Positions 1 to 64,000 of a stretch of DNA of 64,000 bases are shown here, piece after piece. The stretch spans positions 3,596,001 to 3,660,000 of the forward strand of contig NZ_JBBHKA010000001.1 in the NCBI RefSeq assembly GCF_037572775.1, read 5' to 3'. Both the position numbers and the translations under genes were made by a program. The DNA is from Ramlibacter sp. PS4R-6 (GTDB lineage: Bacteria; Pseudomonadota; Gammaproteobacteria; Burkholderiales; Burkholderiaceae_C). The notes beneath the pieces were generated by a model, which did no database searches, was not told the origin of the DNA, and was given only the letters and a program-made list of their open reading frames with translations. The number at the start of each line of letters is the position of its first letter. The first letter of the stretch is position 1.

Positions 1-193
1 CGGGCATGTTGAGGTAGCTGGCCGGCGACGGGGCCGGGCCTATGCACACGGCCTCCTCGGCCAGCTTGACGTACTTGGCCTCGCGGTCGGCCTCGGAATA
101 GACCATCACCGCACGGATGCCGAGTTCACGGCAGGCGCGCTGGATGCGCAGGGCAATCTCGCCTCGGTTGGCGACCAGGATCTTCTTGAACAT
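1..193 (-). CDS. accC: Biotin carboxylase subunit of acetyl-CoA carboxylase (partial)
   Basis: Only the first 64 or so codons lie in the window; the rest runs off the left edge. The N-terminus begins [20 protein letters not shown], the classic start of the biotin carboxylase N-terminal domain. The family enzyme carboxylates biotin on AccB using ATP and bicarbonate, the first half-reaction of cytosolic acetyl-CoA carboxylase. It lies 12 bases downstream of accB on the same strand, the usual accBC operon. The function is secure although the ATP-grasp core is not visible. Confidence 0.95.
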
Positions 194-205
194 TCGGCCC
201 CGCGC

Positions 206-673
206 TTACTCGATCACGAAGAGCGGTTGGCCGTACTCCACTGCTTGGCCGTTCTCCACCAGGATCTGGGTGATGGTGCCGGCCTTGTCGGCCTCGATCT
301 CGTTGAGGATCTTCATGGCCTCGATGATGCAGACCGTGTCGCCTTCCTTGACCTGCGAGCCGATCTCCAGGAACGGCTTGGCGCCGGGACTCGCGGAGCG
401 GTAGAAGGTGCCGACCATCGGCGACTTGACCACATGGCCGGTGGGCGCGGCGGCCGGGGCCGGGGCGGCGCCGGCTTGCGGGGCGGGTGCGGCGGCCAGC
501 GCCGGTGCGGCCACGGCCTGGGCTGCGGGCATGACCATCGGGGCCATCATTTGCTGGCCGGCGCCGCCGCCCTTGACGATGCGGACCTTCCCTTCGGCTT
601 CCGTGATTTCGAGCTCGGAGACATTGGATTCCGACACGAGGTCGATCAACGTCTTGAGTTTGCGCAGGTCCAT
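206..673 (-). CDS. accB: Biotin carboxyl carrier protein of acetyl-CoA carboxylase
   Basis: 155 residues, normal length for AccB. Residues 1-35 are the conserved N-terminal region. An Ala/Pro-rich flexible linker follows (about 40-78), then the biotinyl domain (about 80-155). The biotin-accepting lysine is K121 in the motif [10 protein letters not shown]. The protein carries carboxybiotin between biotin carboxylase (accC, next gene) and the carboxyltransferase that makes malonyl-CoA for fatty-acid synthesis. It is the first gene of the visible accBC pair, behind an AT-rich 132-base leader. Confidence 0.97.
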
Positions 674-805
674 GTCCCAACTCTCTCTTGCGAAAAGATG
701 CGGGAATTTACAGCAAAACTCGGCTACTTTCGGCTTCTAACCGCTTTTTTCTATTATTTTTACGCCTCGCCTTGACAGGCGGGGGACCGGCGACTACGCC
801 TGCGG
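674..805 (-). promoter_or_regulatory. AT-rich leader, probable accBC promoter region
   Basis: 132 bases without a gene separate the TlpA-like gene from accB. Bases 690-765 are clearly richer in A and T than the flanking coding DNA, with runs such as TAAAAATAATAG on the minus strand. That is where a promoter for accBC would be expected. I could not settle on a -35/-10 pair, so no elements are assigned. Confidence 0.35.
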
Positions 806-1357
806 TCAGCTGGCCGTGGCGAATCGCCCCAGGTCGGCGGCGGTGAGGCGGCCCATTCTACGCTCCAGCACCTCGCCCCCCGCGCCGACGACCAGCGTGA
901 ACGGCAGGCCGCCCGATTCGTTGCCCAGGGTCTTCGCCAGTTCCGTCCCGCCCATCCCGGCCAGGCCGATCGGGTAGGAAACCGGCGTCTTCTGCAGGTA
1001 AGCACGCACCTTGCTGGGCTGGTCGATGGCCAGGCCGACCACCTGCCACTGCTTGGCGGCGTTCTGCTTGAAGAACGCGTCGAGCAAGGGCATCTCCTCG
1101 ACGCACGGCGGGCACCAGGTGGCCCAGAAGTTCAGGAGCAGCGGCTTGCCGCGGAAAGCCTGCATGGCCAGCGGCGCCCCGGCGGGCGACTCGAAGTTCA
1201 TGGCCCACAGCGCCGGGTCGGCCCGGCCGGACTCGTGCGGGCCCCATTTCCAGATGGCCAGGCCGGCGCCGGCCACGGCGGCCACGGCGCCAACGCCCGC
1301 ATAAAGGAGGCCGCGGCGGCGCTCGTCGACGCCCGGAGGCAGGGTTTCGCCCGTCAT
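806..1357 (-). CDS. Membrane-anchored TlpA/ResA-family thiol-disulfide oxidoreductase
   Basis: 183 residues. One hydrophobic segment near the N-terminus (about 17-36) would anchor it in the inner membrane with the thioredoxin fold in the periplasm. The redox motif WCPPC sits at about 81-85 within NFWATWCPPCVEEMP, typical of TlpA/ResA/DsbE-type reductases. Such proteins reduce periplasmic cysteines, often for cytochrome c maturation, but the partner cannot be told from the sequence. Its start overlaps the end of the upstream gene by four bases (ATGA), so the two are probably translationally coupled. Confidence 0.88.
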   Translation of the reverse strand: MTGETLPPGVDERRRGLLYAGVGAVAAVAGAGLAIWKWGPHESGRADPALWAMNFESPAGAPLAMQAFRGKPLLLNFWATWCPPCVEEMPLLDAFFKQNAAKQWQVVGLAIDQPSKVRAYLQKTPVSYPIGLAGMGGTELAKTLGNESGGLPFTLVVGAGGEVLERRMGRLTAADLGRFATAS

Positions 1358-1944
1358 GGCGCGGCATTCTCCAGCAAGGCGCGCACCGCATTGGCGTCGC
1401 CGCGCGGCGGGCGTCCGCGCGAATCGGGCTTGAGGGCCCCGCGCACGTCGTCGTGGTCATGGATGAGCAGGTGCACGCCGATGACCTCCTCCAGTTCGCG
1501 GCTCACGCTGGAAAAGCTCAGGGCCTCGACCGCTTCGCCGTTGAAGCCCGTGACCGTGCGGGCCTCGTAGTCGACCCCCTTGTCGATCAAGGCGATCTCG
1601 GTGGACTTGGGGTCGTCGCAGAACAGCTGCAGGTAGATGTCGGACAGGCGCGTCGCGGTGCCGTGCCAGACGGCGCCGCCCAGGTACGGCCTGAACTCGG
1701 CGAGCCGCTCCATCCACGTGAGCGCCAACTGCCGCAGCGCCGCCAGCTCGCGCGGCTGCGTGTCGGCGCAGAAGATCGAGATGTACTCCCGCACGGCCTC
1801 CTCGACCGCGTCGTTGTCGGGCAAGGCGCTGCGCGCGGCCAGGCCCAGTTGCTTCACCGCCCGGCGCTTGGCGGGGCCGTACTCCAGGCCTTCCTCGACG
1901 ACGAGGCGCGCGGCGGCCTGCGCGATCTCCGCTTTGGTGTCCAT
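1354..1944 (-). CDS. Conserved protein, nucleotidyltransferase-like
   Basis: About 196 residues from the ATG at 1944. In-frame starts at 1962 and 1983 are also possible and none has a convincing ribosome-binding site. The segments YGPAKRRAVKQLG and SDIYLQLFCDD resemble a widespread proteobacterial family of unknown function. The second, following GTATR, recalls the GS-x-D-x-D type motif of small nucleotidyltransferases; that link is an inference from memory. The gene overlaps the TlpA-like gene by four bases, which suggests joint expression. The fatty acyl-CoA synthetase diverges from it. Confidence 0.6.
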   Translation of the reverse strand: MDTKAEIAQAAARLVVEEGLEYGPAKRRAVKQLGLAARSALPDNDAVEEAVREYISIFCADTQPRELAALRQLALTWMERLAEFRPYLGGAVWHGTATRLSDIYLQLFCDDPKSTEIALIDKGVDYEARTVTGFNGEAVEALSFSSVSRELEEVIGVHLLIHDHDDVRGALKPDSRGRPPRGDANAVRALLENAAP

Positions 1945-2012
1945 CACCGGGGCATTCTGCATTGCCGCGAAAGGCCCCGGCACTTAGAGTGGCCCGAAAG
2001 AAGGAGACCGCC

Positions 2013-3641
2013 ATGCGCAGCACCATGATGGACGTGCCGCTCTCGCTCAACCATTTGCTGGAACGGGCGGGGCAGGTGTTCCACGACAACCACATCGTTT
2101 CGCGCCTGCCCGACAAGAGCCTCAAGCGCCACAGCTACGGCGAGTTCTACCGGCGCACGCGAGCGCTGGGCGATGCGCTGCGCAAGCTCGGGCTGCGCAA
2201 GGGCGACCGCGTCGCCACGCTGTGCTGGAACCACCACGCGCACCTGGAGTGCTACTTCGGCATCCCGGCGGCCGGCGGCGTGATGCACACCTTGAACCTG
2301 CGCCTGTCGCCGGACGAGATCGGCTGGATCGCCGGCAACGCGAACGACCGCTTCCTGGTGGTCGACGACATCCTGCTGCCGCTGTACAAGCAGTTCGCGC
2401 ACCTGCACACCTTCGAGAAGGTGATCGTGTTCCCCTTCTCGGGCGCGGCGGTGCCGGACGGCTTCGGCGACTACGAGGCGCTGCTGGCGAGCGCCGATCC
2501 CGACGCGTTCGCCTACGAGCCGCACGCGGAGACCGACCCCGTCTCCATGTGCTACACGTCCGGCACCACGGGCCGCCCCAAGGGCGTGGTCTATTCGCAC
2601 CGCTCCACGGTGCTGCACACGCTGGTCGCGAGCCTGGGCGATTTCTGGGGGCTGCGCGGCACCGACGTCGTGTTGCCGGTCACGCCCATGTTCCACGCCA
2701 ACAGCTGGGGCATGCCTTACGGTGCGGTGATGATGGGCGTGAAGCTGGTCTTCCCCGGCCCGCACCTGCACCCCGACGACATCCTCGACCTGATGACGCT
2801 GGAGCCGCCGACGCTGGCGCTGGGCGTGCCGACGATCTGGATGACGCTGATCCAGACCTATGACGCGGCGCAGGCCGAGGGCTCGCCGAACAAGGGCCGG
2901 TGGAAGCTGCCCCGCGGCATGCGTTCATTGGTCGGCGGCGCCGCGGTGCCCGAGTCGCTGATCCGCGCGTTCGACAGGCACGGCATCTGGATCATGCAGG
3001 GCTGGGGCATGACAGAGACCTCGCCCGTCTGCACCGTCTCGTATCCGCGCGCCGAACTGCGCGGCGCCAGCGACGACGAGAAATACCGCCGCGCGGCCAT
3101 GGCCGGCATCGAGGTGCCGCTGGTGGAACTGCGCGTGCGCGGCGACAGCGGCGAGCAGCCGCGCGACGGCAAGAGCGTCGGCGAGATCCAGGTGCGCGGC
3201 CCCTTCATCACCGGCAGCTACCACGAGGTGCCCGTCGAGCGCGAGAAGTTCACCGAGGACGGCTGGCTGCGCACGGGCGACGTCGCCTCGGTGGACGAGC
3301 TGGGTTTCGTGCGCATCACCGACCGCACCAAGGACCTGATCAAGTCCGGCGGCGAGTGGATCAGTTCGGTGGACCTGGAGAACGCACTCATGGCGCACCC
3401 TGCGGTGGCCGAGGCTGCCGTGATCGCGATCCCCGACGAGAAGTGGAGCGAGCGGCCGCTGGCCTGCATCGTCCTCAAGCCCGGCCAGAAGGCCGAGCGC
3501 AAGGCCTTCGACGAACACCTGCTCGCGCACAGCTTCGCCAAGTGGCAATTGCCCGAGCGCTACGAGTTCATCGAAGCCGTGCCGCGCACCTCCACCGGCA
3601 AGTTCTGGAAGCTCAGGCTGCGGCAGATGTTCCCGAAATGA
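2013..3641 (+). CDS. AMP-forming fatty acyl-CoA synthetase
   Basis: 542 residues. The ATG at 2013 is preceded by AAGGAG with a 6-base spacer, which decides this start over an in-frame ATG at 1962. The adenylate-forming superfamily motifs are present: YTSGTTGRPKG (P-loop-like), GWGMTE, and LRTGDVA before the C-terminal domain that ends around STGKFWKLRLR. The enzyme activates a carboxylic acid to an acyl-AMP and then an acyl-CoA. Overall flavour is that of medium/long-chain fatty acyl-CoA ligases (AlkK-like); the true chain length is not readable. Its stop codon lies inside a perfect hairpin. Confidence 0.9.
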   Translation: MRSTMMDVPLSLNHLLERAGQVFHDNHIVSRLPDKSLKRHSYGEFYRRTRALGDALRKLGLRKGDRVATLCWNHHAHLECYFGIPAAGGVMHTLNLRLSPDEIGWIAGNANDRFLVVDDILLPLYKQFAHLHTFEKVIVFPFSGAAVPDGFGDYEALLASADPDAFAYEPHAETDPVSMCYTSGTTGRPKGVVYSHRSTVLHTLVASLGDFWGLRGTDVVLPVTPMFHANSWGMPYGAVMMGVKLVFPGPHLHPDDILDLMTLEPPTLALGVPTIWMTLIQTYDAAQAEGSPNKGRWKLPRGMRSLVGGAAVPESLIRAFDRHGIWIMQGWGMTETSPVCTVSYPRAELRGASDDEKYRRAAMAGIEVPLVELRVRGDSGEQPRDGKSVGEIQVRGPFITGSYHEVPVEREKFTEDGWLRTGDVASVDELGFVRITDRTKDLIKSGGEWISSVDLENALMAHPAVAEAAVIAIPDEKWSERPLACIVLKPGQKAERKAFDEHLLAHSFAKWQLPERYEFIEAVPRTSTGKFWKLRLRQMFPK

Positions 3642-3660
3642 CCGCTCGCTGAGCGGTCAT
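3638..3660 (+). terminator. Perfect hairpin across the acyl-CoA synthetase stop codon
   Basis: Arms ATGACCGCTC (3638-3647) and GAGCGGTCAT (3651-3660) form a perfect 10-bp inverted repeat with a 3-base loop. The left arm includes the TGA stop (3639-3641). No U-run follows, so it may protect the 3' end or cause factor-dependent termination rather than act as an intrinsic terminator. It abuts a second palindrome in the dispersed repeat that follows. Confidence 0.5.
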
Positions 3661-3691
3661 CCCGGCGCAGGCCGGGATCCAGTGTCTTTAT
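3656..3691 (+). repeat. REP-like palindromic repeat, copy 1
   Basis: A 36-base element containing the hairpin CCCGGC-GCAG-GCCGGG (3661-3676). It matches 33 of 36 positions with 47485-47520. It lies between the acyl-CoA synthetase stop and the mpl start, nine bases before the latter. Similar short CCGGC-rich extragenic palindromes are common in proteobacterial genomes; two copies here suggest many more in the chromosome. Confidence 0.75.
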
Positions 3692-3700
3692 CATCTTCGG

Positions 3701-5068
3701 ATGCATCTACACATCCTCGGCATCTGCGGCACGTTCATGGGAGGGGTTGCCGCACTCGCCCGCGAGGCGGGGCACAAGGTCACCGGCTGCGACGCGGGCG
3801 TGTACCCGCCGATGAGCGACCAGCTGCGCGCGCTGGGCATCGAGCTGATCGAAGGCTATGGGGCGGACCAGCTGTCGCTGAAGCCTGACGTCTGGGTCGT
3901 GGGCAACGTCGTGTCGCGCGCACGGAGCGCCGACGGCAACCCGCGCTATCCCCTGATGGAAGCCATCCTCGACGGGGGCCTGCCTTACACCAGCGGGCCG
4001 CAGTGGCTCGCGGAGAACGTGCTGCAAGGGCGGCACGTGCTCGCGGTCGCCGGCACGCACGGCAAGACCACGACGACCTCCATGCTCGCGTGGATCCTGG
4101 AGCACGCGGGCCTGCAGCCGGGTTTCCTGGTCGGCGGCGTACCGGGCAACTTCGGCATCTCGGCGCGCCTGGGCAAGGGAAGCACGTTCGTCATCGAGGC
4201 CGACGAGTACGACACGGCCTTCTTCGACAAGCGCAGCAAGTTCGTGCACTACCGCCCGCGCACCGCGGTGCTGAACAACCTCGAGTTCGACCACGCCGAC
4301 ATCTTCGAGGACCTCGCGGCGATCGAGCGGCAGTTCCACCACCTCGTGCGCACCGTCCCATCGACGGGGCGCGTGGTGACCAACGGCCTGGAAGAGAGCC
4401 TGGCGCGCGTGCTGCATGCGGGCTGCTGGAGCGAGGTGCGCAGCTTCGGCGCGGCGACCGACGACTTCACCGCCGAAGGCGAGCCGCACGACTTCGAGGT
4501 GCTGGCGCGCGGCAAGCGCGTCGCGCATGTCGCGTGGGACCTGACGGGCGTGCACAACCAGCTCAATGCGCTGGCCGCGATCGCCGCCGCCGACCACGTG
4601 GGGGTGCCGCCCGCGAAAGCCGGCGAGGCGCTCGCGCAGTTCGCCAACGTCAAGCGCCGCATGGAAGTGCGCGGCGTCGCGGGCGGCGTCACCGTCTACG
4701 ACGATTTCGCGCACCACCCCACGGCCATCCGCACGACCATCGACGGCCTGCGGCGCAAGGTCGGCAGCGCTCGCATCGTCGCGGTGTTCGAACCGCGCTC
4801 GAACACCATGAAGCTCGGGTCGATGAAGGCGCAACTGCCGTGGAGCCTGGAGCAGGCCGACCTGGCGATCTGCCATTCGGGCGGGCTCGACTGGGACGCT
4901 GCCGAGGCGCTGGCGCCGCTGGGCGCGAAAGCGCAGGTCGCTGCCAGCATCGACGCCGCCGTGAAGATGGTGGTGGACGCGGCGCGCGCCGGCGACCACG
5001 TGCTGTGCATGAGCAACGGCGGCTTCGGCGGCATCCACGCGAAGCTGCTGGCGGCGCTGGCTCGCTAG
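3701..5068 (+). CDS. mpl: UDP-N-acetylmuramate:L-Ala-gamma-D-Glu-meso-DAP ligase (murein recycling)
   Basis: 455 residues. It starts MHLHILGICGTFMGGVA and carries the Mur-ligase ATP loop GTHGKTTT at about 118-125, followed by EADEYDTAFFDKRSKF, typical of Mpl rather than MurC. The family enzyme joins the tripeptide recovered from old peptidoglycan to UDP-MurNAc in the cytosol, bypassing MurC, MurD and MurE. It is far from the dcw cluster. Its last four bases overlap the end of a convergent gene. Confidence 0.95.
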   Translation: MHLHILGICGTFMGGVAALAREAGHKVTGCDAGVYPPMSDQLRALGIELIEGYGADQLSLKPDVWVVGNVVSRARSADGNPRYPLMEAILDGGLPYTSGPQWLAENVLQGRHVLAVAGTHGKTTTTSMLAWILEHAGLQPGFLVGGVPGNFGISARLGKGSTFVIEADEYDTAFFDKRSKFVHYRPRTAVLNNLEFDHADIFEDLAAIERQFHHLVRTVPSTGRVVTNGLEESLARVLHAGCWSEVRSFGAATDDFTAEGEPHDFEVLARGKRVAHVAWDLTGVHNQLNALAAIAAADHVGVPPAKAGEALAQFANVKRRMEVRGVAGGVTVYDDFAHHPTAIRTTIDGLRRKVGSARIVAVFEPRSNTMKLGSMKAQLPWSLEQADLAICHSGGLDWDAAEALAPLGAKAQVAASIDAAVKMVVDAARAGDHVLCMSNGGFGGIHAKLLAALAR

Positions 5069-6066
5069 CGGTCGGGCCGCAGCGGCGCGGGCGCGGTGAG
5101 GTCGTAGAGGCCGACCTGCCGCAGGGGCTTTGAATCCGCGGGTGCCTCCGAATCGGGCACCGTCACCAGGTGGCTGCGCGTGCTCGGCTCGTTCGGGGCG
5201 CGCGCGGCCCGCTTCGGGTTGGAGGTGATGCTGCCCACGAAATAAAGCGCGGCCAGTTCGCGGGCCAGGCGCGCGTCGTCCATCCCGCAGCGCTGCATCA
5301 GGTCGGCAAACGTGCCCGGCGCGAGCACGAGCTCGCGCATGACGAGCAGGTGCGAATCCTTCAGCAGGCTTTGCGGCAGGCGGGGCGCGCGACGGAAGTA
5401 CAGCAGGCCGGTGCGGTAGTGGCGGGGCAGCACGTCGCGCTGCGTGCGCAGCGCGTACTGCCACATCAGTTGCGACAGGCTCGAGTGGACGAAGTTCTCC
5501 GGCATCGGCCCGCCGGCCGCGCGCGACCACACCGCTTCCTCGAAATCCGCGGGCCCGGCGGTGCCGCGCACGGCGGCGTCGCCGTGCATGTCGACCACGG
5601 CGAGCAATTCCGAATTCACGCGCAGCTCGAACTGGCCCGCACCCAGGGCCGACTGGTGCTCCACGACGTGCGACGCCAGGCAGAACTGCGCGACGACCGG
5701 CGCGAACCACGCGTCGAACTGCTGCAGCACCGCCTTCATCGTCCCCGGCGCCTCCAGGTTGAACTTGCAGCGCGCCTCGACGCCAGGCGGCACCGGCTCG
5801 GCGAAGGCGACCGGCCGGTCGATGTCCGGCAGGTGCATCTGCAGGGCGTGGGCCGTGGGGATGGCGGGTGCGACCCGGATGCGACCGCCGCCCACCGATT
5901 GCGTGCGCGCGCCGTTCAGCCACCAGGCGTCGGCGTTGTCGGCGTCGCCGACCTCCCACGTGGCGGCCTCCCCGGCACCGGAATGCAGCACCCGCTCGAT
6001 GGCCTGCTGCTCGTCCGACGCAAACCCGGCGATACCCAGCCGGAAGGTAGGAAGCTCGTTGTTCAT
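5065..6066 (-). CDS. Hypothetical protein
   Basis: 333 residues, family not recognised. The N-terminal part (LGIAGFASDEQQAIERV) looks like a compact alpha/beta domain. The C-terminal third (about 240-300, around LLVMRELVLAPGTFADLMQR) looks helical and could be a winged-helix-like fold. There are no transmembrane segments or signal peptide. It overlaps the 3' end of mpl by four bases, convergently, and lies downstream of DAHP synthase on the same strand after a 60-base gap. Codon use and GC match the neighbours, so I take it as a real gene. Confidence 0.7.
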   Translation of the reverse strand: MNNELPTFRLGIAGFASDEQQAIERVLHSGAGEAATWEVGDADNADAWWLNGARTQSVGGGRIRVAPAIPTAHALQMHLPDIDRPVAFAEPVPPGVEARCKFNLEAPGTMKAVLQQFDAWFAPVVAQFCLASHVVEHQSALGAGQFELRVNSELLAVVDMHGDAAVRGTAGPADFEEAVWSRAAGGPMPENFVHSSLSQLMWQYALRTQRDVLPRHYRTGLLYFRRAPRLPQSLLKDSHLLVMRELVLAPGTFADLMQRCGMDDARLARELAALYFVGSITSNPKRAARAPNEPSTRSHLVTVPDSEAPADSKPLRQVGLYDLTAPAPLRPDR

Positions 6067-6126
6067 GTTGCGGCTTGAAAAGCCAGCAACAAATATACGC
6101 CTCTAGTTACTTTTTGCAAAACTCCG

Positions 6127-7239
6127 CTAGCTGCGGCGCTTCTTGACTGCGCCCGCCAGGATCTCCAGCGCCTGCAGGGAATCGTCCCAGCCGAGGCATG
6201 CGTCGGTGATACTTTTGCCGTACTCCAGCTTCTGGGGATCGTCCTTGCCCGGCGTGAACTTCTGCGCACCGGCGTGCAGGTGGCTTTCGATCATCACGCC
6301 GAAGATGGAGCGCGATCCGCCCGCAACCTGCGTGCCGATGTCGCGCGCCACCTCGACCTGGCGCTGGTGCTCCTTGTTGCTGTTGGCATGGCTGCAGTCG
6401 ACCATCAGCACCGGCGGCAGCTTGGCGGACTGCAAGTCGCGGCACGCCGCATCGACGCTGGCCGCGTCGTAGTTGGGCGTCTTGCCCCCGCGCAGGATCA
6501 CGTGGCAGTCCTTGTTGCCGTTGGTCTGCACGACAGCCACCTGCCCGTTCTTGTGGACCGACAGGAAGTGGTGCCCGCGCGCCGCGGCCTGGATTGCGTC
6601 GGTCGCGATGCGGATGTTGCCGTCGGTGCCGTTCTTGAAGCCGATGGGCGCCGACAGGCCCGAGGCGAGCTCGCGGTGCACCTGGCTCTCGGTCGTGCGC
6701 GCGCCGATGGCGCCCCAGGAAATCAGGTCGCCGATGTACTGCGGCGAGATCACGTCGAGGAATTCGCTGCCCGCCGGCAGCCCCAGGCGGTTGATGTCGA
6801 TGAGCAGGTTGCGCGCGATGCGCAGGCCCTCGTCGATGCGGTAGCTTTCGTCGAGGTAGGGGTCGTTGATCAGGCCCTTCCAGCCCACCGTCGTGCGCGG
6901 CTTCTCGAAGTACACGCGCATCACGACTTCGAGAGTGTCGGCGTACTTGGTGCGAACGTCCTTCAGCCGCCGCGCGTAGTCCAGCGCGGCCGACGGGTCG
7001 TGGATCGAGCACGGCCCGATGATCACCAGCAGCCGGTCGTCCTTGCCCTGCATGATGTTGTGGATCGCCCGGCGCGTGTGGGTGATCAGGCTCTCCACCG
7101 GCGTGCCCCGGATCGGGAAGAACCGGATCAGGTGCTCGGGCGGGGGCAGCACGGTGATGTCCTTGATGCGCTCATCGTCGGTCTCGCTGGTCTTGTCGAC
7201 CGGGTGGGACAGCCAGGCATCGGCGGTGGTGGCATTCAT
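6127..7239 (-). CDS. aroG: 3-deoxy-7-phosphoheptulonate (DAHP) synthase, class I
   Basis: 370 residues from the ATG at 7239, which has CAGGAG about ten bases upstream. An in-frame TTG at 7263 falls in the attenuator T-run and is unlikely. Class I AroG/AroF/AroH motifs are present: GPCSIHDP, GARTTESQ, GFKNGTDG and the HANSNK segment. It condenses phosphoenolpyruvate and erythrose-4-phosphate, the first step of the shikimate pathway, in the cytosol. A leader peptide rich in Phe plus a terminator lie directly upstream, so expression is probably controlled by attenuation. The feedback type (Phe, Tyr or Trp) is not certain from protein sequence; the leader argues for Phe. Confidence 0.95.
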   Translation of the reverse strand: MNATTADAWLSHPVDKTSETDDERIKDITVLPPPEHLIRFFPIRGTPVESLITHTRRAIHNIMQGKDDRLLVIIGPCSIHDPSAALDYARRLKDVRTKYADTLEVVMRVYFEKPRTTVGWKGLINDPYLDESYRIDEGLRIARNLLIDINRLGLPAGSEFLDVISPQYIGDLISWGAIGARTTESQVHRELASGLSAPIGFKNGTDGNIRIATDAIQAAARGHHFLSVHKNGQVAVVQTNGNKDCHVILRGGKTPNYDAASVDAACRDLQSAKLPPVLMVDCSHANSNKEHQRQVEVARDIGTQVAGGSRSIFGVMIESHLHAGAQKFTPGKDDPQKLEYGKSITDACLGWDDSLQALEILAGAVKKRRS

Positions 7240-7261
7240 GGTTCTTCGGGCTCCTGAAAAC

Positions 7262-7288
7262 AAAAAACCGCCGGGTTGGCCGGCGGTT
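7262..7288 (-). terminator. Attenuator terminator upstream of DAHP synthase
   Basis: On the minus strand the arms AACCGCCGG (7288-7280) and CCGGCGGTT (7274-7266) form a perfect 9-bp stem with a 5-base loop. The last two stem Ts run on into more Ts, giving TTTTTT at 7267-7262. This is a textbook intrinsic terminator, but it sits 23 bases before the aroG start, not after a gene. The 5' arm can instead pair with CCGGCGG in the leader (plus-strand positions 7337-7343), giving a 7-bp antiterminator. Confidence 0.85.
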
Positions 7289-7323
7289 CGTTGAGGTGTG
7301 TGACGCGTTTTCTTCGGGTACGG

Positions 7324-7395
7324 TCAGCTCTCTCTTCCGCCGGTGGGATGGAGATGCCAAAAATACGCAAAGAAAAACGCGAAACGCGAAATCAT
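7324..7395 (-). CDS. Aromatic (Phe-rich) leader peptide of the aroG attenuator
   Basis: A 23-codon reading frame begins at ATG 7395 and stops at TGA 7326-7324. Residues 4-13 read RFAFFFAYFW: five Phe, one Tyr and one Trp in nine codons, closely resembling the pheA leader peptide of enteric bacteria. The antiterminator strand falls in codons 18-20, just past the aromatic codons. A ribosome stalled for lack of charged tRNA-Phe would leave that strand free; a ribosome reaching the stop would mask it. No clear ribosome-binding site precedes the ATG. A -10-like TACATT lies only six bases upstream (plus 7402-7407), so either translation is leaderless or the promoter lies further back. Confidence 0.8.
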   Translation of the reverse strand: MISRFAFFFAYFWHLHPTGGRES

Positions 7396-7427
7396 GGGGG
7401 CAATGTAGCACAAAGGCCGCACGGCCA

Positions 7428-8003
7428 CTAGAGCCGCAGCTTCTTCCACCACTGCAAGGCGCGCTGCACCTGCGGCTCCGGCAGCGAGCCGAGCGTGGAT
7501 TGGTCCTTGGATTCGCTGGCGAGCCACTGCTCGTACATGTCGATCAGCAGCATGCCTTCGCCCAGCGTGCGCCACGCCACCAGCTCGAAGTCTTCCGCCG
7601 TCAGCAGCAGCTGCTGGCTGCGCGGGCCGCCGTCCAGCAGCCACTGCCCGATCAGCACGCGGAAGTTGTTCAGGGCCTGCAGGTAGGCCGCGTACTCGTA
7701 GAGGCCGCGCCAGGGCAGGCCCAGGTTCACCACGAGGTTGCGGTGCCCGCGCAGCACCGTCAGCAGGTCCACCAGCATCGGCGCGATCGTCGTGCGCACG
7801 CGGTCCACGCGCAGCGCCGCGATGATGGCCTCGATGTGCACCGACAGCTGCGCCATGCTCTCAGACAGCTGGCGGCTGTCCTCGTCGGCGACCGCGCCGC
7901 GCAGGAAGTTCGACAGGTCGCCGAACGTGTTGATGCTCGGCATGTGCGTCGTCGGATGGCGCCGGAGGCGCGAATTCGGCGACGACGAGCCGCTGGTGTC
8001 CAT
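7428..8003 (-). CDS. Hypothetical protein
   Basis: 191 residues from ATG 8003; a second in-frame ATG at 7943 is possible. Not recognised as a named family. The sequence is predicted mostly alpha-helical, with regularly spaced hydrophobics (for example TIAPMLVDLLTVLRGHRNL) and no membrane segments or signal peptide. It lies six bases after tldD on the same strand, so it is probably cotranscribed with it. The aroG leader begins 32 bases downstream. Confidence 0.65.
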   Translation of the reverse strand: MDTSGSSSPNSRLRRHPTTHMPSINTFGDLSNFLRGAVADEDSRQLSESMAQLSVHIEAIIAALRVDRVRTTIAPMLVDLLTVLRGHRNLVVNLGLPWRGLYEYAAYLQALNNFRVLIGQWLLDGGPRSQQLLLTAEDFELVAWRTLGEGMLLIDMYEQWLASESKDQSTLGSLPEPQVQRALQWWKKLRL

Positions 8004-8009
8004 CTCGCG

Positions 8010-9470
8010 CTAGGCCGTGCCGCCCACCGTCAATCCGTCGATGCGCAGCGTGGGCTGGCCCACGCCGACCGGGACGCTCTGCCCCTCCTTGCCGCAGGTG
8101 CCCACGCCCGTGTCGAGCGCCATGTCGTTGCCGATCATGGTCACGCGCGTGAGCGCGTCGGGGCCGTTTCCCACGATGGTCGCGCCCTTCACGGGGTACT
8201 GCACCTTGCCGTTCTCGACCCAGAAAGCCTCGCTGGCCGAGAACACGAACTTGCCCGAGGTGATGTCCACCTGCCCGCCGCCGAAGTTGGTTGCGTACAG
8301 GCCCTTCTTCATGCTGGCGACGATTTCATCGGCCGGCTTGTCGCCGCCGAGCATGTAGGTGTTGGTCATGCGCGGCATGGGGATGTGCGCATAGCTTTCG
8401 CGGCGGCCGTTGCCCGTGGGCGCGACGCCCATCAGGCGGGCATTGAGCGTGTCCTGGATGTAGCCGCGCAGGATGCCGTCCTCGATCAGCACGGTGCGCT
8501 GCGTCGGGTTGCCTTCGTCGTCCACGTTCAGCGAGCCGCGGCGGTCGGAGAGCGTGCCGTCGTCCAGGACCGTCACGCCCTTGGCGGCAACGCGCTTGCC
8601 GACGCGGCCGGAGAAGGCGCTGGAGCCCTTGCGGTTGAAATCGCCTTCCAGCCCGTGGCCGATGGCTTCGTGCAGCAGGATCCCCGGCCAGCCGGGGCCG
8701 AGCACCACGGTCATCTCGCCCGCGGGCGCGGGGCGCGACTCGAGGTTGGTCAGCGCCGCCTTCACGGCATCGTCGACGTACTCGTCGATCTTGCCGTCGT
8801 CGAAGTAGGCCAGGCCGAAACGCCCGCCGCCGCCGCCGGTACCCATCTCGCGCCGGCCGCCCTGCTCGGCGATCACCGTGACCGACAGGCGCACGAGCGG
8901 GCGCACGTCGGCGGACAGCGTGCCGTCGGCGCGCGCGACCACCACCACGTCGTACTCGCTCGCCAGGCCCGCCATCACCTGCACGATGCGCGGGTCCTTG
9001 GCGCGGGCACGCTTCTCGGCGCGCTCGAGCAGCTGCACCTTGGCCGTGCTGTCCAGCGTGGCGATGGGGTCGATCGCGCCGTAGAGCGAACGACCGCCCG
9101 CGATCTTCTTCTCGCCGACGCGGGCGCGGCCCTGCCCGCCGGCGGCACCGATGGTGCGCACGGTGCGCGCTGCGTCGAGCAGCGACGCCTCGCTGATGTC
9201 GTCGGAATACGCGAAGGCCGTCTTCTCGCCGCTGATGGCGCGCACGCCCACGCCGGTGTCGATGCTGAAGCTGCCGGTCTTGACGATGCCTTCTTCCAGG
9301 CTCCAGCCTTCACTGCGCGTGTACTGGAAGTACAGGTCGGCGTCGTCGACCCGGTGGGCCGTGATCTCGGCCAGCGCGCGCGCCAGGTGCGTTTCGTCCA
9401 GGCCGAAGGGTTCGAGCAGCAGGCGCTGGGCGGTGGCCAGGCGCTCGAGGGTGGGTTCGCGGGAAATCAT
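8010..9470 (-). CDS. tldD: Metalloprotease TldD
   Basis: 486 residues, the normal TldD length. The zinc motif HEAIGHGLEGD lies at residues 267-277 (HExxxH at 267-272), and the C-terminal cysteine of the metal site is in GVGTCGKEG. TldD works with TldE (PmbA) as a heterodimeric cytosolic protease that unfolds and degrades peptides, including modified antibacterial peptides and the CcdA antitoxin. The partner gene is not in this window. The small gene downstream is separated by six bases. Confidence 0.95.
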   Translation of the reverse strand: MISREPTLERLATAQRLLLEPFGLDETHLARALAEITAHRVDDADLYFQYTRSEGWSLEEGIVKTGSFSIDTGVGVRAISGEKTAFAYSDDISEASLLDAARTVRTIGAAGGQGRARVGEKKIAGGRSLYGAIDPIATLDSTAKVQLLERAEKRARAKDPRIVQVMAGLASEYDVVVVARADGTLSADVRPLVRLSVTVIAEQGGRREMGTGGGGGRFGLAYFDDGKIDEYVDDAVKAALTNLESRPAPAGEMTVVLGPGWPGILLHEAIGHGLEGDFNRKGSSAFSGRVGKRVAAKGVTVLDDGTLSDRRGSLNVDDEGNPTQRTVLIEDGILRGYIQDTLNARLMGVAPTGNGRRESYAHIPMPRMTNTYMLGGDKPADEIVASMKKGLYATNFGGGQVDITSGKFVFSASEAFWVENGKVQYPVKGATIVGNGPDALTRVTMIGNDMALDTGVGTCGKEGQSVPVGVGQPTLRIDGLTVGGTA

Positions 9471-9493
9471 GGAACCATTCTAGGTCGCGGGTC

Positions 9494-11568
<2,075 letters not shown>

Positions 11569-11572
<4 letters not shown>

Positions 11573-12435
11573 GACGACAGCAGTGTAAGCAGGGCGGCGT
11601 CGTCCAGCCCGGCCAGCCCCTCTTCGACCGCGCGGGCGAAGACGTCGCGGGCGGCCGCCCCCAGGGGCCCCTCGAAGCCCGCCGCCTGCGCCTCCTCCAG
11701 CGCCAGCCGGGAATCCTTGGCCAGCAGGGTCATGTGCGCACGCGGCTCGAAGTCGCCTTCGATGGCCCGGCGCATGCGGTCCACCCCGATCCAGCTCTGG
11801 CCGCTGGACTGCTCGATGACGTCCAGCGTCGTGCGGGCGTCCAGCCCCAACTTGCGCGCCAGCGCGATCGCTTCGGCGGCGCCGACCAGGTTGATGGCCG
11901 CCAGCAGGTTGTTCACGAGCTTGGTGCGGGCCCCGTCGCCCACCTTGTCGCCCACGCGGAACACCTTGCGGCTCAGGGCCTCGACCAGGGGCCGGTTGGC
12001 TTCGAACACCGCCTCGTTGCACGCGACCATCAGGCTCATCGAGCCGTCGCGGGCCCGCGCCGGCCCGCCCGACATCGGCGCGTCGATGGCGGCGATGCCG
12101 ATTTCCCGCAGCTGCGAGGCGATGCTTTCCACGTCGCGGGGGGAGATGGTGGGGCACAGCAGCACTGCCGCACCTTTGCGCAAACTCGCGGCGCCGCCGC
12201 CGGGGCCGAACAGCACTTCGCGCGCCTGCGCCGCATCCACCACGCAGACGACCAGCGCCGCCACGTCCTGCGCTGCCTCGGCGGCATTGGCGCAAGGCAC
12301 CGCGCCGAGCGCCGCGAACGCATCCACCTTCTCGCGCACGATGTCGTGCACGTGCACCGTCCATCCCTGCGCGAGCAGGTGGGCCGCCATGCCGCCGCCC
12401 ATGTTGCCCACGCCGACGATGCCGACCGTGCGCAC
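11569..12435 (-). CDS. NAD(P)-dependent beta-hydroxyacid dehydrogenase family protein
   Basis: 288 residues. An N-terminal Rossmann fold begins VGIVGVGNMGGGMAAHLL. The family substrate-binding signature appears as DAPMSGGPARARDGSMS at about 118-134, and the catalytic lysine lies in GARTKLVNNLLAAIN. This is the 3-hydroxyisobutyrate/tartronate-semialdehyde/L-threonate dehydrogenase family. The exact substrate cannot be read from the sequence. It lies between rodA (nine bases after its stop) and the kinase/cyclase fusion (4-base overlap), so all three are probably cotranscribed. Confidence 0.85.
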
Positions 12436-12444
12436 GAGCGGCTC

Positions 12445-13599
12445 CTAGCTCTGGACCAGCCGTTTGCTCTTGGCGATCGACATCAGGATGCCGAGGCCCA
12501 GGCCCAGCGTCACCATGGCCGTCCCGCCGTAGCTGATGAAGGGCAGCGGCACGCCCACCACCGGCAGGATGCCGCTGACCATGCCCATGTTCACGAAGGC
12601 ATAGGTGAAGAAGATGATGGTGATGGCCCCGGCGAGCAGGCGCGAGAACAAAGTGGAGGCTTCCAGCGCGATCGACAGGCCGCGCAGGATCAGGAAGGCG
12701 AAGCCGCCGATCAGCATCAGGTTGCCCAGCAGCCCGAACTCCTCGGAGAACGACGCGAAGATGAAGTCGGTCGTGCGCTCGGGAATGAACTCCAGGTGCG
12801 TCTGCGTCCCCTTCATGAAGCCCTTGCCCAGCAGGCCGCCGGAGCCGATGGCGATCATCCCCTGGATGATGTGGAAGCCCTTGCCCAGCGGGTCCTTGCT
12901 CGGGTCCAGCAGCGTGCAGATGCGTTGCTGCTGGTAGTCGTGCAGGATCGGCCAGCGGAAGCCGTCGGCGCACAGGCGTGGCTCGAAAATCACCAGCAGC
13001 ACGACGGCCACCAGGCCCAGCACCACCGGCGGGATGATCAGTTTCCAGGACAGGCCGGCGAAGAAGATCACCGCCAGGCCGGCCACCATCACCAGGATGG
13101 CGGTGCCCAGGTCCGGCTGTTTCACGATCAGGCCCACGGGGATCACCAGCAGCACCGCGGCCACGACGAAGTCCAGCGGGCGCAGCTGGCCTTCGCGCTT
13201 CTGGAACCACCACGCCAGCATGAGCGGCATCGCGATCTTGAGGATCTCGCTGGGCTGGATGACGATGCCCACGTTGACCCAGCGCTTCGCGCCCTTCTTG
13301 GTGATGCCGAACACGGCCACGGCGATGAGCAGCGCCACGCCCAGGGTGTACAGCGGCACGGCGAAGCGCATCAGGCGCTGCGGCGGCACCTGCGCGACGA
13401 CGAACATGATCACGCCGGCCAGCAGCATGTTGCGCGCGTGGTCCGGGAACCGCGAGCCGAAGTCGTACCCCGTGGAGTACATGGTGAGCAGCCCGGCGCA
13501 CGCGAGGATGAAGGCGGCGAAGGCGAGCGGCCCGTCGAACCCGTCGAGCATGGGCGCGAGGCGGCGGCCCACCGAGGGCTGGTCGAAGACTGCGGACAT
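12445..13599 (-). CDS. rodA: Rod-shape peptidoglycan polymerase RodA (SEDS family)
   Basis: 384 residues from ATG 13599 (MSAVFDQPSVGRRL). Multiple hydrophobic segments and SEDS signatures are present: NVGIVIQPSEILKIAMP, SEEFGLLGNLML and FISYGGTAMVTLGLGLG. RodA is the inner-membrane glycosyltransferase that works with PBP2 in lateral wall growth. The other rod genes (mreBCD, mrdA) would be expected just upstream but lie outside this unit. The plus-strand esterase gene diverges 36 bases away. The dcw cluster elsewhere in the window encodes the paralogue FtsW. Confidence 0.93.
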   Translation of the reverse strand: MSAVFDQPSVGRRLAPMLDGFDGPLAFAAFILACAGLLTMYSTGYDFGSRFPDHARNMLLAGVIMFVVAQVPPQRLMRFAVPLYTLGVALLIAVAVFGITKKGAKRWVNVGIVIQPSEILKIAMPLMLAWWFQKREGQLRPLDFVVAAVLLVIPVGLIVKQPDLGTAILVMVAGLAVIFFAGLSWKLIIPPVVLGLVAVVLLVIFEPRLCADGFRWPILHDYQQQRICTLLDPSKDPLGKGFHIIQGMIAIGSGGLLGKGFMKGTQTHLEFIPERTTDFIFASFSEEFGLLGNLMLIGGFAFLILRGLSIALEASTLFSRLLAGAITIIFFTYAFVNMGMVSGILPVVGVPLPFISYGGTAMVTLGLGLGILMSIAKSKRLVQS

Positions 13600-13635
13600 G
13601 GCTCGTCGATTATGGCCCCCGTGGGATGATCGGCC

Positions 13636-14235
13636 ATGCCTTCCCCCACCCCCGCGGTCAGCCACCTGCTGTACCTGCACGGGTTCCGTTCTTCCCCGAT
13701 GTCCACCAAGGCCCGGATGGTCGCCGCCCGGGTGGCGCAGCGCCACCCCGGGGTGGACTGGTGGTGCCCGCAGCTGCCGCCTTCGCCCAAGGCCGCGATG
13801 GAGATGGTCATGGCCGGCATCGCCAGCTGGCCGCGCAGCCGCATGGGCGTGATCGGCTCCTCCCTGGGGGGCTTCTATGCGACTTATGTCGCGCAGGCGT
13901 GCGATTGCCGCGCCGTGCTGCTCAACCCGGCGGTCGACCCCGCGCGCGACCTGGCGAAGTACGTCGGCGAACAGGCCGCTTGGCATGACCCCAACGAGCG
14001 CTTCTTCTTCGAGCCGCGCTACGTGGACGAATTGCGCGCCCTGCAGGCGGGCCCGCTGCGCGATCCCGCGAAATTGTTCGCGGTGATCGCCAAGGGCGAC
14101 GAGGTGCTCGACTGGCGCGAGATGACGGGCCGCTACCCCGGCGCACGCATCAAGCTGCTCGAAGGCAGCGACCATGCCATCACCGATTTCGACGACCACA
14201 TCGCCGAAGTGCTGAGCTTCCTCGGCCTTTCCTGA
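13636..14235 (+). CDS. YqiA/YcfP-family alpha/beta-hydrolase (putative esterase)
   Basis: 199 residues, short alpha/beta-hydrolase. LLYLHGFRSSP is the oxyanion-hole region near the N-terminus, GSSLGGFYA is the nucleophile elbow, and GSDHAI near the C-terminus carries the likely catalytic histidine. The YqiA family are small cytosolic esterases of unclear physiological substrate. It is the first gene of the plus-strand block, 26 bases before the RNB exoribonuclease. Confidence 0.85.
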   Translation: MPSPTPAVSHLLYLHGFRSSPMSTKARMVAARVAQRHPGVDWWCPQLPPSPKAAMEMVMAGIASWPRSRMGVIGSSLGGFYATYVAQACDCRAVLLNPAVDPARDLAKYVGEQAAWHDPNERFFFEPRYVDELRALQAGPLRDPAKLFAVIAKGDEVLDWREMTGRYPGARIKLLEGSDHAITDFDDHIAEVLSFLGLS

Positions 14236-14261
14236 TCCATCCCCATGGGACAATCGCAAGC

Positions 14262-16310
14262 ATGTTTGCGTTGTTCGAAGAAAGCGGGAAGTTCCAGGCC
14301 GGCCGCGTCATGTCCGAGGCCGAGTCCTCGGCGCAGGTCGAGCTCGCCAGCGGCAAGCGCGTCAAGGTCAAGTCCGCCAACATCCTGCTGAAGTTCGACA
14401 AGCCCGCGCCGGACGAACTGATCCGCGAGGCGCAGGCGCTCGCGCCCTCGATCGAGCTGGAGCTCGCCTGGGAGTTCGCGCCGGAGGAGGAGTTCGGCTT
14501 CGCCGACCTCGCGCGCGACTACTTCAGCGACAAGGCCTCGCTCGCCCAGCAGGCCGCCGCGCTGTTCCGCCTATTCGACGCGCCGCACTACTTCCGCCGT
14601 AGCGGGAAGGGGCGCTTTCGCAAGGCGCCGGCGGAGATCCTGCAGCAGGCGCTCGTCGCGATCGAGAAGAAGAAGCAGGTGCAGGCGCAGATCACCGGCT
14701 GGGCGGAGGAACTCGCCGCGGGCCAGTGCCCCGCTGCCATCCGCGAGCAGCTCTATCGCATCCTCTTCAAGCCCGACAAGAACGCGCCCGAGTACAAGGC
14801 CGTCGTCGAAGCCGCGCGCGCCACGCAGCTTTCGCCGCTCGCGCTGCTGCAGCGCGCCGGCGCGATCACCTCGGCCTACCAGTTCCACTACAAGCGCTTC
14901 CTGTTCGAGAACTTCCCCAAGGGCTACGCCTTCCCGCCGCTGTCGGCGCCCGAGATCAAGGACGACCTGCCGGTGGCACCGGTGCAGGCGTTTTCCATCG
15001 ACGACTCGAGCACGACGGAGATCGACGATGCGCTGTCGGTGCAAGGCCTGGGCACGGGCGAGGTGGTCGTCGGCGTGCACATCGCAGCGCCGGGCCTCGC
15101 GCTTCAGCCGGGTGCGCCGCTGGACGGGGTGGCCCGCCAACGCCTGTCCACCGTGTACATGCCCGGCTTCAAGATCACCATGCTCCCCGACGACGTGGTG
15201 CAGGCGTACACCTTGCAGGAAGGCGTCGAGTGCCCGTCGGTGTCCCTGTACGCGACCTTCGACGAGGCGACCCTCGCGCTGAAGGCCACCGAGACGCGCC
15301 TGGAGCGGGTGCCGATCACGATCAACCTGCGCCACGACCTGCTCGATGCGGCTGTCACCGAGGAATGGCTCACGGCCTCGCACCCCGGCGACGGCCATCC
15401 CGTGGCGGCACTGCACCCGCAGCTGGCCTTCCTGCACCGCCTGGCGCTGCAGCTGAAGGCGCAGCGCGAGATCGTGCGCGGCAAGCCCGAGAACTTCAAC
15501 CGCCCCGACTACAACTTCCGCCTCGCCGGCAACAACGGCGCGGAGCCCACCGGCGAGGAGCGCGTGGAGATCACCATCCGCCGCCGCGGCGCCCCGCTGG
15601 ACCTGATCGTGGCCGAGGCCATGATCCTGGCCAACAGCACCTGGGGCAGCTGGCTCGCCGAGCTGGGCGTGCCCGCCATCTACCGCAGCCAGGCCAGCCT
15701 GGCGCCCGGCGTGAAGGTGCGCATGGGCACCAAGGCCCTGCCCCATGCCGGCATCGGGGTGAAAAGCTACGCCTGGACGACCTCGCCCCTGCGCCGCTAC
15801 ACGGACCTGGTCAACCAGTGGCAGGTGATCGCCGCCGCCCGCCACGGCCGCACCGCCGCCCTGGCGGCGCCCTTCAAGCCCAAGGACGCCGAGCTGTTCT
15901 CGATCATCTCGGCGTTCGACGCGGCGTATACCGCCTACAACGGCCACCAGGCCACCATGGAGCGCTACTGGACGCTGAAATACCTCCAGCAGCAGGGCAT
16001 CGGCGAGATCGTCGGCACCCAGTTCAAGGACGGCCTGGTGCGGGCGGACGACATCCCGCTGGTGCTGCCGGTGCTGGGCGGCGCCGGCCTGCCCCGGGGC
16101 GCCCACGTGCGGGTGAAGCTGGGCGATATCGACCTGATCACCCTGGACGTCAAGGGAACGGTCGTCGAGCGCCTGGACCTGCCGGCCGAACCGTTGGATG
16201 CCGAAGACGAAGGCGAGGAAGAAGCCGTGGCAGGCCCGATTGCCATTGCGGTCGATGTGAACGAAACTGAGGACAGCTCAGCCGTTACCGGCGACAATTC
16301 GGGCTCGTGA
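14262..16310 (+). CDS. RNB-domain exoribonuclease (RNase II/R family)
   Basis: 682 residues. The RNB catalytic motif FSIDDSSTTEIDDALS lies at 244-259, with metal-binding aspartates D247/D248 and D255/D256. The catalytic domain continues through SPLRRYTDLVNQWQ, the conserved RNB end. The N-terminal region (1-230) is a helical and cold-shock-like part that does not look like canonical RNase R, and only a short S1-like tail follows. The family degrades RNA 3' to 5' to nucleoside monophosphates. Its TGA overlaps the GTG of the TonB-like gene by four bases. Confidence 0.9.
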   Translation: MFALFEESGKFQAGRVMSEAESSAQVELASGKRVKVKSANILLKFDKPAPDELIREAQALAPSIELELAWEFAPEEEFGFADLARDYFSDKASLAQQAAALFRLFDAPHYFRRSGKGRFRKAPAEILQQALVAIEKKKQVQAQITGWAEELAAGQCPAAIREQLYRILFKPDKNAPEYKAVVEAARATQLSPLALLQRAGAITSAYQFHYKRFLFENFPKGYAFPPLSAPEIKDDLPVAPVQAFSIDDSSTTEIDDALSVQGLGTGEVVVGVHIAAPGLALQPGAPLDGVARQRLSTVYMPGFKITMLPDDVVQAYTLQEGVECPSVSLYATFDEATLALKATETRLERVPITINLRHDLLDAAVTEEWLTASHPGDGHPVAALHPQLAFLHRLALQLKAQREIVRGKPENFNRPDYNFRLAGNNGAEPTGEERVEITIRRRGAPLDLIVAEAMILANSTWGSWLAELGVPAIYRSQASLAPGVKVRMGTKALPHAGIGVKSYAWTTSPLRRYTDLVNQWQVIAAARHGRTAALAAPFKPKDAELFSIISAFDAAYTAYNGHQATMERYWTLKYLQQQGIGEIVGTQFKDGLVRADDIPLVLPVLGGAGLPRGAHVRVKLGDIDLITLDVKGTVVERLDLPAEPLDAEDEGEEEAVAGPIAIAVDVNETEDSSAVTGDNSGS

Positions 16311-17176
16311 ACCTGCGCCAGTTCAGTACCCTGCAGATCGCGCTCGGCATCTCCATCGCCGTGCATGGGGCGCTCCTCACCTTCCGTTTCGTCGACCCCG
16401 AGAATTTCAACCGGGTGTTCGAGGACACGCCGCTCGAAGTCATCCTGGTCAACGCCAACGCGAACGAACGCCCGGACAAGGCCCAGGCCATTGCGCAGGC
16501 CTCGCTGGCCGGCGGCGGCGACGCCGCCAAGGGCCGCGCCACCTCGCCCCTGCCGCCCTCGCTGATGACCGAATTCGGCGATTCGGCCGAGGACATGCAG
16601 CGCCAGGCCGAATTGCAGCTGCTGCAGCAGCAGACCGTGCTGCTGGCGGCCAAGCGCAGCGAAGTCGTGGCCATGAAGCCGCCGGAGATCGCGCAGGCCA
16701 GCCCCGCCGAGCGCGCGGCCTTCGAGGAGCGCCGCCGCCAGCAGCTGAAGATCCTGGCCGAGATCGAGCGGCGCATCAGCGAGGAGAACGCCCGCCCGCG
16801 CAAGCGCTACGTGACGCCCGCCACGCGCGAGGAGGTGTTCGCCATCTACTACGACGTCCTGCGCCGCAAGATCGAGGACAAGGGCACGCGCAACTTCCCG
16901 CAGGCGGGCGGCCGCCCGCTCTATGGCCAGCTCGTGATCCAGCTCACCGTGGGCTTCGACGGCAACATCAGCGACACCTTCATCGAGCGCTCGTCGGGCA
17001 ACGCCACGCTGGACAAGCGCGCGCAGGCCATCGCCCGCAGCGCCGGGCCCTTCGGCGCGGTGCCGCAGAAGGTGCAGGCGAAAATGCTCAAGTCCGGCTA
17101 CAACCGGCTGGCCTTCATCCAGACATTCACTTTCGCGCGCGACGGCACGCTCGAGACCAAGCTCGTCGACCGCTAG
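16307..17176 (+). CDS. TonB C-terminal domain protein (energy transducer family)
   Basis: 289 residues from a GTG overlapping the previous stop (GTGA). There is one N-terminal membrane segment (about 10-28, IALGISIAVHGALLTFRF). A charged, coiled-coil-prone middle contains Q- and E-rich stretches (about 95-165), and a TonB-like C-terminal domain lies at about 195-285. There is no Pro-rich spacer of the classic TonB kind and no adjacent exbB/exbD. It may be a TolA-like or dedicated TonB homologue spanning the periplasm. The link to the neighbouring RNase and aroE seems positional only. Confidence 0.8.
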   Translation: MNLRQFSTLQIALGISIAVHGALLTFRFVDPENFNRVFEDTPLEVILVNANANERPDKAQAIAQASLAGGGDAAKGRATSPLPPSLMTEFGDSAEDMQRQAELQLLQQQTVLLAAKRSEVVAMKPPEIAQASPAERAAFEERRRQQLKILAEIERRISEENARPRKRYVTPATREEVFAIYYDVLRRKIEDKGTRNFPQAGGRPLYGQLVIQLTVGFDGNISDTFIERSSGNATLDKRAQAIARSAGPFGAVPQKVQAKMLKSGYNRLAFIQTFTFARDGTLETKLVDR

Positions 17177-17185
17177 GCATCCCGA

Positions 17186-18010
17186 ATGGATCTTTACTGC
17201 GTCATGGGGAATCCCGTGGAGCACAGCAAGTCGCCGTGGATTCACGCGCGCTTCGCCGAGCTCACCGGCCAGTTGCTGCGTTACGACAAGCGGCTCATCC
17301 CGCTGGATGGCTTCGTCCGCGCCGTGCGCGACTTCCGCGCCGAGGGCGGCCGGGGCTGCAACGTCACCGTGCCCTTCAAGTTCGAGGCGCCGCAGCTGGC
17401 CACGCGCCTGACGCCGCGCGCGCAGCTGGCCCAGGCCAGCAACATCCTGGCCTTCGACGGCAACGACATCCTCGGCGACAACACCGACGGCATCGGCCTG
17501 GTGATGGACGTGCAGGACAACGCGGGCGTGGCACTCGCGGGCCGCGACGTGCTGATCGTGGGCGCGGGCGGCGCCGCGGCGGGCGTGCTGGGGCCCTTCA
17601 TCGATGCGCAGCCGCGCCGCATCGTCATCGCCAACCGCACGGTGGACAAGGCGCAAGCGATCGTCGAGCGGCATGCGGCCATGGCGCGCGAGCACGGCGT
17701 GGAGCTGCACGCGTCGCAGCTGGAGGCCAACGGCGCCTTCGACGTGGTGATCAACGCCACCGCGGCCAGCATGAGCGGCTCGGGCATCCCCATCGCTGCT
17801 TCGGTGCTCAAGCCGCGCGCGCTGGCCTGCGACCTGATGTACGGCCCCGCCGCCGCGGGCTTCGTCGCCTGGGCGCAGGAGAACGGCGCCGTCGCGCGCG
17901 ATGGGCTGGGGATGCTGGTCGAACAGGCGGCCGAGGCCTTCCTCGTCTGGCGCGGCGTGCGGCCGCCCAGCGCGCAGGTGCTGGCGGAACTGCGCGCCAC
18001 GCTCGCATGA
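17186..18010 (+). CDS. aroE: Shikimate dehydrogenase
   Basis: 274 residues. Hallmarks: NPVEHSKSPWIH near the N-terminus (shikimate site), NVTVPFKFEA with the catalytic lysine, NTDGIG with the catalytic aspartate, and the NADPH loop VGAGGAAAGV. It reduces 3-dehydroshikimate to shikimate in the cytosol. It is the second shikimate-pathway gene in the window but is not linked to aroG. Its stop overlaps the mtgA start by four bases. Confidence 0.96.
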   Translation: MDLYCVMGNPVEHSKSPWIHARFAELTGQLLRYDKRLIPLDGFVRAVRDFRAEGGRGCNVTVPFKFEAPQLATRLTPRAQLAQASNILAFDGNDILGDNTDGIGLVMDVQDNAGVALAGRDVLIVGAGGAAAGVLGPFIDAQPRRIVIANRTVDKAQAIVERHAAMAREHGVELHASQLEANGAFDVVINATAASMSGSGIPIAASVLKPRALACDLMYGPAAAGFVAWAQENGAVARDGLGMLVEQAAEAFLVWRGVRPPSAQVLAELRATLA

Positions 18011-18744
18011 AGGCGCTGCTTCGCCTCGTCGCGCTGGTCCTGCTCGCGGGCTGCGCGCTGGAGGTGTTCTTCGTCGCGCGCATCGCCCTCGCGGCCACCA
18101 TGGACCCGCAGTCGACCGCCTTCCAGCGCTCGGAGGCCTGGCGGATCGCCACGCAGAAGGGCACCTTGCGCTGGGGCCAGCAGTGGGTGCCTTATTCGCG
18201 CATCTCCGACCACCTCAAGCGCGCCGTGATCGCCTCGGAAGACGACTCCTTCACCAACCACGACGGCGTGGACTGGGAAGCGCTGGAGAAGGCGTGGGAG
18301 CGCAACCAGAAGGCCGAGGAGCGCGCCGCCAAGCAGCAGTCGCGCGCGCGGCCCAACGCGCCCGTGCGGCCCGTGAAGATCGTTGGCGGCTCCACCATCA
18401 CGCAGCAGCTCGCCAAGAACCTGCTGCTGTCGGGCGAGCGCACGTTGTTTCGCAAGGCGCAGGAGATCGTCCTGACTTTCGCGCTCGAGAAGATGATGAG
18501 CAAGGAGCGCATCCTCGAGATCTACCTGAACAGCGTCGAATGGGGCGAAGGCGTCTTCGGCGCGGAAGCGGCGGCGCGCCACTACTACCGCAAGCCCGCG
18601 TCGCAGCTCACGCCCTACGAAGCCGCGCGCCTGGCGGTGATGCTGCCGCGGCCGAAGTACTTCGAGAAGCTGCCGAACTCCGGCTACCTCGCGGCGCGCG
18701 CAGGCCTCATCACCGGGCGCATGCGCGGCGCCGAGCTGCCATGA
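18007..18744 (+). CDS. mtgA: Monofunctional biosynthetic peptidoglycan transglycosylase
   Basis: 245 residues from the ATG overlapping the aroE stop. One N-terminal membrane anchor (about 3-28). GT51 family motifs follow: VIASEDDSFTNHDG with the catalytic glutamate, GGSTITQQLAKNLLLS, and YLNSVEWGEGVFGAEAA. There is no transpeptidase domain, so it is MtgA rather than a class A PBP. It polymerises glycan strands from lipid II at the outer face of the inner membrane. Confidence 0.95.
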   Translation: MKALLRLVALVLLAGCALEVFFVARIALAATMDPQSTAFQRSEAWRIATQKGTLRWGQQWVPYSRISDHLKRAVIASEDDSFTNHDGVDWEALEKAWERNQKAEERAAKQQSRARPNAPVRPVKIVGGSTITQQLAKNLLLSGERTLFRKAQEIVLTFALEKMMSKERILEIYLNSVEWGEGVFGAEAAARHYYRKPASQLTPYEAARLAVMLPRPKYFEKLPNSGYLAARAGLITGRMRGAELP

Positions 18745-19367
18745 GCAGCAACAACCTCCGCGCCAAGGCCATGGGCTGGGGGCTGCTGGCCCTCGTGCGC
18801 ATGCTCACGGGCGCACAAGCGCGCTGGTACGGCTGCCCGCCGAAGGCCGAGCAGCGCATCTACTTCGCCAACCACCAGAGCCACGCCGACCTGGTGATGA
18901 TCTGGGCCGCCCTGCCCGAGGAGCTGCGCTCGATCACCCGCCCCATCGCCGCGAAGGACTACTGGACGAAGTCGGACTTCAAGCGCTGGATCACCACCGC
19001 CGTCTTCAACGCGGTGTACGTCGAGCGCGAACGCAAGGAAGGCGAAGACCCGCTGCAGCCGCTGATCGAGGCGCTGGAACACGGCGACTCGCTCATCATC
19101 TTCCCCGAGGGCACGCGCGGCCATGCCGAGGAGCCGCAACCCTTCAAGGCGGGCCTGTACAACCTGGCGCAACGCTTCCCGCACGTGGTGCTGGTGCCGG
19201 CCTGGATCGACAACATCCAGCGCGTCATGCCCAAGGGCGAAGTGGTGCCCGTCCCCATCCTGTGCTCCGTGACCTTCGGCGAGCCGGTCCAGCTTCGCGA
19301 GGGCGAGGACCGCAAGGAGTTCCTGGAACGCGCGAGGCAGGCCGTGATTGCCCTGAGGGACGTATGA
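18741..19367 (+). CDS. PlsC-like 1-acyl-glycerol-3-phosphate acyltransferase
   Basis: 208 residues. The acyltransferase motif I is NHQSHAD (HX4D) and motif III is FPEGTRG, both intact. It is probably membrane-associated. The family acylates lysophosphatidic acid or related lysophospholipids. The next gene is a CdsA-like enzyme, so this pair would make phosphatidate and then CDP-diacylglycerol. A housekeeping plsC elsewhere is likely, and this copy may be an accessory paralogue. It overlaps both neighbours by four bases. Confidence 0.85.
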
Positions 19368-20350
19368 ACCGGTTCCTGCGCAGCCTCACGGCCACCGAGC
19401 AGGTGGCGGCGTTGTTCATCATCGTCTTCGGCATCCTCACGATCGCCAGCGTCACGGCCTTCCTGCTGTCGCTGCGCCAGCGCGGCGCGGCGCGCGACGA
19501 GCGCTGGCATGCGGAGCTGAAGAACTTCCGCCGCCTGCTGTCCACCTCGTGGTTCATGGTGGTGGTGTTCTGGATCGGCTGGGCGGCCGGGCCGGCGGTG
19601 GCCAACATCCTGTTCGCGCTGATCTCCTTTTTCGCGCTGCGCGAATTCATCACGCTGTCGCCGACGCGCCGCGGCGACCACCGCAGCCTGGTTCTGGCCT
19701 TCTTCATCGTGCTGCCGATCCAGTTCTGGCTGGTCGCCACGCGCCACTTCGACCTGTTCACGGTGTTCATCCCGGTCTACGTGTTCCTCGCGATCCCGGT
19801 GGTGAGCGCCTTCTCAGGCGACACGCAGCGTTTCCTGGAGCGCAACGCCAAGCTGCAGTGGGGCATCGTCGTGTGCGTCTACGGCCTGAGCCACGTGCCG
19901 GCGCTGATGCTGCTCGAGTTCCGCGACTACGAAGGCAAGGGCGCGTTCCTGGTGTTCTTCCTGGTCCTGGTGGTGCAGGCGTGCATGCTGCTGCAGCACC
20001 TGCTCACGCGCCACCTCGAGCGCAAGGCGAGCATCCCCGCCATCAGCAGCAGCTTCAACTGGTATTCGTGGCTGCTCGGCATGGTCCTGGGCAGCTTCGT
20101 GGGCGCCGTCCTGTCGTTCATCACGCCGTTCCGCACCTGGCAGGCGGTCATCATGGCTTTCGTGGCCTGCGTCGCGGGCTCGATGGGCCACCTGGTGATG
20201 AAGGCGCTCAAGCGCGATCGCGGCGTCACCGCCTGGGGCCAGCGCGGCATCTCGGTCACCGGCGCCAACGGCCTGCTGGACCGCGTCGACGCCCTGTGCT
20301 TCGCGGCGCCGATCTTTTTCCACTCGGTCCGCTGGTATTCCGGGGCATGA
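19364..20350 (+). CDS. CdsA-like phosphatidate cytidylyltransferase
   Basis: 328 residues with about eight hydrophobic segments, an integral inner-membrane protein. The C-terminal family signature is recognisable: [10 protein letters not shown], then [12 protein letters not shown], corresponding to the conserved SxxKR..D..PGHGGxxDRxD pattern; the glycine-rich part differs somewhat from the consensus. The expected reaction is CTP plus phosphatidate to CDP-diacylglycerol. Size and divergence resemble the YnbB-type accessory copies. It is translationally coupled to the PlsC-like gene upstream and ruvC downstream. Confidence 0.82.
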
Positions 20351-20907
20351 TGAAGGCCGTGCGCATCCTCGGCATCGACCCCGGCCTGCAGACCACCGGC
20401 TTCGGCGTGATCGACGTCGAGGGCCATGCGCTCAACTACGTCGCCAGCGGCACGATCACCACCACGCACCTCGAGCGCGGCGACCTGCCCGCGCGGCTGA
20501 AGGTGCTGTACGACGGCATCGCGGAGGTGAAGGCGCGCTGGCAGCCCGACGTCGCCGCCGTGGAGATCGTGTTCGTCAACGTCAACCCGCAAGCCACGCT
20601 GCTCCTGGGCCAGGCGCGCGGCGCCTGCGTCACCGCGTTGGTGTCGTGCAACCTCGCCGTGGCGGAATACACCGCGCTGCAAATGAAGCGCGCCGTCGCC
20701 GGACATGGCAAGGCGGCCAAGGAGCAGGTGCAGGAGATGGTGAAGCGCTTGCTGAAACTGCCGAAGGCGCCGGGCAAGGATGCTTCCGATGCGCTCGGAC
20801 TCGCAATCACGCATGCGCATGTCGGGGCGTCACAGGCGCGCATGGCGCAGGTGACGCCGCTCGCCAGGAAGTCGACGGGGAATTACCGGCGCGGACGCAG
20901 CTACTAG
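20347..20907 (+). CDS. ruvC: Holliday junction resolvase RuvC
   Basis: 186 residues. It starts [20 protein letters not shown] with the first catalytic aspartate in GIDPG, then AVEIVFVN with the acidic residue of the second motif, and the C-terminal [12 protein letters not shown] with the last aspartates. RuvC is a dimeric nuclease that cuts four-way junctions brought by RuvAB. ruvA and ruvB are not adjacent here. The start codon overlaps the CdsA-like stop, and the 3' end overlaps a convergent small gene by four bases. Confidence 0.95.
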
Positions 20908-21086
20908 CCGGCCAGGAGGTTTTCCGCGATCAGCACGGCGAAGAACACCAGCGCCGCGGCGATGGCACCCAGGAGGACGCGGATGCCGAACTTGCGGAAC
21001 CGCATCTGCCCGGTCGCGGCATAGAGAACGAACGAAGCCCCCGACGCCACCAGCATCAGCAGCATCAGGACGCGGAAGGCCGCCAT
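20904..21086 (-). CDS. Small two-helix membrane protein
   Basis: 60 residues with two hydrophobic helices (about 4-22 and 36-58) joined by a short basic loop (MRFRKFG). Not identified. The layout recalls the short twin-transmembrane proteins often annotated in betaproteobacteria (DUF2909-like), but I cannot confirm that. It begins directly next to the lpxC stop with no gap, so it is probably translated from the same message. It overlaps the end of ruvC convergently by four bases. Confidence 0.6.
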
Positions 21087-22010
21087 CTACCAGGCGCGCG
21101 CGGGTTGGGCGAAGCCCACGGGCGCGAGCTGCTCGTCCTCGAAGGTGACGATGTCGAAGGCCCCGGGCTGCGAGAGCAGCTCGCGCAGCAGCTTGTTGTT
21201 CAGGGCGTGGCCCGACCGGAAGGCGCCGTAGGCGGCGAGCATGGGCTTGCCGACCAGGTACAGGTCGCCCATGGCGTCGAGCATCTTGTGCTTCACGAAC
21301 TCGTCGTCGTAGCGCAGGCCGTCGCTGTTCAGCACGCGGTAGTCGTCGACCACGATGGCGTTGTCCATGCCGCCGCCCAGGCTCAGGCCCTTGGAGCGCA
21401 TCATTTCCACGTCGCGCGTGAAGCCGAAGGTGCGGGCCCGCGCGATGTCGCGCGCGTAGTTGCCCGTGCCCAGGTCGAACTCGACCTTCTGGCCGGTGGA
21501 GCTGACCACGCGGTGGTTGAACTCGATCTCGAACGTGAGCTTGTAGCCGTGGTACGGGTCCAGGCGCACCCACTTGAGGTTCTCGCCCTCGCCTTCGCGC
21601 ACTTCCACCGGCTTGAGCACGCGCACGAAGCGGCGCGGTGCGTTCTGCAGCTCGATGCCGGCGCTTTGCAGCAGGAAGACGAACGAGGCCGAGGAGCCGT
21701 CGAGGATGGGCACCTCCTCGCCGGTGATGTCGATGTAGAGGTTGTCCAGTCCCAGGCCCGCGCAGGCCGACAGCAGGTGTTCGACCGTGTGGACCTTGGC
21801 GCTGCCGTTGGAGATGGTCGAGGCCAGCCGCGTATCGGTCACGGCACTGGCCGAGATCGGGATGTCCACGGGGATCGGCAGGTCCACGCGGCGGAAGACG
21901 ATGCCCGTGTCCGGCTGCGCCGGGCGCAGCGTGAGCTCCACCCGCTGCCCGGAGTGCAGCCCCACGCCGACGGCGCGGGTCAGGGTCTTGAGCGTGCGTT
22001 GGCGGACCAT
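21087..22010 (-). CDS. lpxC: UDP-3-O-acyl-N-acetylglucosamine deacetylase
   Basis: 307 residues, normal length. Zinc ligands and catalytic residues appear in [16 protein letters not shown], in [12 protein letters not shown], and in the conserved [14 protein letters not shown]. LpxC carries out the first committed step of lipid A synthesis, a zinc-dependent deacetylation in the cytosol. It lies at the downstream end of the dcw region, as in many proteobacteria, separated from ftsZ by a hydrolase gene. Confidence 0.97.
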
Positions 22011-22052
22011 GGGGTGCGATTTTAAGTGGCGGGGGTCAACGGCGCGTAAACG

Positions 22053-23027
22053 TCACAGGATGTCCCTGAAAAAGCCGATCCATACCGGGAACGCCCCGAA
22101 GCGCCGCCCGGAATGGCCCGTGTGGTAGCCGCGCGAAACGCAGGTGGCCATCATCGCGTTGGCGTCCTCGCCCGCCGCCTTGCGGCCGCTGTTCAGCTCG
22201 GTCGTGCCCGTTTCGTCCACCAGCACGTCGCACTTCGCATAGTGCGGCCCGTTCGAATACCGCCGCGCGTAGGGCGCATCGAAGCTGTGGCCCTCGCCGG
22301 GCATCACGACGATGCGCACGTTGCCGCCGCGCGCGTTCATCCAGCCCACGTGCTTCTCGCAGTAGCGGCTGGGGGTCTCGTCGTCGACCTCGCCGGTCAC
22401 CAGGAGCAGGGGCGTGCCGACGTAGGCGTCGCGCTTGGCGTTGCGGTAGAAGCACGGGGCATAGAGCCCCACCACCGCATCCACCGGCTTCAGGGTGAAG
22501 TCGCTGGCGTACAGCCGCCGCACGTTGCGCTCGATGATCGCGTGCGCGAACTTCTGCTGCATCATGATCGCGGCGCCGCCGCCCTGCGACTCGCCGACGC
22601 TGCCGACGCGGGCGTAGCCCCGCGCGCGCAGGAAGGCCGCCGCCGTCAGGCTGTCGGCGGCCATGTTGAATTCGTTGCCGCCTTTCAGCGAAGCGGCCGC
22701 GTAGTCCTCGTGCGTGACACCGATGCCGCGCGGCGTCCAGTGGTCGATGACCAGCGCCGCGAAGCCGGCCTTCTGCAACGCGTCGACGTAGTCGTACATG
22801 CGGCTGTCGATGCCTTGCGAGCCATGGGAGATGAGGACCGCATGCTTCGCGCCGGGCGTCGCGAAGAGGAAGCCCTGCCCCGCCAGCTTGTTGCAGGCCC
22901 CGGGCACGCACACGATGCTATCCCACGCCACCTTCTCGGCCGCCGACGGGCCGGCGGCCTGCGCATGGACCCCTGCGGCGAACACGCAGGCGGCCAGGAA
23001 GAAAAAGGGGTGGGACTGCCAACCCAC
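22053..23027 (-). CDS. Secreted dienelactone-hydrolase-like alpha/beta-hydrolase
   Basis: About 324 residues if started at the GTG at 23027; the start is uncertain. The N-terminus PFFFLAACVFAAGVHAQA looks like a Sec signal peptide ending near VHA-QA but has no positive charge before it. The nucleophile elbow is GESQGGGAA, the oxyanion region SHGSQG, and the likely catalytic histidine is in GEGHSFDAP. The substrate is unknown. The proposed start lies inside the ftsZ terminator hairpin, which is odd: either the gene is read only by readthrough, or it uses another start. lpxC begins 42 bases downstream. Confidence 0.65.
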   Translation of the reverse strand: MGWQSHPFFFLAACVFAAGVHAQAAGPSAAEKVAWDSIVCVPGACNKLAGQGFLFATPGAKHAVLISHGSQGIDSRMYDYVDALQKAGFAALVIDHWTPRGIGVTHEDYAAASLKGGNEFNMAADSLTAAAFLRARGYARVGSVGESQGGGAAIMMQQKFAHAIIERNVRRLYASDFTLKPVDAVVGLYAPCFYRNAKRDAYVGTPLLLVTGEVDDETPSRYCEKHVGWMNARGGNVRIVVMPGEGHSFDAPYARRYSNGPHYAKCDVLVDETGTTELNSGRKAAGEDANAMMATCVSRGYHTGHSGRRFGAFPVWIGFFRDIL

Positions 23028-23030
23028 CCC
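23001..23030 (-). terminator. Rho-independent terminator of the ftsZ transcript
   Basis: On the minus strand GGGGTGGG (23030-23023) pairs perfectly with CCCACCCC (23014-23007) across an 8-base loop and is followed by TTTTT. It lies 33 bases after the ftsZ stop. This looks like the end of the dcw transcript. It also covers the apparent GTG start of the downstream hydrolase. Confidence 0.8.
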
Positions 23031-23062
23031 GCAAGCACTCCCCTTGGAGAACACTCTTTTGA

Positions 23063-24319
23063 TCAGTCCGCCTGCTTGCGCAGGAACGCCGGGATCTCGA
23101 AGTCGTCCATGCCGCCGTTGGACAGCGCGTCGACCTTGGCCGCGGCCTGCGTGCGGTTGGTGCGCCACACGCTGGGCACGGCCATGTTCCCGTAGTCGGC
23201 ACCGGCCGGCTGCGCGGGCTGCGGCGTCGCGGCCTGCTGCTCGCGCGTGACGATCGCACCGGGGCCGGCCACCGCGTTGTTCACCGTGGGCACGTTGAAC
23301 GGCACGTTGTCGGTGCCGGTGCGCAGCACCTGCAGCGGGGGCGCCGTGCGGCGCTGGCCCTGGCGGGACAGGCCGGTGGCGACGACGGTCACGCGGATGT
23401 CCTCGCCCAGCTCGTCGTCGTAAGCCGTGCCGTAGATCACGTGCGCGTCCGGCGAGGCATAGGCGCGGATGGTGTTCATCGCCAGCTTCGACTCGGACAG
23501 CTTCAGGCTGCCCTTGGCCGCCGTGATCAGCACCAGCACGCCCTTGGCGCCGGACAGGTCGATGCCTTCCAGCAGCGGGCAGGCCACGGCCTGTTCCGCG
23601 GCCAGGCGCGCGCGGTCGGGGCCGTTGGCGATCGCCGTGCCCATCATCGCCTTGCCGGGCTCGCCCATCACCGTGCGCACGTCCTCGAAGTCCACGTTGA
23701 CGTGGCCGGGCACGTTGATGATCTCCGCGATGCCGCCGACGGCGTTCTTCAGCACGTCGTTGGCGTGCGCGAAGGCCTCGTCCTGCGTCACCTCGTCGCC
23801 CAGCACCTCGAGCAGCTTCTCGTTGAGCACCACGATCAGCGAATCGACGTTGGCCTCGAGCTCCTGCAGGCCCTGGTCGGCGTTGGTCATGCGGCGCCCG
23901 CCTTCCCAGTCGAAGGGCTTGGTCACCACGCCCACCGTGAGGATGCCCATCTCCTTGGCGATGCGCGCGATCACCGGCGCCGCGCCGGTGCCCGTGCCGC
24001 CGCCCATGCCGGCCGTGATGAACAGCATGTGCGCGCCGTCGATGGCCTCGCGGATCGCGTCCTCGGCCGCTTCCGCCGCCTCGCGCGCCTTGTCGGGCTT
24101 GCTGCCCGCGCCCAGCCCGCTGGAGCCCAGCTGGATCTGCTTCTGCGCGCTGCTGCGCGACAGCGCCTGGGCGTCCGTGTTCGCGCAGATGAACTCCACG
24201 CCCTGCACGGCGCGGTCGATCATGTGCTCGACCGCGTTGCCGCCGCCGCCACCGACGCCGATCACCTTGATCTGCGTGCCCTGGTGGAATTCCTCGACTT
24301 CGATCATTTCGATACTCAT
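23063..24319 (-). CDS. ftsZ: Cell division protein FtsZ
   Basis: 418 residues from ATG 24319, preceded by GGAGAG five bases upstream. The tubulin-like GTP-binding signature GGGTGTG lies at 106-112. A variable linker (about 318-400) leads to the C-terminal conserved peptide DDFEIPAFLRKQAD, which binds FtsA and other partners. FtsZ polymerises at midcell to form the Z ring. It is the last gene of the dcw run, 123 bases after ftsA, and is followed by a strong terminator. Confidence 0.98.
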   Translation of the reverse strand: MSIEMIEVEEFHQGTQIKVIGVGGGGGNAVEHMIDRAVQGVEFICANTDAQALSRSSAQKQIQLGSSGLGAGSKPDKAREAAEAAEDAIREAIDGAHMLFITAGMGGGTGTGAAPVIARIAKEMGILTVGVVTKPFDWEGGRRMTNADQGLQELEANVDSLIVVLNEKLLEVLGDEVTQDEAFAHANDVLKNAVGGIAEIINVPGHVNVDFEDVRTVMGEPGKAMMGTAIANGPDRARLAAEQAVACPLLEGIDLSGAKGVLVLITAAKGSLKLSESKLAMNTIRAYASPDAHVIYGTAYDDELGEDIRVTVVATGLSRQGQRRTAPPLQVLRTGTDNVPFNVPTVNNAVAGPGAIVTREQQAATPQPAQPAGADYGNMAVPSVWRTNRTQAAAKVDALSNGGMDDFEIPAFLRKQAD

Positions 24320-24388
24320 GGTGTCTCTCCTATCCGTTGCAGTTGCCAATTTCGAAAGATTGTTGTGTGTGCCTTCATCGTCGTTTTC

Positions 24389-24405
24389 GCCGGGGTGGCC
24401 CCGGT
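24389..24405 (-). other. GC-rich hairpin between ftsA and ftsZ
   Basis: CCGGGG and CCCCGG (24390-24395 and 24399-24404) form a 6-bp palindrome with a 3-base loop. No U-run follows on the minus strand. In the 123-base ftsA-ftsZ gap it may be an RNA-stability or processing element that lets ftsZ be expressed more highly than upstream genes, or an incidental palindrome. Confidence 0.4.
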
Positions 24406-24442
24406 GACGCGCGAGAGAGCCAGGTCTTGGTGGGGTGCATGG

Positions 24443-25672
24443 CTAGAAGTTCCCCACGATGAAGTCCTTGAAGCGGCCGAAGGCCGTCTTCATCGATCCG
24501 TGTTTCTGCGCCACCTTCAGGCCGCGCACGCGCGCCAGGCGCGCTTCCTCGAGCTGGCCCATCACGGTGGCCGCCCGCGGCTGCGCCACCATGTCGGCCA
24601 GCGCGCCGCCGTACTTGGGCATGCCGCGGCGCACGGGCTTCAGGAAGATGTCCTCGCCCAGTTCCACCATGCCGGGCATCACGGCGCTGCCGCCGGTGAT
24701 CACCACGCCCGAGGACAGCACTTCCTCGTAGCCCGACTCGCGGATCACCTGCTGCACCAGCGAGAAGATCTCCTCGACACGCGGCTCGATCACGCCGGCC
24801 AGCGCCTGGCGCGAGAGCATGCGCGGGCCGCGGTCGCCCAGGCCCGGCACCTCGACCTGCTGCTCGGGGTCGGCCAGCAGCTGCTTGGCATAGCCGCTTT
24901 CGACCTTGATGTCCTCGGCGTCCTTGGTCGGCGTGCGCAGCGCCATGGCGATGTCGCTGGTGATCAGGTCGCCGGCGATCGGGATCACCGCGGTGTGGCG
25001 GATGGAGCCGCCCGTGAAGATCGCGACGTCGGTCGTGCCCGCGCCGATGTCCACCACCGCCACGCCCAGCTCGCGCTCGTCTTCCGTCAGCACGGCCACG
25101 CTCGAAGCCAGCGGGTTGAGCAGGAGCTGTTCGACCTCGAGGCCGCAGCGGCGCACGCACTTGATGATGTTCTCGGCCGCGCTCTGCGCGCCGGTCACGA
25201 TGTGCACCTTGGCCTCGAGCCGGATGCCGCTCATGCCGATCGGCTCCTTGACGTCCTGGCCGTCGATCACGAATTCCTGCGGCTCGACCAGCAGCAGGCG
25301 CTGGTCGGTGGAGATGTTGATGGCGCGCGCGGTCTCGACGACGCGCGCGACGTCGGCCGGCGTCACCTCGCGGTCCTTCACCGCCACCATGCCGCTGGAG
25401 TTGATGCCGCGGATGTGGCTGCCGGTGATGCCGGTGTAGACGCGCACGATCTTGCAGTCGGCCATCAGCTCGGCCTCTTTCAGCGCCTGCTGGATGCTCT
25501 GCACCGTCGCGTCGATGTTCACCACCACGCCGCGCTTGAGGCCGTTCGACGCCGCCACGCCCAGGCCCGCAAGCTTGAGCTCGCCACCCGGCATGACCTC
25601 GGCCACCACCGCCATCACCTTGGCGGTGCCGATGTCCAGGCCGACGACCAGGTCCTTGTATTCCTTAGCCAT
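24443..25672 (-). CDS. ftsA: Cell division protein FtsA
   Basis: 409 residues. Actin-fold phosphate-1 motif GLDIGTAKV near the N-terminus, phosphate-2 VVDIGAGTTDVAIF, and adenosine motif VITGGSAVMPG. A C-terminal amphipathic tail (FGRFKDFIVGNF) is the usual membrane-targeting sequence. FtsA tethers FtsZ to the inner membrane and recruits later divisome proteins. It lies 24 bases after ftsQ. Confidence 0.97.
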   Translation of the reverse strand: MAKEYKDLVVGLDIGTAKVMAVVAEVMPGGELKLAGLGVAASNGLKRGVVVNIDATVQSIQQALKEAELMADCKIVRVYTGITGSHIRGINSSGMVAVKDREVTPADVARVVETARAINISTDQRLLLVEPQEFVIDGQDVKEPIGMSGIRLEAKVHIVTGAQSAAENIIKCVRRCGLEVEQLLLNPLASSVAVLTEDERELGVAVVDIGAGTTDVAIFTGGSIRHTAVIPIAGDLITSDIAMALRTPTKDAEDIKVESGYAKQLLADPEQQVEVPGLGDRGPRMLSRQALAGVIEPRVEEIFSLVQQVIRESGYEEVLSSGVVITGGSAVMPGMVELGEDIFLKPVRRGMPKYGGALADMVAQPRAATVMGQLEEARLARVRGLKVAQKHGSMKTAFGRFKDFIVGNF

Positions 25673-25696
25673 GTTGTTAAGCGCGTTGCCCCTCGT

Positions 25697-26478
25697 TCAT
25701 TTCTTCGCCGCGTCACCGACGGTTGTCGTGACGCCCCTCAACTTCAACGCATAGCCTTCCGCGTAGCGCAGGTCGGCCGACACCAGCGCCTCGGGCGTGC
25801 GCCCGTAGCGCGACGCCACCTGCGTCACCGTCTGGATGAAACGGCCCGTGCGCGCCGCCACTTCCGCCGGCGTGCCGCGCCCCAGTTCCACCGAGGCGCC
25901 GTTGTCCAGCTCCACCTGCCAGTTGCCGCGCGGCGTGAGCGTCAGCTGCGCCACGCCCAGGTCCAGCGGATCGAACAGCGGCTTGACGGCCTGGTACATC
26001 GCCAGCACCTGCGCCGCCTGGTCGTCCGGGCCGGCCAGGCGCGGCAGGTCGTCCTGTTCCACGTCGCCCACGTTGGCCTCGAAGACCTCGCCGCGGTCGC
26101 CCAGCAGGCGCGAGTCGCCCTCGCCGCCCCACAGCGCCACCGCGTGGTGTTCCTCGACCACCACACGCAGCTTGTTGGGGAACTCGCGCTTGACCACCGC
26201 CTGGCGCACCCACGGCACGCTCTCGAAGGCCTGCCGCGCCGCGGCGAGGTCGATCGTGAAGAAATTGCCCGCCAGCTGCGGCGTCACGTTGGCGCGCAGC
26301 GTGGGCACGCTGTTGTGCGAGGTTTCGCCCTGCACCGTGATGCCCGCGATCGCGAAGAGCGGATGCCGCACGGCCCACCACGCGCCCGCCGCCGCGAACA
26401 GCGCGAGGCCGATCGCGAACAGCGCGCTGGCCGCGAGGTTCATCAGCTTCACGTCGAACGGCATGGGCAGGGCGGCGC

Positions 26479-26482
<4 letters not shown>
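25697..26482 (-). CDS. ftsQ: Cell division protein FtsQ
   Basis: 261 residues from ATG 26482, which overlaps the ddlB stop (ATGA). A short cytoplasmic N-terminus is followed by one membrane helix (about 17-37), a POTRA domain (about 43-112, starting [14 protein letters not shown]) and the FtsQ/DivIB beta domain. It is a periplasmic scaffold linking FtsA/FtsZ to FtsL-FtsB and FtsW-FtsI. Confidence 0.95.
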
Positions 26483-28900
<2,418 letters not shown>

Positions 28901-28904
<4 letters not shown>

Positions 28905-29968
28905 TTCGCGAGTTCCTCGCACGCGGCCACGACCTCTTCGGTCGCATGGATCTTCTGCATCTTCTTGGCCGCTTCGGCGCGGCGAATGAGTTCGTTGCGG
29001 TCGACCGTGCGCAGCAGCCGGGCGAGCCATTCGGGCGTGAGGTCCCGCTGCTGCACCAGCCAGCCGCCGCCGGCATCGACCAGGAATTTCGCGTTGGTCG
29101 TCTGGTGGTCGTCCACCGCCGCCGGGAAGGGCACGAACACCGCGGCGCAGCCGACGGCCGCGATCTCGGTGACCGTGCTCGCGCCCGCGCGGCACACGAC
29201 CAGGTCGGCGTCGGCATAGGCCTGCGCCGTGTCGTCGATGAAAGGTGTGAGCTCGGCCTGCACGCCGGCGGCCGCGTAGTTCGCACGCAGTTCGTCGATC
29301 TGCTTCGCGCCGCTCTGGTGCAGCACCTGCGGGCGCTCGGCGGCCGGGATCAGCGCCAGCGCCTTGGGCACGACGTCGTTGAGGCCCTTGGCACCGAGGC
29401 TGCCGCCGACGACCAGCACCTTCAGCGGGCCCGTGCGGCCACCCAGCCGCTGCGCGGGCTCGGCCTGCTTCAGGAAACCTTCGCGCAGCGGGTTGCCCAC
29501 CCATTGCGCCTTCTTCAGCACGTTGGGGAAGGCGCTGAACACGCGGTCCGCCACGCCCGCCAGCACCTTGTTGGCCATGCCGGCGATGGAGTTCTGCTCG
29601 TGCAGCACCAGGGGCTTGCCGAGCAGCACGCTCATCATCCCGGCGGGGAAGGTGATGTAGCCGCCCAGGCCGATCACCACGTCGGGCTTCACGCGCCGCA
29701 CGACGCCGATGCTCTGCGCAAAGGCCTTGAGCAGGCGCAGCGGCAGCAGCACCAGGGTCTTCAGGCCCTTGCCGCGCACGCCGCCGAAGTCGATGGCCTC
29801 GAAGGGGAAGCCCCGCGGCGGCACCAGCTGGCTTTCCATGGTGCCGGCGCCGCCACCGAGCCAGTGCACCTGCCACGAGCGTGCACGCAGCGCTTCCGCG
29901 ACCGCGAGGCCGGGGAAGATGTGGCCACCGGTGCCGCCGGCCATCACGAGGGCGCAGCGCTGCGTCAT
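28901..29968 (-). CDS. murG: UDP-GlcNAc:lipid I N-acetylglucosaminyltransferase
   Basis: 355 residues. The glycine-rich N-terminal motif [17 protein letters not shown] binds the lipid phosphate and donor. A C-terminal GT-B domain follows, with [17 protein letters not shown] and [13 protein letters not shown]. MurG makes lipid II at the inner face of the cytoplasmic membrane. It overlaps ftsW and murC by four bases each. Confidence 0.97.
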
Positions 29969-31167
29969 GCGCGCCCTCCCCTCATGAGCATCTTGTTCTC
30001 GTAGTCGATGCGCAGGACGATCGCGATCGCCACGAGGTTCATCAGGATCGCCGAGCCGCCATAACTCATGAGCGGCAGCGTCAGGCCCTTGGTCGGCAGC
30101 GCGCCCAGGTTCACGCCCATGTTGATGAACGCCTGGAAGCCGACCCAGATGCCCACGCCTTGCGCGACCAGCCCGGCGAACACGCGGTCCAGCGCGATGG
30201 CCTGGCGGCCGATGTGCATGATCCGCCGCGTCATCCACAGGAAGGCGGCGATGACGGTGAGCACGCCGATGAGGCCGAACTCCTCGCCGATCACCGCCAG
30301 CAGGAAGTCGGTGTGCGCCTCGGGCAGCCAATGCAGCTTCTCCACGCTGCCGCCCAGCCCCACGCCGAAGATCTCGCCGCGGCCGATGGCGATGAGCGAG
30401 TGCGACAGCTGGTAGCCGCGGCCCAGCGCGTGCTTCTCGCTCCACGGGTCGAGGTAGGCGAAGATGCGGTCGCGCCGCCAGTCCGACAGCGCGATCATCA
30501 GCACGAAGGCCACGGTGATCACCGCCGCGATCAGGAAGAACATGCGCGCGTTGACGCCGCCGAGGAACAGGATGCCCATGGCGATCACCGCGATCACCAT
30601 GAAGGCGCCCATGTCGGGCTCGGCCAGCAGCAGCAGGCCGACCACGGCGACGGCGGCAGCCATCGGCAGCACGGCGCGGAAGAAGCGCTCCTTCACGTCC
30701 ATCTTGCGCACCATGTAGTCGGCGGCGTAGAGCAGCGTGGCGAGCTTCGCCAGCTCGGACGGCTGGAAGCTGATGAAGCCGAACCCCAGCCAGCGCCGCG
30801 CGCCGTTCACACCCTTGCCGATGTGCGGGACGAGCACGACCATCAGCAGCACCAGCGACGCGACGAAGAGCCAGGGCGCGAGCTTTTCCCAGGTTGCCAC
30901 CGGCACCTGGAAGGCGAGCAGCGCGGCGATGAGCGAGATCGCGACGAACGACCCGTGGCGCACCAGGAAGTGCGTCTGCGTGTAGTTGGCGAAGCGCGGG
31001 TTGTCCGGCAGCGCCACGGATGCCGAGTAGACCATCACCAGGCCGAAGCACAGGAGCGCCACGCTCACCCACACGATGGCGCGGTCGATCGCATGCACGG
31101 CCACCGGCCGCGGCCCCGCGGACGCGCCGCCGAACCAGCGGCCCAGGGTGGAGGCCATGGCGCTCAC
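29965..31167 (-). CDS. ftsW: Septal peptidoglycan polymerase FtsW (SEDS family)
   Basis: 400 residues from a GTG at 31167 that overlaps the murD stop (GTGA) and has GGAGGT six bases upstream. The in-frame ATG at 31158 is 15 bases from that site, so GTG is preferred. About ten membrane helices; SEDS motifs include [29 protein letters not shown] and [14 protein letters not shown]. It polymerises glycan at the septum together with FtsI. RodA at 12445 is its elongation paralogue. Confidence 0.96.
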
Positions 31168-32666
31168 GCCTGCACCTCCAGGTCGATGCCCGCTTCGTCG
31201 GCGATCGCCTTGACCGCGGCGCGAAAGGCGTTGGCGCGGTCCTCGTAGTTGCGGAACATGTCGAAGCTGGCGCAGGCCGGCGACATCAGCACGGCGTCGC
31301 CGGGCTGCGCGCGCTGCGCCGCCGCGCGCACGGCCTCTTCCATGCTGCCGGCGTCGGCCAGCGAGACGCCGCTTTCTTCCAGCACCGCGCGGATCTGCGG
31401 GCCGTCGCGGCCGATCAGCACCGCGCCGCGCGCGAAGCGCGAGACCGGGCCGGCCAGCGGCGCGAAGTCCTGGCCCTTGCCGTCGCCGCCAAGGATCACG
31501 ACCACCTTGCGCTCGGCGCCCAGGCCTTGCAGCGCGGCCACGGTCGCACCGACGTTCGTGCCTTTGCTGTCGTCGAAGTACTCGACGTCGTGCAGCACGC
31601 CCACGGGCTCCACACGGTGCGGCTCGCCGCGGTACTCGCGCAGGCCGAAGAGCATGGGGCCCAGCTGGCAGCCCGCCGCCGTTGCCAGCGCCAGTGCCGC
31701 CAGCGCGTTGATGGCGTTGTGGCGGCCGCGGATGCGCAGCGCATCGGCGGGCATGAGGCGCTGGAAGTGCAGTTCCTCTTCCTCGTCCTTGCGGTGCCGC
31801 CGCGTCTCGTCGGCCTCGAGCGCGCGCACCAGCCACGCCATGCCGTTCACGACTTCGATGCCGTAGTCGCCGGGCCGCCGCGGCATGTCGCCGCCGAAGG
31901 TCACGTGCGCGCGCTGCTCGTGCTTGCCACCCTTGAGCCGCACGGGCTCGGGCAGCATCTTCATGACGAGCGGGTCCTCGCGGTTGAGCACCATCACGCC
32001 GGCCTTGCCGAAGATGCGCGACTTGGCCGCGGCGTACGCGTCCATCGTGCCGTGCCAGTCCAGGTGGTCCTGCGTGACGTTCAGCACCGCGGCCACCGTC
32101 GGCTCGAAACCGCCCGCGGCCTCCAGCTGGAAACTCGACAGCTCGATCACCCACACCTGCGGCAACGATCCGGCTTCGATCTTGGCGGCCAGCGTGTCGA
32201 GCAGCGTCGGGCCGATGTTGCCGGCCACCGCCACCGTGCGGCCGCTGCGCTCGACCAGCTGCCCCGCGAGCGAGGTCACCGTCGTCTTGCCGTTGGTGCC
32301 GGTCACGCCGATGACGGCCGGCGCATAGCCTTGTTCTTCCTTCAGCCGGACCAGCGCTTCGGCAAAGAGACCCAGCTCGCCGCCGACTTCGATGCCGCGC
32401 GTGCGTGCACCGTCGACGATGGTTGCAACCTGTGCGGGCGTCAGGCCCGGGCTGCGGTACACGGCTTGCACGCCTTCGAGCAGCGCTTCACCGAATTCGC
32501 CCGCGATGAAGTGCGCCTGTGGCAGCTCCTCGCGCAGTGCGCCGAGCTGCGGCGGCTGGGCGCGCGTATCCGCCACGGTCACCGTCGCACCGCGGGCCGC
32601 GCACCAGCGCGCCATGGCCAGCCCGGAATCGCCGAGGCCGAGGATGAGGACGTGCCGGCCGTTCAT
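31164..32666 (-). CDS. murD: UDP-N-acetylmuramoyl-L-alanine--D-glutamate ligase
   Basis: 500 residues, somewhat longer than the usual 440-450. N-terminal domain [19 protein letters not shown] loop [16 protein letters not shown], and [15 protein letters not shown] typical of MurD. The extra length is mainly a charged insert at about 300-320 ([17 protein letters not shown]) before the C-terminal domain. It adds D-Glu to UDP-MurNAc-L-Ala. Overlaps mraY and ftsW by four bases each. Confidence 0.96.
31174..31179 (-). promoter_or_regulatory. Ribosome-binding site deciding the ftsW GTG start
   Basis: GGAGGT inside the 3' end of murD, six bases before GTG 31167. It makes the GTG, not the ATG at 31158, the likely ftsW start and so extends the 4-base-overlap pattern seen through this cluster. 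Confidence 0.7.
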
Positions 32667-33841
32667 CTGAGTTTCAGCGTGGACAGGCCCACGAGGCACA
32701 GCAGCATGGTGATGATCCAGAAGCGCACCACGACCTGCGTCTCGGTCCAGCCGCTCTTCTCGAAGTGGTGGTGCAGCGGCGCCATCTTGAGGATGCGGCG
32801 CCCCTCGCCGTATTTCTTCTTCGTGTACTTGAAGTACGCGACCTGGGCCATGACGGAGATGGCCTCCACGACGAACACGCCGCCCATGATCGCCAGCACG
32901 ATTTCCTGGCGCACGATCACGGCGATGGTGCCGAGCGCGCCGCCCAGCGCCAGCGCGCCGACGTCGCCCATGAAGACCTGCGCCGGGTGCGTGTTGAACC
33001 AGAGGAACGCCAGGCCCGCTCCCGACACCGCCGCGCAGAAGATCAGCAGCTCGCCGGAACCCGGGATGTGCGGGAAGAACAGGTACTTGGAGTACACGGC
33101 GCTGCCCGTCACGTACGCGAACACGCCGAGGGCCGAGCCGACCATCACCACCGGCATGATCGCCAGGCCATCGAGGCCGTCGGTGAGGTTCACGGCATTG
33201 CTCGCGCCCACGATCACCAGGTAGGTCAGGATCACGAAGCCGAACACGCCCAGCGGGTAGCTGATCTCCTTGAAGAAGGGCACGAGCAGGCCGGCCTTGG
33301 GCGGCAGGTTCACGTCGAAGCCGGACCAGACCCACTGGTAGAACAGCTGCAGCACCCGCCAGTTGGAACTCTCGGAGATGCTGAACACCAGGTAGAACGC
33401 GGCGAGCAGCCCGATCAGCGACTGCCAGAAGTACTTCTCGCGCGAGCGCATGCCTTCGGGGTCCTTGCGCACCACCTTGCGCCAGTCGTCCACCCAGCCG
33501 ATCGCGCCGAAGCCGATGGTCACCACCAGAACGATCCACACGAAGCGGTTGGTCAGGTCGAACCACAGCAGCGTGGAAACGGCGATCGAGATCAGGATCA
33601 GCACGCCGCCCATGGTGGGCGTGCCGCTCTTGGCCAGGTGCGTCTGCAGGCCGTAGCCGCGCACCGGCTGGCCGATCTTCAGCGCCGCGAGGTGGCGGAT
33701 CACGGCGGGGCCGGCCATCAGGCCGATCAACAGCGCCGTCATCGCGGCCATCACGGCGCGGAAGGTGATGTACTGGAACACGCGCAGGAAGCCGAATTCC
33801 GGGCTGAGCGACTGCAACCAGCTCGACAGGCTAAGCAGCAT
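32663..33841 (-). CDS. mraY: Phospho-N-acetylmuramoyl-pentapeptide-transferase (lipid I synthase)
   Basis: 392 residues from ATG 33841 with AAGGAG six bases upstream. About ten membrane helices. Catalytic motifs include GTPTMGG, the aspartate pair in [22 protein letters not shown] and [12 protein letters not shown], plus the histidine motif [12 protein letters not shown]. It transfers phospho-MurNAc-pentapeptide to undecaprenyl phosphate in the inner membrane. It overlaps the murF 3' end by 11 bases. Confidence 0.97.
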
Positions 33842-35225
33842 GCGGGTCTCCTTGTTGTTCTTGTCCCGCACGCTGCAGGATGGCCTCGACCACGCGTTCC
33901 ATCTTCATGAAGCGCGAGCCCTTCACCAGCACGCTGGCCACGCGCGGCAGCTCGCCGAGCACCGCGGCGTTGAGCGCGTCGATGTCGGCGAAGTGGCGGC
34001 CCTGCATCGCGACCGACTGCGCGCCGAGCGTGAAGACCTGGTCGATGCCGCGCTCGCGCGCATGCCCGCCCACCTCGGCGTGGAACTGCGGCCCCTGGTT
34101 GCCGACCTCGCCCATGTCGCCCAGCACGGCCAGGCGCGGGCCCGGGAGTTCGGCGAGCACGTCGATCGCGGCGCGCACGGAATCGGGGTTGGCGTTGTAC
34201 GTGTCGTCGAGCAACGTGAGCTTGCGCCCGCCGATGGCCACCGAGACCGCGCGCGAGCGGCCCTTGACCGGCTCGAAGGCCTGCAGGCCCTGCGCGATGA
34301 CGGGCAGCGGCGCACCGGCCGCGAGCGCGCAGGCGATCGCGGCCTGCGAGTTGCGCACGTTATGGCGGCCGGCGATATGGAGTCGGTAGCCCACCGGGCT
34401 GGCGGGTGTTTCCACCCGCACGTCCCAGTGGCCGTCTTGCCATTCAGTCCCGGCCAGAACGATGTCGGCGCCGCTGGCAGCGTCGCCGAAAGTCATGCAG
34501 GGCCGCGGCCCCGCTAGCTGCTTCCACAGCGGCGTGAACTCCTCGCCGGCGGGGAAGACAGCGACGCCGGTCGCGCCGAGCGTCGAGAACACCGAACCGT
34601 TCTCGCGCGCGACGGCCTCGACGGTCGCCATGAATTCCTGGTGTTCGCGCTGCGCGTTGTTCACGAGCGCGACGGTGGGCTTCGCGAGCTGCGCGAGGTA
34701 GCCGATCTCGCCGGGGTGGTTCATGCCCAGCTCGATCACGCCGACCTTGTGGTGCGGCCGCAGGCGCAGCAGCGTCAGCGGCAGCCCGATGTCGTTGTTC
34801 AGGTTGCCCTGCGTGGCCAGCATGTGCTGCGGCTGCCACGCGTGCAGGATGGACGCGATCATCTGCGTCACCGTCGTCTTGCCGTTGCTGCCCGTCACCG
34901 CGACCAGCGGCAGCTCGAAGCGCGAGCGCCAGCCGGTCGCCAGCTGGCCCAGGGCGAGCTTCGTCTCGTCGACCTCGAGGCCCGGCATGCCGGCCGGCAG
35001 GCGGCCACGGTGCGCGAGCGCGGCCACCGCGCCCTTGGCCTGCGCGTCGGCGAGGAAGTCGTTGGCGTCGAAGCGCTCGCCCTTCAGCGCGACGAAGAGG
35101 TCGCCGGGCTGCAGCGTGCGCGTGTCGCTGTGCACGCGCGTGAACGTCGTGCCGCCGGCGCCCGACACGCGCGAGCCCGGCACCAGTTGCGCGGCGAGGG
35201 CGAGCGTGGTCATGACTTCGCTCAT
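33831..35225 (-). CDS. murF: UDP-MurNAc-tripeptide--D-alanyl-D-alanine ligase
   Basis: 464 residues. N-terminal substrate domain ([17 protein letters not shown]), ATP loop [16 protein letters not shown], and [15 protein letters not shown] typical of MurF. It adds the D-Ala-D-Ala made by Ddl to complete the UDP-MurNAc-pentapeptide. Separate from murE (4-base overlap), not fused as in some bacteria. Confidence 0.97.
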
Positions 35226-36694
35226 GCGGCCTTCCTCAGGGCCAGCGCGATGCGCGCATGCTCCTGGTCGGAGAACGGGTGCTTGCGGCCCGCCACCTCC
35301 TGGTAGTTCTCGTGGCCCTTGCCGGCGATGAGCACCACGTCGTTCGCGGCGGCGGCGGCGATCGTCTCGGCGATCGCCTTGGCGCGGTCGGCCTGCACCT
35401 GCACGCACTTGTCGTGCGACAGGCCCAGCAGCACCTGGCTGATGATGTTCTCGGGCTTCTCGCTGCGCGGGTTGTCGCTGGTGACGACCACGTGGTCGGC
35501 GTTCTTCTCGACCACGGCGGCCATCAGCGGGCGCTTGGTGGGATCGCGGTCGCCGCCGCAGCCGAACACGCACCACAGCTCGCCGCCGCGCTGCTGCGCC
35601 AGCGGGCGCAGCGCCCCCAGCGCCTTGTCCAGTGCGTCGGGGGTGTGCGCGTAGTCGACGGCCACCAGCGGCTTGCCGCGCTCGGCCAGGCGCTCCATGC
35701 GGCCGGGCACGGGCAGAAGCGAGCCGCAGGCCTTCACCGCATCGGCGAGTGCCACGCCCATCGCGCGCAAGGCGGCGACGACGCCCAGCAGGTTGGACAC
35801 GTTGTACTGGCCGATGGCGCTGGTCGCGAGCTTCACCGTCTCGTTGCCTTCGCACACGTCGAACACCAGGCCCTGCTCGCCGTAGCCGATGTTGCGCGCG
35901 GCGATGCGCGCCGGCTCGCGGCACGACAGCGTCCAGACGTCGAGCGCCGAGCCTTCCAGCGACGCCGCCAGCGCATGGCCCTTCTCGTCGTCGATGTTGA
36001 CCACCGCCGCCTTGAGGCCCGGCCAGCGGAACAGCTCGGCCTTCGCGTCCCAGTACGCGTCCATCGTCTGGTGGTAGTCCAGGTGGTCCTGCGTGAAGTT
36101 GGTGAACATGGCCACGCGGATGCGCGTGCCGTCCAGGCGCCGCTCGACGATGCCGACCGACGACGCCTCGATCGCGCACGCCTTCACGCCGGCGTCGGCG
36201 AATTGGCGGAACTCGCGCTGCAGCAGCACCGGGTCAGGCGTGGTCAGGCCGACGAAGTCCACCTGCGGCGGGCGCCCGATGCCCAGCGTGCCGACGACGC
36301 CGCACGGGATGCCGGCATTCGACAGTGCCTGCGCCAGCCACCATGCGGTGGACGTCTTGCCATTGGTGCCGGTCACGGCGACCACGTCGAGGCGGTCCGT
36401 CGGCTGGCCGAAGTACTCGGCGGCGATGGGGCCGGTCGCGAATTTCAGTCGCGCATACGAAGCGATGGCGTCCGAATCGAAGGCGAACGCGTCGGCGCCT
36501 TCGCTCTCGACCAGGCACGCGGCGGCGCCCTGGGCAATGGCGGCCGGCACGTACTTGCGGCCGTCGGTGGCCGCGCCCGGCCACGCGATGAAGCCGTCGC
36601 CGGCCTTCACGTTGCGGCTGTCGCAGTGGAGCGTGCCCGTCACGCGCGCGCGCAGCCATTGCGCGGCTTCGTGGGCGCTGCGCAGTTCCACCAT
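35222..36694 (-). CDS. murE: UDP-MurNAc-L-Ala-D-Glu--meso-diaminopimelate ligase
   Basis: 490 residues. ATP loop [17 protein letters not shown] and the conserved HTPDALDKAL. The motif DNPRSE in TSDNPRSEKPENI is the signature for meso-diaminopimelate specificity rather than lysine. It adds meso-DAP to the stem peptide, consistent with the dapF gene at 49141. Its ATG overlaps the ftsI TGA by one base (TGATG). Confidence 0.97.
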   Translation of the reverse strand: MVELRSAHEAAQWLRARVTGTLHCDSRNVKAGDGFIAWPGAATDGRKYVPAAIAQGAAACLVESEGADAFAFDSDAIASYARLKFATGPIAAEYFGQPTDRLDVVAVTGTNGKTSTAWWLAQALSNAGIPCGVVGTLGIGRPPQVDFVGLTTPDPVLLQREFRQFADAGVKACAIEASSVGIVERRLDGTRIRVAMFTNFTQDHLDYHQTMDAYWDAKAELFRWPGLKAAVVNIDDEKGHALAASLEGSALDVWTLSCREPARIAARNIGYGEQGLVFDVCEGNETVKLATSAIGQYNVSNLLGVVAALRAMGVALADAVKACGSLLPVPGRMERLAERGKPLVAVDYAHTPDALDKALGALRPLAQQRGGELWCVFGCGGDRDPTKRPLMAAVVEKNADHVVVTSDNPRSEKPENIISQVLLGLSHDKCVQVQADRAKAIAETIAAAAANDVVLIAGKGHENYQEVAGRKHPFSDQEHARIALALRKAA

Positions 36695-38430
36695 CAGAAC
36701 GACTCCTCGGCCGCGTTCACCACGATCTGCGGCTTGACGTTCATGTCGGGCTGCACGCCCATCATGCGCAGCGTCTGCTGCACGGTGGCGCTGAAGACGG
36801 GCGCGGCGACGTCGCCGCCGTAGTACTTGCCTGCCGTGGGCTCGTCGACCATCACAGCCACCACGATGCGCGGCTTCTCGATGGGCGCGATGCCCACGAA
36901 CCACGAGCGGTACTTGTTGGTGGCGTAGCCCTTGCCCACCTGCTTGTACGCGGTGCCGGACTTGCCGCCCACCGAATAGCCCAGCGTCTGCGCCTTCTGG
37001 CCCGTGCCGCCCGGGCCCGCGGCCATCTGCAGCATGGTGCGCACCTCGTTCACGGTGCCCGGCGAGAACACCTGCACGCCCGTGGCGGGGTCGGGGCTCT
37101 TGAGCAGCGTCGCGGGAACGATCTGCCCGTCGTGCGCCCACACCGTGTAGCTGCGCGCCATCTGGAACAGCGACGCCGACAGGCCGTAGCCGTAGGACAT
37201 CGTGGCCTGCTCCACCGGCTTCCAGGTCTTGTAGGGACGCAGCCGGCCGCTCACCGCGCCGGGAAAGGTGATCTGCGGCTTCTGGCCGAAGCCCACCTGC
37301 GTGAACAGCTCCCACATCTGGCGCGGCTGCATCTGCAGCGCGATCTTCAGCGTGCCGATGTTGCTGGACTTCTGGATCACCTCCTGCACCGTCAACACGC
37401 CGTTCGGGTGCGAGTCGGAGATCTTCATGCCGGCCATCATGATGAAGCCGGGTGCGGTCTGGATCGGCGTCTGCGGCGTGACCAGCTTGTTCTCCAGCGC
37501 CAGCGCGACGGTGAAGGGCTTGATCGTCGAGCCGGGCTCGAACACGTCGGTGATGGCGCGGTTGCGCAGCTGCTCGCCCGAGAGGTTCTGCCGCTTGCCC
37601 GGCGCGTAGCTCGGGTAGTTGGCCAGCGCCAGCACTTCACCCGTCAATGCGTCCATCACCACCACGCTGCCGCCGCGCGCCTTGTGCTCGACGACCGCGT
37701 CGCGCAGCTTCTGGTACGCGAAGAACTGGATCTTGCTGTCGATCGCCAGCTGCAAGTCGCGGCCGTCCACCGGCGGCGACTGCTCGCCCACGTCCTCGAC
37801 GATGCGGCCCAGGCGGTCCTTGATCACGCGGCGCGAGCCCGGCCGGCCGGCCAGTTCCTTGTCGAACGCCAGCTCCATGCCTTCCTGGCCATGGTCCTCG
37901 ATGTTGGTGAAGCCGACCACGTGCGCGGCCGCCTCGCCTTCCGGGTACTCGCGCTTGTATTCCTTGCGCTGGAACACGCCCTTGATGTTCAGCCTGGCAA
38001 CCTGCTGCGCGACCGATTCGTCGACCTGGCGCTTCAGCCACACGAAGGTCTTGTCCTCGTCGGCGAGCTTCTTGTCGAGGTCGGCCAGGGGCATGTCGAG
38101 CAGCCTGGCCAGCTGCGCGAGCTTGGCGCGGTCGCGCTCCATGTCCTCCGGCGACGCCCAGATGCTCGGCGCGGGCACGCTGGTCGCGAGCAGCAGGCCG
38201 TTGCGGTCCAGGATGCGGCCGCGGTTGGCCTGCAGCTCGATGGTGCGGGCGTAGCGCACCTCACCCTGCTTCTGGAAGAACTCGTTGCCGAACACCTGCA
38301 CCCACGCGGCGCGGCCCGCCAGCACGACGAAGCCGATCGCCAAGCCCGCGACGATGAACTTGCTGCGCCACACGGGCGTCTTGCTCGCGAGCAGCGGGCT
38401 GGAGGTGTAGATGACGCTGCGGCTGGTCAT
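36694..38430 (-). CDS. ftsI: Septal transpeptidase FtsI (PBP3)
   Basis: 578 residues. One N-terminal membrane helix (about 24-44), pedestal domain, and a class B transpeptidase domain. Active-site motifs: S301-T-I-K304, SSN at 355-357 and KSGT at 490-493. It cross-links septal peptidoglycan made by FtsW. Overlaps ftsL by four bases and murE by one. Confidence 0.97.
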   Translation of the reverse strand: MTSRSVIYTSSPLLASKTPVWRSKFIVAGLAIGFVVLAGRAAWVQVFGNEFFQKQGEVRYARTIELQANRGRILDRNGLLLATSVPAPSIWASPEDMERDRAKLAQLARLLDMPLADLDKKLADEDKTFVWLKRQVDESVAQQVARLNIKGVFQRKEYKREYPEGEAAAHVVGFTNIEDHGQEGMELAFDKELAGRPGSRRVIKDRLGRIVEDVGEQSPPVDGRDLQLAIDSKIQFFAYQKLRDAVVEHKARGGSVVVMDALTGEVLALANYPSYAPGKRQNLSGEQLRNRAITDVFEPGSTIKPFTVALALENKLVTPQTPIQTAPGFIMMAGMKISDSHPNGVLTVQEVIQKSSNIGTLKIALQMQPRQMWELFTQVGFGQKPQITFPGAVSGRLRPYKTWKPVEQATMSYGYGLSASLFQMARSYTVWAHDGQIVPATLLKSPDPATGVQVFSPGTVNEVRTMLQMAAGPGGTGQKAQTLGYSVGGKSGTAYKQVGKGYATNKYRSWFVGIAPIEKPRIVVAVMVDEPTAGKYYGGDVAAPVFSATVQQTLRMMGVQPDMNVKPQIVVNAAEESF

Positions 38431-38708
38431 TGCGCGGCCCTCGCGTCCTTGAGCTTCACGTACTGCGTGATGGCCGGGCCGGCCGTGCGCATCTGCAGCT
38501 GCTCCTTCGCGAGCTTCTCGACGCGCAGCGGCGTGGCCTGCGCGCGCTTCTCGAACTCCAGGCGTTCCTTCTCGACCAGCAGCTTGCGGGCGTCGCCTTC
38601 GGCCTTGTCCAGTTCGGCATAGAGGCGCCGCGACTGGTACTGCGTGCGCACCAGGAACAGCGCGCTCGCGATCACCGCCACCAACAGGACGAGGTTCAGG
38701 CGGGTCAT
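38427..38708 (-). CDS. ftsL: Cell division protein FtsL
   Basis: 93 residues. Short cytoplasmic tail, one membrane helix (about 4-20, [16 protein letters not shown]) and a periplasmic coiled coil (about 27-70). Position between rsmH and ftsI and this topology identify it, since FtsL sequence is poorly conserved. It forms the FtsQLB complex that activates FtsWI. 4-base overlaps on both sides. Confidence 0.92.
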
Positions 38709-39625
38709 GCGTCCGTCCTCTCGGCCACGCGCATGATCGCGCTGCGCGCGCGCGGGTTGCGCTGCAGCTCCTCTTCCGAAGGCTTCACGCGCGCGATCGC
38801 CTTCAGCTTCATCGCCTTGGGTGCGGCGAAGGGCGCGCGGCGGTCGAACACCTCGCGCGAATGCTTCGCGACGAACTGCTTGACGATGCGGTCCTCCAGC
38901 GAATGGAAGCTGATCACGACCAGCCGACCCCCGGGTTGAAGTACATGAAGGCTTGCCTCTAGCGCCTGGCCGAGCTCTTCAAGCTCGGCGTTGACGAAAA
39001 TCCGAAGAGCCTGAAATGTGCGCGTCGCAGGGTCCTGGCCTGGCTCGCGGGTCTTGACCGCGCGAGCCACGAGTTCGGCCAGCTCCCGTGTGCCGCGGAG
39101 GGGGCCACCCTGCTCGCGGCGAGCAGCAATCGCCTTTGCAACCGGAAGAGCAAACCGTTCTTCGCCGAATTCACGAATCACCTCCGCGATCTGCTCCACC
39201 GGAGCGCTGGCCAGGAAGTCCGCCGCGCTCTGCCCGCGCGTGGTGTCCATCCGCATGTCGAGCGGTCCGTCCGCGCGAAAAGAAAAACCCCGCGCGGGGT
39301 TGTCGATCTGCGGGGAGCTCACGCCCAGGTCCATCAGGATGCCGGCGGCGCTGGAGCCTTCCAGCTGCGACATCGCGGCGAAGCCCTCGTGGCGGATCGA
39401 GAAGCGCCCGTCCGCGATCGCGTTCGCCGCCGCGATGGCTTCCGGGTCCTTGTCGAAGGCGATGAGCCGCGAGGTTTCGTCCAGCCGCGCGAGGATCGCG
39501 CGCGAATGCCCGCCCCTGCCGAACGTCGCGTCGACATAGGTCTGTCCCGGCTTGGTGAATGAGTCGCCCGAAAGGGCCTCGACTGCTTCGTTCAACAAGA
39601 CGGTGGTGTGATTCCATGCGTCCAC
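38705..39625 (-). CDS. rsmH: 16S rRNA (cytosine1402-N4)-methyltransferase
   Basis: 306 residues from a GTG at 39625. N-terminal [16 protein letters not shown] motif [15 protein letters not shown], and the C-terminal signature [16 protein letters not shown]. It methylates C1402 of 16S rRNA near the P site. It lies nine bases after mraZ and overlaps ftsL by four bases. Older name mraW. Confidence 0.97.
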
Positions 39626-39634
39626 CGCCTGCGC

Positions 39635-40063
39635 TCAGAATGTGAAACCCTTGAAGACGTCGGGCATCGCACCCCGCATCGCCTCTGCTTCCTTGGCCTC
39701 GTACGTCGCCTTGTCCCAGAGCTCGAAATGGGCGCCCATGCCCAGGAGCATGGTTTCCTTCTCGATGCCCGCCGCGGCACGCAACTCGGGAGAGACCAGC
39801 ACGCGACCGGTGCCGTCGAGCTCCGCGTCCATCGCGTTGCCAAGGAAGATTCTCTTCCACCACTGCGCGTCCATCGGTAACGCCGCGATACGGTCCCGGA
39901 ATTTTTCCCATTCGGGGCGGGGGAAGATCATCAGGCAGCCATGCGGGTGCTTGGTGAGGGTGAGCTGGTTGTTGGCGATGGCGCCCAGCACCTCGCGATG
40001 CCGCGTAGGGACGGACAGCCGGCCCTTGGCATCGAGAGCGAGAGAGGAAGCGCCTTGGAACAC
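39635..40063 (-). CDS. mraZ: Transcriptional regulator MraZ
   Basis: 142 residues from a GTG start (codons GTG TTC CAA GGC). Two SpoVT/AbrB-like halves, each with the pattern D-x-[19 protein letters not shown] (about 10-24) and [17 protein letters not shown] (about 83-99). MraZ binds short repeats in its own promoter and represses the dcw operon in the species studied. It is the first gene of the cluster; the matching repeats lie directly upstream and partly overlap the start. Confidence 0.95.
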
Positions 40064-40096
40064 CAGTTAATCCCACCTAATTGCACTTTTTTGCAC
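40062..40096 (-). promoter_or_regulatory. MraZ-type operator: four pentamers at exact 10-bp spacing
   Basis: On the minus strand the pentamers GTGCA (40096-40092), GTGCA (40086-40082), GTGGG (40076-40072) and CTGGT (40066-40062) repeat with five-base spacers. MraZ of other bacteria is known to bind TGGG-type boxes separated by five bases, so this phased array is the likely autoregulatory site. Only one box is an exact match to GTGGG. Confidence 0.6.
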
Positions 40097-40122
40097 TGTA
40101 GCAGGAAAAGACAGCAACGCAA
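40095..40122 (-). promoter_or_regulatory. Putative promoter of the dcw cluster
   Basis: On the minus strand TTGCGT (40122-40117) and TACAGT (40100-40095) are separated by 16 bases, each matching the sigma-70 consensus at four positions. Transcription would begin inside the MraZ repeat array, which fits autorepression. The surrounding 200 bases are AT-rich for this genome. Confidence 0.45.
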
Positions 40123-40286
40123 CCCCGCGAGTGCGGAATTTTTCCTTTGAAATCAAGGACTTGGAGCAGCTTTTGCGTGCCGAATGCGCGCAAAAACGCG
40201 TTCAGAATGAACGACTTAGAGAGGGCACTGCATGTGAAACATCAGCAGTGCAGCGCTGTTGGTTAAAGAATGTACCGAGCGAAGGG

Positions 40287-42251
40287 TCAGTCGGTTCGCG
40301 CGATGACGCGGGCGTGCTCGCTGATGCCGATGACGTTGAAGAACGCGGCCACGAGGCGGTGCACCTCGATGTACTGCACCTGGCGGCCTTCGGCCTGGCG
40401 GGCCGTGACCCAGTTGAGCAGCGTGCCCGCCGCCGAGAAGTCGATGCGGATGAGCCGAGCGCAGGAGATGACGATGACGTCCGCGCCCAGCGTCTTGGCC
40501 TCGAGCATGTCGAGCGCTTCGGTGGCGTCGCCGAGGATCTGGCCCGCGAGTTCCACGGTGGAGATGTTCGACATCTGCGAGCTGGGGCCGGCGGTGGCCG
40601 TGTCGCCGTACAGGCTGGACAGGCCCGAGGTGATCGAATCGCGGAAGGCCTCGCCGATGATGGTGTGGCCGGCGACGTAGCTGCCGTCGGCCTGCAGCGG
40701 CTTGTATTCGCAGCGCGCGCTTTCCCACGACGGCGGCGAGACCTCGTAGGTCACGCAGTAGTCCAGCGCGACCAGCTCGAACTCGTCGGGGCGGTGCATG
40801 ACGCGCAGCACCTCCATGCGCAGCTTCCACCACGCCGGGTTCACGCCCTTGTCGCCCGAAGGCGTGGCGTCCTTGAGCACGCGCTCGAAGTTGTCGGCGC
40901 CGATGAAGCGCAATTGCACCGGCTGCGACGCCCACTGCGTGAACTGCTTGGTCAGCGGCTCGATCGCGCCTTCGTCGATCGCATTGAGCTTGGCGAACGA
41001 GAGCTTCCACGGCGCGGTCGCCTTGGCCAGCGCCGCGTTCATGGCCGCGATGGACTGCGTGCCCAGCGTGGGCGGCGACGTCCAGTTGGCGATGGCCTGC
41101 GGGGCGCCCGCGGGCGCCGCGGGCGGCGCCGCCGTCATGCGGCCCACCGCCTCGGGGATGGAGAACCACTGCGGCGCCGAGCGGCCGAAGCGGCCGGCGA
41201 AGTCGATCGCGGCCGTCTCGAAGCGGTCCTGCTGGCCGGTGGCGCGGTACAGGTCGAACAGCGTCAGCCAGGTTTCGTCATGGTCGACGCGCGGGCCCGT
41301 CGGCGCGAGCACTTCGAGCAGGCCGGCTTCGGCGCCCGCATCGTCGCCATTGGCGAAACGGATGGAGGCTTCTTCCAGTTCGGGGTCGTGCGCGAACTCG
41401 TCGACGTCGATGGCGAAGAGCTTCGACGCGGAAAAGCCCGTGGTGCCGCCGGGCTCCGACGAAGGGCCGGCCGACGACGCCATCGGCGAGAACACCGGCG
41501 CGCCGGGCCGCACGCTCGGTGCCGACACGGGCGCGGCCTTCTGCGGTGCGGCGGGCTGCGGGGCGGCCCGCTGCGCGGCAGGCTGCGCCACCGGCGCGGC
41601 GGGCGGCTGCGCCACGCGCGCGGCGGGCGCTGCCACCGGCGGCGTCGCCGGCGTTTGCGGCAGCGCGCTGGGCGCGACGAAATCCGGCATCAGCTCGGCG
41701 GGCTCGGTCGTCGCCGCCGGTGCCGCCGCCGGCTCGAGCGGAGAGGGCTCGGTCTTGATGTACGCGGTGGAGCGCAGCGCGCCGGACGAGCCCGCCGGGC
41801 GCGCGGCGGCCGGCGCGCCCGACGGCGCCTCGGACTGCTGCGAGGACACCTGGAAGCTGCCGGTGGTGTTCAGGCGGCTGGAGTTGTCGCCATGTTTGGT
41901 CTTCCACCACTGCATGGACATCTGCGCCTCGATCTCGTCGATCTTCTTGAGCGTGGTGGCGCGGTCGTCGGGCTTCGACGGCATGGAGCTCTGGAAGAAC
42001 GACGGGCGCGCGGCCGGGTCCTGCCCGGCCATCACCTCGCTGCGGCGCATCTTGCGCAGCATGTCGAACTCGCGCTTGCGCACGAAGTCGTTGCGCCGCT
42101 TGCGCTCGATCATCTCCTTCAGCATCTGCTTGCTGTAGGAGCTTTCGCGGTCGCTGTCGGGCTGGTCGAGGTCGGCCCAGTTCGTCGTCGGGTTCTTGAC
42201 GAACTTGACGACCTTCGAAAGCAATCCGGATCCGTCGTCCTTGGTTGCCAT
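40287..42251 (-). CDS. STAS-domain protein with long Pro/Ala-rich linker
   Basis: 654 residues. Residues about 35-75 are a highly charged helix (KQMLKEMIERKRRND). A low-complexity Ala/Pro/Gln linker spans about 140-265. A helical repeat region at 288-360 (DPELEEASIRFANGDDAGAE) resembles the TPR-like C-terminal part of FimV; this is a weak likeness. The C-terminus (about 560-650) looks like a STAS domain (VIVISCARLIRIDFSAAGTLLNWV), the fold of anti-sigma antagonists. No membrane segment is seen. It follows dksA after 38 bases and ends 223 bases before mraZ. Function unknown. Confidence 0.7.
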   Translation of the reverse strand: MATKDDGSGLLSKVVKFVKNPTTNWADLDQPDSDRESSYSKQMLKEMIERKRRNDFVRKREFDMLRKMRRSEVMAGQDPAARPSFFQSSMPSKPDDRATTLKKIDEIEAQMSMQWWKTKHGDNSSRLNTTGSFQVSSQQSEAPSGAPAAARPAGSSGALRSTAYIKTEPSPLEPAAAPAATTEPAELMPDFVAPSALPQTPATPPVAAPAARVAQPPAAPVAQPAAQRAAPQPAAPQKAAPVSAPSVRPGAPVFSPMASSAGPSSEPGGTTGFSASKLFAIDVDEFAHDPELEEASIRFANGDDAGAEAGLLEVLAPTGPRVDHDETWLTLFDLYRATGQQDRFETAAIDFAGRFGRSAPQWFSIPEAVGRMTAAPPAAPAGAPQAIANWTSPPTLGTQSIAAMNAALAKATAPWKLSFAKLNAIDEGAIEPLTKQFTQWASQPVQLRFIGADNFERVLKDATPSGDKGVNPAWWKLRMEVLRVMHRPDEFELVALDYCVTYEVSPPSWESARCEYKPLQADGSYVAGHTIIGEAFRDSITSGLSSLYGDTATAGPSSQMSNISTVELAGQILGDATEALDMLEAKTLGADVIVISCARLIRIDFSAAGTLLNWVTARQAEGRQVQYIEVHRLVAAFFNVIGISEHARVIARTD

Positions 42252-42289
42252 GGCGGGTCGTCAGGGGTACTGCGGTGCGAGGGGGACCT

Positions 42290-43228
42290 TCAGTCCCCGA
42301 ACATCTTCTGCTTCAGCTCGCGGCGCTGCTGCGCCTCGAGCGAGAGCGTCGCGGTGGGCCGCGCGAGCAGGCGCGCGACACCGATCGGCTCGCCCGTCTC
42401 GTCGCAGTAGCCATAGTCGCCGGCGTCGATGCGCGCGATCGACTGCTCGATCTTCTTGAGCAGCTTGCGCTCGCGGTCGCGCGTGCGCAGCTCCAGCGCG
42501 TGCTCCTCCTCGATCGTCGCGCGGTCGGCCGGGTCCGGCACGATCACCGTGTCCTCGCGCAGGTGTTCCGTCGTCTCGCCGGCGCTGTTCAGGATGTCTT
42601 CCTTCAGGGCCAGCAGCTTCAGGCGGAAATACGCCATCTGCTTGTCGTTCATGTACTCGCTGTCGGGCATGGCGAGCACTTCCTCGTCGCTCATCTCCTC
42701 GGCCGACTTCGACTTCCAGTTGTTGGCGAGCTTCGGGTCTTTCTTGATCGCCACCAGGGGCGGCGGGTTCAGCACATTGGACATCGTGGGGGTGTAGCTT
42801 GCTTTGGCGGCCATGGACGCCTGCACCGGCTGCGGGGGGGCCACCGGCACGGGCGCTGACCGCGCCGCTTGTTTGTCGGCCCTTGGAGGCGCCGCGGGCG
42901 CCTTCACGGGTACTGCGGGGGCGGGCGCCGCCTTGGCGGGCGCCGCCGGCTTGGTGGCGGCTTTCGCCGGCGCCTTCACCGGGGCCTTGGCGGGCGCTTT
43001 CGCGACCGGCTTGGCCTTGGGCGGGGGCGCCTTCTTCGCGGCGGGCTTGGCGGCCTTGGCCAGCGCCTTCGCCAGGGGTTTCTTCGCAGGCGTTTTCTTC
43101 GCGGGCGCCTTGGCGGCCTTCTTGGCCGGCGCCTTCTTTGCCGCAGGCTTCTTGGCCGCCGGCTTGGAGGTCTTGGCCGCCGGCTTTTTCGCGGCCGGCT
43201 TGGCTTTCGCCTTCGATTGGGGCTTCAC
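42290..43228 (-). CDS. dksA: RNA polymerase-binding factor DksA with histone H1-like N-terminal tail
   Basis: 312 residues from a GTG at 43228 with AGGAG seven bases upstream. Residues 1-145 are almost entirely Lys, Ala and Pro (PAAKKPAAKT-type repeats), like bacterial histone H1-like proteins. Residues about 155-312 are DksA: the coiled coil with tip motif D232-P-A-D235-R-A237 and LELRTRDRERKLLKKIEQS. The zinc-finger cysteine positions are C275, T278, S296 and A299, so only one of four cysteines remains. DksA enters the RNA polymerase secondary channel and mediates the ppGpp response. The tail could add DNA or RNA binding; that is inference. Confidence 0.9.
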   Translation of the reverse strand: MKPQSKAKAKPAAKKPAAKTSKPAAKKPAAKKAPAKKAAKAPAKKTPAKKPLAKALAKAAKPAAKKAPPPKAKPVAKAPAKAPVKAPAKAATKPAAPAKAAPAPAVPVKAPAAPPRADKQAARSAPVPVAPPQPVQASMAAKASYTPTMSNVLNPPPLVAIKKDPKLANNWKSKSAEEMSDEEVLAMPDSEYMNDKQMAYFRLKLLALKEDILNSAGETTEHLREDTVIVPDPADRATIEEEHALELRTRDRERKLLKKIEQSIARIDAGDYGYCDETGEPIGVARLLARPTATLSLEAQQRRELKQKMFGD

Positions 43229-43506
43229 TTCCCGTCTCCTCGCGCCCGCTGCTTCGGCACGGCCGTGCCGCCCGTCCGCAGGCTGTCCTCGTTGTTGCGC
43301 TCGATCGCCTTCATCAATGCGGGTTATACCCTGATTGCCCTTGGGCGGAGCCTCGCGGTTGGGGTTTTCACCCTCGGGCTGCGCCTCGCGCCTGCCGAAT
43401 GGGAAAGCCATCAGTTGCAGAATCGAGACAATCATTTTCCAGCGCCCCAACCCCTCTTTTTGGAAGGGCGCTAGCCTAACCGATCCTGGGAAGGCTCAAC
43501 GCCCTT
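43229..43506 (-). promoter_or_regulatory. dksA leader region
   Basis: 278 bases between the cobW-family stop and the dksA GTG. It holds the dksA ribosome-binding site AGGAG (43240-43236), a 7-bp hairpin with an 18-base loop (AGCGCCC 43441-43447, GGGCGCT 43466-43472), and a possible 29-codon upstream frame (43225-43314) whose TGA overlaps the dksA GTG. The frame of dksA itself stays open back to 43450. I see no convincing -35/-10 pair. Confidence 0.4.
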
Positions 43507-44562
43507 TCACGCGGGCAGCAGGCACTGTTCGAGGCCCTGCAGGAAGATGTCCTTGGGCAGCTCGATGCCGATGAAGACCATCTTGCTGGTCCGTTGCTCG
43601 CCGGCCTGCCACTCGGGGCCCAGGTCGCTTCCCATCAGCTGGTGCACGCCCTGGAAGATGACCTTGCGCTCGGTCCCCTGCATGTACAGCACGCCCTTGT
43701 AGCGCAGCATGCGCGGGCCGTAGATGTTCACCACCGCGCCCAGGAAGTCCTCGAGCTTCGCGGCATCGAAGGGTCGGTCGGACTTGAACACGAAGCTCTT
43801 GACGTCGTCGTCCACGTGGTGGTGGTGCGGGTGGTCGCAATGCTCGCCATGCTCGTGGTCATGGTCGTGGTGGTCGTGATCGTGGTCGTGGTGGGCGTGG
43901 TCGTCTTCCTTCAGGAAGTCCGGGTCGATGTCCAGCTTGGCGTTCAGGTTGAAGCCGCGCAGGTCGAACACCTCCTTCAGCGCCACCTCGCCGAAGTGCA
44001 CCGGCTTCATCGGCGCGCGCGGGTTCATGTGCTTCAGGCGGTGCACCAGCGCGTCGACTTCGTCCTTCGCGGCCAGGTCCGTCTTGCTGATGAAGATCTG
44101 GTCGGCGAAGCCCACCTGCCGGCGCGCCTCCTGGCGGTCGTCCAGCTGCTTGTCCGCGTGCTTGGCGTCGACCAGCGTGATGATCGAATCGAGCAGGAAG
44201 CTCTCGGCGATCTCGTCGTCCATGAAGAAGGTCTGCGCGACGGGGCCGGGGTCGGCCAGGCCCGTGGTCTCGATCACCACGCGCTCGAAGTCGAGCATGC
44301 CCTTGCGCTTCTTGGCGGCGAGCAGCTGCAGCGTGGCGCGCAGGTCCTCGCGGATCGTGCAGCAGATGCAGCCGTTGCTCATTTGCACGATCTGTTCCTT
44401 CGTCTCGGTGACGAGGATGTCGGAGTCGATGTTCTCTTCGCCGAACTCGTTTTCGATGACGGCGATCTTCTGGCCATGGGCTTCGGACAGCACGCGCTTG
44501 AGCAGCGTCGTCTTGCCCGAGCCCAGGAAGCCGGTGAGGATGGTGGCGGGGATGAGGCTCAT
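43507..44562 (-). CDS. CobW/COG0523-family G3E GTPase (metal chaperone type)
   Basis: 351 residues. Walker A GFLGSGKTTLLKRVL near the N-terminus, metal-binding GCICC in NGCICCTIRED, and the GTPase specificity motif SKTD. A histidine-rich loop (about 217-248) carries roughly 15 His alternating with Asp and Glu, then the CobW C-terminal domain. The family moves zinc or other metals into client proteins at the cost of GTP. No Zur target such as a zinc transporter is adjacent, so the metal is not proved. dksA, whose zinc finger is lost here, lies downstream. Confidence 0.9.
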   Translation of the reverse strand: MSLIPATILTGFLGSGKTTLLKRVLSEAHGQKIAVIENEFGEENIDSDILVTETKEQIVQMSNGCICCTIREDLRATLQLLAAKKRKGMLDFERVVIETTGLADPGPVAQTFFMDDEIAESFLLDSIITLVDAKHADKQLDDRQEARRQVGFADQIFISKTDLAAKDEVDALVHRLKHMNPRAPMKPVHFGEVALKEVFDLRGFNLNAKLDIDPDFLKEDDHAHHDHDHDHHDHDHEHGEHCDHPHHHHVDDDVKSFVFKSDRPFDAAKLEDFLGAVVNIYGPRMLRYKGVLYMQGTERKVIFQGVHQLMGSDLGPEWQAGEQRTSKMVFIGIELPKDIFLQGLEQCLLPA

Positions 44563-44571
44563 GCGGGAAGT

Positions 44572-45756
44572 TTAGGCTTTCCGCTGGACCACGAGGCCCT
44601 TGAGGTATTCGCCTTCGGGGAAGTTCAAGGTCATCGGGTGGTCCGGCGCGGCCGAGAGCCGCTCGACGATGTAGCCGTCCACCTGCGCGTCGGCGCCGGC
44701 CGAGGCGACGATCTTGTGGAAGAGGTCGGCGGAGATGCCGCCCGAGCACGAGTAGGTGAACAGCACGCCGCCGGGCTCGAGCAGCTTCAGCGCGAGCCGG
44801 TTGATGTCCTTGTAGGCCCGTGCCGCGCGTTCGGCGTGCGCGGCCGTGGGGGCGAGCTTGGGCGGGTCGAGCACGATGGCGTCGAAGGTGCGCCCTTCCT
44901 CGATGAACCGGCGCAGCGACGCGTTGACGTCGGCGTCGAGGAAATCCGTTCGGGCGGCGTCGAAGCCGTTCAGGGCAACGTGCGCGCGGGCGCGCTCCAG
45001 CGCCGGCGCCGACGAATCGATCGAGGTCACGTGCCCGGCCCCGCCGGCCAGCGCCGCGATGGTGAAGCCGCCGGTGTAGCAGTAGCAATTGAGCACGCGC
45101 TGCGACTTCAGGCGCGCGACGTCGTCCCGGAACTTGCGCCGGTTGTCGCGCTGGTCCAGGTAGAAGCCGGTCTTGTGGCCCGTGGCGACGTCCAGCGTCA
45201 GGCGCCAGTCGTGTTCGCGGATCGTGATCTCCGTAGGCCCTTCGCCGCGCAGCCAGCCAGTGGCGCTCTCCATGCCCTCGAGCGAGCGGGCGTTCGCGTC
45301 GGAGCGCTCGTACAGCTTCGCCAGCCCGGTGGCCGCAAGCAGCGCATCGGCGATCACCGGCTTCCAGCGCTCGGCGCCGGCCGAGAGGAACTGCGCCACC
45401 AGCGTGTCGCCATAGCGGTCCACGACCAGCCCGGGCAAGCCGTCCGACTCGCCGTGCACCAGGCGCATGCCGTCGCTGGCGATGGCGAAGCGCTCGCGCG
45501 CGCGCACGGCCTTTTCGCACAGCGCCGCGATGAACGCCGCGTCGATGCGCTGCGACTCGTCGAAGCTCCAGGCCCGGGCACGGATCTTCGATTGCGGGCT
45601 GAACGCGGCCCAGGCGAGGAACTCGCCCTCCGCGGAATCGATGCGTACCGTTTCGCCGGCATCGCCGCCGCCCTTCGCGATGGCGCTGTCGAAAACCCAC
45701 GGATGTTGTCTCCGCAGCGACCTTTCCTTGCCAACCCTCAGTCGAATCGTCTTCAT
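44572..45756 (-). CDS. rlmI: 23S rRNA (cytosine1962-C5)-methyltransferase, RlmI type
   Basis: 394 residues. N-terminal PUA-like domain (starts IRLRVGKERSLRRQHPWVF), a middle domain, and a Rossmann methyltransferase domain with VLNCYCYTGGFTIAALAGG and the catalytic LDPPKLAP. A conserved cysteine lies in TYSCSGGIS. It methylates C1962 of 23S rRNA using SAM. It lies nine bases upstream of the cobW-family gene and diverges from the 7TM/GGDEF gene across 32 bases. Confidence 0.92.
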   Translation of the reverse strand: MKTIRLRVGKERSLRRQHPWVFDSAIAKGGGDAGETVRIDSAEGEFLAWAAFSPQSKIRARAWSFDESQRIDAAFIAALCEKAVRARERFAIASDGMRLVHGESDGLPGLVVDRYGDTLVAQFLSAGAERWKPVIADALLAATGLAKLYERSDANARSLEGMESATGWLRGEGPTEITIREHDWRLTLDVATGHKTGFYLDQRDNRRKFRDDVARLKSQRVLNCYCYTGGFTIAALAGGAGHVTSIDSSAPALERARAHVALNGFDAARTDFLDADVNASLRRFIEEGRTFDAIVLDPPKLAPTAAHAERAARAYKDINRLALKLLEPGGVLFTYSCSGGISADLFHKIVASAGADAQVDGYIVERLSAAPDHPMTLNFPEGEYLKGLVVQRKA

Positions 45757-45788
45757 TGGCGTTATTCTCGGCGCAAGGAGTCGGGGGT

Positions 45789-47483
45789 ATGCGGAAGATG
45801 CTGCGCGCGTGGGCGATCGCGGCCCTGCTGGGGCTGGGGGCGTGCGCGTGCGCGTTCGCCGCCCACCAGCCGCTGCAGCTCGACGTCGCGAAGGACCAGC
45901 CGGTCCCGCTCGCCGAGGCCGGCACGGCCTGGATCGACGAAAGCGGCCAGGCCTCCCCCGAGATGGTCGCCGACGGCACCGGGATCACCTGGTCGCCGAT
46001 GGCCCAGGGCGGCGTCTACCGCATCGCGCCCGGCAAGACGCTGTGGGTTCGCTTCACGGTCATCGTCCCCGGCACCGAACGCTGGTACCTGCAGATCCCC
46101 TACCCCGCCGTCGACAAGGTGACGCTGTACGGGCTGGAGGGCACGGGCGGCTGGGGCCAGGAGGCCGGCGACACGATCGCAGTGGGCGACTGGCCGGTGC
46201 CGCACCGCTTCCCGCTGCTGCCGCTGGCGCCCGGGCCGCAGCAATACCTGGTGCGCATCCAGAACACCCACAGCTTCGGCGCGCCGCTGGAGTTCGTGAG
46301 CGACGCGCACCTGCTGCGCGATGCGCAGCAAAGCTCGGTGATCCTGGGCATCTACTTCGGCCTCGCCGGCCTGGCGATGGTGCTGGCCATGATGAGCGCG
46401 GTGTCGCTGCGCGACCGCAGCTACGCCCTGTACGCGGTCAGCGTGCTGTTCATGGCCCTCACGCAGGCCTCGCTCACGGGCATCGCGGGCCTGAACCTGT
46501 GGCCCGACGCGCCCTGGTGGAACGACTTCTCGGTGCTGGCCCTGCCCGTGCTGGGCGTGGGCTCCCTGCAATGGTTCTTCTCCGAGGTGGTGTCGATGCG
46601 CGAGCGCTCGCGCCTGCTCCACTACACGATGGCCGCGCTGGGCTGGCTGTCGCTCGCCGCCGCGGCGGGCATCGCGCTGATGGACCCGGCCCTGCGCGTG
46701 AAGATCATGGTCGGGTACATCTCGGTCGCCGGCACGATCGGGCTGCTCGCGGTGCTGTGGGCGGCGCGCCGCGGCGACCGCTGGGCATCGTGGCTGCTGG
46801 TCGGGTCGCTGCCGGTCGCGATCGGCGCCACGTTCCCCATGCTGCGCGCATCGGGCGTCATCCCCGTCGGCTTCTGGGCCACCCACGGGATGCAGCTGGG
46901 CATGAGCTTCGAGCTGCCCATCGTGCTGCTGATCCTGATCCTGCGCAGCGAACAGCGGCGCGAGCACACGCGGCGCCTGCAGGGCTTCGACAAGATCGAC
47001 CCGGCCACGGGCCTGCTGAACGCCACCACCTTCGTCGGCGGCCTGTCGCGCATGATGGCGCGCTCGCAGCGGCTGAAGTACCAGAGCGCGGTGCTGGTGG
47101 TCGACATCATCAATGCCGACCAGATCCGCCGCAACTACGGCGCGCGTTCGTCGGAGGAGCTGCCGCTGCAGGTCGCGGGCCGCCTGCTCGCGTCGGCGCG
47201 CGACATCGACGCCGTGGCGCGCCTGGGCGAGCACCGGTTCGGGATGCTGATCGAAGGGCCGCTCAGCCCCGAGGACGCCGCCTCCGAAGGCCCGCGCATC
47301 GTCGCGCGCTGCCTGATGCCGTTCAAGGACAAGCCGATCGAATGGGTGGCCCACGTGCGCGTGGCGCAGACCATCGTGCCCACGCAGCGCGCCGACGCGA
47401 AGCAGGTGGTGGAGCGGCTGGAGGCGCTGCTGGCGAACGTGTCGCCGGAGAGCAAGCGGGCCGTCTTTACTTTGACGAGCTGA
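45789..47483 (+). CDS. 7TM-DISM sensor protein with degenerate GGDEF domain
   Basis: 564 residues from ATG 45789 with AAGGAG eight bases upstream. Signal peptide at 1-25 (a lipobox-like LGAC ends at C19, but a lipoprotein is less likely). An extracytoplasmic 7TMR-DISM extracellular domain spans about 28-180, seven membrane helices about 183-385, and a GGDEF-like domain about 400-560. The domain starts with the normal DPATGLLN (404-411), but the active-site loop reads GEHRF at 480-484 instead of GGDEF. It probably does not make cyclic di-GMP and may be a receptor for it or a scaffold. The ligand is unknown. Confidence 0.82.
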   Translation: MRKMLRAWAIAALLGLGACACAFAAHQPLQLDVAKDQPVPLAEAGTAWIDESGQASPEMVADGTGITWSPMAQGGVYRIAPGKTLWVRFTVIVPGTERWYLQIPYPAVDKVTLYGLEGTGGWGQEAGDTIAVGDWPVPHRFPLLPLAPGPQQYLVRIQNTHSFGAPLEFVSDAHLLRDAQQSSVILGIYFGLAGLAMVLAMMSAVSLRDRSYALYAVSVLFMALTQASLTGIAGLNLWPDAPWWNDFSVLALPVLGVGSLQWFFSEVVSMRERSRLLHYTMAALGWLSLAAAAGIALMDPALRVKIMVGYISVAGTIGLLAVLWAARRGDRWASWLLVGSLPVAIGATFPMLRASGVIPVGFWATHGMQLGMSFELPIVLLILILRSEQRREHTRRLQGFDKIDPATGLLNATTFVGGLSRMMARSQRLKYQSAVLVVDIINADQIRRNYGARSSEELPLQVAGRLLASARDIDAVARLGEHRFGMLIEGPLSPEDAASEGPRIVARCLMPFKDKPIEWVAHVRVAQTIVPTQRADAKQVVERLEALLANVSPESKRAVFTLTS

Positions 47484-47484
47484 T

Positions 47485-47520
47485 GTCATCCCGGCGAAGG
47501 CCGGGACCCAGTGGCTTTAT
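47485..47520 (+). repeat. REP-like palindromic repeat, copy 2
   Basis: Matches the element at 3656-3691 at 33 of 36 positions. The hairpin CCCGGC-GAAG-GCCGGG (47490-47505) is kept, with a changed loop base. It fills the gap between two convergent genes. The TAA stop of xerC (47519-47517) is made by the repeat's CTTTAT end. Confidence 0.75.
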
Positions 47521-48446
47521 TTTCGTTTTCGCTGCGCCCGCGGGTGCGCGGCGTCGTAGGCCTTGGCCAGGTGCTGGAAGTCCAGCCGCGTGTAGACCTG
47601 CGTCGTCGTGATGTTCGCGTGGCCCAGCAGCTCCTGCACCGCGCGCAGGTCGCCGCTGGATTGCAGCACGTGGCTCGCGAACGAGTGGCGCAGCATGTGC
47701 GGATGCACCGGCGTCGCCAGGCCGGCGATGCGGCTGCGGCGCTTCAGGCGCGCCCAGATGCTTTGCGCGGTCAATCGCGTGCCGTGGCGGCCGGTGAAGA
47801 GGGCCGGCGTCGGCTGCGCCCCGCGTGCGGCCAGCCAGTGCTGCAGCGCCTGCGCGGCCTTCGTGCCGACGGGCACCGTGCGCCGCTTGCTGCCCTTGCC
47901 GAGCACGTGCGCCTCGCCGGCCTCCAGGTCGACCCAGCCGCGTGCCTGCGTGCTCGCAGCGACATCCAGGCCCACGAGTTCACCCACGCGCAGGCCGCAG
48001 CCGTACAGCAGTTCCACCATCGCCGCATCGCGCGCTTCGAGCCACGGGTCGGCGTCGCCGTCCTCGAATTCCGCGAGGCGCACGGAGTCGTCCACCGACA
48101 GCGCCTTGGGCAAGGGCTTCGGCGCCTTGGGCGCCCGCACGTCGACGACGGGGTTGCTCGCGACGACGCCTTCGCGTCCCAGCCAGTTGTAGAAGCCGCG
48201 CCAGCCCGAGAGGATCAGCGCGATGCCGCGGCCGCTGCGCCCGCCCGAATGCATCTGCGCGACCCAGCGGCGGATGTGGGCGGAGGTGACGCGCTCGAAC
48301 TCGACGCCGGCCTGCTTCGCGAACTCCGAGAGCTTCGCCAGGTCCAGCGCGTACAGCTCCACGGTGCGCTGCGCCAGCCGCTTTTCCACGCGCACGTGTT
48401 CCAGATAGCGCTCGATCCGGGCGGCGCCATCGGCCACGAGCGTCAC
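47517..48446 (-). CDS. xerC: Tyrosine recombinase XerC
   Basis: 309 residues from a GTG at 48446 that overlaps the DUF484 stop (GTGA). N-terminal SAM-like domain (about 1-100). The catalytic domain has the first Arg in GCGLRVGELVGL, then HMLRHSFASH (His and second Arg), LGHANITTTQVY and the nucleophile Tyr in QVYTRL. With XerD it resolves chromosome dimers at dif near the division septum. Third gene of the coupled dapF-DUF484-xerC set. Confidence 0.95.
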   Translation of the reverse strand: MTLVADGAARIERYLEHVRVEKRLAQRTVELYALDLAKLSEFAKQAGVEFERVTSAHIRRWVAQMHSGGRSGRGIALILSGWRGFYNWLGREGVVASNPVVDVRAPKAPKPLPKALSVDDSVRLAEFEDGDADPWLEARDAAMVELLYGCGLRVGELVGLDVAASTQARGWVDLEAGEAHVLGKGSKRRTVPVGTKAAQALQHWLAARGAQPTPALFTGRHGTRLTAQSIWARLKRRSRIAGLATPVHPHMLRHSFASHVLQSSGDLRAVQELLGHANITTTQVYTRLDFQHLAKAYDAAHPRAQRKRK

Positions 48447-49144
48447 CCCTTGCGCAGGCGCGAGAGCGAAGCGCTCGCCAGTTCGGCGATGCGCTCCAGG
48501 AAGTCGGTGCCCATGCCCGAGGTGAAGCGCTGCGGGTCGGGCGAGGCCAGCACCAGCATGCCGAAGGCCGAGCCGGCTTCGCTGACCGAGCCTTCGCGCA
48601 AGGGGATGAGCGCGATCGACAGCGCCATGGCCGCGTCGTCGAGCCACTTCACCGCCTCGAAGCCGGAGTTCACGCCGCAGTACGGCTGCGTGAGCGAGGA
48701 AGCGAAAGCCTTCGCGTCGTCGGTGACGCCGTCGGCGAACACCTCCTTGCCGTACTTCGAATCCACGTCCCAGACCTTGATCGCCACCTGCGGCACCATG
48801 AACTGCGACTGGATCTCCGCGGCGATGGTGGCCGGCAGCGCGCGGCCCGACGTGACGCGGAACAGGTTGCGCGCCCAGCGGTGCAGGCGGTCGGCGATGA
48901 TCATGTTCTCGTTGCCGTGGCGCACCATGTCCATGATGCGGTGTTCCAGCGCCTTGATCTTCTCGCGCAGCATCTCGGCCTGCCGCTCCTGCAGGCTCAC
49001 CGCGCGGTTGCCGTGCGGGCTGGTCAGCTGCACGCCCGCCAGCAGCGCCGCGTGGCGCTCGAAGAAGTCGGGGGAGTTCGCCAGGTAGTTGGCGATGTCG
49101 TCCTCGGTGATCGGGTTCATGGTGCCGTTCTGGTTGTGTTTCAT
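48443..49144 (-). CDS. DUF484 family protein
   Basis: 233 residues from ATG 49144, overlapping the dapF stop (ATGA); an in-frame ATG lies eight codons later. N-terminal [21 protein letters not shown] is the DUF484 signature. A short coiled coil (about 50-75) and a GAF-like domain (about 80-228) follow. The biochemical role of DUF484 is unknown. The dapF-DUF484-xerC order is conserved in many proteobacteria, which suggests a link with Xer recombination or cell-wall supply. Confidence 0.9.
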
Positions 49145-50013
49145 GGTGATTCGGGGACTTCGATCTCCGCCTCGAAAACCGTCACGGCCGGGCCGGTCAT
49201 GAAGACCGGGCCCGCGCCGTCCCATTCGATGGTGAGCATGCCGCCGCGCGTCTCCACGTCGACGCGGCGGTCCAGCCGGCCCAGGCGGATGCCCGCGACG
49301 ACGGCCGCGCACGCGCCGGTGCCGCAGGCGAGTGTTTCGCCCGCGCCGCGCTCCCACACGCGCAGGCGGATGCGCGAGCGGCTCACCACCTGCATGAAGC
49401 CGGCGTTCACGCGGTTGGGAAAGCGCGAGTGGTGCTCGATCACGGGGCCCTGCGTGCCGACCGGCGCGCGGTCCACGTCCGCGACTTCCTGCACCGCGTG
49501 CGGGTTGCCCATGGAGAGGATGGCCAGGGGCACGATGGCCGAATCGGCGCTGGCGCCCAGCGCCAGGTGCCATTTCTGCCAGCCGCCGTCGGGCTGCGGC
49601 GACAGGCCCGCGGCGTCGAACGGCACCTGCGACGGCTCGAAGAAGGGCGCGCCCATGTCCACCGTGACGCGGCCGTCGGCATCCAGGCGCGGCTCGATCA
49701 CGCCGGAGAGAGTCTGCACGCGCACGCGGTCCTTGTCCGTCAGGCCCTTGTCGCGCACGTAGCGCACGAAGCAGCGCGCGCCGTTGCCGCACTGCTCCAC
49801 CTCGCCGCCGTCGGCGTTGTGGATCACGTATTCGAAATCGAGTCCCGCCGCCGGCGCCGGGCGCACGGTGAGGATCTGGTCGGCGCCGACGCCGAAGTGC
49901 CGGTCGGCGAGCCAGCGGTACTGCGACGGCTTCAGGCCCAGGCTTTCCTTCGTCTCGTCCAGGACGACGAAGTCGTTGCCCGCGCCATGCATCTTCGTGA
50001 AGCGAACCCGCAT
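49141..50013 (-). CDS. dapF: Diaminopimelate epimerase
   Basis: 290 residues. [13 protein letters not shown] near the N-terminus. The two catalytic cysteines lie in [12 protein letters not shown] and in [14 protein letters not shown]. It converts LL- to meso-diaminopimelate, the substrate of MurE and precursor of lysine. Divergent from the Nudix/MBL gene across 46 bases. Confidence 0.96.
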
Positions 50014-50059
50014 GCCCCGGATTATCGAAGAGATTCCGCCCCAACCCGATAATCCGTCC

Positions 50060-51535
50060 ATGGTCAGAGCCACACAGTTGCTGCATCCGCAACGCGAACC
50101 CGTCGCCACGCGCCCCGCGGCCACCGTCCTGCTGCTGCGCGACACGCCGCAGGGCTTCGAGGTGCTGATGACGCGCCGCTCGGAGAAGGCGAGTTTCGCC
50201 CCCGGTGCGTTCGTCTTCCCGGGCGGCGTGGTCGACGCCGGCGAAACGCCCCCGCAAGCCGCCGTCCGCGAAACGCTCGAGGAGCTGTCCCTGCGGATCA
50301 CGCAGGACAGCCTGCACGTGCTGGCGCGCTGGATCACCGACCGCGACCTGCCCCGGCGCTTCGACGTGACCTTCTTCGTGGCCCGCATGCCCGAGGGCCA
50401 GGAGCCCGTGGCCGACGAAGCCGAGCAGTTCGAGCCGGTGTGGGTGCGCCCCGCCGACGCGCTGGCGCGCCACGAGGCCGGCAGCTTCTTCATGATCTTC
50501 CCGACCATCCGCACGCTGCAGCGGCTGGCGAAGTACGCCAACGTGCAGGAAGTGCTCGCCGCATGCCCGGGCGAACCGCTGTGGACCTCGTGCCCGCGCG
50601 CAGGCCTGGTGGGCGGCGCCGACACGCGCTACATGGAGCACGAGATGCCCTTCGGCGAGCTGGCGCTGGTCAGCCCCGACGGCCAGCTGGTGCACCACCT
50701 CGACTGGCGCGCCGACCAGGCCGTGCCGCTGCTGAAGAACGTCACGCGCATCACCGCGCCCAACCCCGGCGTGATGACGGGGCCCGGCACCAACAGCTAC
50801 CTCGTCGGCGACCCGAACACCGGCTATGTCGCCATCGATCCCGGCCCCAACGATCCCGCGCACATCGAGCGGCTGTGGCGCACCGCGGGCGGCGACATCC
50901 GCCTGATCCTGTGCACGCACTCGCATGCCGACCATTCGCCCGGCGCGCGGCCGCTGCAGCAGCTGTGCGCCACGAAGCCGCCGGTCCTGGGCCTGGCGTC
51001 GAAGCCCACGGCGCGCCCGGCCAGCGAGTTCACGCCCGATCGCGAGATTGCCGACGGCGAAGAGGTCTTCGTCGAGGGCGGCGGCGTGCGCCACACCTTG
51101 CGCGCCGTGCACACGCCCGGCCATGCCGCGAACCACACCTGCTTCGTGCTGGTGGAAGACGCCCTGCTTTTTTCGGGCGACCACATCCTGAACGGCAGCA
51201 CGACGGTGGTGGACCCGCCCGACGGCGACATGAGCGCCTACATCGAATCGCTCGACAAGCTGCGGCGCGCGTGCGACGAGCGCGGCATCGAGTTCATCCT
51301 GCCCGCGCATGGCTATGTGCTGGGTTTCGCGCCGCTCGCGATCGCGCACCTGAAGTCGCACCGGCTCGCCCGCGAGGCGAAGGTGATCGCCGCCATGCGC
51401 GCGAAGCCCGCGGGGTCGATGGACGACTGGGTGCAGATCGCCTACGACGACGTGCCGCCGCGCATGTGGCCGGTGGCGCAGCGCTCGCTGCTGGCGCACG
51501 TGCAGCGCATCGAGGCGCTGGGCCTGCTCGGCTAA
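50060..51535 (+). CDS. Nudix hydrolase fused to a metallo-beta-lactamase-fold hydrolase
   Basis: 491 residues in two enzymatic halves. Residues about 15-160 are a Nudix domain with the box G56-x5-E-x7-RETLEEL (55-77) intact. Residues about 225-490 are a metallo-beta-lactamase fold with HSHADH at 287-292 and the later metal ligands in HTPGHAANH and FSGDHI, resembling LACTB2-like nucleases. The two may act on linked nucleotide or CoA-type substrates, but the substrate is not readable. No signal peptide. Confidence 0.85.
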
Positions 51536-51567
51536 ACTGGCCGCGCCATCGACAGGGAGACAGGGGC

Positions 51568-52830
51568 ATGGAGATCGAAGCAGGCGCAGCGGCGCCGCGC
51601 ACGCACGCATCGGGCCAACGCGTCGACACGGAGGCGATGCTGGCCCCGGGCATCGAGGCCTTCCCGCTGCGCTTCACGGGAACGGGCGGCGAGTTCTTCC
51701 GCGTCTGGATCGTCAACGTGCTGCTGTCCATCGTGACGCTGGGCTTCTACACGCCCTTCGCGCGCCGGCGCACGGCGCAGTACTTCTTCTCGCACACCGA
51801 CGTGGCCGGCAGCCCGCTGGAGTTCACCGCGCAGCAGCGCAAGATGGTGATCGGCTTCCTGGTGCTGGTGGGCCTGTACATCGCGTTCAACGTCGCCAGC
51901 GAAACGGGGCAGGACGCGACCGTCGCCTTCTTCATGCTGGCCGGCGCCGTACTGGCGCCGTACTTCTGGGCCAGCGCGATGCGCTTCCGCCTGAGCGCCA
52001 CGCGCTGGCGCGGCCTGCGCCTGCAGTTCGCGCCGTCGTGGGGCGAGGTCTACAAGGCCAGCTGGCCGGTGTTCGTGATCGCGCTGGTGTGGATCGGCGT
52101 GAGTTTCGCGGCCGGCGTGCTCTTCGAGCCGTCGCAAGCCACCGGGCGCGGGCCGCGCCTGCCGAAGATTCCCGGCGTGTTCTGGCTGGCCGTCGCGGCG
52201 GCGCTGGTGGCAACGGTGCTGTGCACCATCCGGCTGGAGTTCAACTACAAGAGCCTGCTGGTGCTGCGTGCGCGCATCGGCGGCGAGTCGGGCCGCTGGA
52301 AGCCGGTGTACGGTGACTTCGTGCGCATCTGGCTCGCCACGCTGGGCGTGCTGTTCCTGTCGATGCTCACGATGGTGGCCCTCATCGCGGGCGTCGTGTT
52401 CCTCTTCGTCGGCAAATCGAAGGTTCCCGCCGACCTGGGTTCGCTCGGCTTCGCGCTGCTCGTCCTGGTGCCGCTCGCGGCGCTGGTCGGCATGCTGGTC
52501 GCCATCGCGCCGGTGCGCGCGTACCGCGAGGCCCGCATGTTCCAGCTGGTGTGGAACAACGTGGGCGTCAGCCAGATCGCGCGCTTCAAGTGCGACCTGA
52601 GCGCGTGGCGCTACGTGCTGCTGCGCATCCGCAACGTGCTGCTCACCGTGTTCACGCTGGGTTTCTGGCGCCCGTTCGCGCGCGTCAGCGAGCACCGCAT
52701 GAGGACCGAATCGGTCACGCTGCACGTCAAGGGCGGGCTCGACCAATTGGCCGGCCGCCTCGCGCGGCAGCAGGAAGGCGGCGTGGGCGACGCGCTGGCC
52801 GACGCCGTGGGGCTGGACCTCGTCGGCTGA
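51568..52830 (+). CDS. DUF898 (YjgN-like) membrane protein
   Basis: 420 residues with about eight hydrophobic helices. The repeated phrases FTLGFWRPFAR and VTLGFYTPFARRRTAQYFF, with FTGTGGEFFRVWIVN, are typical of the YjgN/DUF898 family; the near-repeat at both ends suggests an internal duplication. Function is unknown. It is followed after four bases by an M48 peptidase, a pairing that suggests joint action on the envelope. Confidence 0.85.
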   Translation: MEIEAGAAAPRTHASGQRVDTEAMLAPGIEAFPLRFTGTGGEFFRVWIVNVLLSIVTLGFYTPFARRRTAQYFFSHTDVAGSPLEFTAQQRKMVIGFLVLVGLYIAFNVASETGQDATVAFFMLAGAVLAPYFWASAMRFRLSATRWRGLRLQFAPSWGEVYKASWPVFVIALVWIGVSFAAGVLFEPSQATGRGPRLPKIPGVFWLAVAAALVATVLCTIRLEFNYKSLLVLRARIGGESGRWKPVYGDFVRIWLATLGVLFLSMLTMVALIAGVVFLFVGKSKVPADLGSLGFALLVLVPLAALVGMLVAIAPVRAYREARMFQLVWNNVGVSQIARFKCDLSAWRYVLLRIRNVLLTVFTLGFWRPFARVSEHRMRTESVTLHVKGGLDQLAGRLARQQEGGVGDALADAVGLDLVG

Positions 52831-52834
52831 CACC

Positions 52835-53920
52835 ATGCGCGGCCGCTGGTTCGATGGCCGCAGCAGCCGGCCGCGCGAAGTCGACGTCCGGCTGGAACCC
52901 GCGCCCGGCGGGCCGACTCTTGTGCTCCTGCCCGTGGACGGCACGCCCGGCGAATCCTTCGCGGCGCGCGACGTCGAATGGCCCGAGGCGTGGAGCGCGA
53001 AGCGCGCACCGAAACGCGTGACCGTCGCCCTCGGCGACGCCGGCACGCTGGAGGTGGACGAGCCCCTCGCGTGGCAATCCGCCTTCGAAGCCGCGGGCGG
53101 GCGCAACCGGCTGGCCACGCGCATGCAGACGCGGTGGAAGACCTTCCTCACGGTTTTCCTGCTCGCCGGGCTGGGCCTGGCGGCGTTCTACCGGTGGGGG
53201 ACGCCGTGGGCAGCGACGCAGGTCACGCGGCAAGTGCCGCTCACATGGGAGCTCTCGCTGAGCGAACGCGCCATGTCCCAGCTGGACGAAGCGTGGCTCA
53301 AGCCGAGCAAGCTGCCGGCGCAGCGGCAGGCGGAGCTGAAGCAGCGCTTCGACGAACTCGCGCGCGCCGTCGACCCGTCGATGAAACGCTATGGCGCCTA
53401 CTCGCCGAAGCTCACGCTCGCCTTCCGTTCCGGCATGGGCCCCAACGCGTTCGCGCTGCCCGGCGGCACGATCGTGATGACCGATGCGCTGGTGGAGGAA
53501 GCACAGAAGCAGGAATTGCGCGACGACGCGCTGGTGGGCGTGCTCGCGCACGAGATCGGCCACGTGTTCCACCGCCACACCACGCGCATCGTGGTGGAAC
53601 AGGCGGTGCTGAACGTCGGCCTGGGCCTGGCGATGGGCGACGTGTCGTCGCTGGTGTCGCTCGCGGGCTCGGCCATCACGGGGCTGGCCTACCGGCGCGC
53701 GCACGAGACCGAGGCCGATTGCTTTTCGGTGGCGCTGCTGCGCAAGGTGAAGGTGGCGACGCCGCCGATGGCCGATTTGCTGCTGGCGCTCGAAGCGCTG
53801 CAGGCGGGCGGCAAGGCGCCCGCGAAGTCGTCGGGCGCGCTGGATTTGCTCAGCAGCCACCCGGCCACGCACGAGCGCGCGCTGGCGCTGCGCTCCGGCG
53901 GCGGCGGGGCCTGCCGCTGA
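52835..53920 (+). CDS. M48-family membrane metallopeptidase
   Basis: 361 residues. An N-terminal cytosolic domain (1-100) is followed by one membrane helix (about 103-119) and an extracytoplasmic M48 protease domain. The zinc motif HEIGH lies at 239-243, after FALPGGTIVMTDALVEEA, and the third ligand region is HETEADCFS. Family members (BepA/Ste24/LoiP-like) degrade misfolded envelope proteins. Cotranscribed with the DUF898 gene. Confidence 0.88.
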   Translation: MRGRWFDGRSSRPREVDVRLEPAPGGPTLVLLPVDGTPGESFAARDVEWPEAWSAKRAPKRVTVALGDAGTLEVDEPLAWQSAFEAAGGRNRLATRMQTRWKTFLTVFLLAGLGLAAFYRWGTPWAATQVTRQVPLTWELSLSERAMSQLDEAWLKPSKLPAQRQAELKQRFDELARAVDPSMKRYGAYSPKLTLAFRSGMGPNAFALPGGTIVMTDALVEEAQKQELRDDALVGVLAHEIGHVFHRHTTRIVVEQAVLNVGLGLAMGDVSSLVSLAGSAITGLAYRRAHETEADCFSVALLRKVKVATPPMADLLLALEALQAGGKAPAKSSGALDLLSSHPATHERALALRSGGGGACR

Positions 53921-53930
53921 AAAAGAAAAA
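53921..53930 (-). terminator. T-rich end of rnpB
   Basis: Minus-strand TTTTTCTTTT directly after the P1 helix of RNase P RNA, which itself can serve as the terminator stem. It also touches the stop of the convergent M48 gene. Confidence 0.6.
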
Positions 53931-54259
53931 GTGTGAAGTCCGCCGTACGCCGGATTCTGTGCGTCCCTTGCGGGACGTGACCGTCATTCCTCTGGGCCGG
54001 GGGTCGCCCCACCGGCTCGGTGCTACCTACCCGCCAGCTCCGCGGAGCCACATCAACGCTGGCCTATTTGGTATTGCTGCGCGTAGAGATTGCCCGTTTC
54101 ACCCTCGCACACCTTGCGGCGTGAAAGACTCGTCTCTGTTGCTCTGATCCTCGCCTCACGGCGGACAGGAGTTACCTGCTACGCTGCCCTGTGCAGTCCG
54201 GACGTTCCTCCGGTGCCAGGTTTCCCATGCGGCACCAGCGACGGCCTGGCGGGCTTCAC
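53931..54259 (-). ncRNA. rnpB: RNase P RNA (M1 RNA)
   Basis: On the minus strand the conserved bacterial type A landmarks appear in order: GGAGGAACGTCCGGACTGCA and CAGGGCAGCGTAGCAGG near the 5' end, then GGTGAAACGGGCAATC, CCAAATAGGCC, GGTAGGTAGCACCGAG, AGAGGAATGACGG and ACAGAATCCGG near the 3' end. The ends GTGAAGCCCGCC and GGCGGACTTCAC pair with one mismatch, forming helix P1, which sets the boundaries to within a few bases. A T-rich run (53921-53930) follows. It is the catalytic RNA that trims tRNA 5' ends. No protein frame is expected here. Confidence 0.93.
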
Positions 54260-54312
54260 GGGGCGTATTATCCCCGGCACTTCAACTGGCCGCTCGACAC
54301 GGCCCCGAAGCC

Positions 54313-55950
54313 ATGATCCGCATCTCCGAAATCAAGCTGCCGCTGGCGGCCGTCCCGCCCGAGGAAGGCGTGCATCCGCTCGAGGCGCTGCGCGCCGCCG
54401 CGTCCGCCAGGCTCGGCGCGCCGGTCACGCAGCTCGAGGTCTTCAAGCGCAGCTTCGACGCTCGCAAGGCCGAGCTGGCGGCCGTCTACATCGTGGACGC
54501 CGCCGTCGCCGACGAAGACGCCGTCCTGGCGCGGCACGAACGCGACCCGCACATCGCACGCACGCCCGACATGGCGTGGCAGGCGCCCGCGCGTTTCGAT
54601 GCGGCGCCCGAGCGGCGCCCCGTCGTCGTCGGCTTCGGCCCCTGCGGCATCTTCGCCGCGCTCGTGCTCGCGCAAATGGGCCTGAGGCCCATCGTGCTGG
54701 AGCGCGGCAAGACGGTGCGCGAGCGCACCAAGGACACCTGGGGCCTGTGGCGCAAGCGCGAACTGCAACCGGAGAGCAACGTGCAGTTCGGCGAAGGCGG
54801 CGCCGGCACTTTCTCCGACGGCAAGCTGTACAGCCAGATCAAGGACCCGCGCCACCTCGGGCGCAAGGTGATGCGCGAGTTCGTCGCGGCCGGCGCGCCG
54901 GAAGAAATCCTCTACGTCGCGCACCCGCACATCGGCACCTTCCGCCTGGTGAAGGTGGTGGAGAACATGCGCGCGGAGATCGAGCGGCTGGGCGGCGAGG
55001 TGCGCTTCCAGCAGCGCGTGACGGACGTGCACACCGAGGACGGCCACCTGCGCGGCTTGACGGTGCTGGACCAGGCGACGGGCACTTCGAGCGAATTGCG
55101 CACCGACCACGCCGTGCTGGCCCTGGGCCACAGCTCGCGCGACACCTTCGAGATGCTGCACGCACGCGGCGTGTTCATGGAGGCCAAGCCTTTTTCCATC
55201 GGCTTTCGCATCGAGCATCCGCAGGGCGTGATCGACCGCGCGCGCTGGGGCAAGCATGCCGGCCACCCACTGCTGGGCGCTGCGGACTACAAGCTCGTGC
55301 ACCACGCCGCCAACGGGCGCGCGGTGTACAGCTTCTGCATGTGCCCTGGCGGGACCGTCGTGGCGGCCACATCGGAAGCGGGGCGCGTCGTGACGAACGG
55401 CATGAGCCAGTACTCGCGCAACGAGCGCAATGCCAACGCCGGCATCGTCGTGGCCATCGAACCCGAGCGCGACTACCCGGGCGGCGTGCTCGCCGGCGTA
55501 GGCCTGCAGCGCGAGCTGGAGTCGCGCGCCTTCGTGCTCGGTGGCGAAACCTACGATGCGCCGGGCCAATTGGTGGGTGACTTCGTCGCGGGCAAGCCGT
55601 CAACGGCCTTCGGCGACGTGCAACCGTCGTACAAGCCCGGCGTGAAGCTCGGCGACCTGCACGCCGCCCTGCCCGCCTTCGCCATCGAGGCGATTCGCGA
55701 AGCGCTGCCCGCCTTCGGCCGCAAGATCCGCGGCTACGACATGCCCGATGCGGTGCTGACGGGCGTGGAAACGCGCACGTCCTCGCCGGTGCGCATCACG
55801 CGCGGCGAGGACTTGCAAAGCTTGAACGTCCGCGGGCTTTACCCGGCCGGTGAAGGCGCGGGCTACGCCGGCGGCATCCTCTCCGCCGGCGTCGACGGCA
55901 TCAAGGTGGGCGAGGCCGTCGCCCTCTCGATCGCGGCTTACGCCGCCTGA
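54313..55950 (+). CDS. FAD-dependent dehydrogenase (COG2509-type)
   Basis: 545 residues. N-terminal ferredoxin-like cap (1-95), then a Rossmann FAD-binding motif [20 protein letters not shown] at about 104-123. It continues with [17 protein letters not shown], characteristic of this family, and the C-terminal [22 protein letters not shown]. No membrane segment. The oxidised substrate is unknown. It diverges from rnpB and overlaps the htpX 3' end convergently by 13 bases. Confidence 0.85.
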
Positions 55951-56807
55951 AGCGCGGCGATCCGCTCCTCGATGGGCGGGTGCGTGGAGAACAGCTTGCC
56001 CACGCCCGAGGTGATGCCCATGGTCTGCAGGCCCTTGGGCAGCTCGCCGGGGACCATGCCGCCCAGGCGGGCCAGCGCGTTGATCATCGGCTGCTTCTGG
56101 CCCATGAGCGCCGTCGAGCCGGCATCGGCGCGGAATTCGCGCCGGCGCGAGAACCACGCGACGATGAGCGCCGCGAGGAAGCCCAGCACGATGTCCAGCA
56201 CGATGGTGGTGATGTAGTAGCCGATGCCGGGGCCGCGGCGCTCTTCGCCGCGGCTGAGCCAGCCGTCCACCACGTAGCCGATCACGCGCGAGGCGAACAC
56301 CACGAAGGTGTTCATCACGCCCTGGATCAGCGTCATGGTGACCATGTCGCCGTTGGCGATGTGCGAGACCTCGTGGCCGATGACGGCCTCGACCTCGTCG
56401 CGCGTCATGCCTTGCAGCAGGCCGGTGGAGACGGCCACGAGCGCGCTGTTCTTGAACGCGCCGGTGGCGAACGCATTGGGCTCGCCGTCGAAGATGCCGA
56501 CCTCGGGCATGCCGATGCCCGCGCGCTCGGCGAAGCGGCGCACGGTTTCGACGATCCACGCTTCGTCGGCGCCTTCGGTGCCCGTGATGACGCGCACGCC
56601 CGACGTCCACTTCGCCAGCGGCTTGGACAGCAGCAGCGAGATGATCGCGCCGCCGAAGCCCATCACGAACGCGAAGGCCAGCAGCGACGTGAGGTTCAGG
56701 CCCTGCGCCGTCAGGTACTGGTTGACGCCCAGCAGCGAGGCGACGATGCCCAGCACCACGATGACGGCCAGGTTGGTGGCCAGGAACAGGAAGATTCGTT
56801 TCGCCAA
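55938..56807 (-). CDS. htpX: Membrane protease HtpX
   Basis: 289 residues. Two N-terminal membrane helices (about 4-25 and 38-60) and two more at about 155-200. Zinc motif HEVSH at 145-149 after [12 protein letters not shown], and a later glutamate ligand in REFRADAGS. HtpX is an M48 heat-shock protease that, with FtsH, clears damaged inner-membrane proteins. A sigma-32-like promoter lies directly upstream, which fits the heat-shock role. Confidence 0.95.
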
Positions 56808-56846
56808 GGTCGGTTTCTCCGATAAGGGCGGTTCACCCCGAGCGCC

Positions 56847-56875
56847 AGATGGGGGCGGCTGGCGCCGCCTTCAAG
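56847..56875 (-). promoter_or_regulatory. Sigma-32 (heat-shock) promoter of htpX
   Basis: On the minus strand CTTGAAG (56875-56869) and CCCCATCT (56854-56847) are separated by 14 bases. The consensus is CTTGAAA, 11-16 bases, CCCCATnT, so the match is 6/7 and 8/8. Transcription should begin around 56840, about 33 bases before htpX. The -35 box contains the TGA stop of the DUF3025 gene (56873-56871). A 7-bp palindrome (56842-56848 with 56859-56865) overlaps the -10 region. Confidence 0.8.
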
Positions 56876-57590
56876 GCTCGGGGCGGCGCACGGGCTGTTG
56901 GAGGTTCGTTCTGCGCCCGGCTGCTCTGAAGACCAGGGAGTCATCATAGAAGGAAAAGTTCTGGTTTTCGGGGCTCCAGCCGGGGATGCCCATCAGCGGC
57001 AGGGGCGCGAAAGGCTTGGTTGCCAGCGCCTCGCGCGTGACGTCGGCGGGGCCCAGCCAGACGTGCGCGGTGAGGTCCTTGCGCGGCGCCAGCAGCTTTT
57101 CGAGCAACGCGTGGCCGAAGACGGTGACCTGCGCCTGCGCCCAGAGCGGCCGCAGGTCGACGAAGAGGCGCCGCCAGTCGCGCGCCACGAGCGCGTCGCG
57201 GAGGGCGTCGGGCGCTTCCAGGAACGCGCCGTTTTCGTCCAGGAGCGTGACCGCATCGCGCACCGGCCCGCGCCGGCCACCAACGCCGTCGCGCGCGATC
57301 TCGCCGGCCTGCACTTCGTTCAGCCGCTGCTTCAGTTGCGGAAAGCGCAGCCAGGCCAGGCCGTTGAAGAAGTCGTGCGCGTTGTCGCGCGTGGGGATGC
57401 TGCGCGTGCGGAAGACGAAGGCCTCGTAGGGCTCGCCTTCCGGCATGTCGGACTGCGCCACGAAACGGAAAGCACCGGCCGAGCCGAGCGCGGTGGACAA
57501 TGGCCGCGTGCGCCAGGCTTGCAGCACGCCTTCGCCGACATCGCGCCACGGTGCGAACCATGGCGCCAGCCAGTCCACGCCAATGGCCAT
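56871..57590 (-). CDS. DUF3025 family protein
   Basis: 239 residues from ATG 57590, which overlaps the NYN-gene stop as TGATG; a GTG three bases earlier is the alternative. The family signature is in HDFFNGLAWLRFPQLKQRLN. The C-terminus (LPLMGIPGWSPENQN) is also typical. No membrane segment or signal peptide. The function of DUF3025 is unknown. It is the last gene of the pyrC-NYN-DUF3025 run before htpX has its own promoter. Confidence 0.85.
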   Translation of the reverse strand: MAIGVDWLAPWFAPWRDVGEGVLQAWRTRPLSTALGSAGAFRFVAQSDMPEGEPYEAFVFRTRSIPTRDNAHDFFNGLAWLRFPQLKQRLNEVQAGEIARDGVGGRRGPVRDAVTLLDENGAFLEAPDALRDALVARDWRRLFVDLRPLWAQAQVTVFGHALLEKLLAPRKDLTAHVWLGPADVTREALATKPFAPLPLMGIPGWSPENQNFSFYDDSLVFRAAGRRTNLQQPVRRPEP

Positions 57591-58381
57591 CACCCCTTGT
57601 CCGGCCTGGAGGCCACGGCGCGCACGGCAATCTGGGACGTCCCCTCGTCACGAAAATCGAACAGCCCCGTGGCCGCCATGAGTTTCGTGAGGGTGGCGTA
57701 GCCGTAGTTGCGAGGATCGAACGACGTTTTGTTCGCAATGTGGGTGCCGACCGCACCGACACGCGCCCAGCCGGATTCGTCCTTGCTGGCATTGACGGCG
57801 TCGCGGAGCAAGACGACCAGCTTCGAGTCGCGCCTCAGGTCGTTGCCCGGCACGCGCAGCCTCGCGGGTCGAACGGGGACCCCGGGCGCAGCGCCATCGC
57901 TGTCGGGTTCGACCGCGGAGACGGGTGCGGATTCTCCCAGCGACTCGAAGTAGAGGAAGCGCGAGCAGGCATTCACGAAGGGCTTCGGGGTTTGCGCGGC
58001 CCCGAACCCGTACACCGCCGCGCCCTTGCCCCGCAAATGCATCACCAGGGGCGTGAAGTCGGCATCGGAAGAGACGATGCCGAAAGCATCCGGCTTGTCG
58101 GAGTACAAGAGTTCCATCGCGTCGACGGTCATCGCCATGTCGCTGGCATTCTTGCCCCGCGAGTAGTCGAATTGCTGGATGGGCCGGATCGCGTATTCGA
58201 GGAGCTTTTCCTGCCACCCTCGCAAGGCCGCCTTGGTCCAGTTGCCGTAGGCCCGCCGCACGTTGATGACGCCGAGCGTGGAGAGCTCCGTGGTGATCTC
58301 GTCGATCTTCTCGGCCGGCGCGTTGTCGGCGTCGATCAACAACGCGATCCTCAGGTGCAGCTTTTCGGTAATCGCGCTCAT
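57590..58381 (-). CDS. NYN-domain putative RNase with OST-HTH/LOTUS-like C-terminus
   Basis: 263 residues from ATG 58381, overlapping the pyrC stop (ATGA). Residues about 8-155 are a PIN-like NYN domain: [12 protein letters not shown] with the first aspartates (16-20), [13 protein letters not shown], and [18 protein letters not shown] with the acidic cluster. A linker leads to an OST-HTH/LOTUS-like RNA-binding domain (about 195-262). The expected activity is metal-dependent RNA cleavage in the cytosol; the target is unknown. Confidence 0.85.
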
Positions 58382-59409
58382 GCGAGCTTCCACCCCAGCC
58401 TTTCGCCCGCAGCCAGCGGCTTCAGTTGCGCATCGGCGTAGGCGTACGCGTCGGGCACGGTCCACTCCGTGCGCTTCAGCGTCACCGTGCCCGGGTTGCG
58501 CGGCAGGCCGTAGAAATCCGCGCCGTGGAAGCTGGCGAAGCCTTCGAGCTTGTCGAGTGCGTTCGCGCGGTCGAAGGCTTCGGTGTACAGCTCCATCGCG
58601 GCATGCGCCGTGTAGCAGCCGGCGCAGCCCAGCGCGTGCTCCTTCAGGTGCGCCGCATGCGGCGCGCTGTCGGTGCCGGTGAAGAACTTGCTGCTGCCGC
58701 TGGTGGCCGCCTCGACCAGTGCGAGGCGGTGCACCTCGCGCTTGAGCACCGGCAGGCAGTAATAGTGCGGCCGGATGCCGCCCGTGAAGATCGCGTTGCG
58801 GTTGTACAGCAGGTGGTGCGCCGTGATCGTCGCGGCCAGGTTGGCGTCGGCGCTGCGCACGTACTGCGCCGCCTCCTTCGTCGTGATGTGCTCCATCACC
58901 ACCTTGAGGCCCGGGAAGTCGCGGCGCAGCGGGATCAGCTGCTGCTCGATGAAGACGGCCTCGCGGTCGAACACGTCGACGTCGGGCGCGGTCACCTCGC
59001 CGTGCACCAGCAGCAGGATGCCTTCGCGCTGCATCGCTTCGAGCGTCTTGTGGGTCTTGCGGATGTCGGTCACCCCCGCGTCGCTGTTCGTCGTGGCGCC
59101 AGCGGGGTACAGCTTGAGCGCCACCACGCCGGCGTCCTTCGCCCGCCTGATCTCGTCGGGCGGCAGGTTGTCGGTGAGGTACAGCGTCATCAGCGGCTGG
59201 AAGGCCACGCCCTTCGGCACGGCGGCCATGATGCGCTCGCGGTACGCCACGGCCTGCGCCGCCGTGGTCACCGGCGGCTTCAGGTTGGGCATGATGATCG
59301 CGCGGCCGAACTGCGCCGCGGTGTGCGGCACGACGGTCTTCAGCGCTTCCCCGTCGCGGACGTGGACGTGCCAGTCGTCCGGGCGGGTGATGGTGATCTG
59401 CTGCGTCAT
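58378..59409 (-). CDS. pyrC: Dihydroorotase (class II)
   Basis: 343 residues, normal for PyrC. Zinc ligands in [11 protein letters not shown], carboxylated lysine in [16 protein letters not shown], further ligands in LLVHGEVT and MEHITTKEA, and the catalytic aspartate in [10 protein letters not shown]. It closes carbamoyl-aspartate to dihydroorotate, third step of pyrimidine synthesis. It lies 31 bases after the ATPase of the glutamate/aspartate transporter. Confidence 0.96.
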
Positions 59410-59440
59410 GGGAGCAATTGTCCCAGACGGCGCGGCACGG

Positions 59441-60187
<747 letters not shown>

Positions 60188-60209
60188 GGCTGGCTTTCTG
60201 GCGATGCGT

Positions 60210-60878
60210 TCAGCGGATGATGGCGATCTTCTTCTGCAGCTGCTTGACCAGGAAGGACAGCGTGACGCAGAGGATGAAGTAGACGACGGCGGCGATCAGG
60301 TAGGCCTCCTCGGTGCGGCCGTAGATCTTGCCGGCGTTCTGGAAGCCCTTGAGCAGGTCGTAGGCGCTGATCGCGTAGACCAGCGAGGTGTCCTGGAACA
60401 GGATGATGGTCTGCGTGAGCAGCACCGGCAGCATGTTGCGGAAGGCCTGCGGCAGGATGACCAGGCGCATCTGCTGCGAATAGGTCATGCCCATGGCCTG
60501 CGCCGCGTACACCTGCCCGCGCGGGATCGACTGGATGCCGGCGCGCATGATCTCGGAGAAGTACGCGGCCTCGAAGGCGACGAAGGTGATGATGGCCGAG
60601 TACTCGGCGCCGATGGGCCGGCCGATCACCAGCGGCACCAGCAGGTAGAACCACAGGATCACCATCACCAGCGGGATGGAGCGCATGCCGTTCACGTACG
60701 CCGTGGCGGGCATGGCCAGCGCGGGCTTGCCCGACAGGCGCAGCAACGCGAGGATCGTGCCGAAGACGATGCCGCCCAGCGTGGAGATCGCCGTCAGTTC
60801 CACCGAGAACACGAAGCCCGTGGCGACGAACTTGCTGACGACGTCCCAGTTGACCCAGCTGAAATCGAGGTTGCCCAT
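60210..60878 (-). CDS. gltK: Glutamate/aspartate ABC transporter permease
   Basis: 222 residues, about five membrane helices. The N-terminal helix follows [19 protein letters not shown]; the EAA-type loop is [20 protein letters not shown]. Pairs with GltJ to form the membrane channel. The gap to gltJ is one base. Confidence 0.93.
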
Positions 60879-60879
60879 G

Positions 60880-61638
60880 TCAGTGCCCCCCCGCGCCGGT
60901 GCCGGCGACGATGAAGCCGGGGATGCGCATGCGCTTCTCGATGAAGGCGAAGACGCGGTTCACGGCGAAGGCCGACAGTGCGTACATCACCGTGACGCCG
61001 ATGTAGATCTCGATGCCGCGTGACGTTTCTTCCTGCGCCTGCATGGCGAACCAGGTGAGCTCGGCGATCGACACCGCGAAAGCCACCGAGGAGTTTTTCA
61101 GCAGGTTCATCGACTCGCTGGTGAGCGGCGGGATGATGATGCGGAAGGCCATCGGCAGCAGCACGTAGCGGTACGTCTGCGCGGTGGTGAAGCCCACGGC
61201 CATGCCGGCGTAGCGCTGGCCCCGCGACAGGGCCTGGATGCCGGCCCGCACCTGCTCGGCGATGCGCGCGGAGGTGAAGAAGCCCAGCGCGAAGATCACC
61301 AGCAGGAAACCGGGCACGTGCTGGAAGAAGGGGAACGCCTTGGGCACCACGAAGTACCACAGGAACAGCTGCACCAGGATCGGGATGTTGCGGAACAGCT
61401 CGACCCACGCGTTGGCCAGCCGCGTGAGCACCGGGCTTGCCGGCAAGGTGCGCGCCACCCCCACGGAGAAGCCGACGACCATCGCGATCACCCACGCACA
61501 GGCGGCCACCGCGAGCGTCCAGCCCCAGGCATGGATCATCCATTCGAAATAGGTGATGTCCGCGCCCTTGGCCCAGCACGCCGCCTCGACGGCGCCGTCC
61601 GACGTGTTCTTGCAGAAGACTTGCCAGTCCCAACTCAT
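60880..61638 (-). CDS. gltJ: Glutamate/aspartate ABC transporter permease
   Basis: 252 residues from ATG 61638 (MSWDWQVFCKNTSDG). About five membrane helices and the EAA loop in ARIAEQVRAGIQALSRGQRY. It is the first of the two permeases, after a hairpin that separates it from the binding-protein gene. Confidence 0.93.
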   Translation of the reverse strand: MSWDWQVFCKNTSDGAVEAACWAKGADITYFEWMIHAWGWTLAVAACAWVIAMVVGFSVGVARTLPASPVLTRLANAWVELFRNIPILVQLFLWYFVVPKAFPFFQHVPGFLLVIFALGFFTSARIAEQVRAGIQALSRGQRYAGMAVGFTTAQTYRYVLLPMAFRIIIPPLTSESMNLLKNSSVAFAVSIAELTWFAMQAQEETSRGIEIYIGVTVMYALSAFAVNRVFAFIEKRMRIPGFIVAGTGAGGH

Positions 61639-61728
61639 AAGCTGCCGCCTGGAGCGCCCCTCGTCGTGTTCGTTATTTGTCGGGCCACGCGTTGCGCCCA
61701 GCCCATCCATTCAACCTTAAATGAGAAA

Positions 61729-61755
61729 CCCCGCCGGGGCAAGCCTGCGGCGGGG
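61729..61755 (-). terminator. Hairpin between gltI and gltJ
   Basis: CCCCGCCG (61729-61736) and CGGCGGGG (61748-61755) form an 8-bp stem with an 11-base loop; on the minus strand it is followed by only TTTC. In ABC-transporter operons such a partial terminator after the binding-protein gene lowers permease and ATPase expression relative to the binding protein. That role is inferred. Confidence 0.6.
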
Positions 61756-61779
61756 TCCTCGTGCACCGAGCCGCCGGTG

Positions 61780-62676
61780 TTACTTCTTCAGGTATTCCTC
61801 GACCGGCTTGTCGTTCGGCGAGGCCCACGCCGCCTTGGTCGCGGTGCTGGCCGGCAGGTTCAGGCGCGCGTTCTTCGGCGGGATCGGGTTGACGAACCAC
61901 TTGTCGTAGAGCTTGCCGATGTCGCCCGACTTCGCCAGGCCGTCCACCGTGTCGTTGGCGATCTTCTTGAAGGCCGTGTCGTTCTTGCGGACCATGATCG
62001 CGATGGGCTCGACGCTGATCGGCTCGCCGACGATCTTGTACTCGGCGGGGTTCTTCGCGTTGGCGATGTTGCCCGCGAGGATCTGGCCGTCCATCACGAA
62101 CGCATCGGCGCGGCCCGATTCGAGCAGCAGGAAGGAATCGGCGTGGTCCTTGCCGAAGACTTCCTTGAAGTCGACGTTGTTCGCGCGCTCGTGCTTGCGC
62201 AGCAGCTGCACGGACGTGGTGCCCGTGGTGGTGGCCACGGTCTTGTTGGTCAGGTCCTTGATGCCGTTGATGCCGGAGTTGGCCTTGGTGGCGATGCGCA
62301 CTTCTTCCACGTACGTGGTGTGCACGAAGTCCACGTCCTTCTGGCGGGCCGCGTTGTTGGTGGTCGAGCCGCACTCGATGTCCACCGTGCCGTTGGCCAC
62401 CAGCGGGATGCGGTTCTGCGAGGTGACGGGCTGGTAGCGGATCTGCAGCTTGCGGCCCACCGACTTCTCGACGTTGGCGATGATGCGCTCGCAGATCTCG
62501 ACGTGGTAGCCGGCGTACTTGCCGTCGCCCAGCGTGTACGACAGGGCGCCCGACGAATCGCGCACGCCCATCGTGATGAGGCCGGTGGCCTTGACCTTGG
62601 CGAGCGTGTCGCCGGACTGGGCTTGCGCGCCGGCGGCCAGCGCGAGGGCCGCGATGGCGATCAATTGCTTTTTCAT
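61780..62676 (-). CDS. gltI: Glutamate/aspartate ABC transporter substrate-binding protein
   Basis: 298 residues with a clear signal peptide, MKKQLIAIAALALAAGAQAQ, cut near AQA-QS. A type II periplasmic binding-protein fold follows (GVRDSSGALSYTLGDGKY, VDIECGSTTNNAARQKDVDF), the DEBP/GltI class. It captures acidic amino acids in the periplasm and hands them to GltJK. The start has AGGAG upstream. The upstream gene is aspartase, so the locus serves uptake and use of aspartate and glutamate. Confidence 0.93.
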   Translation of the reverse strand: MKKQLIAIAALALAAGAQAQSGDTLAKVKATGLITMGVRDSSGALSYTLGDGKYAGYHVEICERIIANVEKSVGRKLQIRYQPVTSQNRIPLVANGTVDIECGSTTNNAARQKDVDFVHTTYVEEVRIATKANSGINGIKDLTNKTVATTTGTTSVQLLRKHERANNVDFKEVFGKDHADSFLLLESGRADAFVMDGQILAGNIANAKNPAEYKIVGEPISVEPIAIMVRKNDTAFKKIANDTVDGLAKSGDIGKLYDKWFVNPIPPKNARLNLPASTATKAAWASPNDKPVEEYLKK

Positions 62677-62715
62677 ACGGGTCTCCTGTGTGAAACGGGG
62701 TGATTGCAGAACGGG

Positions 62716-62721
62716 ATTCTA
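62716..62721 (-). promoter_or_regulatory. Possible -10 box upstream of gltI
   Basis: Minus-strand TAGAAT (62721-62716) matches the sigma-70 -10 hexamer at five of six bases, 40 bases before the gltI start in the 82-base aspA-gltI gap. No good -35 hexamer is found at 16-18 bases, so an activator or another sigma factor may be needed. Confidence 0.3.
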
Positions 62722-62758
62722 GGGATTCGGTTGCGGGGGAATACCCGGAAGTACCCGG

Positions 62759-64000
62759 CTATGAAGCAGGCTTTGTGCCCGCCTTCCGGGCGCCCTGCTC
62801 CAGGCGCAAGGGTTGGGTCAGCTTCTCGGGCACCAGCAGCGCGAGCAGTTCCTGCCGCTTCATGATCCCCAGCTCTTCGGCCACTTCGTCGATCGGCTTG
62901 CCGCTGGCCATGGCGGTCTTGGCGATCAGCGCCGCCTTTTCGTAGCCGATGATCGGGTTGAGCGCGGTGACCAGCGTGATCGACTCGCGCACGCGCTTGG
63001 CCAGCACGTCGCGGTTGGCCTCGATGCCGTCCACGCAGTTGTCGCGCAGCGTGCGGCAGGCCCTCGCGAGGTGCGAGATGCTCTTGAACAGGCTCCAGCC
63101 CATGATGGGCTCGAAGGCATTGAGCTGCAACTGGCCCGCTTCCGACGCCATGGTGACGGTGACGTCGTTGCCGATCACCTCGAAGGCCACCTGGTTCACC
63201 ACTTCGGGGATCACCGGGTTGACCTTGCCCGGCATGATCGACGAGCCCGCCTGCCGCGGCGGCAGCTTGATGTCGGCGAAGCCCGCCTGCGGGCCGCTGG
63301 ACAGCAGGCGCAGGTCGTTGCAGGTCTTCGACAGTTTCGTGGCCACGCGCTTGAGCACGCCCGACAGCTGCACGAACGCGCCCGTGTCCTGTGTGGCCTC
63401 GACGAGGTTCACCGCCTTCACCACGGGAACGCCGGAGCCTTCGGCGAGGAAGCGGATCGCCAGGTCGGCATAGCCGGCCGGTGCGTTGATGCCGGTGCCG
63501 ATCGCCGTGGCACCCAGGTTCACTTCCTGGATCAGGGCACGCGCTTCGCGCAGCCGCGCCTCGTCCTCTTCCAGCATCACCGCGTAGGTGCTGAACTCCT
63601 GCCCCAGCGTCATGGGCACGGCGTCCTGCAATTGCGTGCGGCCGATCTTGAGCACGTCGGCGAATTCGGCCGACTTCGCCTCGAAGCCGGCGCGCAGGTA
63701 GGCCATCGCGCCGAGCAGCTCGTCGATCGCCTGCCACAGCGCCAGGCGCACGGCCGTCGGGTAGACGTCATTCGTGCTCTGCGAGGCGTTGACGTGGTCG
63801 TTGGGGTGCAGCACGTCGTAGCGGCCCTTGGCCAGGCCCATGGTTTCCAGCGCCACGTTCGCGATCACTTCGTTCGCGTTCATGTTGGTGGATGTGCCGG
63901 CGCCGCCCTGGATCACGTCGACGACGAACTGTTCGTGGTGCCTGCCGGCGACCAGCTGGTCGCACGCCTTGCCGATGGCATCGAGCAACTTGCCGTCGAG
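62759..64000 (-). CDS. aspA: Aspartate ammonia-lyase (partial)
   Basis: The last 413 codons are present; the 5' end lies beyond the right edge. The fumarase/aspartase superfamily signature GSSIMPGKVNP is intact, as are QGGAGTSTNMNANEVIAN and HPNDHVNASQSTNDVYP. Aspartase rather than fumarase is favoured by the overall sequence and by the adjacent glutamate/aspartate transporter, but class II fumarases are close relatives. It splits aspartate to fumarate and ammonia. gltI follows after 82 bases. Confidence 0.88.
   Translation of the reverse strand, partial: LDGKLLDAIGKACDQLVAGRHHEQFVVDVIQGGAGTSTNMNANEVIANVALETMGLAKGRYDVLHPNDHVNASQSTNDVYPTAVRLALWQAIDELLGAMAYLRAGFEAKSAEFADVLKIGRTQLQDAVPMTLGQEFSTYAVMLEEDEARLREARALIQEVNLGATAIGTGINAPAGYADLAIRFLAEGSGVPVVKAVNLVEATQDTGAFVQLSGVLKRVATKLSKTCNDLRLLSSGPQAGFADIKLPPRQAGSSIMPGKVNPVIPEVVNQVAFEVIGNDVTVTMASEAGQLQLNAFEPIMGWSLFKSISHLARACRTLRDNCVDGIEANRDVLAKRVRESITLVTALNPIIGYEKAALIAKTAMASGKPIDEVAEELGIMKRQELLALLVPEKLTQPLRLEQGARKAGTKPAS

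Follow-up and report, generated by a model that had tools for sequence, protein, structure and literature searches.

A very probable ribosome-mediated attenuator, with a leader rich in Phe, Tyr and Trp codons, upstream of the DAHP synthase gene aroG

The DNA that precedes aroG, the gene of a type I DAHP synthase, was analysed within a stretch of 64 kb, further referred to as the window. Judged from its sequence, the element found there is with high probability a classical ribosome-mediated transcription attenuator that controls the DAHP synthase gene. Comparison with related loci established that the small reading frame, the terminator, the alternative pairing and the spacing of these parts are conserved, and the preliminary description of this DNA, which had proposed an attenuator of this kind, was right in its core, the overall geometry being conserved as well. 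The parts of the element are as follows (coordinates of the window, all on the minus strand):

8003-7428 and 7239-6127, minus strand: the 191-aa ORF and the DAHP synthase gene, between which the aroG attenuator region lies (from the sequence)
7410-7402, minus strand: putative extended -10, TGC-TACATT, 6 nt before the leader ATG (from the sequence)
7395-7324, minus strand: leader ORF MISRFAFFFAYFWHLHPTGGRES with its stop, 23 codons, ATG at 7395, TGA at 7326-7324
Codons F5, F7-9, Y11, F12 and W13 of the leader, minus strand: putative control codons (from the sequence)
7351..7354, minus strand: tentative segment 1 (UCUC), with a possible partner GAGA (7334-7331 or 7332-7329) just past segment 2
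7343-7337, minus strand: segment 2, putative antiterminator strand CCGGCGG, within the leader ORF (from the sequence and from pairing with segment 3 in relatives)
7280..7289, minus strand: segment 3, terminator 5′ arm GAACCGCCGG, predicted also to pair with segment 2 (from the sequence, the terminator scan and covariation)
7265..7274, minus strand: segment 4, terminator 3′ arm CCGGCGGTTT, followed by the T-run (from the sequence, the terminator scan and covariation)
7289-7265, minus strand: predicted intrinsic terminator GAACCGCCGG-CCAAC-CCGGCGGTTT, followed by T's
6127..7239, minus strand: aroG, type I DAHP synthase of 370 aa, ATG at 7239, the predicted regulated gene (TIGR00034 match)

The assignment of the downstream gene rests on a match of 534.1 bits to TIGR00034 (aroFGH), for which the cut-off is 173.2. 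The leader frame carries five Phe codons, one Tyr codon and one Trp codon clustered in codons 5-13, exactly as had been described, and no other ORF of 10-45 codons in the 64 kb reaches 7 aromatics per 10 codons; ten Markov-simulated windows contained no ORF of such density. The terminator and its T-run are likewise present, at 7289-7265, although the distance between the stem and the aroG ATG is 25 nt and not the 23 that had been claimed. The terminator scan found one terminator vs. a mean of 0.4 in shuffled sequences, and the fold of the leader RNA (7395-7240) has a z-score of -4.17, none of 200 shuffles being equally stable. The 191-aa ORF (7428-8003, minus strand), for which no NCBIfam match was obtained, sits between tldD and the attenuator, and in several relatives the end of a tldD-like frame was seen by eye directly upstream of the attenuator. 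Another small ORF of the window, with 6 aromatics per 10 codons, lies at ~698 on the plus strand.

From this arrangement we infer the response to amino acids, the stalling of the ribosome and the termination as follows. Transcription would begin at the leader ATG or beside it, and the ribosome would translate the leader with its many aromatic codons. A shortage of charged Phe-, Tyr- or Trp-tRNA would stall it between codons 5 and 13, and segment 2 (CCGGCGG) would remain available for pairing with segment 3 (CCGCCGG); the 2:3 pairing would block the 3:4 terminator, and aroG would be transcribed. When the aromatic amino acids are sufficient, the ribosome would reach the stop codon and cover segment 2, the terminator would form, and termination would then fall ~25 nt before aroG.

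The aroG loci were collected by an AroG protein scan of contigs from one genome per species, and since only the best 80 of at least 595 stretches were kept, the close set of 81 loci (these 80 and the window) leans to near relatives. The aromatic-rich leader and the terminator are present upstream of aroG in 72 of the 81 and absent in 8, the remaining locus (L030) having only 4 bases upstream. The loci where they were not found are L058, L059, L060 and L062 in Polynucleobacter, L063 and L074 in Cupriavidus, and L079 and L082; in the four Polynucleobacter and two Cupriavidus copies the missing leaders appear to be losses. Two loci labelled Polynucleobacter, L042 and L045, retain the leader. Loci L048 and L080 are a record labelled Solimonas, with the leader and an AroG 79% identical to that of the window, and a MAG labelled Bordetella parapertussis; both labels may be doubtful.

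The 72 close leaders (alignment A1) were used to build the covariance model R1, which in the window's own genome scored 86.5 bits at this site and 18.7 bits at the next match. This genome encodes two more type I DAHP synthases (L002, L003) and a KdsA (L004). On either strand of L002 and L003 no small ORF with at least 4 aromatics in 10 codons starts in the first 1700 bases, and at L004 a single chance-like aromatic frame lies on the opposite strand. In the window's family, R1 gave matches at an E-value of 1e-6 in 194 of 200 genomes; counted by genus, it matched in 137 of 141. Within the order, matches of full length and at least 45 bits were obtained in 45 of 200 genomes, the window's included, and in 14 of 51 sampled families; a class sample of 274 genomes gave, beyond 3 of the window's family, two genomes with a full match (both in family f63) and one with a partial match. 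Genome G644 carries two partial R1 matches (L123, L124). A DAHP synthase follows at all 47 R1 places that were checked, i.e., the 44 other matches of the order, a weaker order match in G181 (35 bits) and the two of f63. Leader and terminator were called in 46 of them, the place in G181 (L140) falling below the aromatic threshold. Two of these 46 duplicated earlier leaders, and the 116 distinct leaders comprise 72 close and 44 distant ones.

A second model, R2, was built from 52 leaders (alignment A2) that came in part from the order matches, so that its recovery of these matches, within the 49 of 200 genomes hit in the order sample at an E-value of 1e-5, is by construction. The class sample gave two full matches in f63 and one weak match of 32 bits, and the phylum sample gave matches in 36 of 299 genomes. 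Outside the class there are 17 full-length matches in three families (f244, f247, f251), and a fourth family has a single partial match; these families presumably belong to Alphaproteobacteria. Nine of the 17 were examined and all nine precede a DAHP synthase (56-60% identity), with leaders of 4-6 aromatics per 10 codons, e.g., MITVATSYFWYFSYDSLLAAGGSRSI. Altogether 18 R2 places were examined and 11 have a DAHP synthase (the nine outside the class and two of f63); none was found at the other seven (L160, L162-L167), all below 40 bits. The element is also seen on a plasmid, pPAN2 of Paracoccus pantotrophus, where the leader MPCTVSFYWFRYPAEPGVARTAR (or a frame with an upstream start; 5 aromatics in 10) and a terminator stand before an annotated DAHP synthase. 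No leader or terminator was found within ~230 nt upstream of a plasmid DAHP synthase of Variovorax paradoxus, and the search of plasmids with the window's leader region returned only a piece of aroG coding sequence in one record.

The geometry of stalling was followed by folding of RNA that was masked to a point 12 nt beyond the A-site codon. In the window the 2:3 pairing forms with the ribosome at codons 5-15, the aromatic run being codons 5-13; it hardly forms at codons 2-4 (at most 1.6 expected pairs), and it is lost from codon 16 on (at most 0.3) and in the free RNA. Once the terminator is transcribed in full, equilibrium favours it whichever codon of the window's leader the ribosome stalls at (P 0.94-0.98), and the order of synthesis must therefore be assumed. 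Among the 65 close loci with GGCGG, the permissive stretch contains 264 of 284 Phe codons, 99 of 105 Tyr codons and 57 of 59 Trp codons vs. 313 of the 999 other codons, and it ends 0-2 codons past the last aromatic codon in 60 of the 65. The coverage of segment 2 by a ribosome at the stop codon is built into the model. In a shuffle control the freed segments paired with the terminator arm over at least 5 bp in 379 of 720 cases, vs. 72 of 72 real ones, and because this control cut its weight the stall folding serves here for geometry only. The UUCUC/GAGAG pairing of segment 1 recurs by eye in A1 and is not part of the RNAalifold consensus; since the free RNA already forms 2:3 at 21 of the 65 loci, a 1:2 hairpin is not general.

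It may be asked which of the three amino acids is sensed. Phe codons occur in all 72 close leaders, Tyr codons in 69, Trp codons in 61 and all three in 60; for the 44 distant leaders the counts are 44, 41, 25 and 24, respectively. It is plausible, as far as codon content can tell, that Phe, Tyr and Trp are all sensed by a single element. It is also quite possible, if somewhat short of an even chance, that the attenuator is specific for Phe and that the Tyr and Trp codons contribute little. Phe residues outnumber those of Tyr and Trp in the close leaders (311, 116 and 64), and Phe alone is found in every leader of both sets. The Phe codon TTT makes up 195 of 311 in the leaders vs. 131 of 608 in the aroG genes that they precede, its fraction being higher in the leader at 68 of 72 loci. 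For the Tyr codon TAT the corresponding numbers are 48 of 116 vs. 141 of 578, with a higher fraction at 40 of 69 loci. The excess of TTT is partly a general codon shift, given that 710 of 1114 non-aromatic leader codons end in G or C vs. 20342 of 24654 codons in aroG, and the preference for TTT possibly reflects tuned decoding. The presence of a codon is moreover no proof of sensing, because the Corynebacterium AroR leader, with Phe-Tyr-Phe, was reported, in an excerpt of the source, to respond to limitation of Phe and not of Tyr (PMC11802643). On the other hand, Tyr is retained in 69 of 72 close and 41 of 44 distant leaders, the Tyr and Trp codons lie as tightly within the permissive stretch as those of Phe, and DAHP synthase feeds all three products. 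Among the three, Phe would most likely be the amino acid that matters.

The preliminary description had proposed a check of relatives for conservation of the frame and covariation of the stems, and there the frame is kept, the terminator shows compensatory changes and the antiterminator is maintained by pairing. In A2, 97.4% of the pair cells of the terminator are standard and three pairs are changed on both sides; RNAalifold on the 72 close leaders gave the terminator alone, with a negligible covariation term (-0.06). The segment CCGGCGG at 7337-7343 is present as had been described, complementary to CCGCCGG of the terminator 5′ arm, and this pairing is kept across the relatives. Its GGCGG core stands in frame 0 in 54 of the 116 leaders, in frame 2 in 48 and in frame 1 in 5, and is missing in 9 (49, 15, 1 and 7 of the 72 close leaders), and the endings of the peptides follow the frame: GGRE, PAEE, AAGE or LAEE. 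In the 107 leaders that have the motif, the base before it and its partner in segment 3 are C-G in 52, T-A in 19, C-A in 6, T-G in 5 and other combinations in 25 (Fisher p 2e-9, uncorrected for kinship); 77 of the 107 are standard pairs, and 16 of the 30 misfits are A-G. The same position in the 52 sequences of A2 is C-G in 16, U-A in 15, U-G in 1 and unpaired in 20. When the helix is slid, 17-51% of the A2 cells are paired; over the entire 2:3 helix it is 87.4%, which is barely above shuffles (19 of 500 as high). Double changes number 15 vs. 8.5 in shuffles, none of 500 being as high, and they sit in only one pair. In Paracoccus the two strands are CCAGCGG (segment 2) and CCGCTGG (segment 3), with both partners changed together, as seen by eye, at a position that hardly varies elsewhere. 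The retention of GGCGG in three frames, together with the partial covariation with the terminator, indicates that the antiterminator is conserved as RNA and not as peptide.

These frame shifts also bear on the idea that the leader is a TnaC-like arrest peptide, which would sense a free aromatic amino acid through the nascent chain instead of a shortage of tRNA. The peptide is rich in aromatic residues and a GGRE-like ending is common in the close set; yet this ending reflects a single RNA motif that is translated in different frames, the aromatic positions accept exchange among F, Y and W, and several leaders stop right after GG, and we regard arrest of this type as very improbable. Hardly credible is another explanation, that the small frame is due to chance and the hairpin merely terminates an upstream gene (the 191-aa ORF or tldD): an intergenic hairpin on the same strand is unremarkable in position, and the scan count is 1 vs. 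an expected 0.4, but frame and terminator recur in 72 of 81 loci together with the antiterminator strand, the start spacing recurs in 66 of 72, the upstream gene varies (a tldD-like end in several relatives, another ORF in the window), and simulation yielded no such ORF in any of the ten windows.

A consensus promoter scan gave no sigma-70 site at the leader, and the -10 thus rests on positional conservation. In 66 of the 72 close loci the distance from the end of a -10-like hexamer to the leader ATG is 6-8 nt; the ten other 3-nt gap windows that were tried gave 0 or 1 of 72 each. The hexamer is preceded by TGn in 65. A Shine-Dalgarno-like sequence stands before 2 of 72 leader ATGs vs. 52 of 71 aroG starts. 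In the distant set the 6-8 nt spacing is found in 17 of 44 leaders (0-3 in the other windows), or in 21 of 44 when gaps of 5-9 nt and other in-frame starts are allowed, and no Shine-Dalgarno-like sequence was found before any of the 44; the Paracoccus leader is preceded by GGAGG. On these grounds of position the aroG leader RNA is probably leaderless and starts at or next to 7395. The earlier suggestion of a leaderless transcript agrees well with the close set, where both the -10/ATG spacing and the missing Shine-Dalgarno sequence fit, and less well with the distant one (17 of 44).

Two further leaders of similar appearance were noticed among the R2 places. At L160 (G749, family f63; minus strand, ~2059-2191) a frame VLVLITQPTGAGRASV and then a terminator precede an ORF, presumably that of ketol-acid reductoisomerase, and the whole has the appearance of an attenuator for branched-chain amino acids, built in the same way as that of aroG. 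At L163 (G117, same order as the window; minus strand, ~2030-2168) an aromatic-rich leader MVTFSVVYNVYFYWYRSSGGAKGC and a GC-rich hairpin stand before a 204-aa ORF, for which no DAHP synthase match was found.

Searches for an existing entry were made in Rfam 15, where positions 6000-9000 of the window gave only sroD (24.1 bits, gathering threshold 50) and AaHKsRNA41 (19.2 bits, gathering threshold 97), both far below threshold, and 16 related loci gave no match. A literature search at the level of titles and starts of abstracts returned no description of this element, an earlier prediction being possible (Vitreschak 2004; Panina 2001), and the excerpts available of PMC1262725, PMC2965389 and PMC10219788 do not describe it. 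We give an even chance to the wider proposal that the element represents an uncatalogued proteobacterial family of attenuators at the entry of the shikimate pathway, which would combine a leaderless mRNA, an OR gate for shortage of Phe, Tyr or Trp by means of mixed codons, and an antiterminator that is kept while its frame shifts between lineages. DAHP synthase is the step that commits carbon to the aromatic amino acids as a whole. Its control would fall to a cis-acting RNA in almost every sampled genome of the family, in 14 of the order's families and in some Alphaproteobacteria. The attenuator yields a rule on shikimate control that can be put to the test in these bacteria, and it is a natural example of an attenuator that is probably leaderless and carries codons for three amino acids; the covariance model may be used for annotation.

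The mechanism, and even the type of target, have precedents, and it is apparently the wide family that is uncatalogued. In E. coli the pheL-pheA, pheST and trpL systems consist of a leader peptide, a 2:3 antiterminator and a 3:4 terminator, start from a Shine-Dalgarno sequence and respond to one amino acid each. The element of the window shares with them the leader peptide and both alternative structures, whereas the E. coli systems act on different genes, with one amino acid apiece. In an excerpt of the source these three are given as attenuators, and the DAHP synthase genes of E. coli as controlled by aromatic amino acid-binding repressors (PMC11802643). For two Vibrio species a further source tabulates putative attenuators ahead of aroA(I-alpha)-tyrA (PMC1173090, Table 7); they likewise are predicted before a type I DAHP synthase gene, but, as far as this table goes, they are listed from a database, with neither leader nor sensing described, and the gene order differs. 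The trpL of Sinorhizobium meliloti is described as leaderless, its RNA starting with the ATG of the leader ORF (PMC7298713), as would be the case in the window, yet it is a Trp attenuator before trpE(G). The aroR-aroF attenuator of C. glutamicum has a leader with Phe and Tyr codons before a DAHP synthase operon (Neshat et al., 2014, cited in PMC11802643). It resembles the element of the window in this leader and in that stalling raises transcription there, and it differs in that it belongs to another phylum and its leader is described with Phe-Tyr-Phe only, the likeness being drawn from the description in that excerpt.
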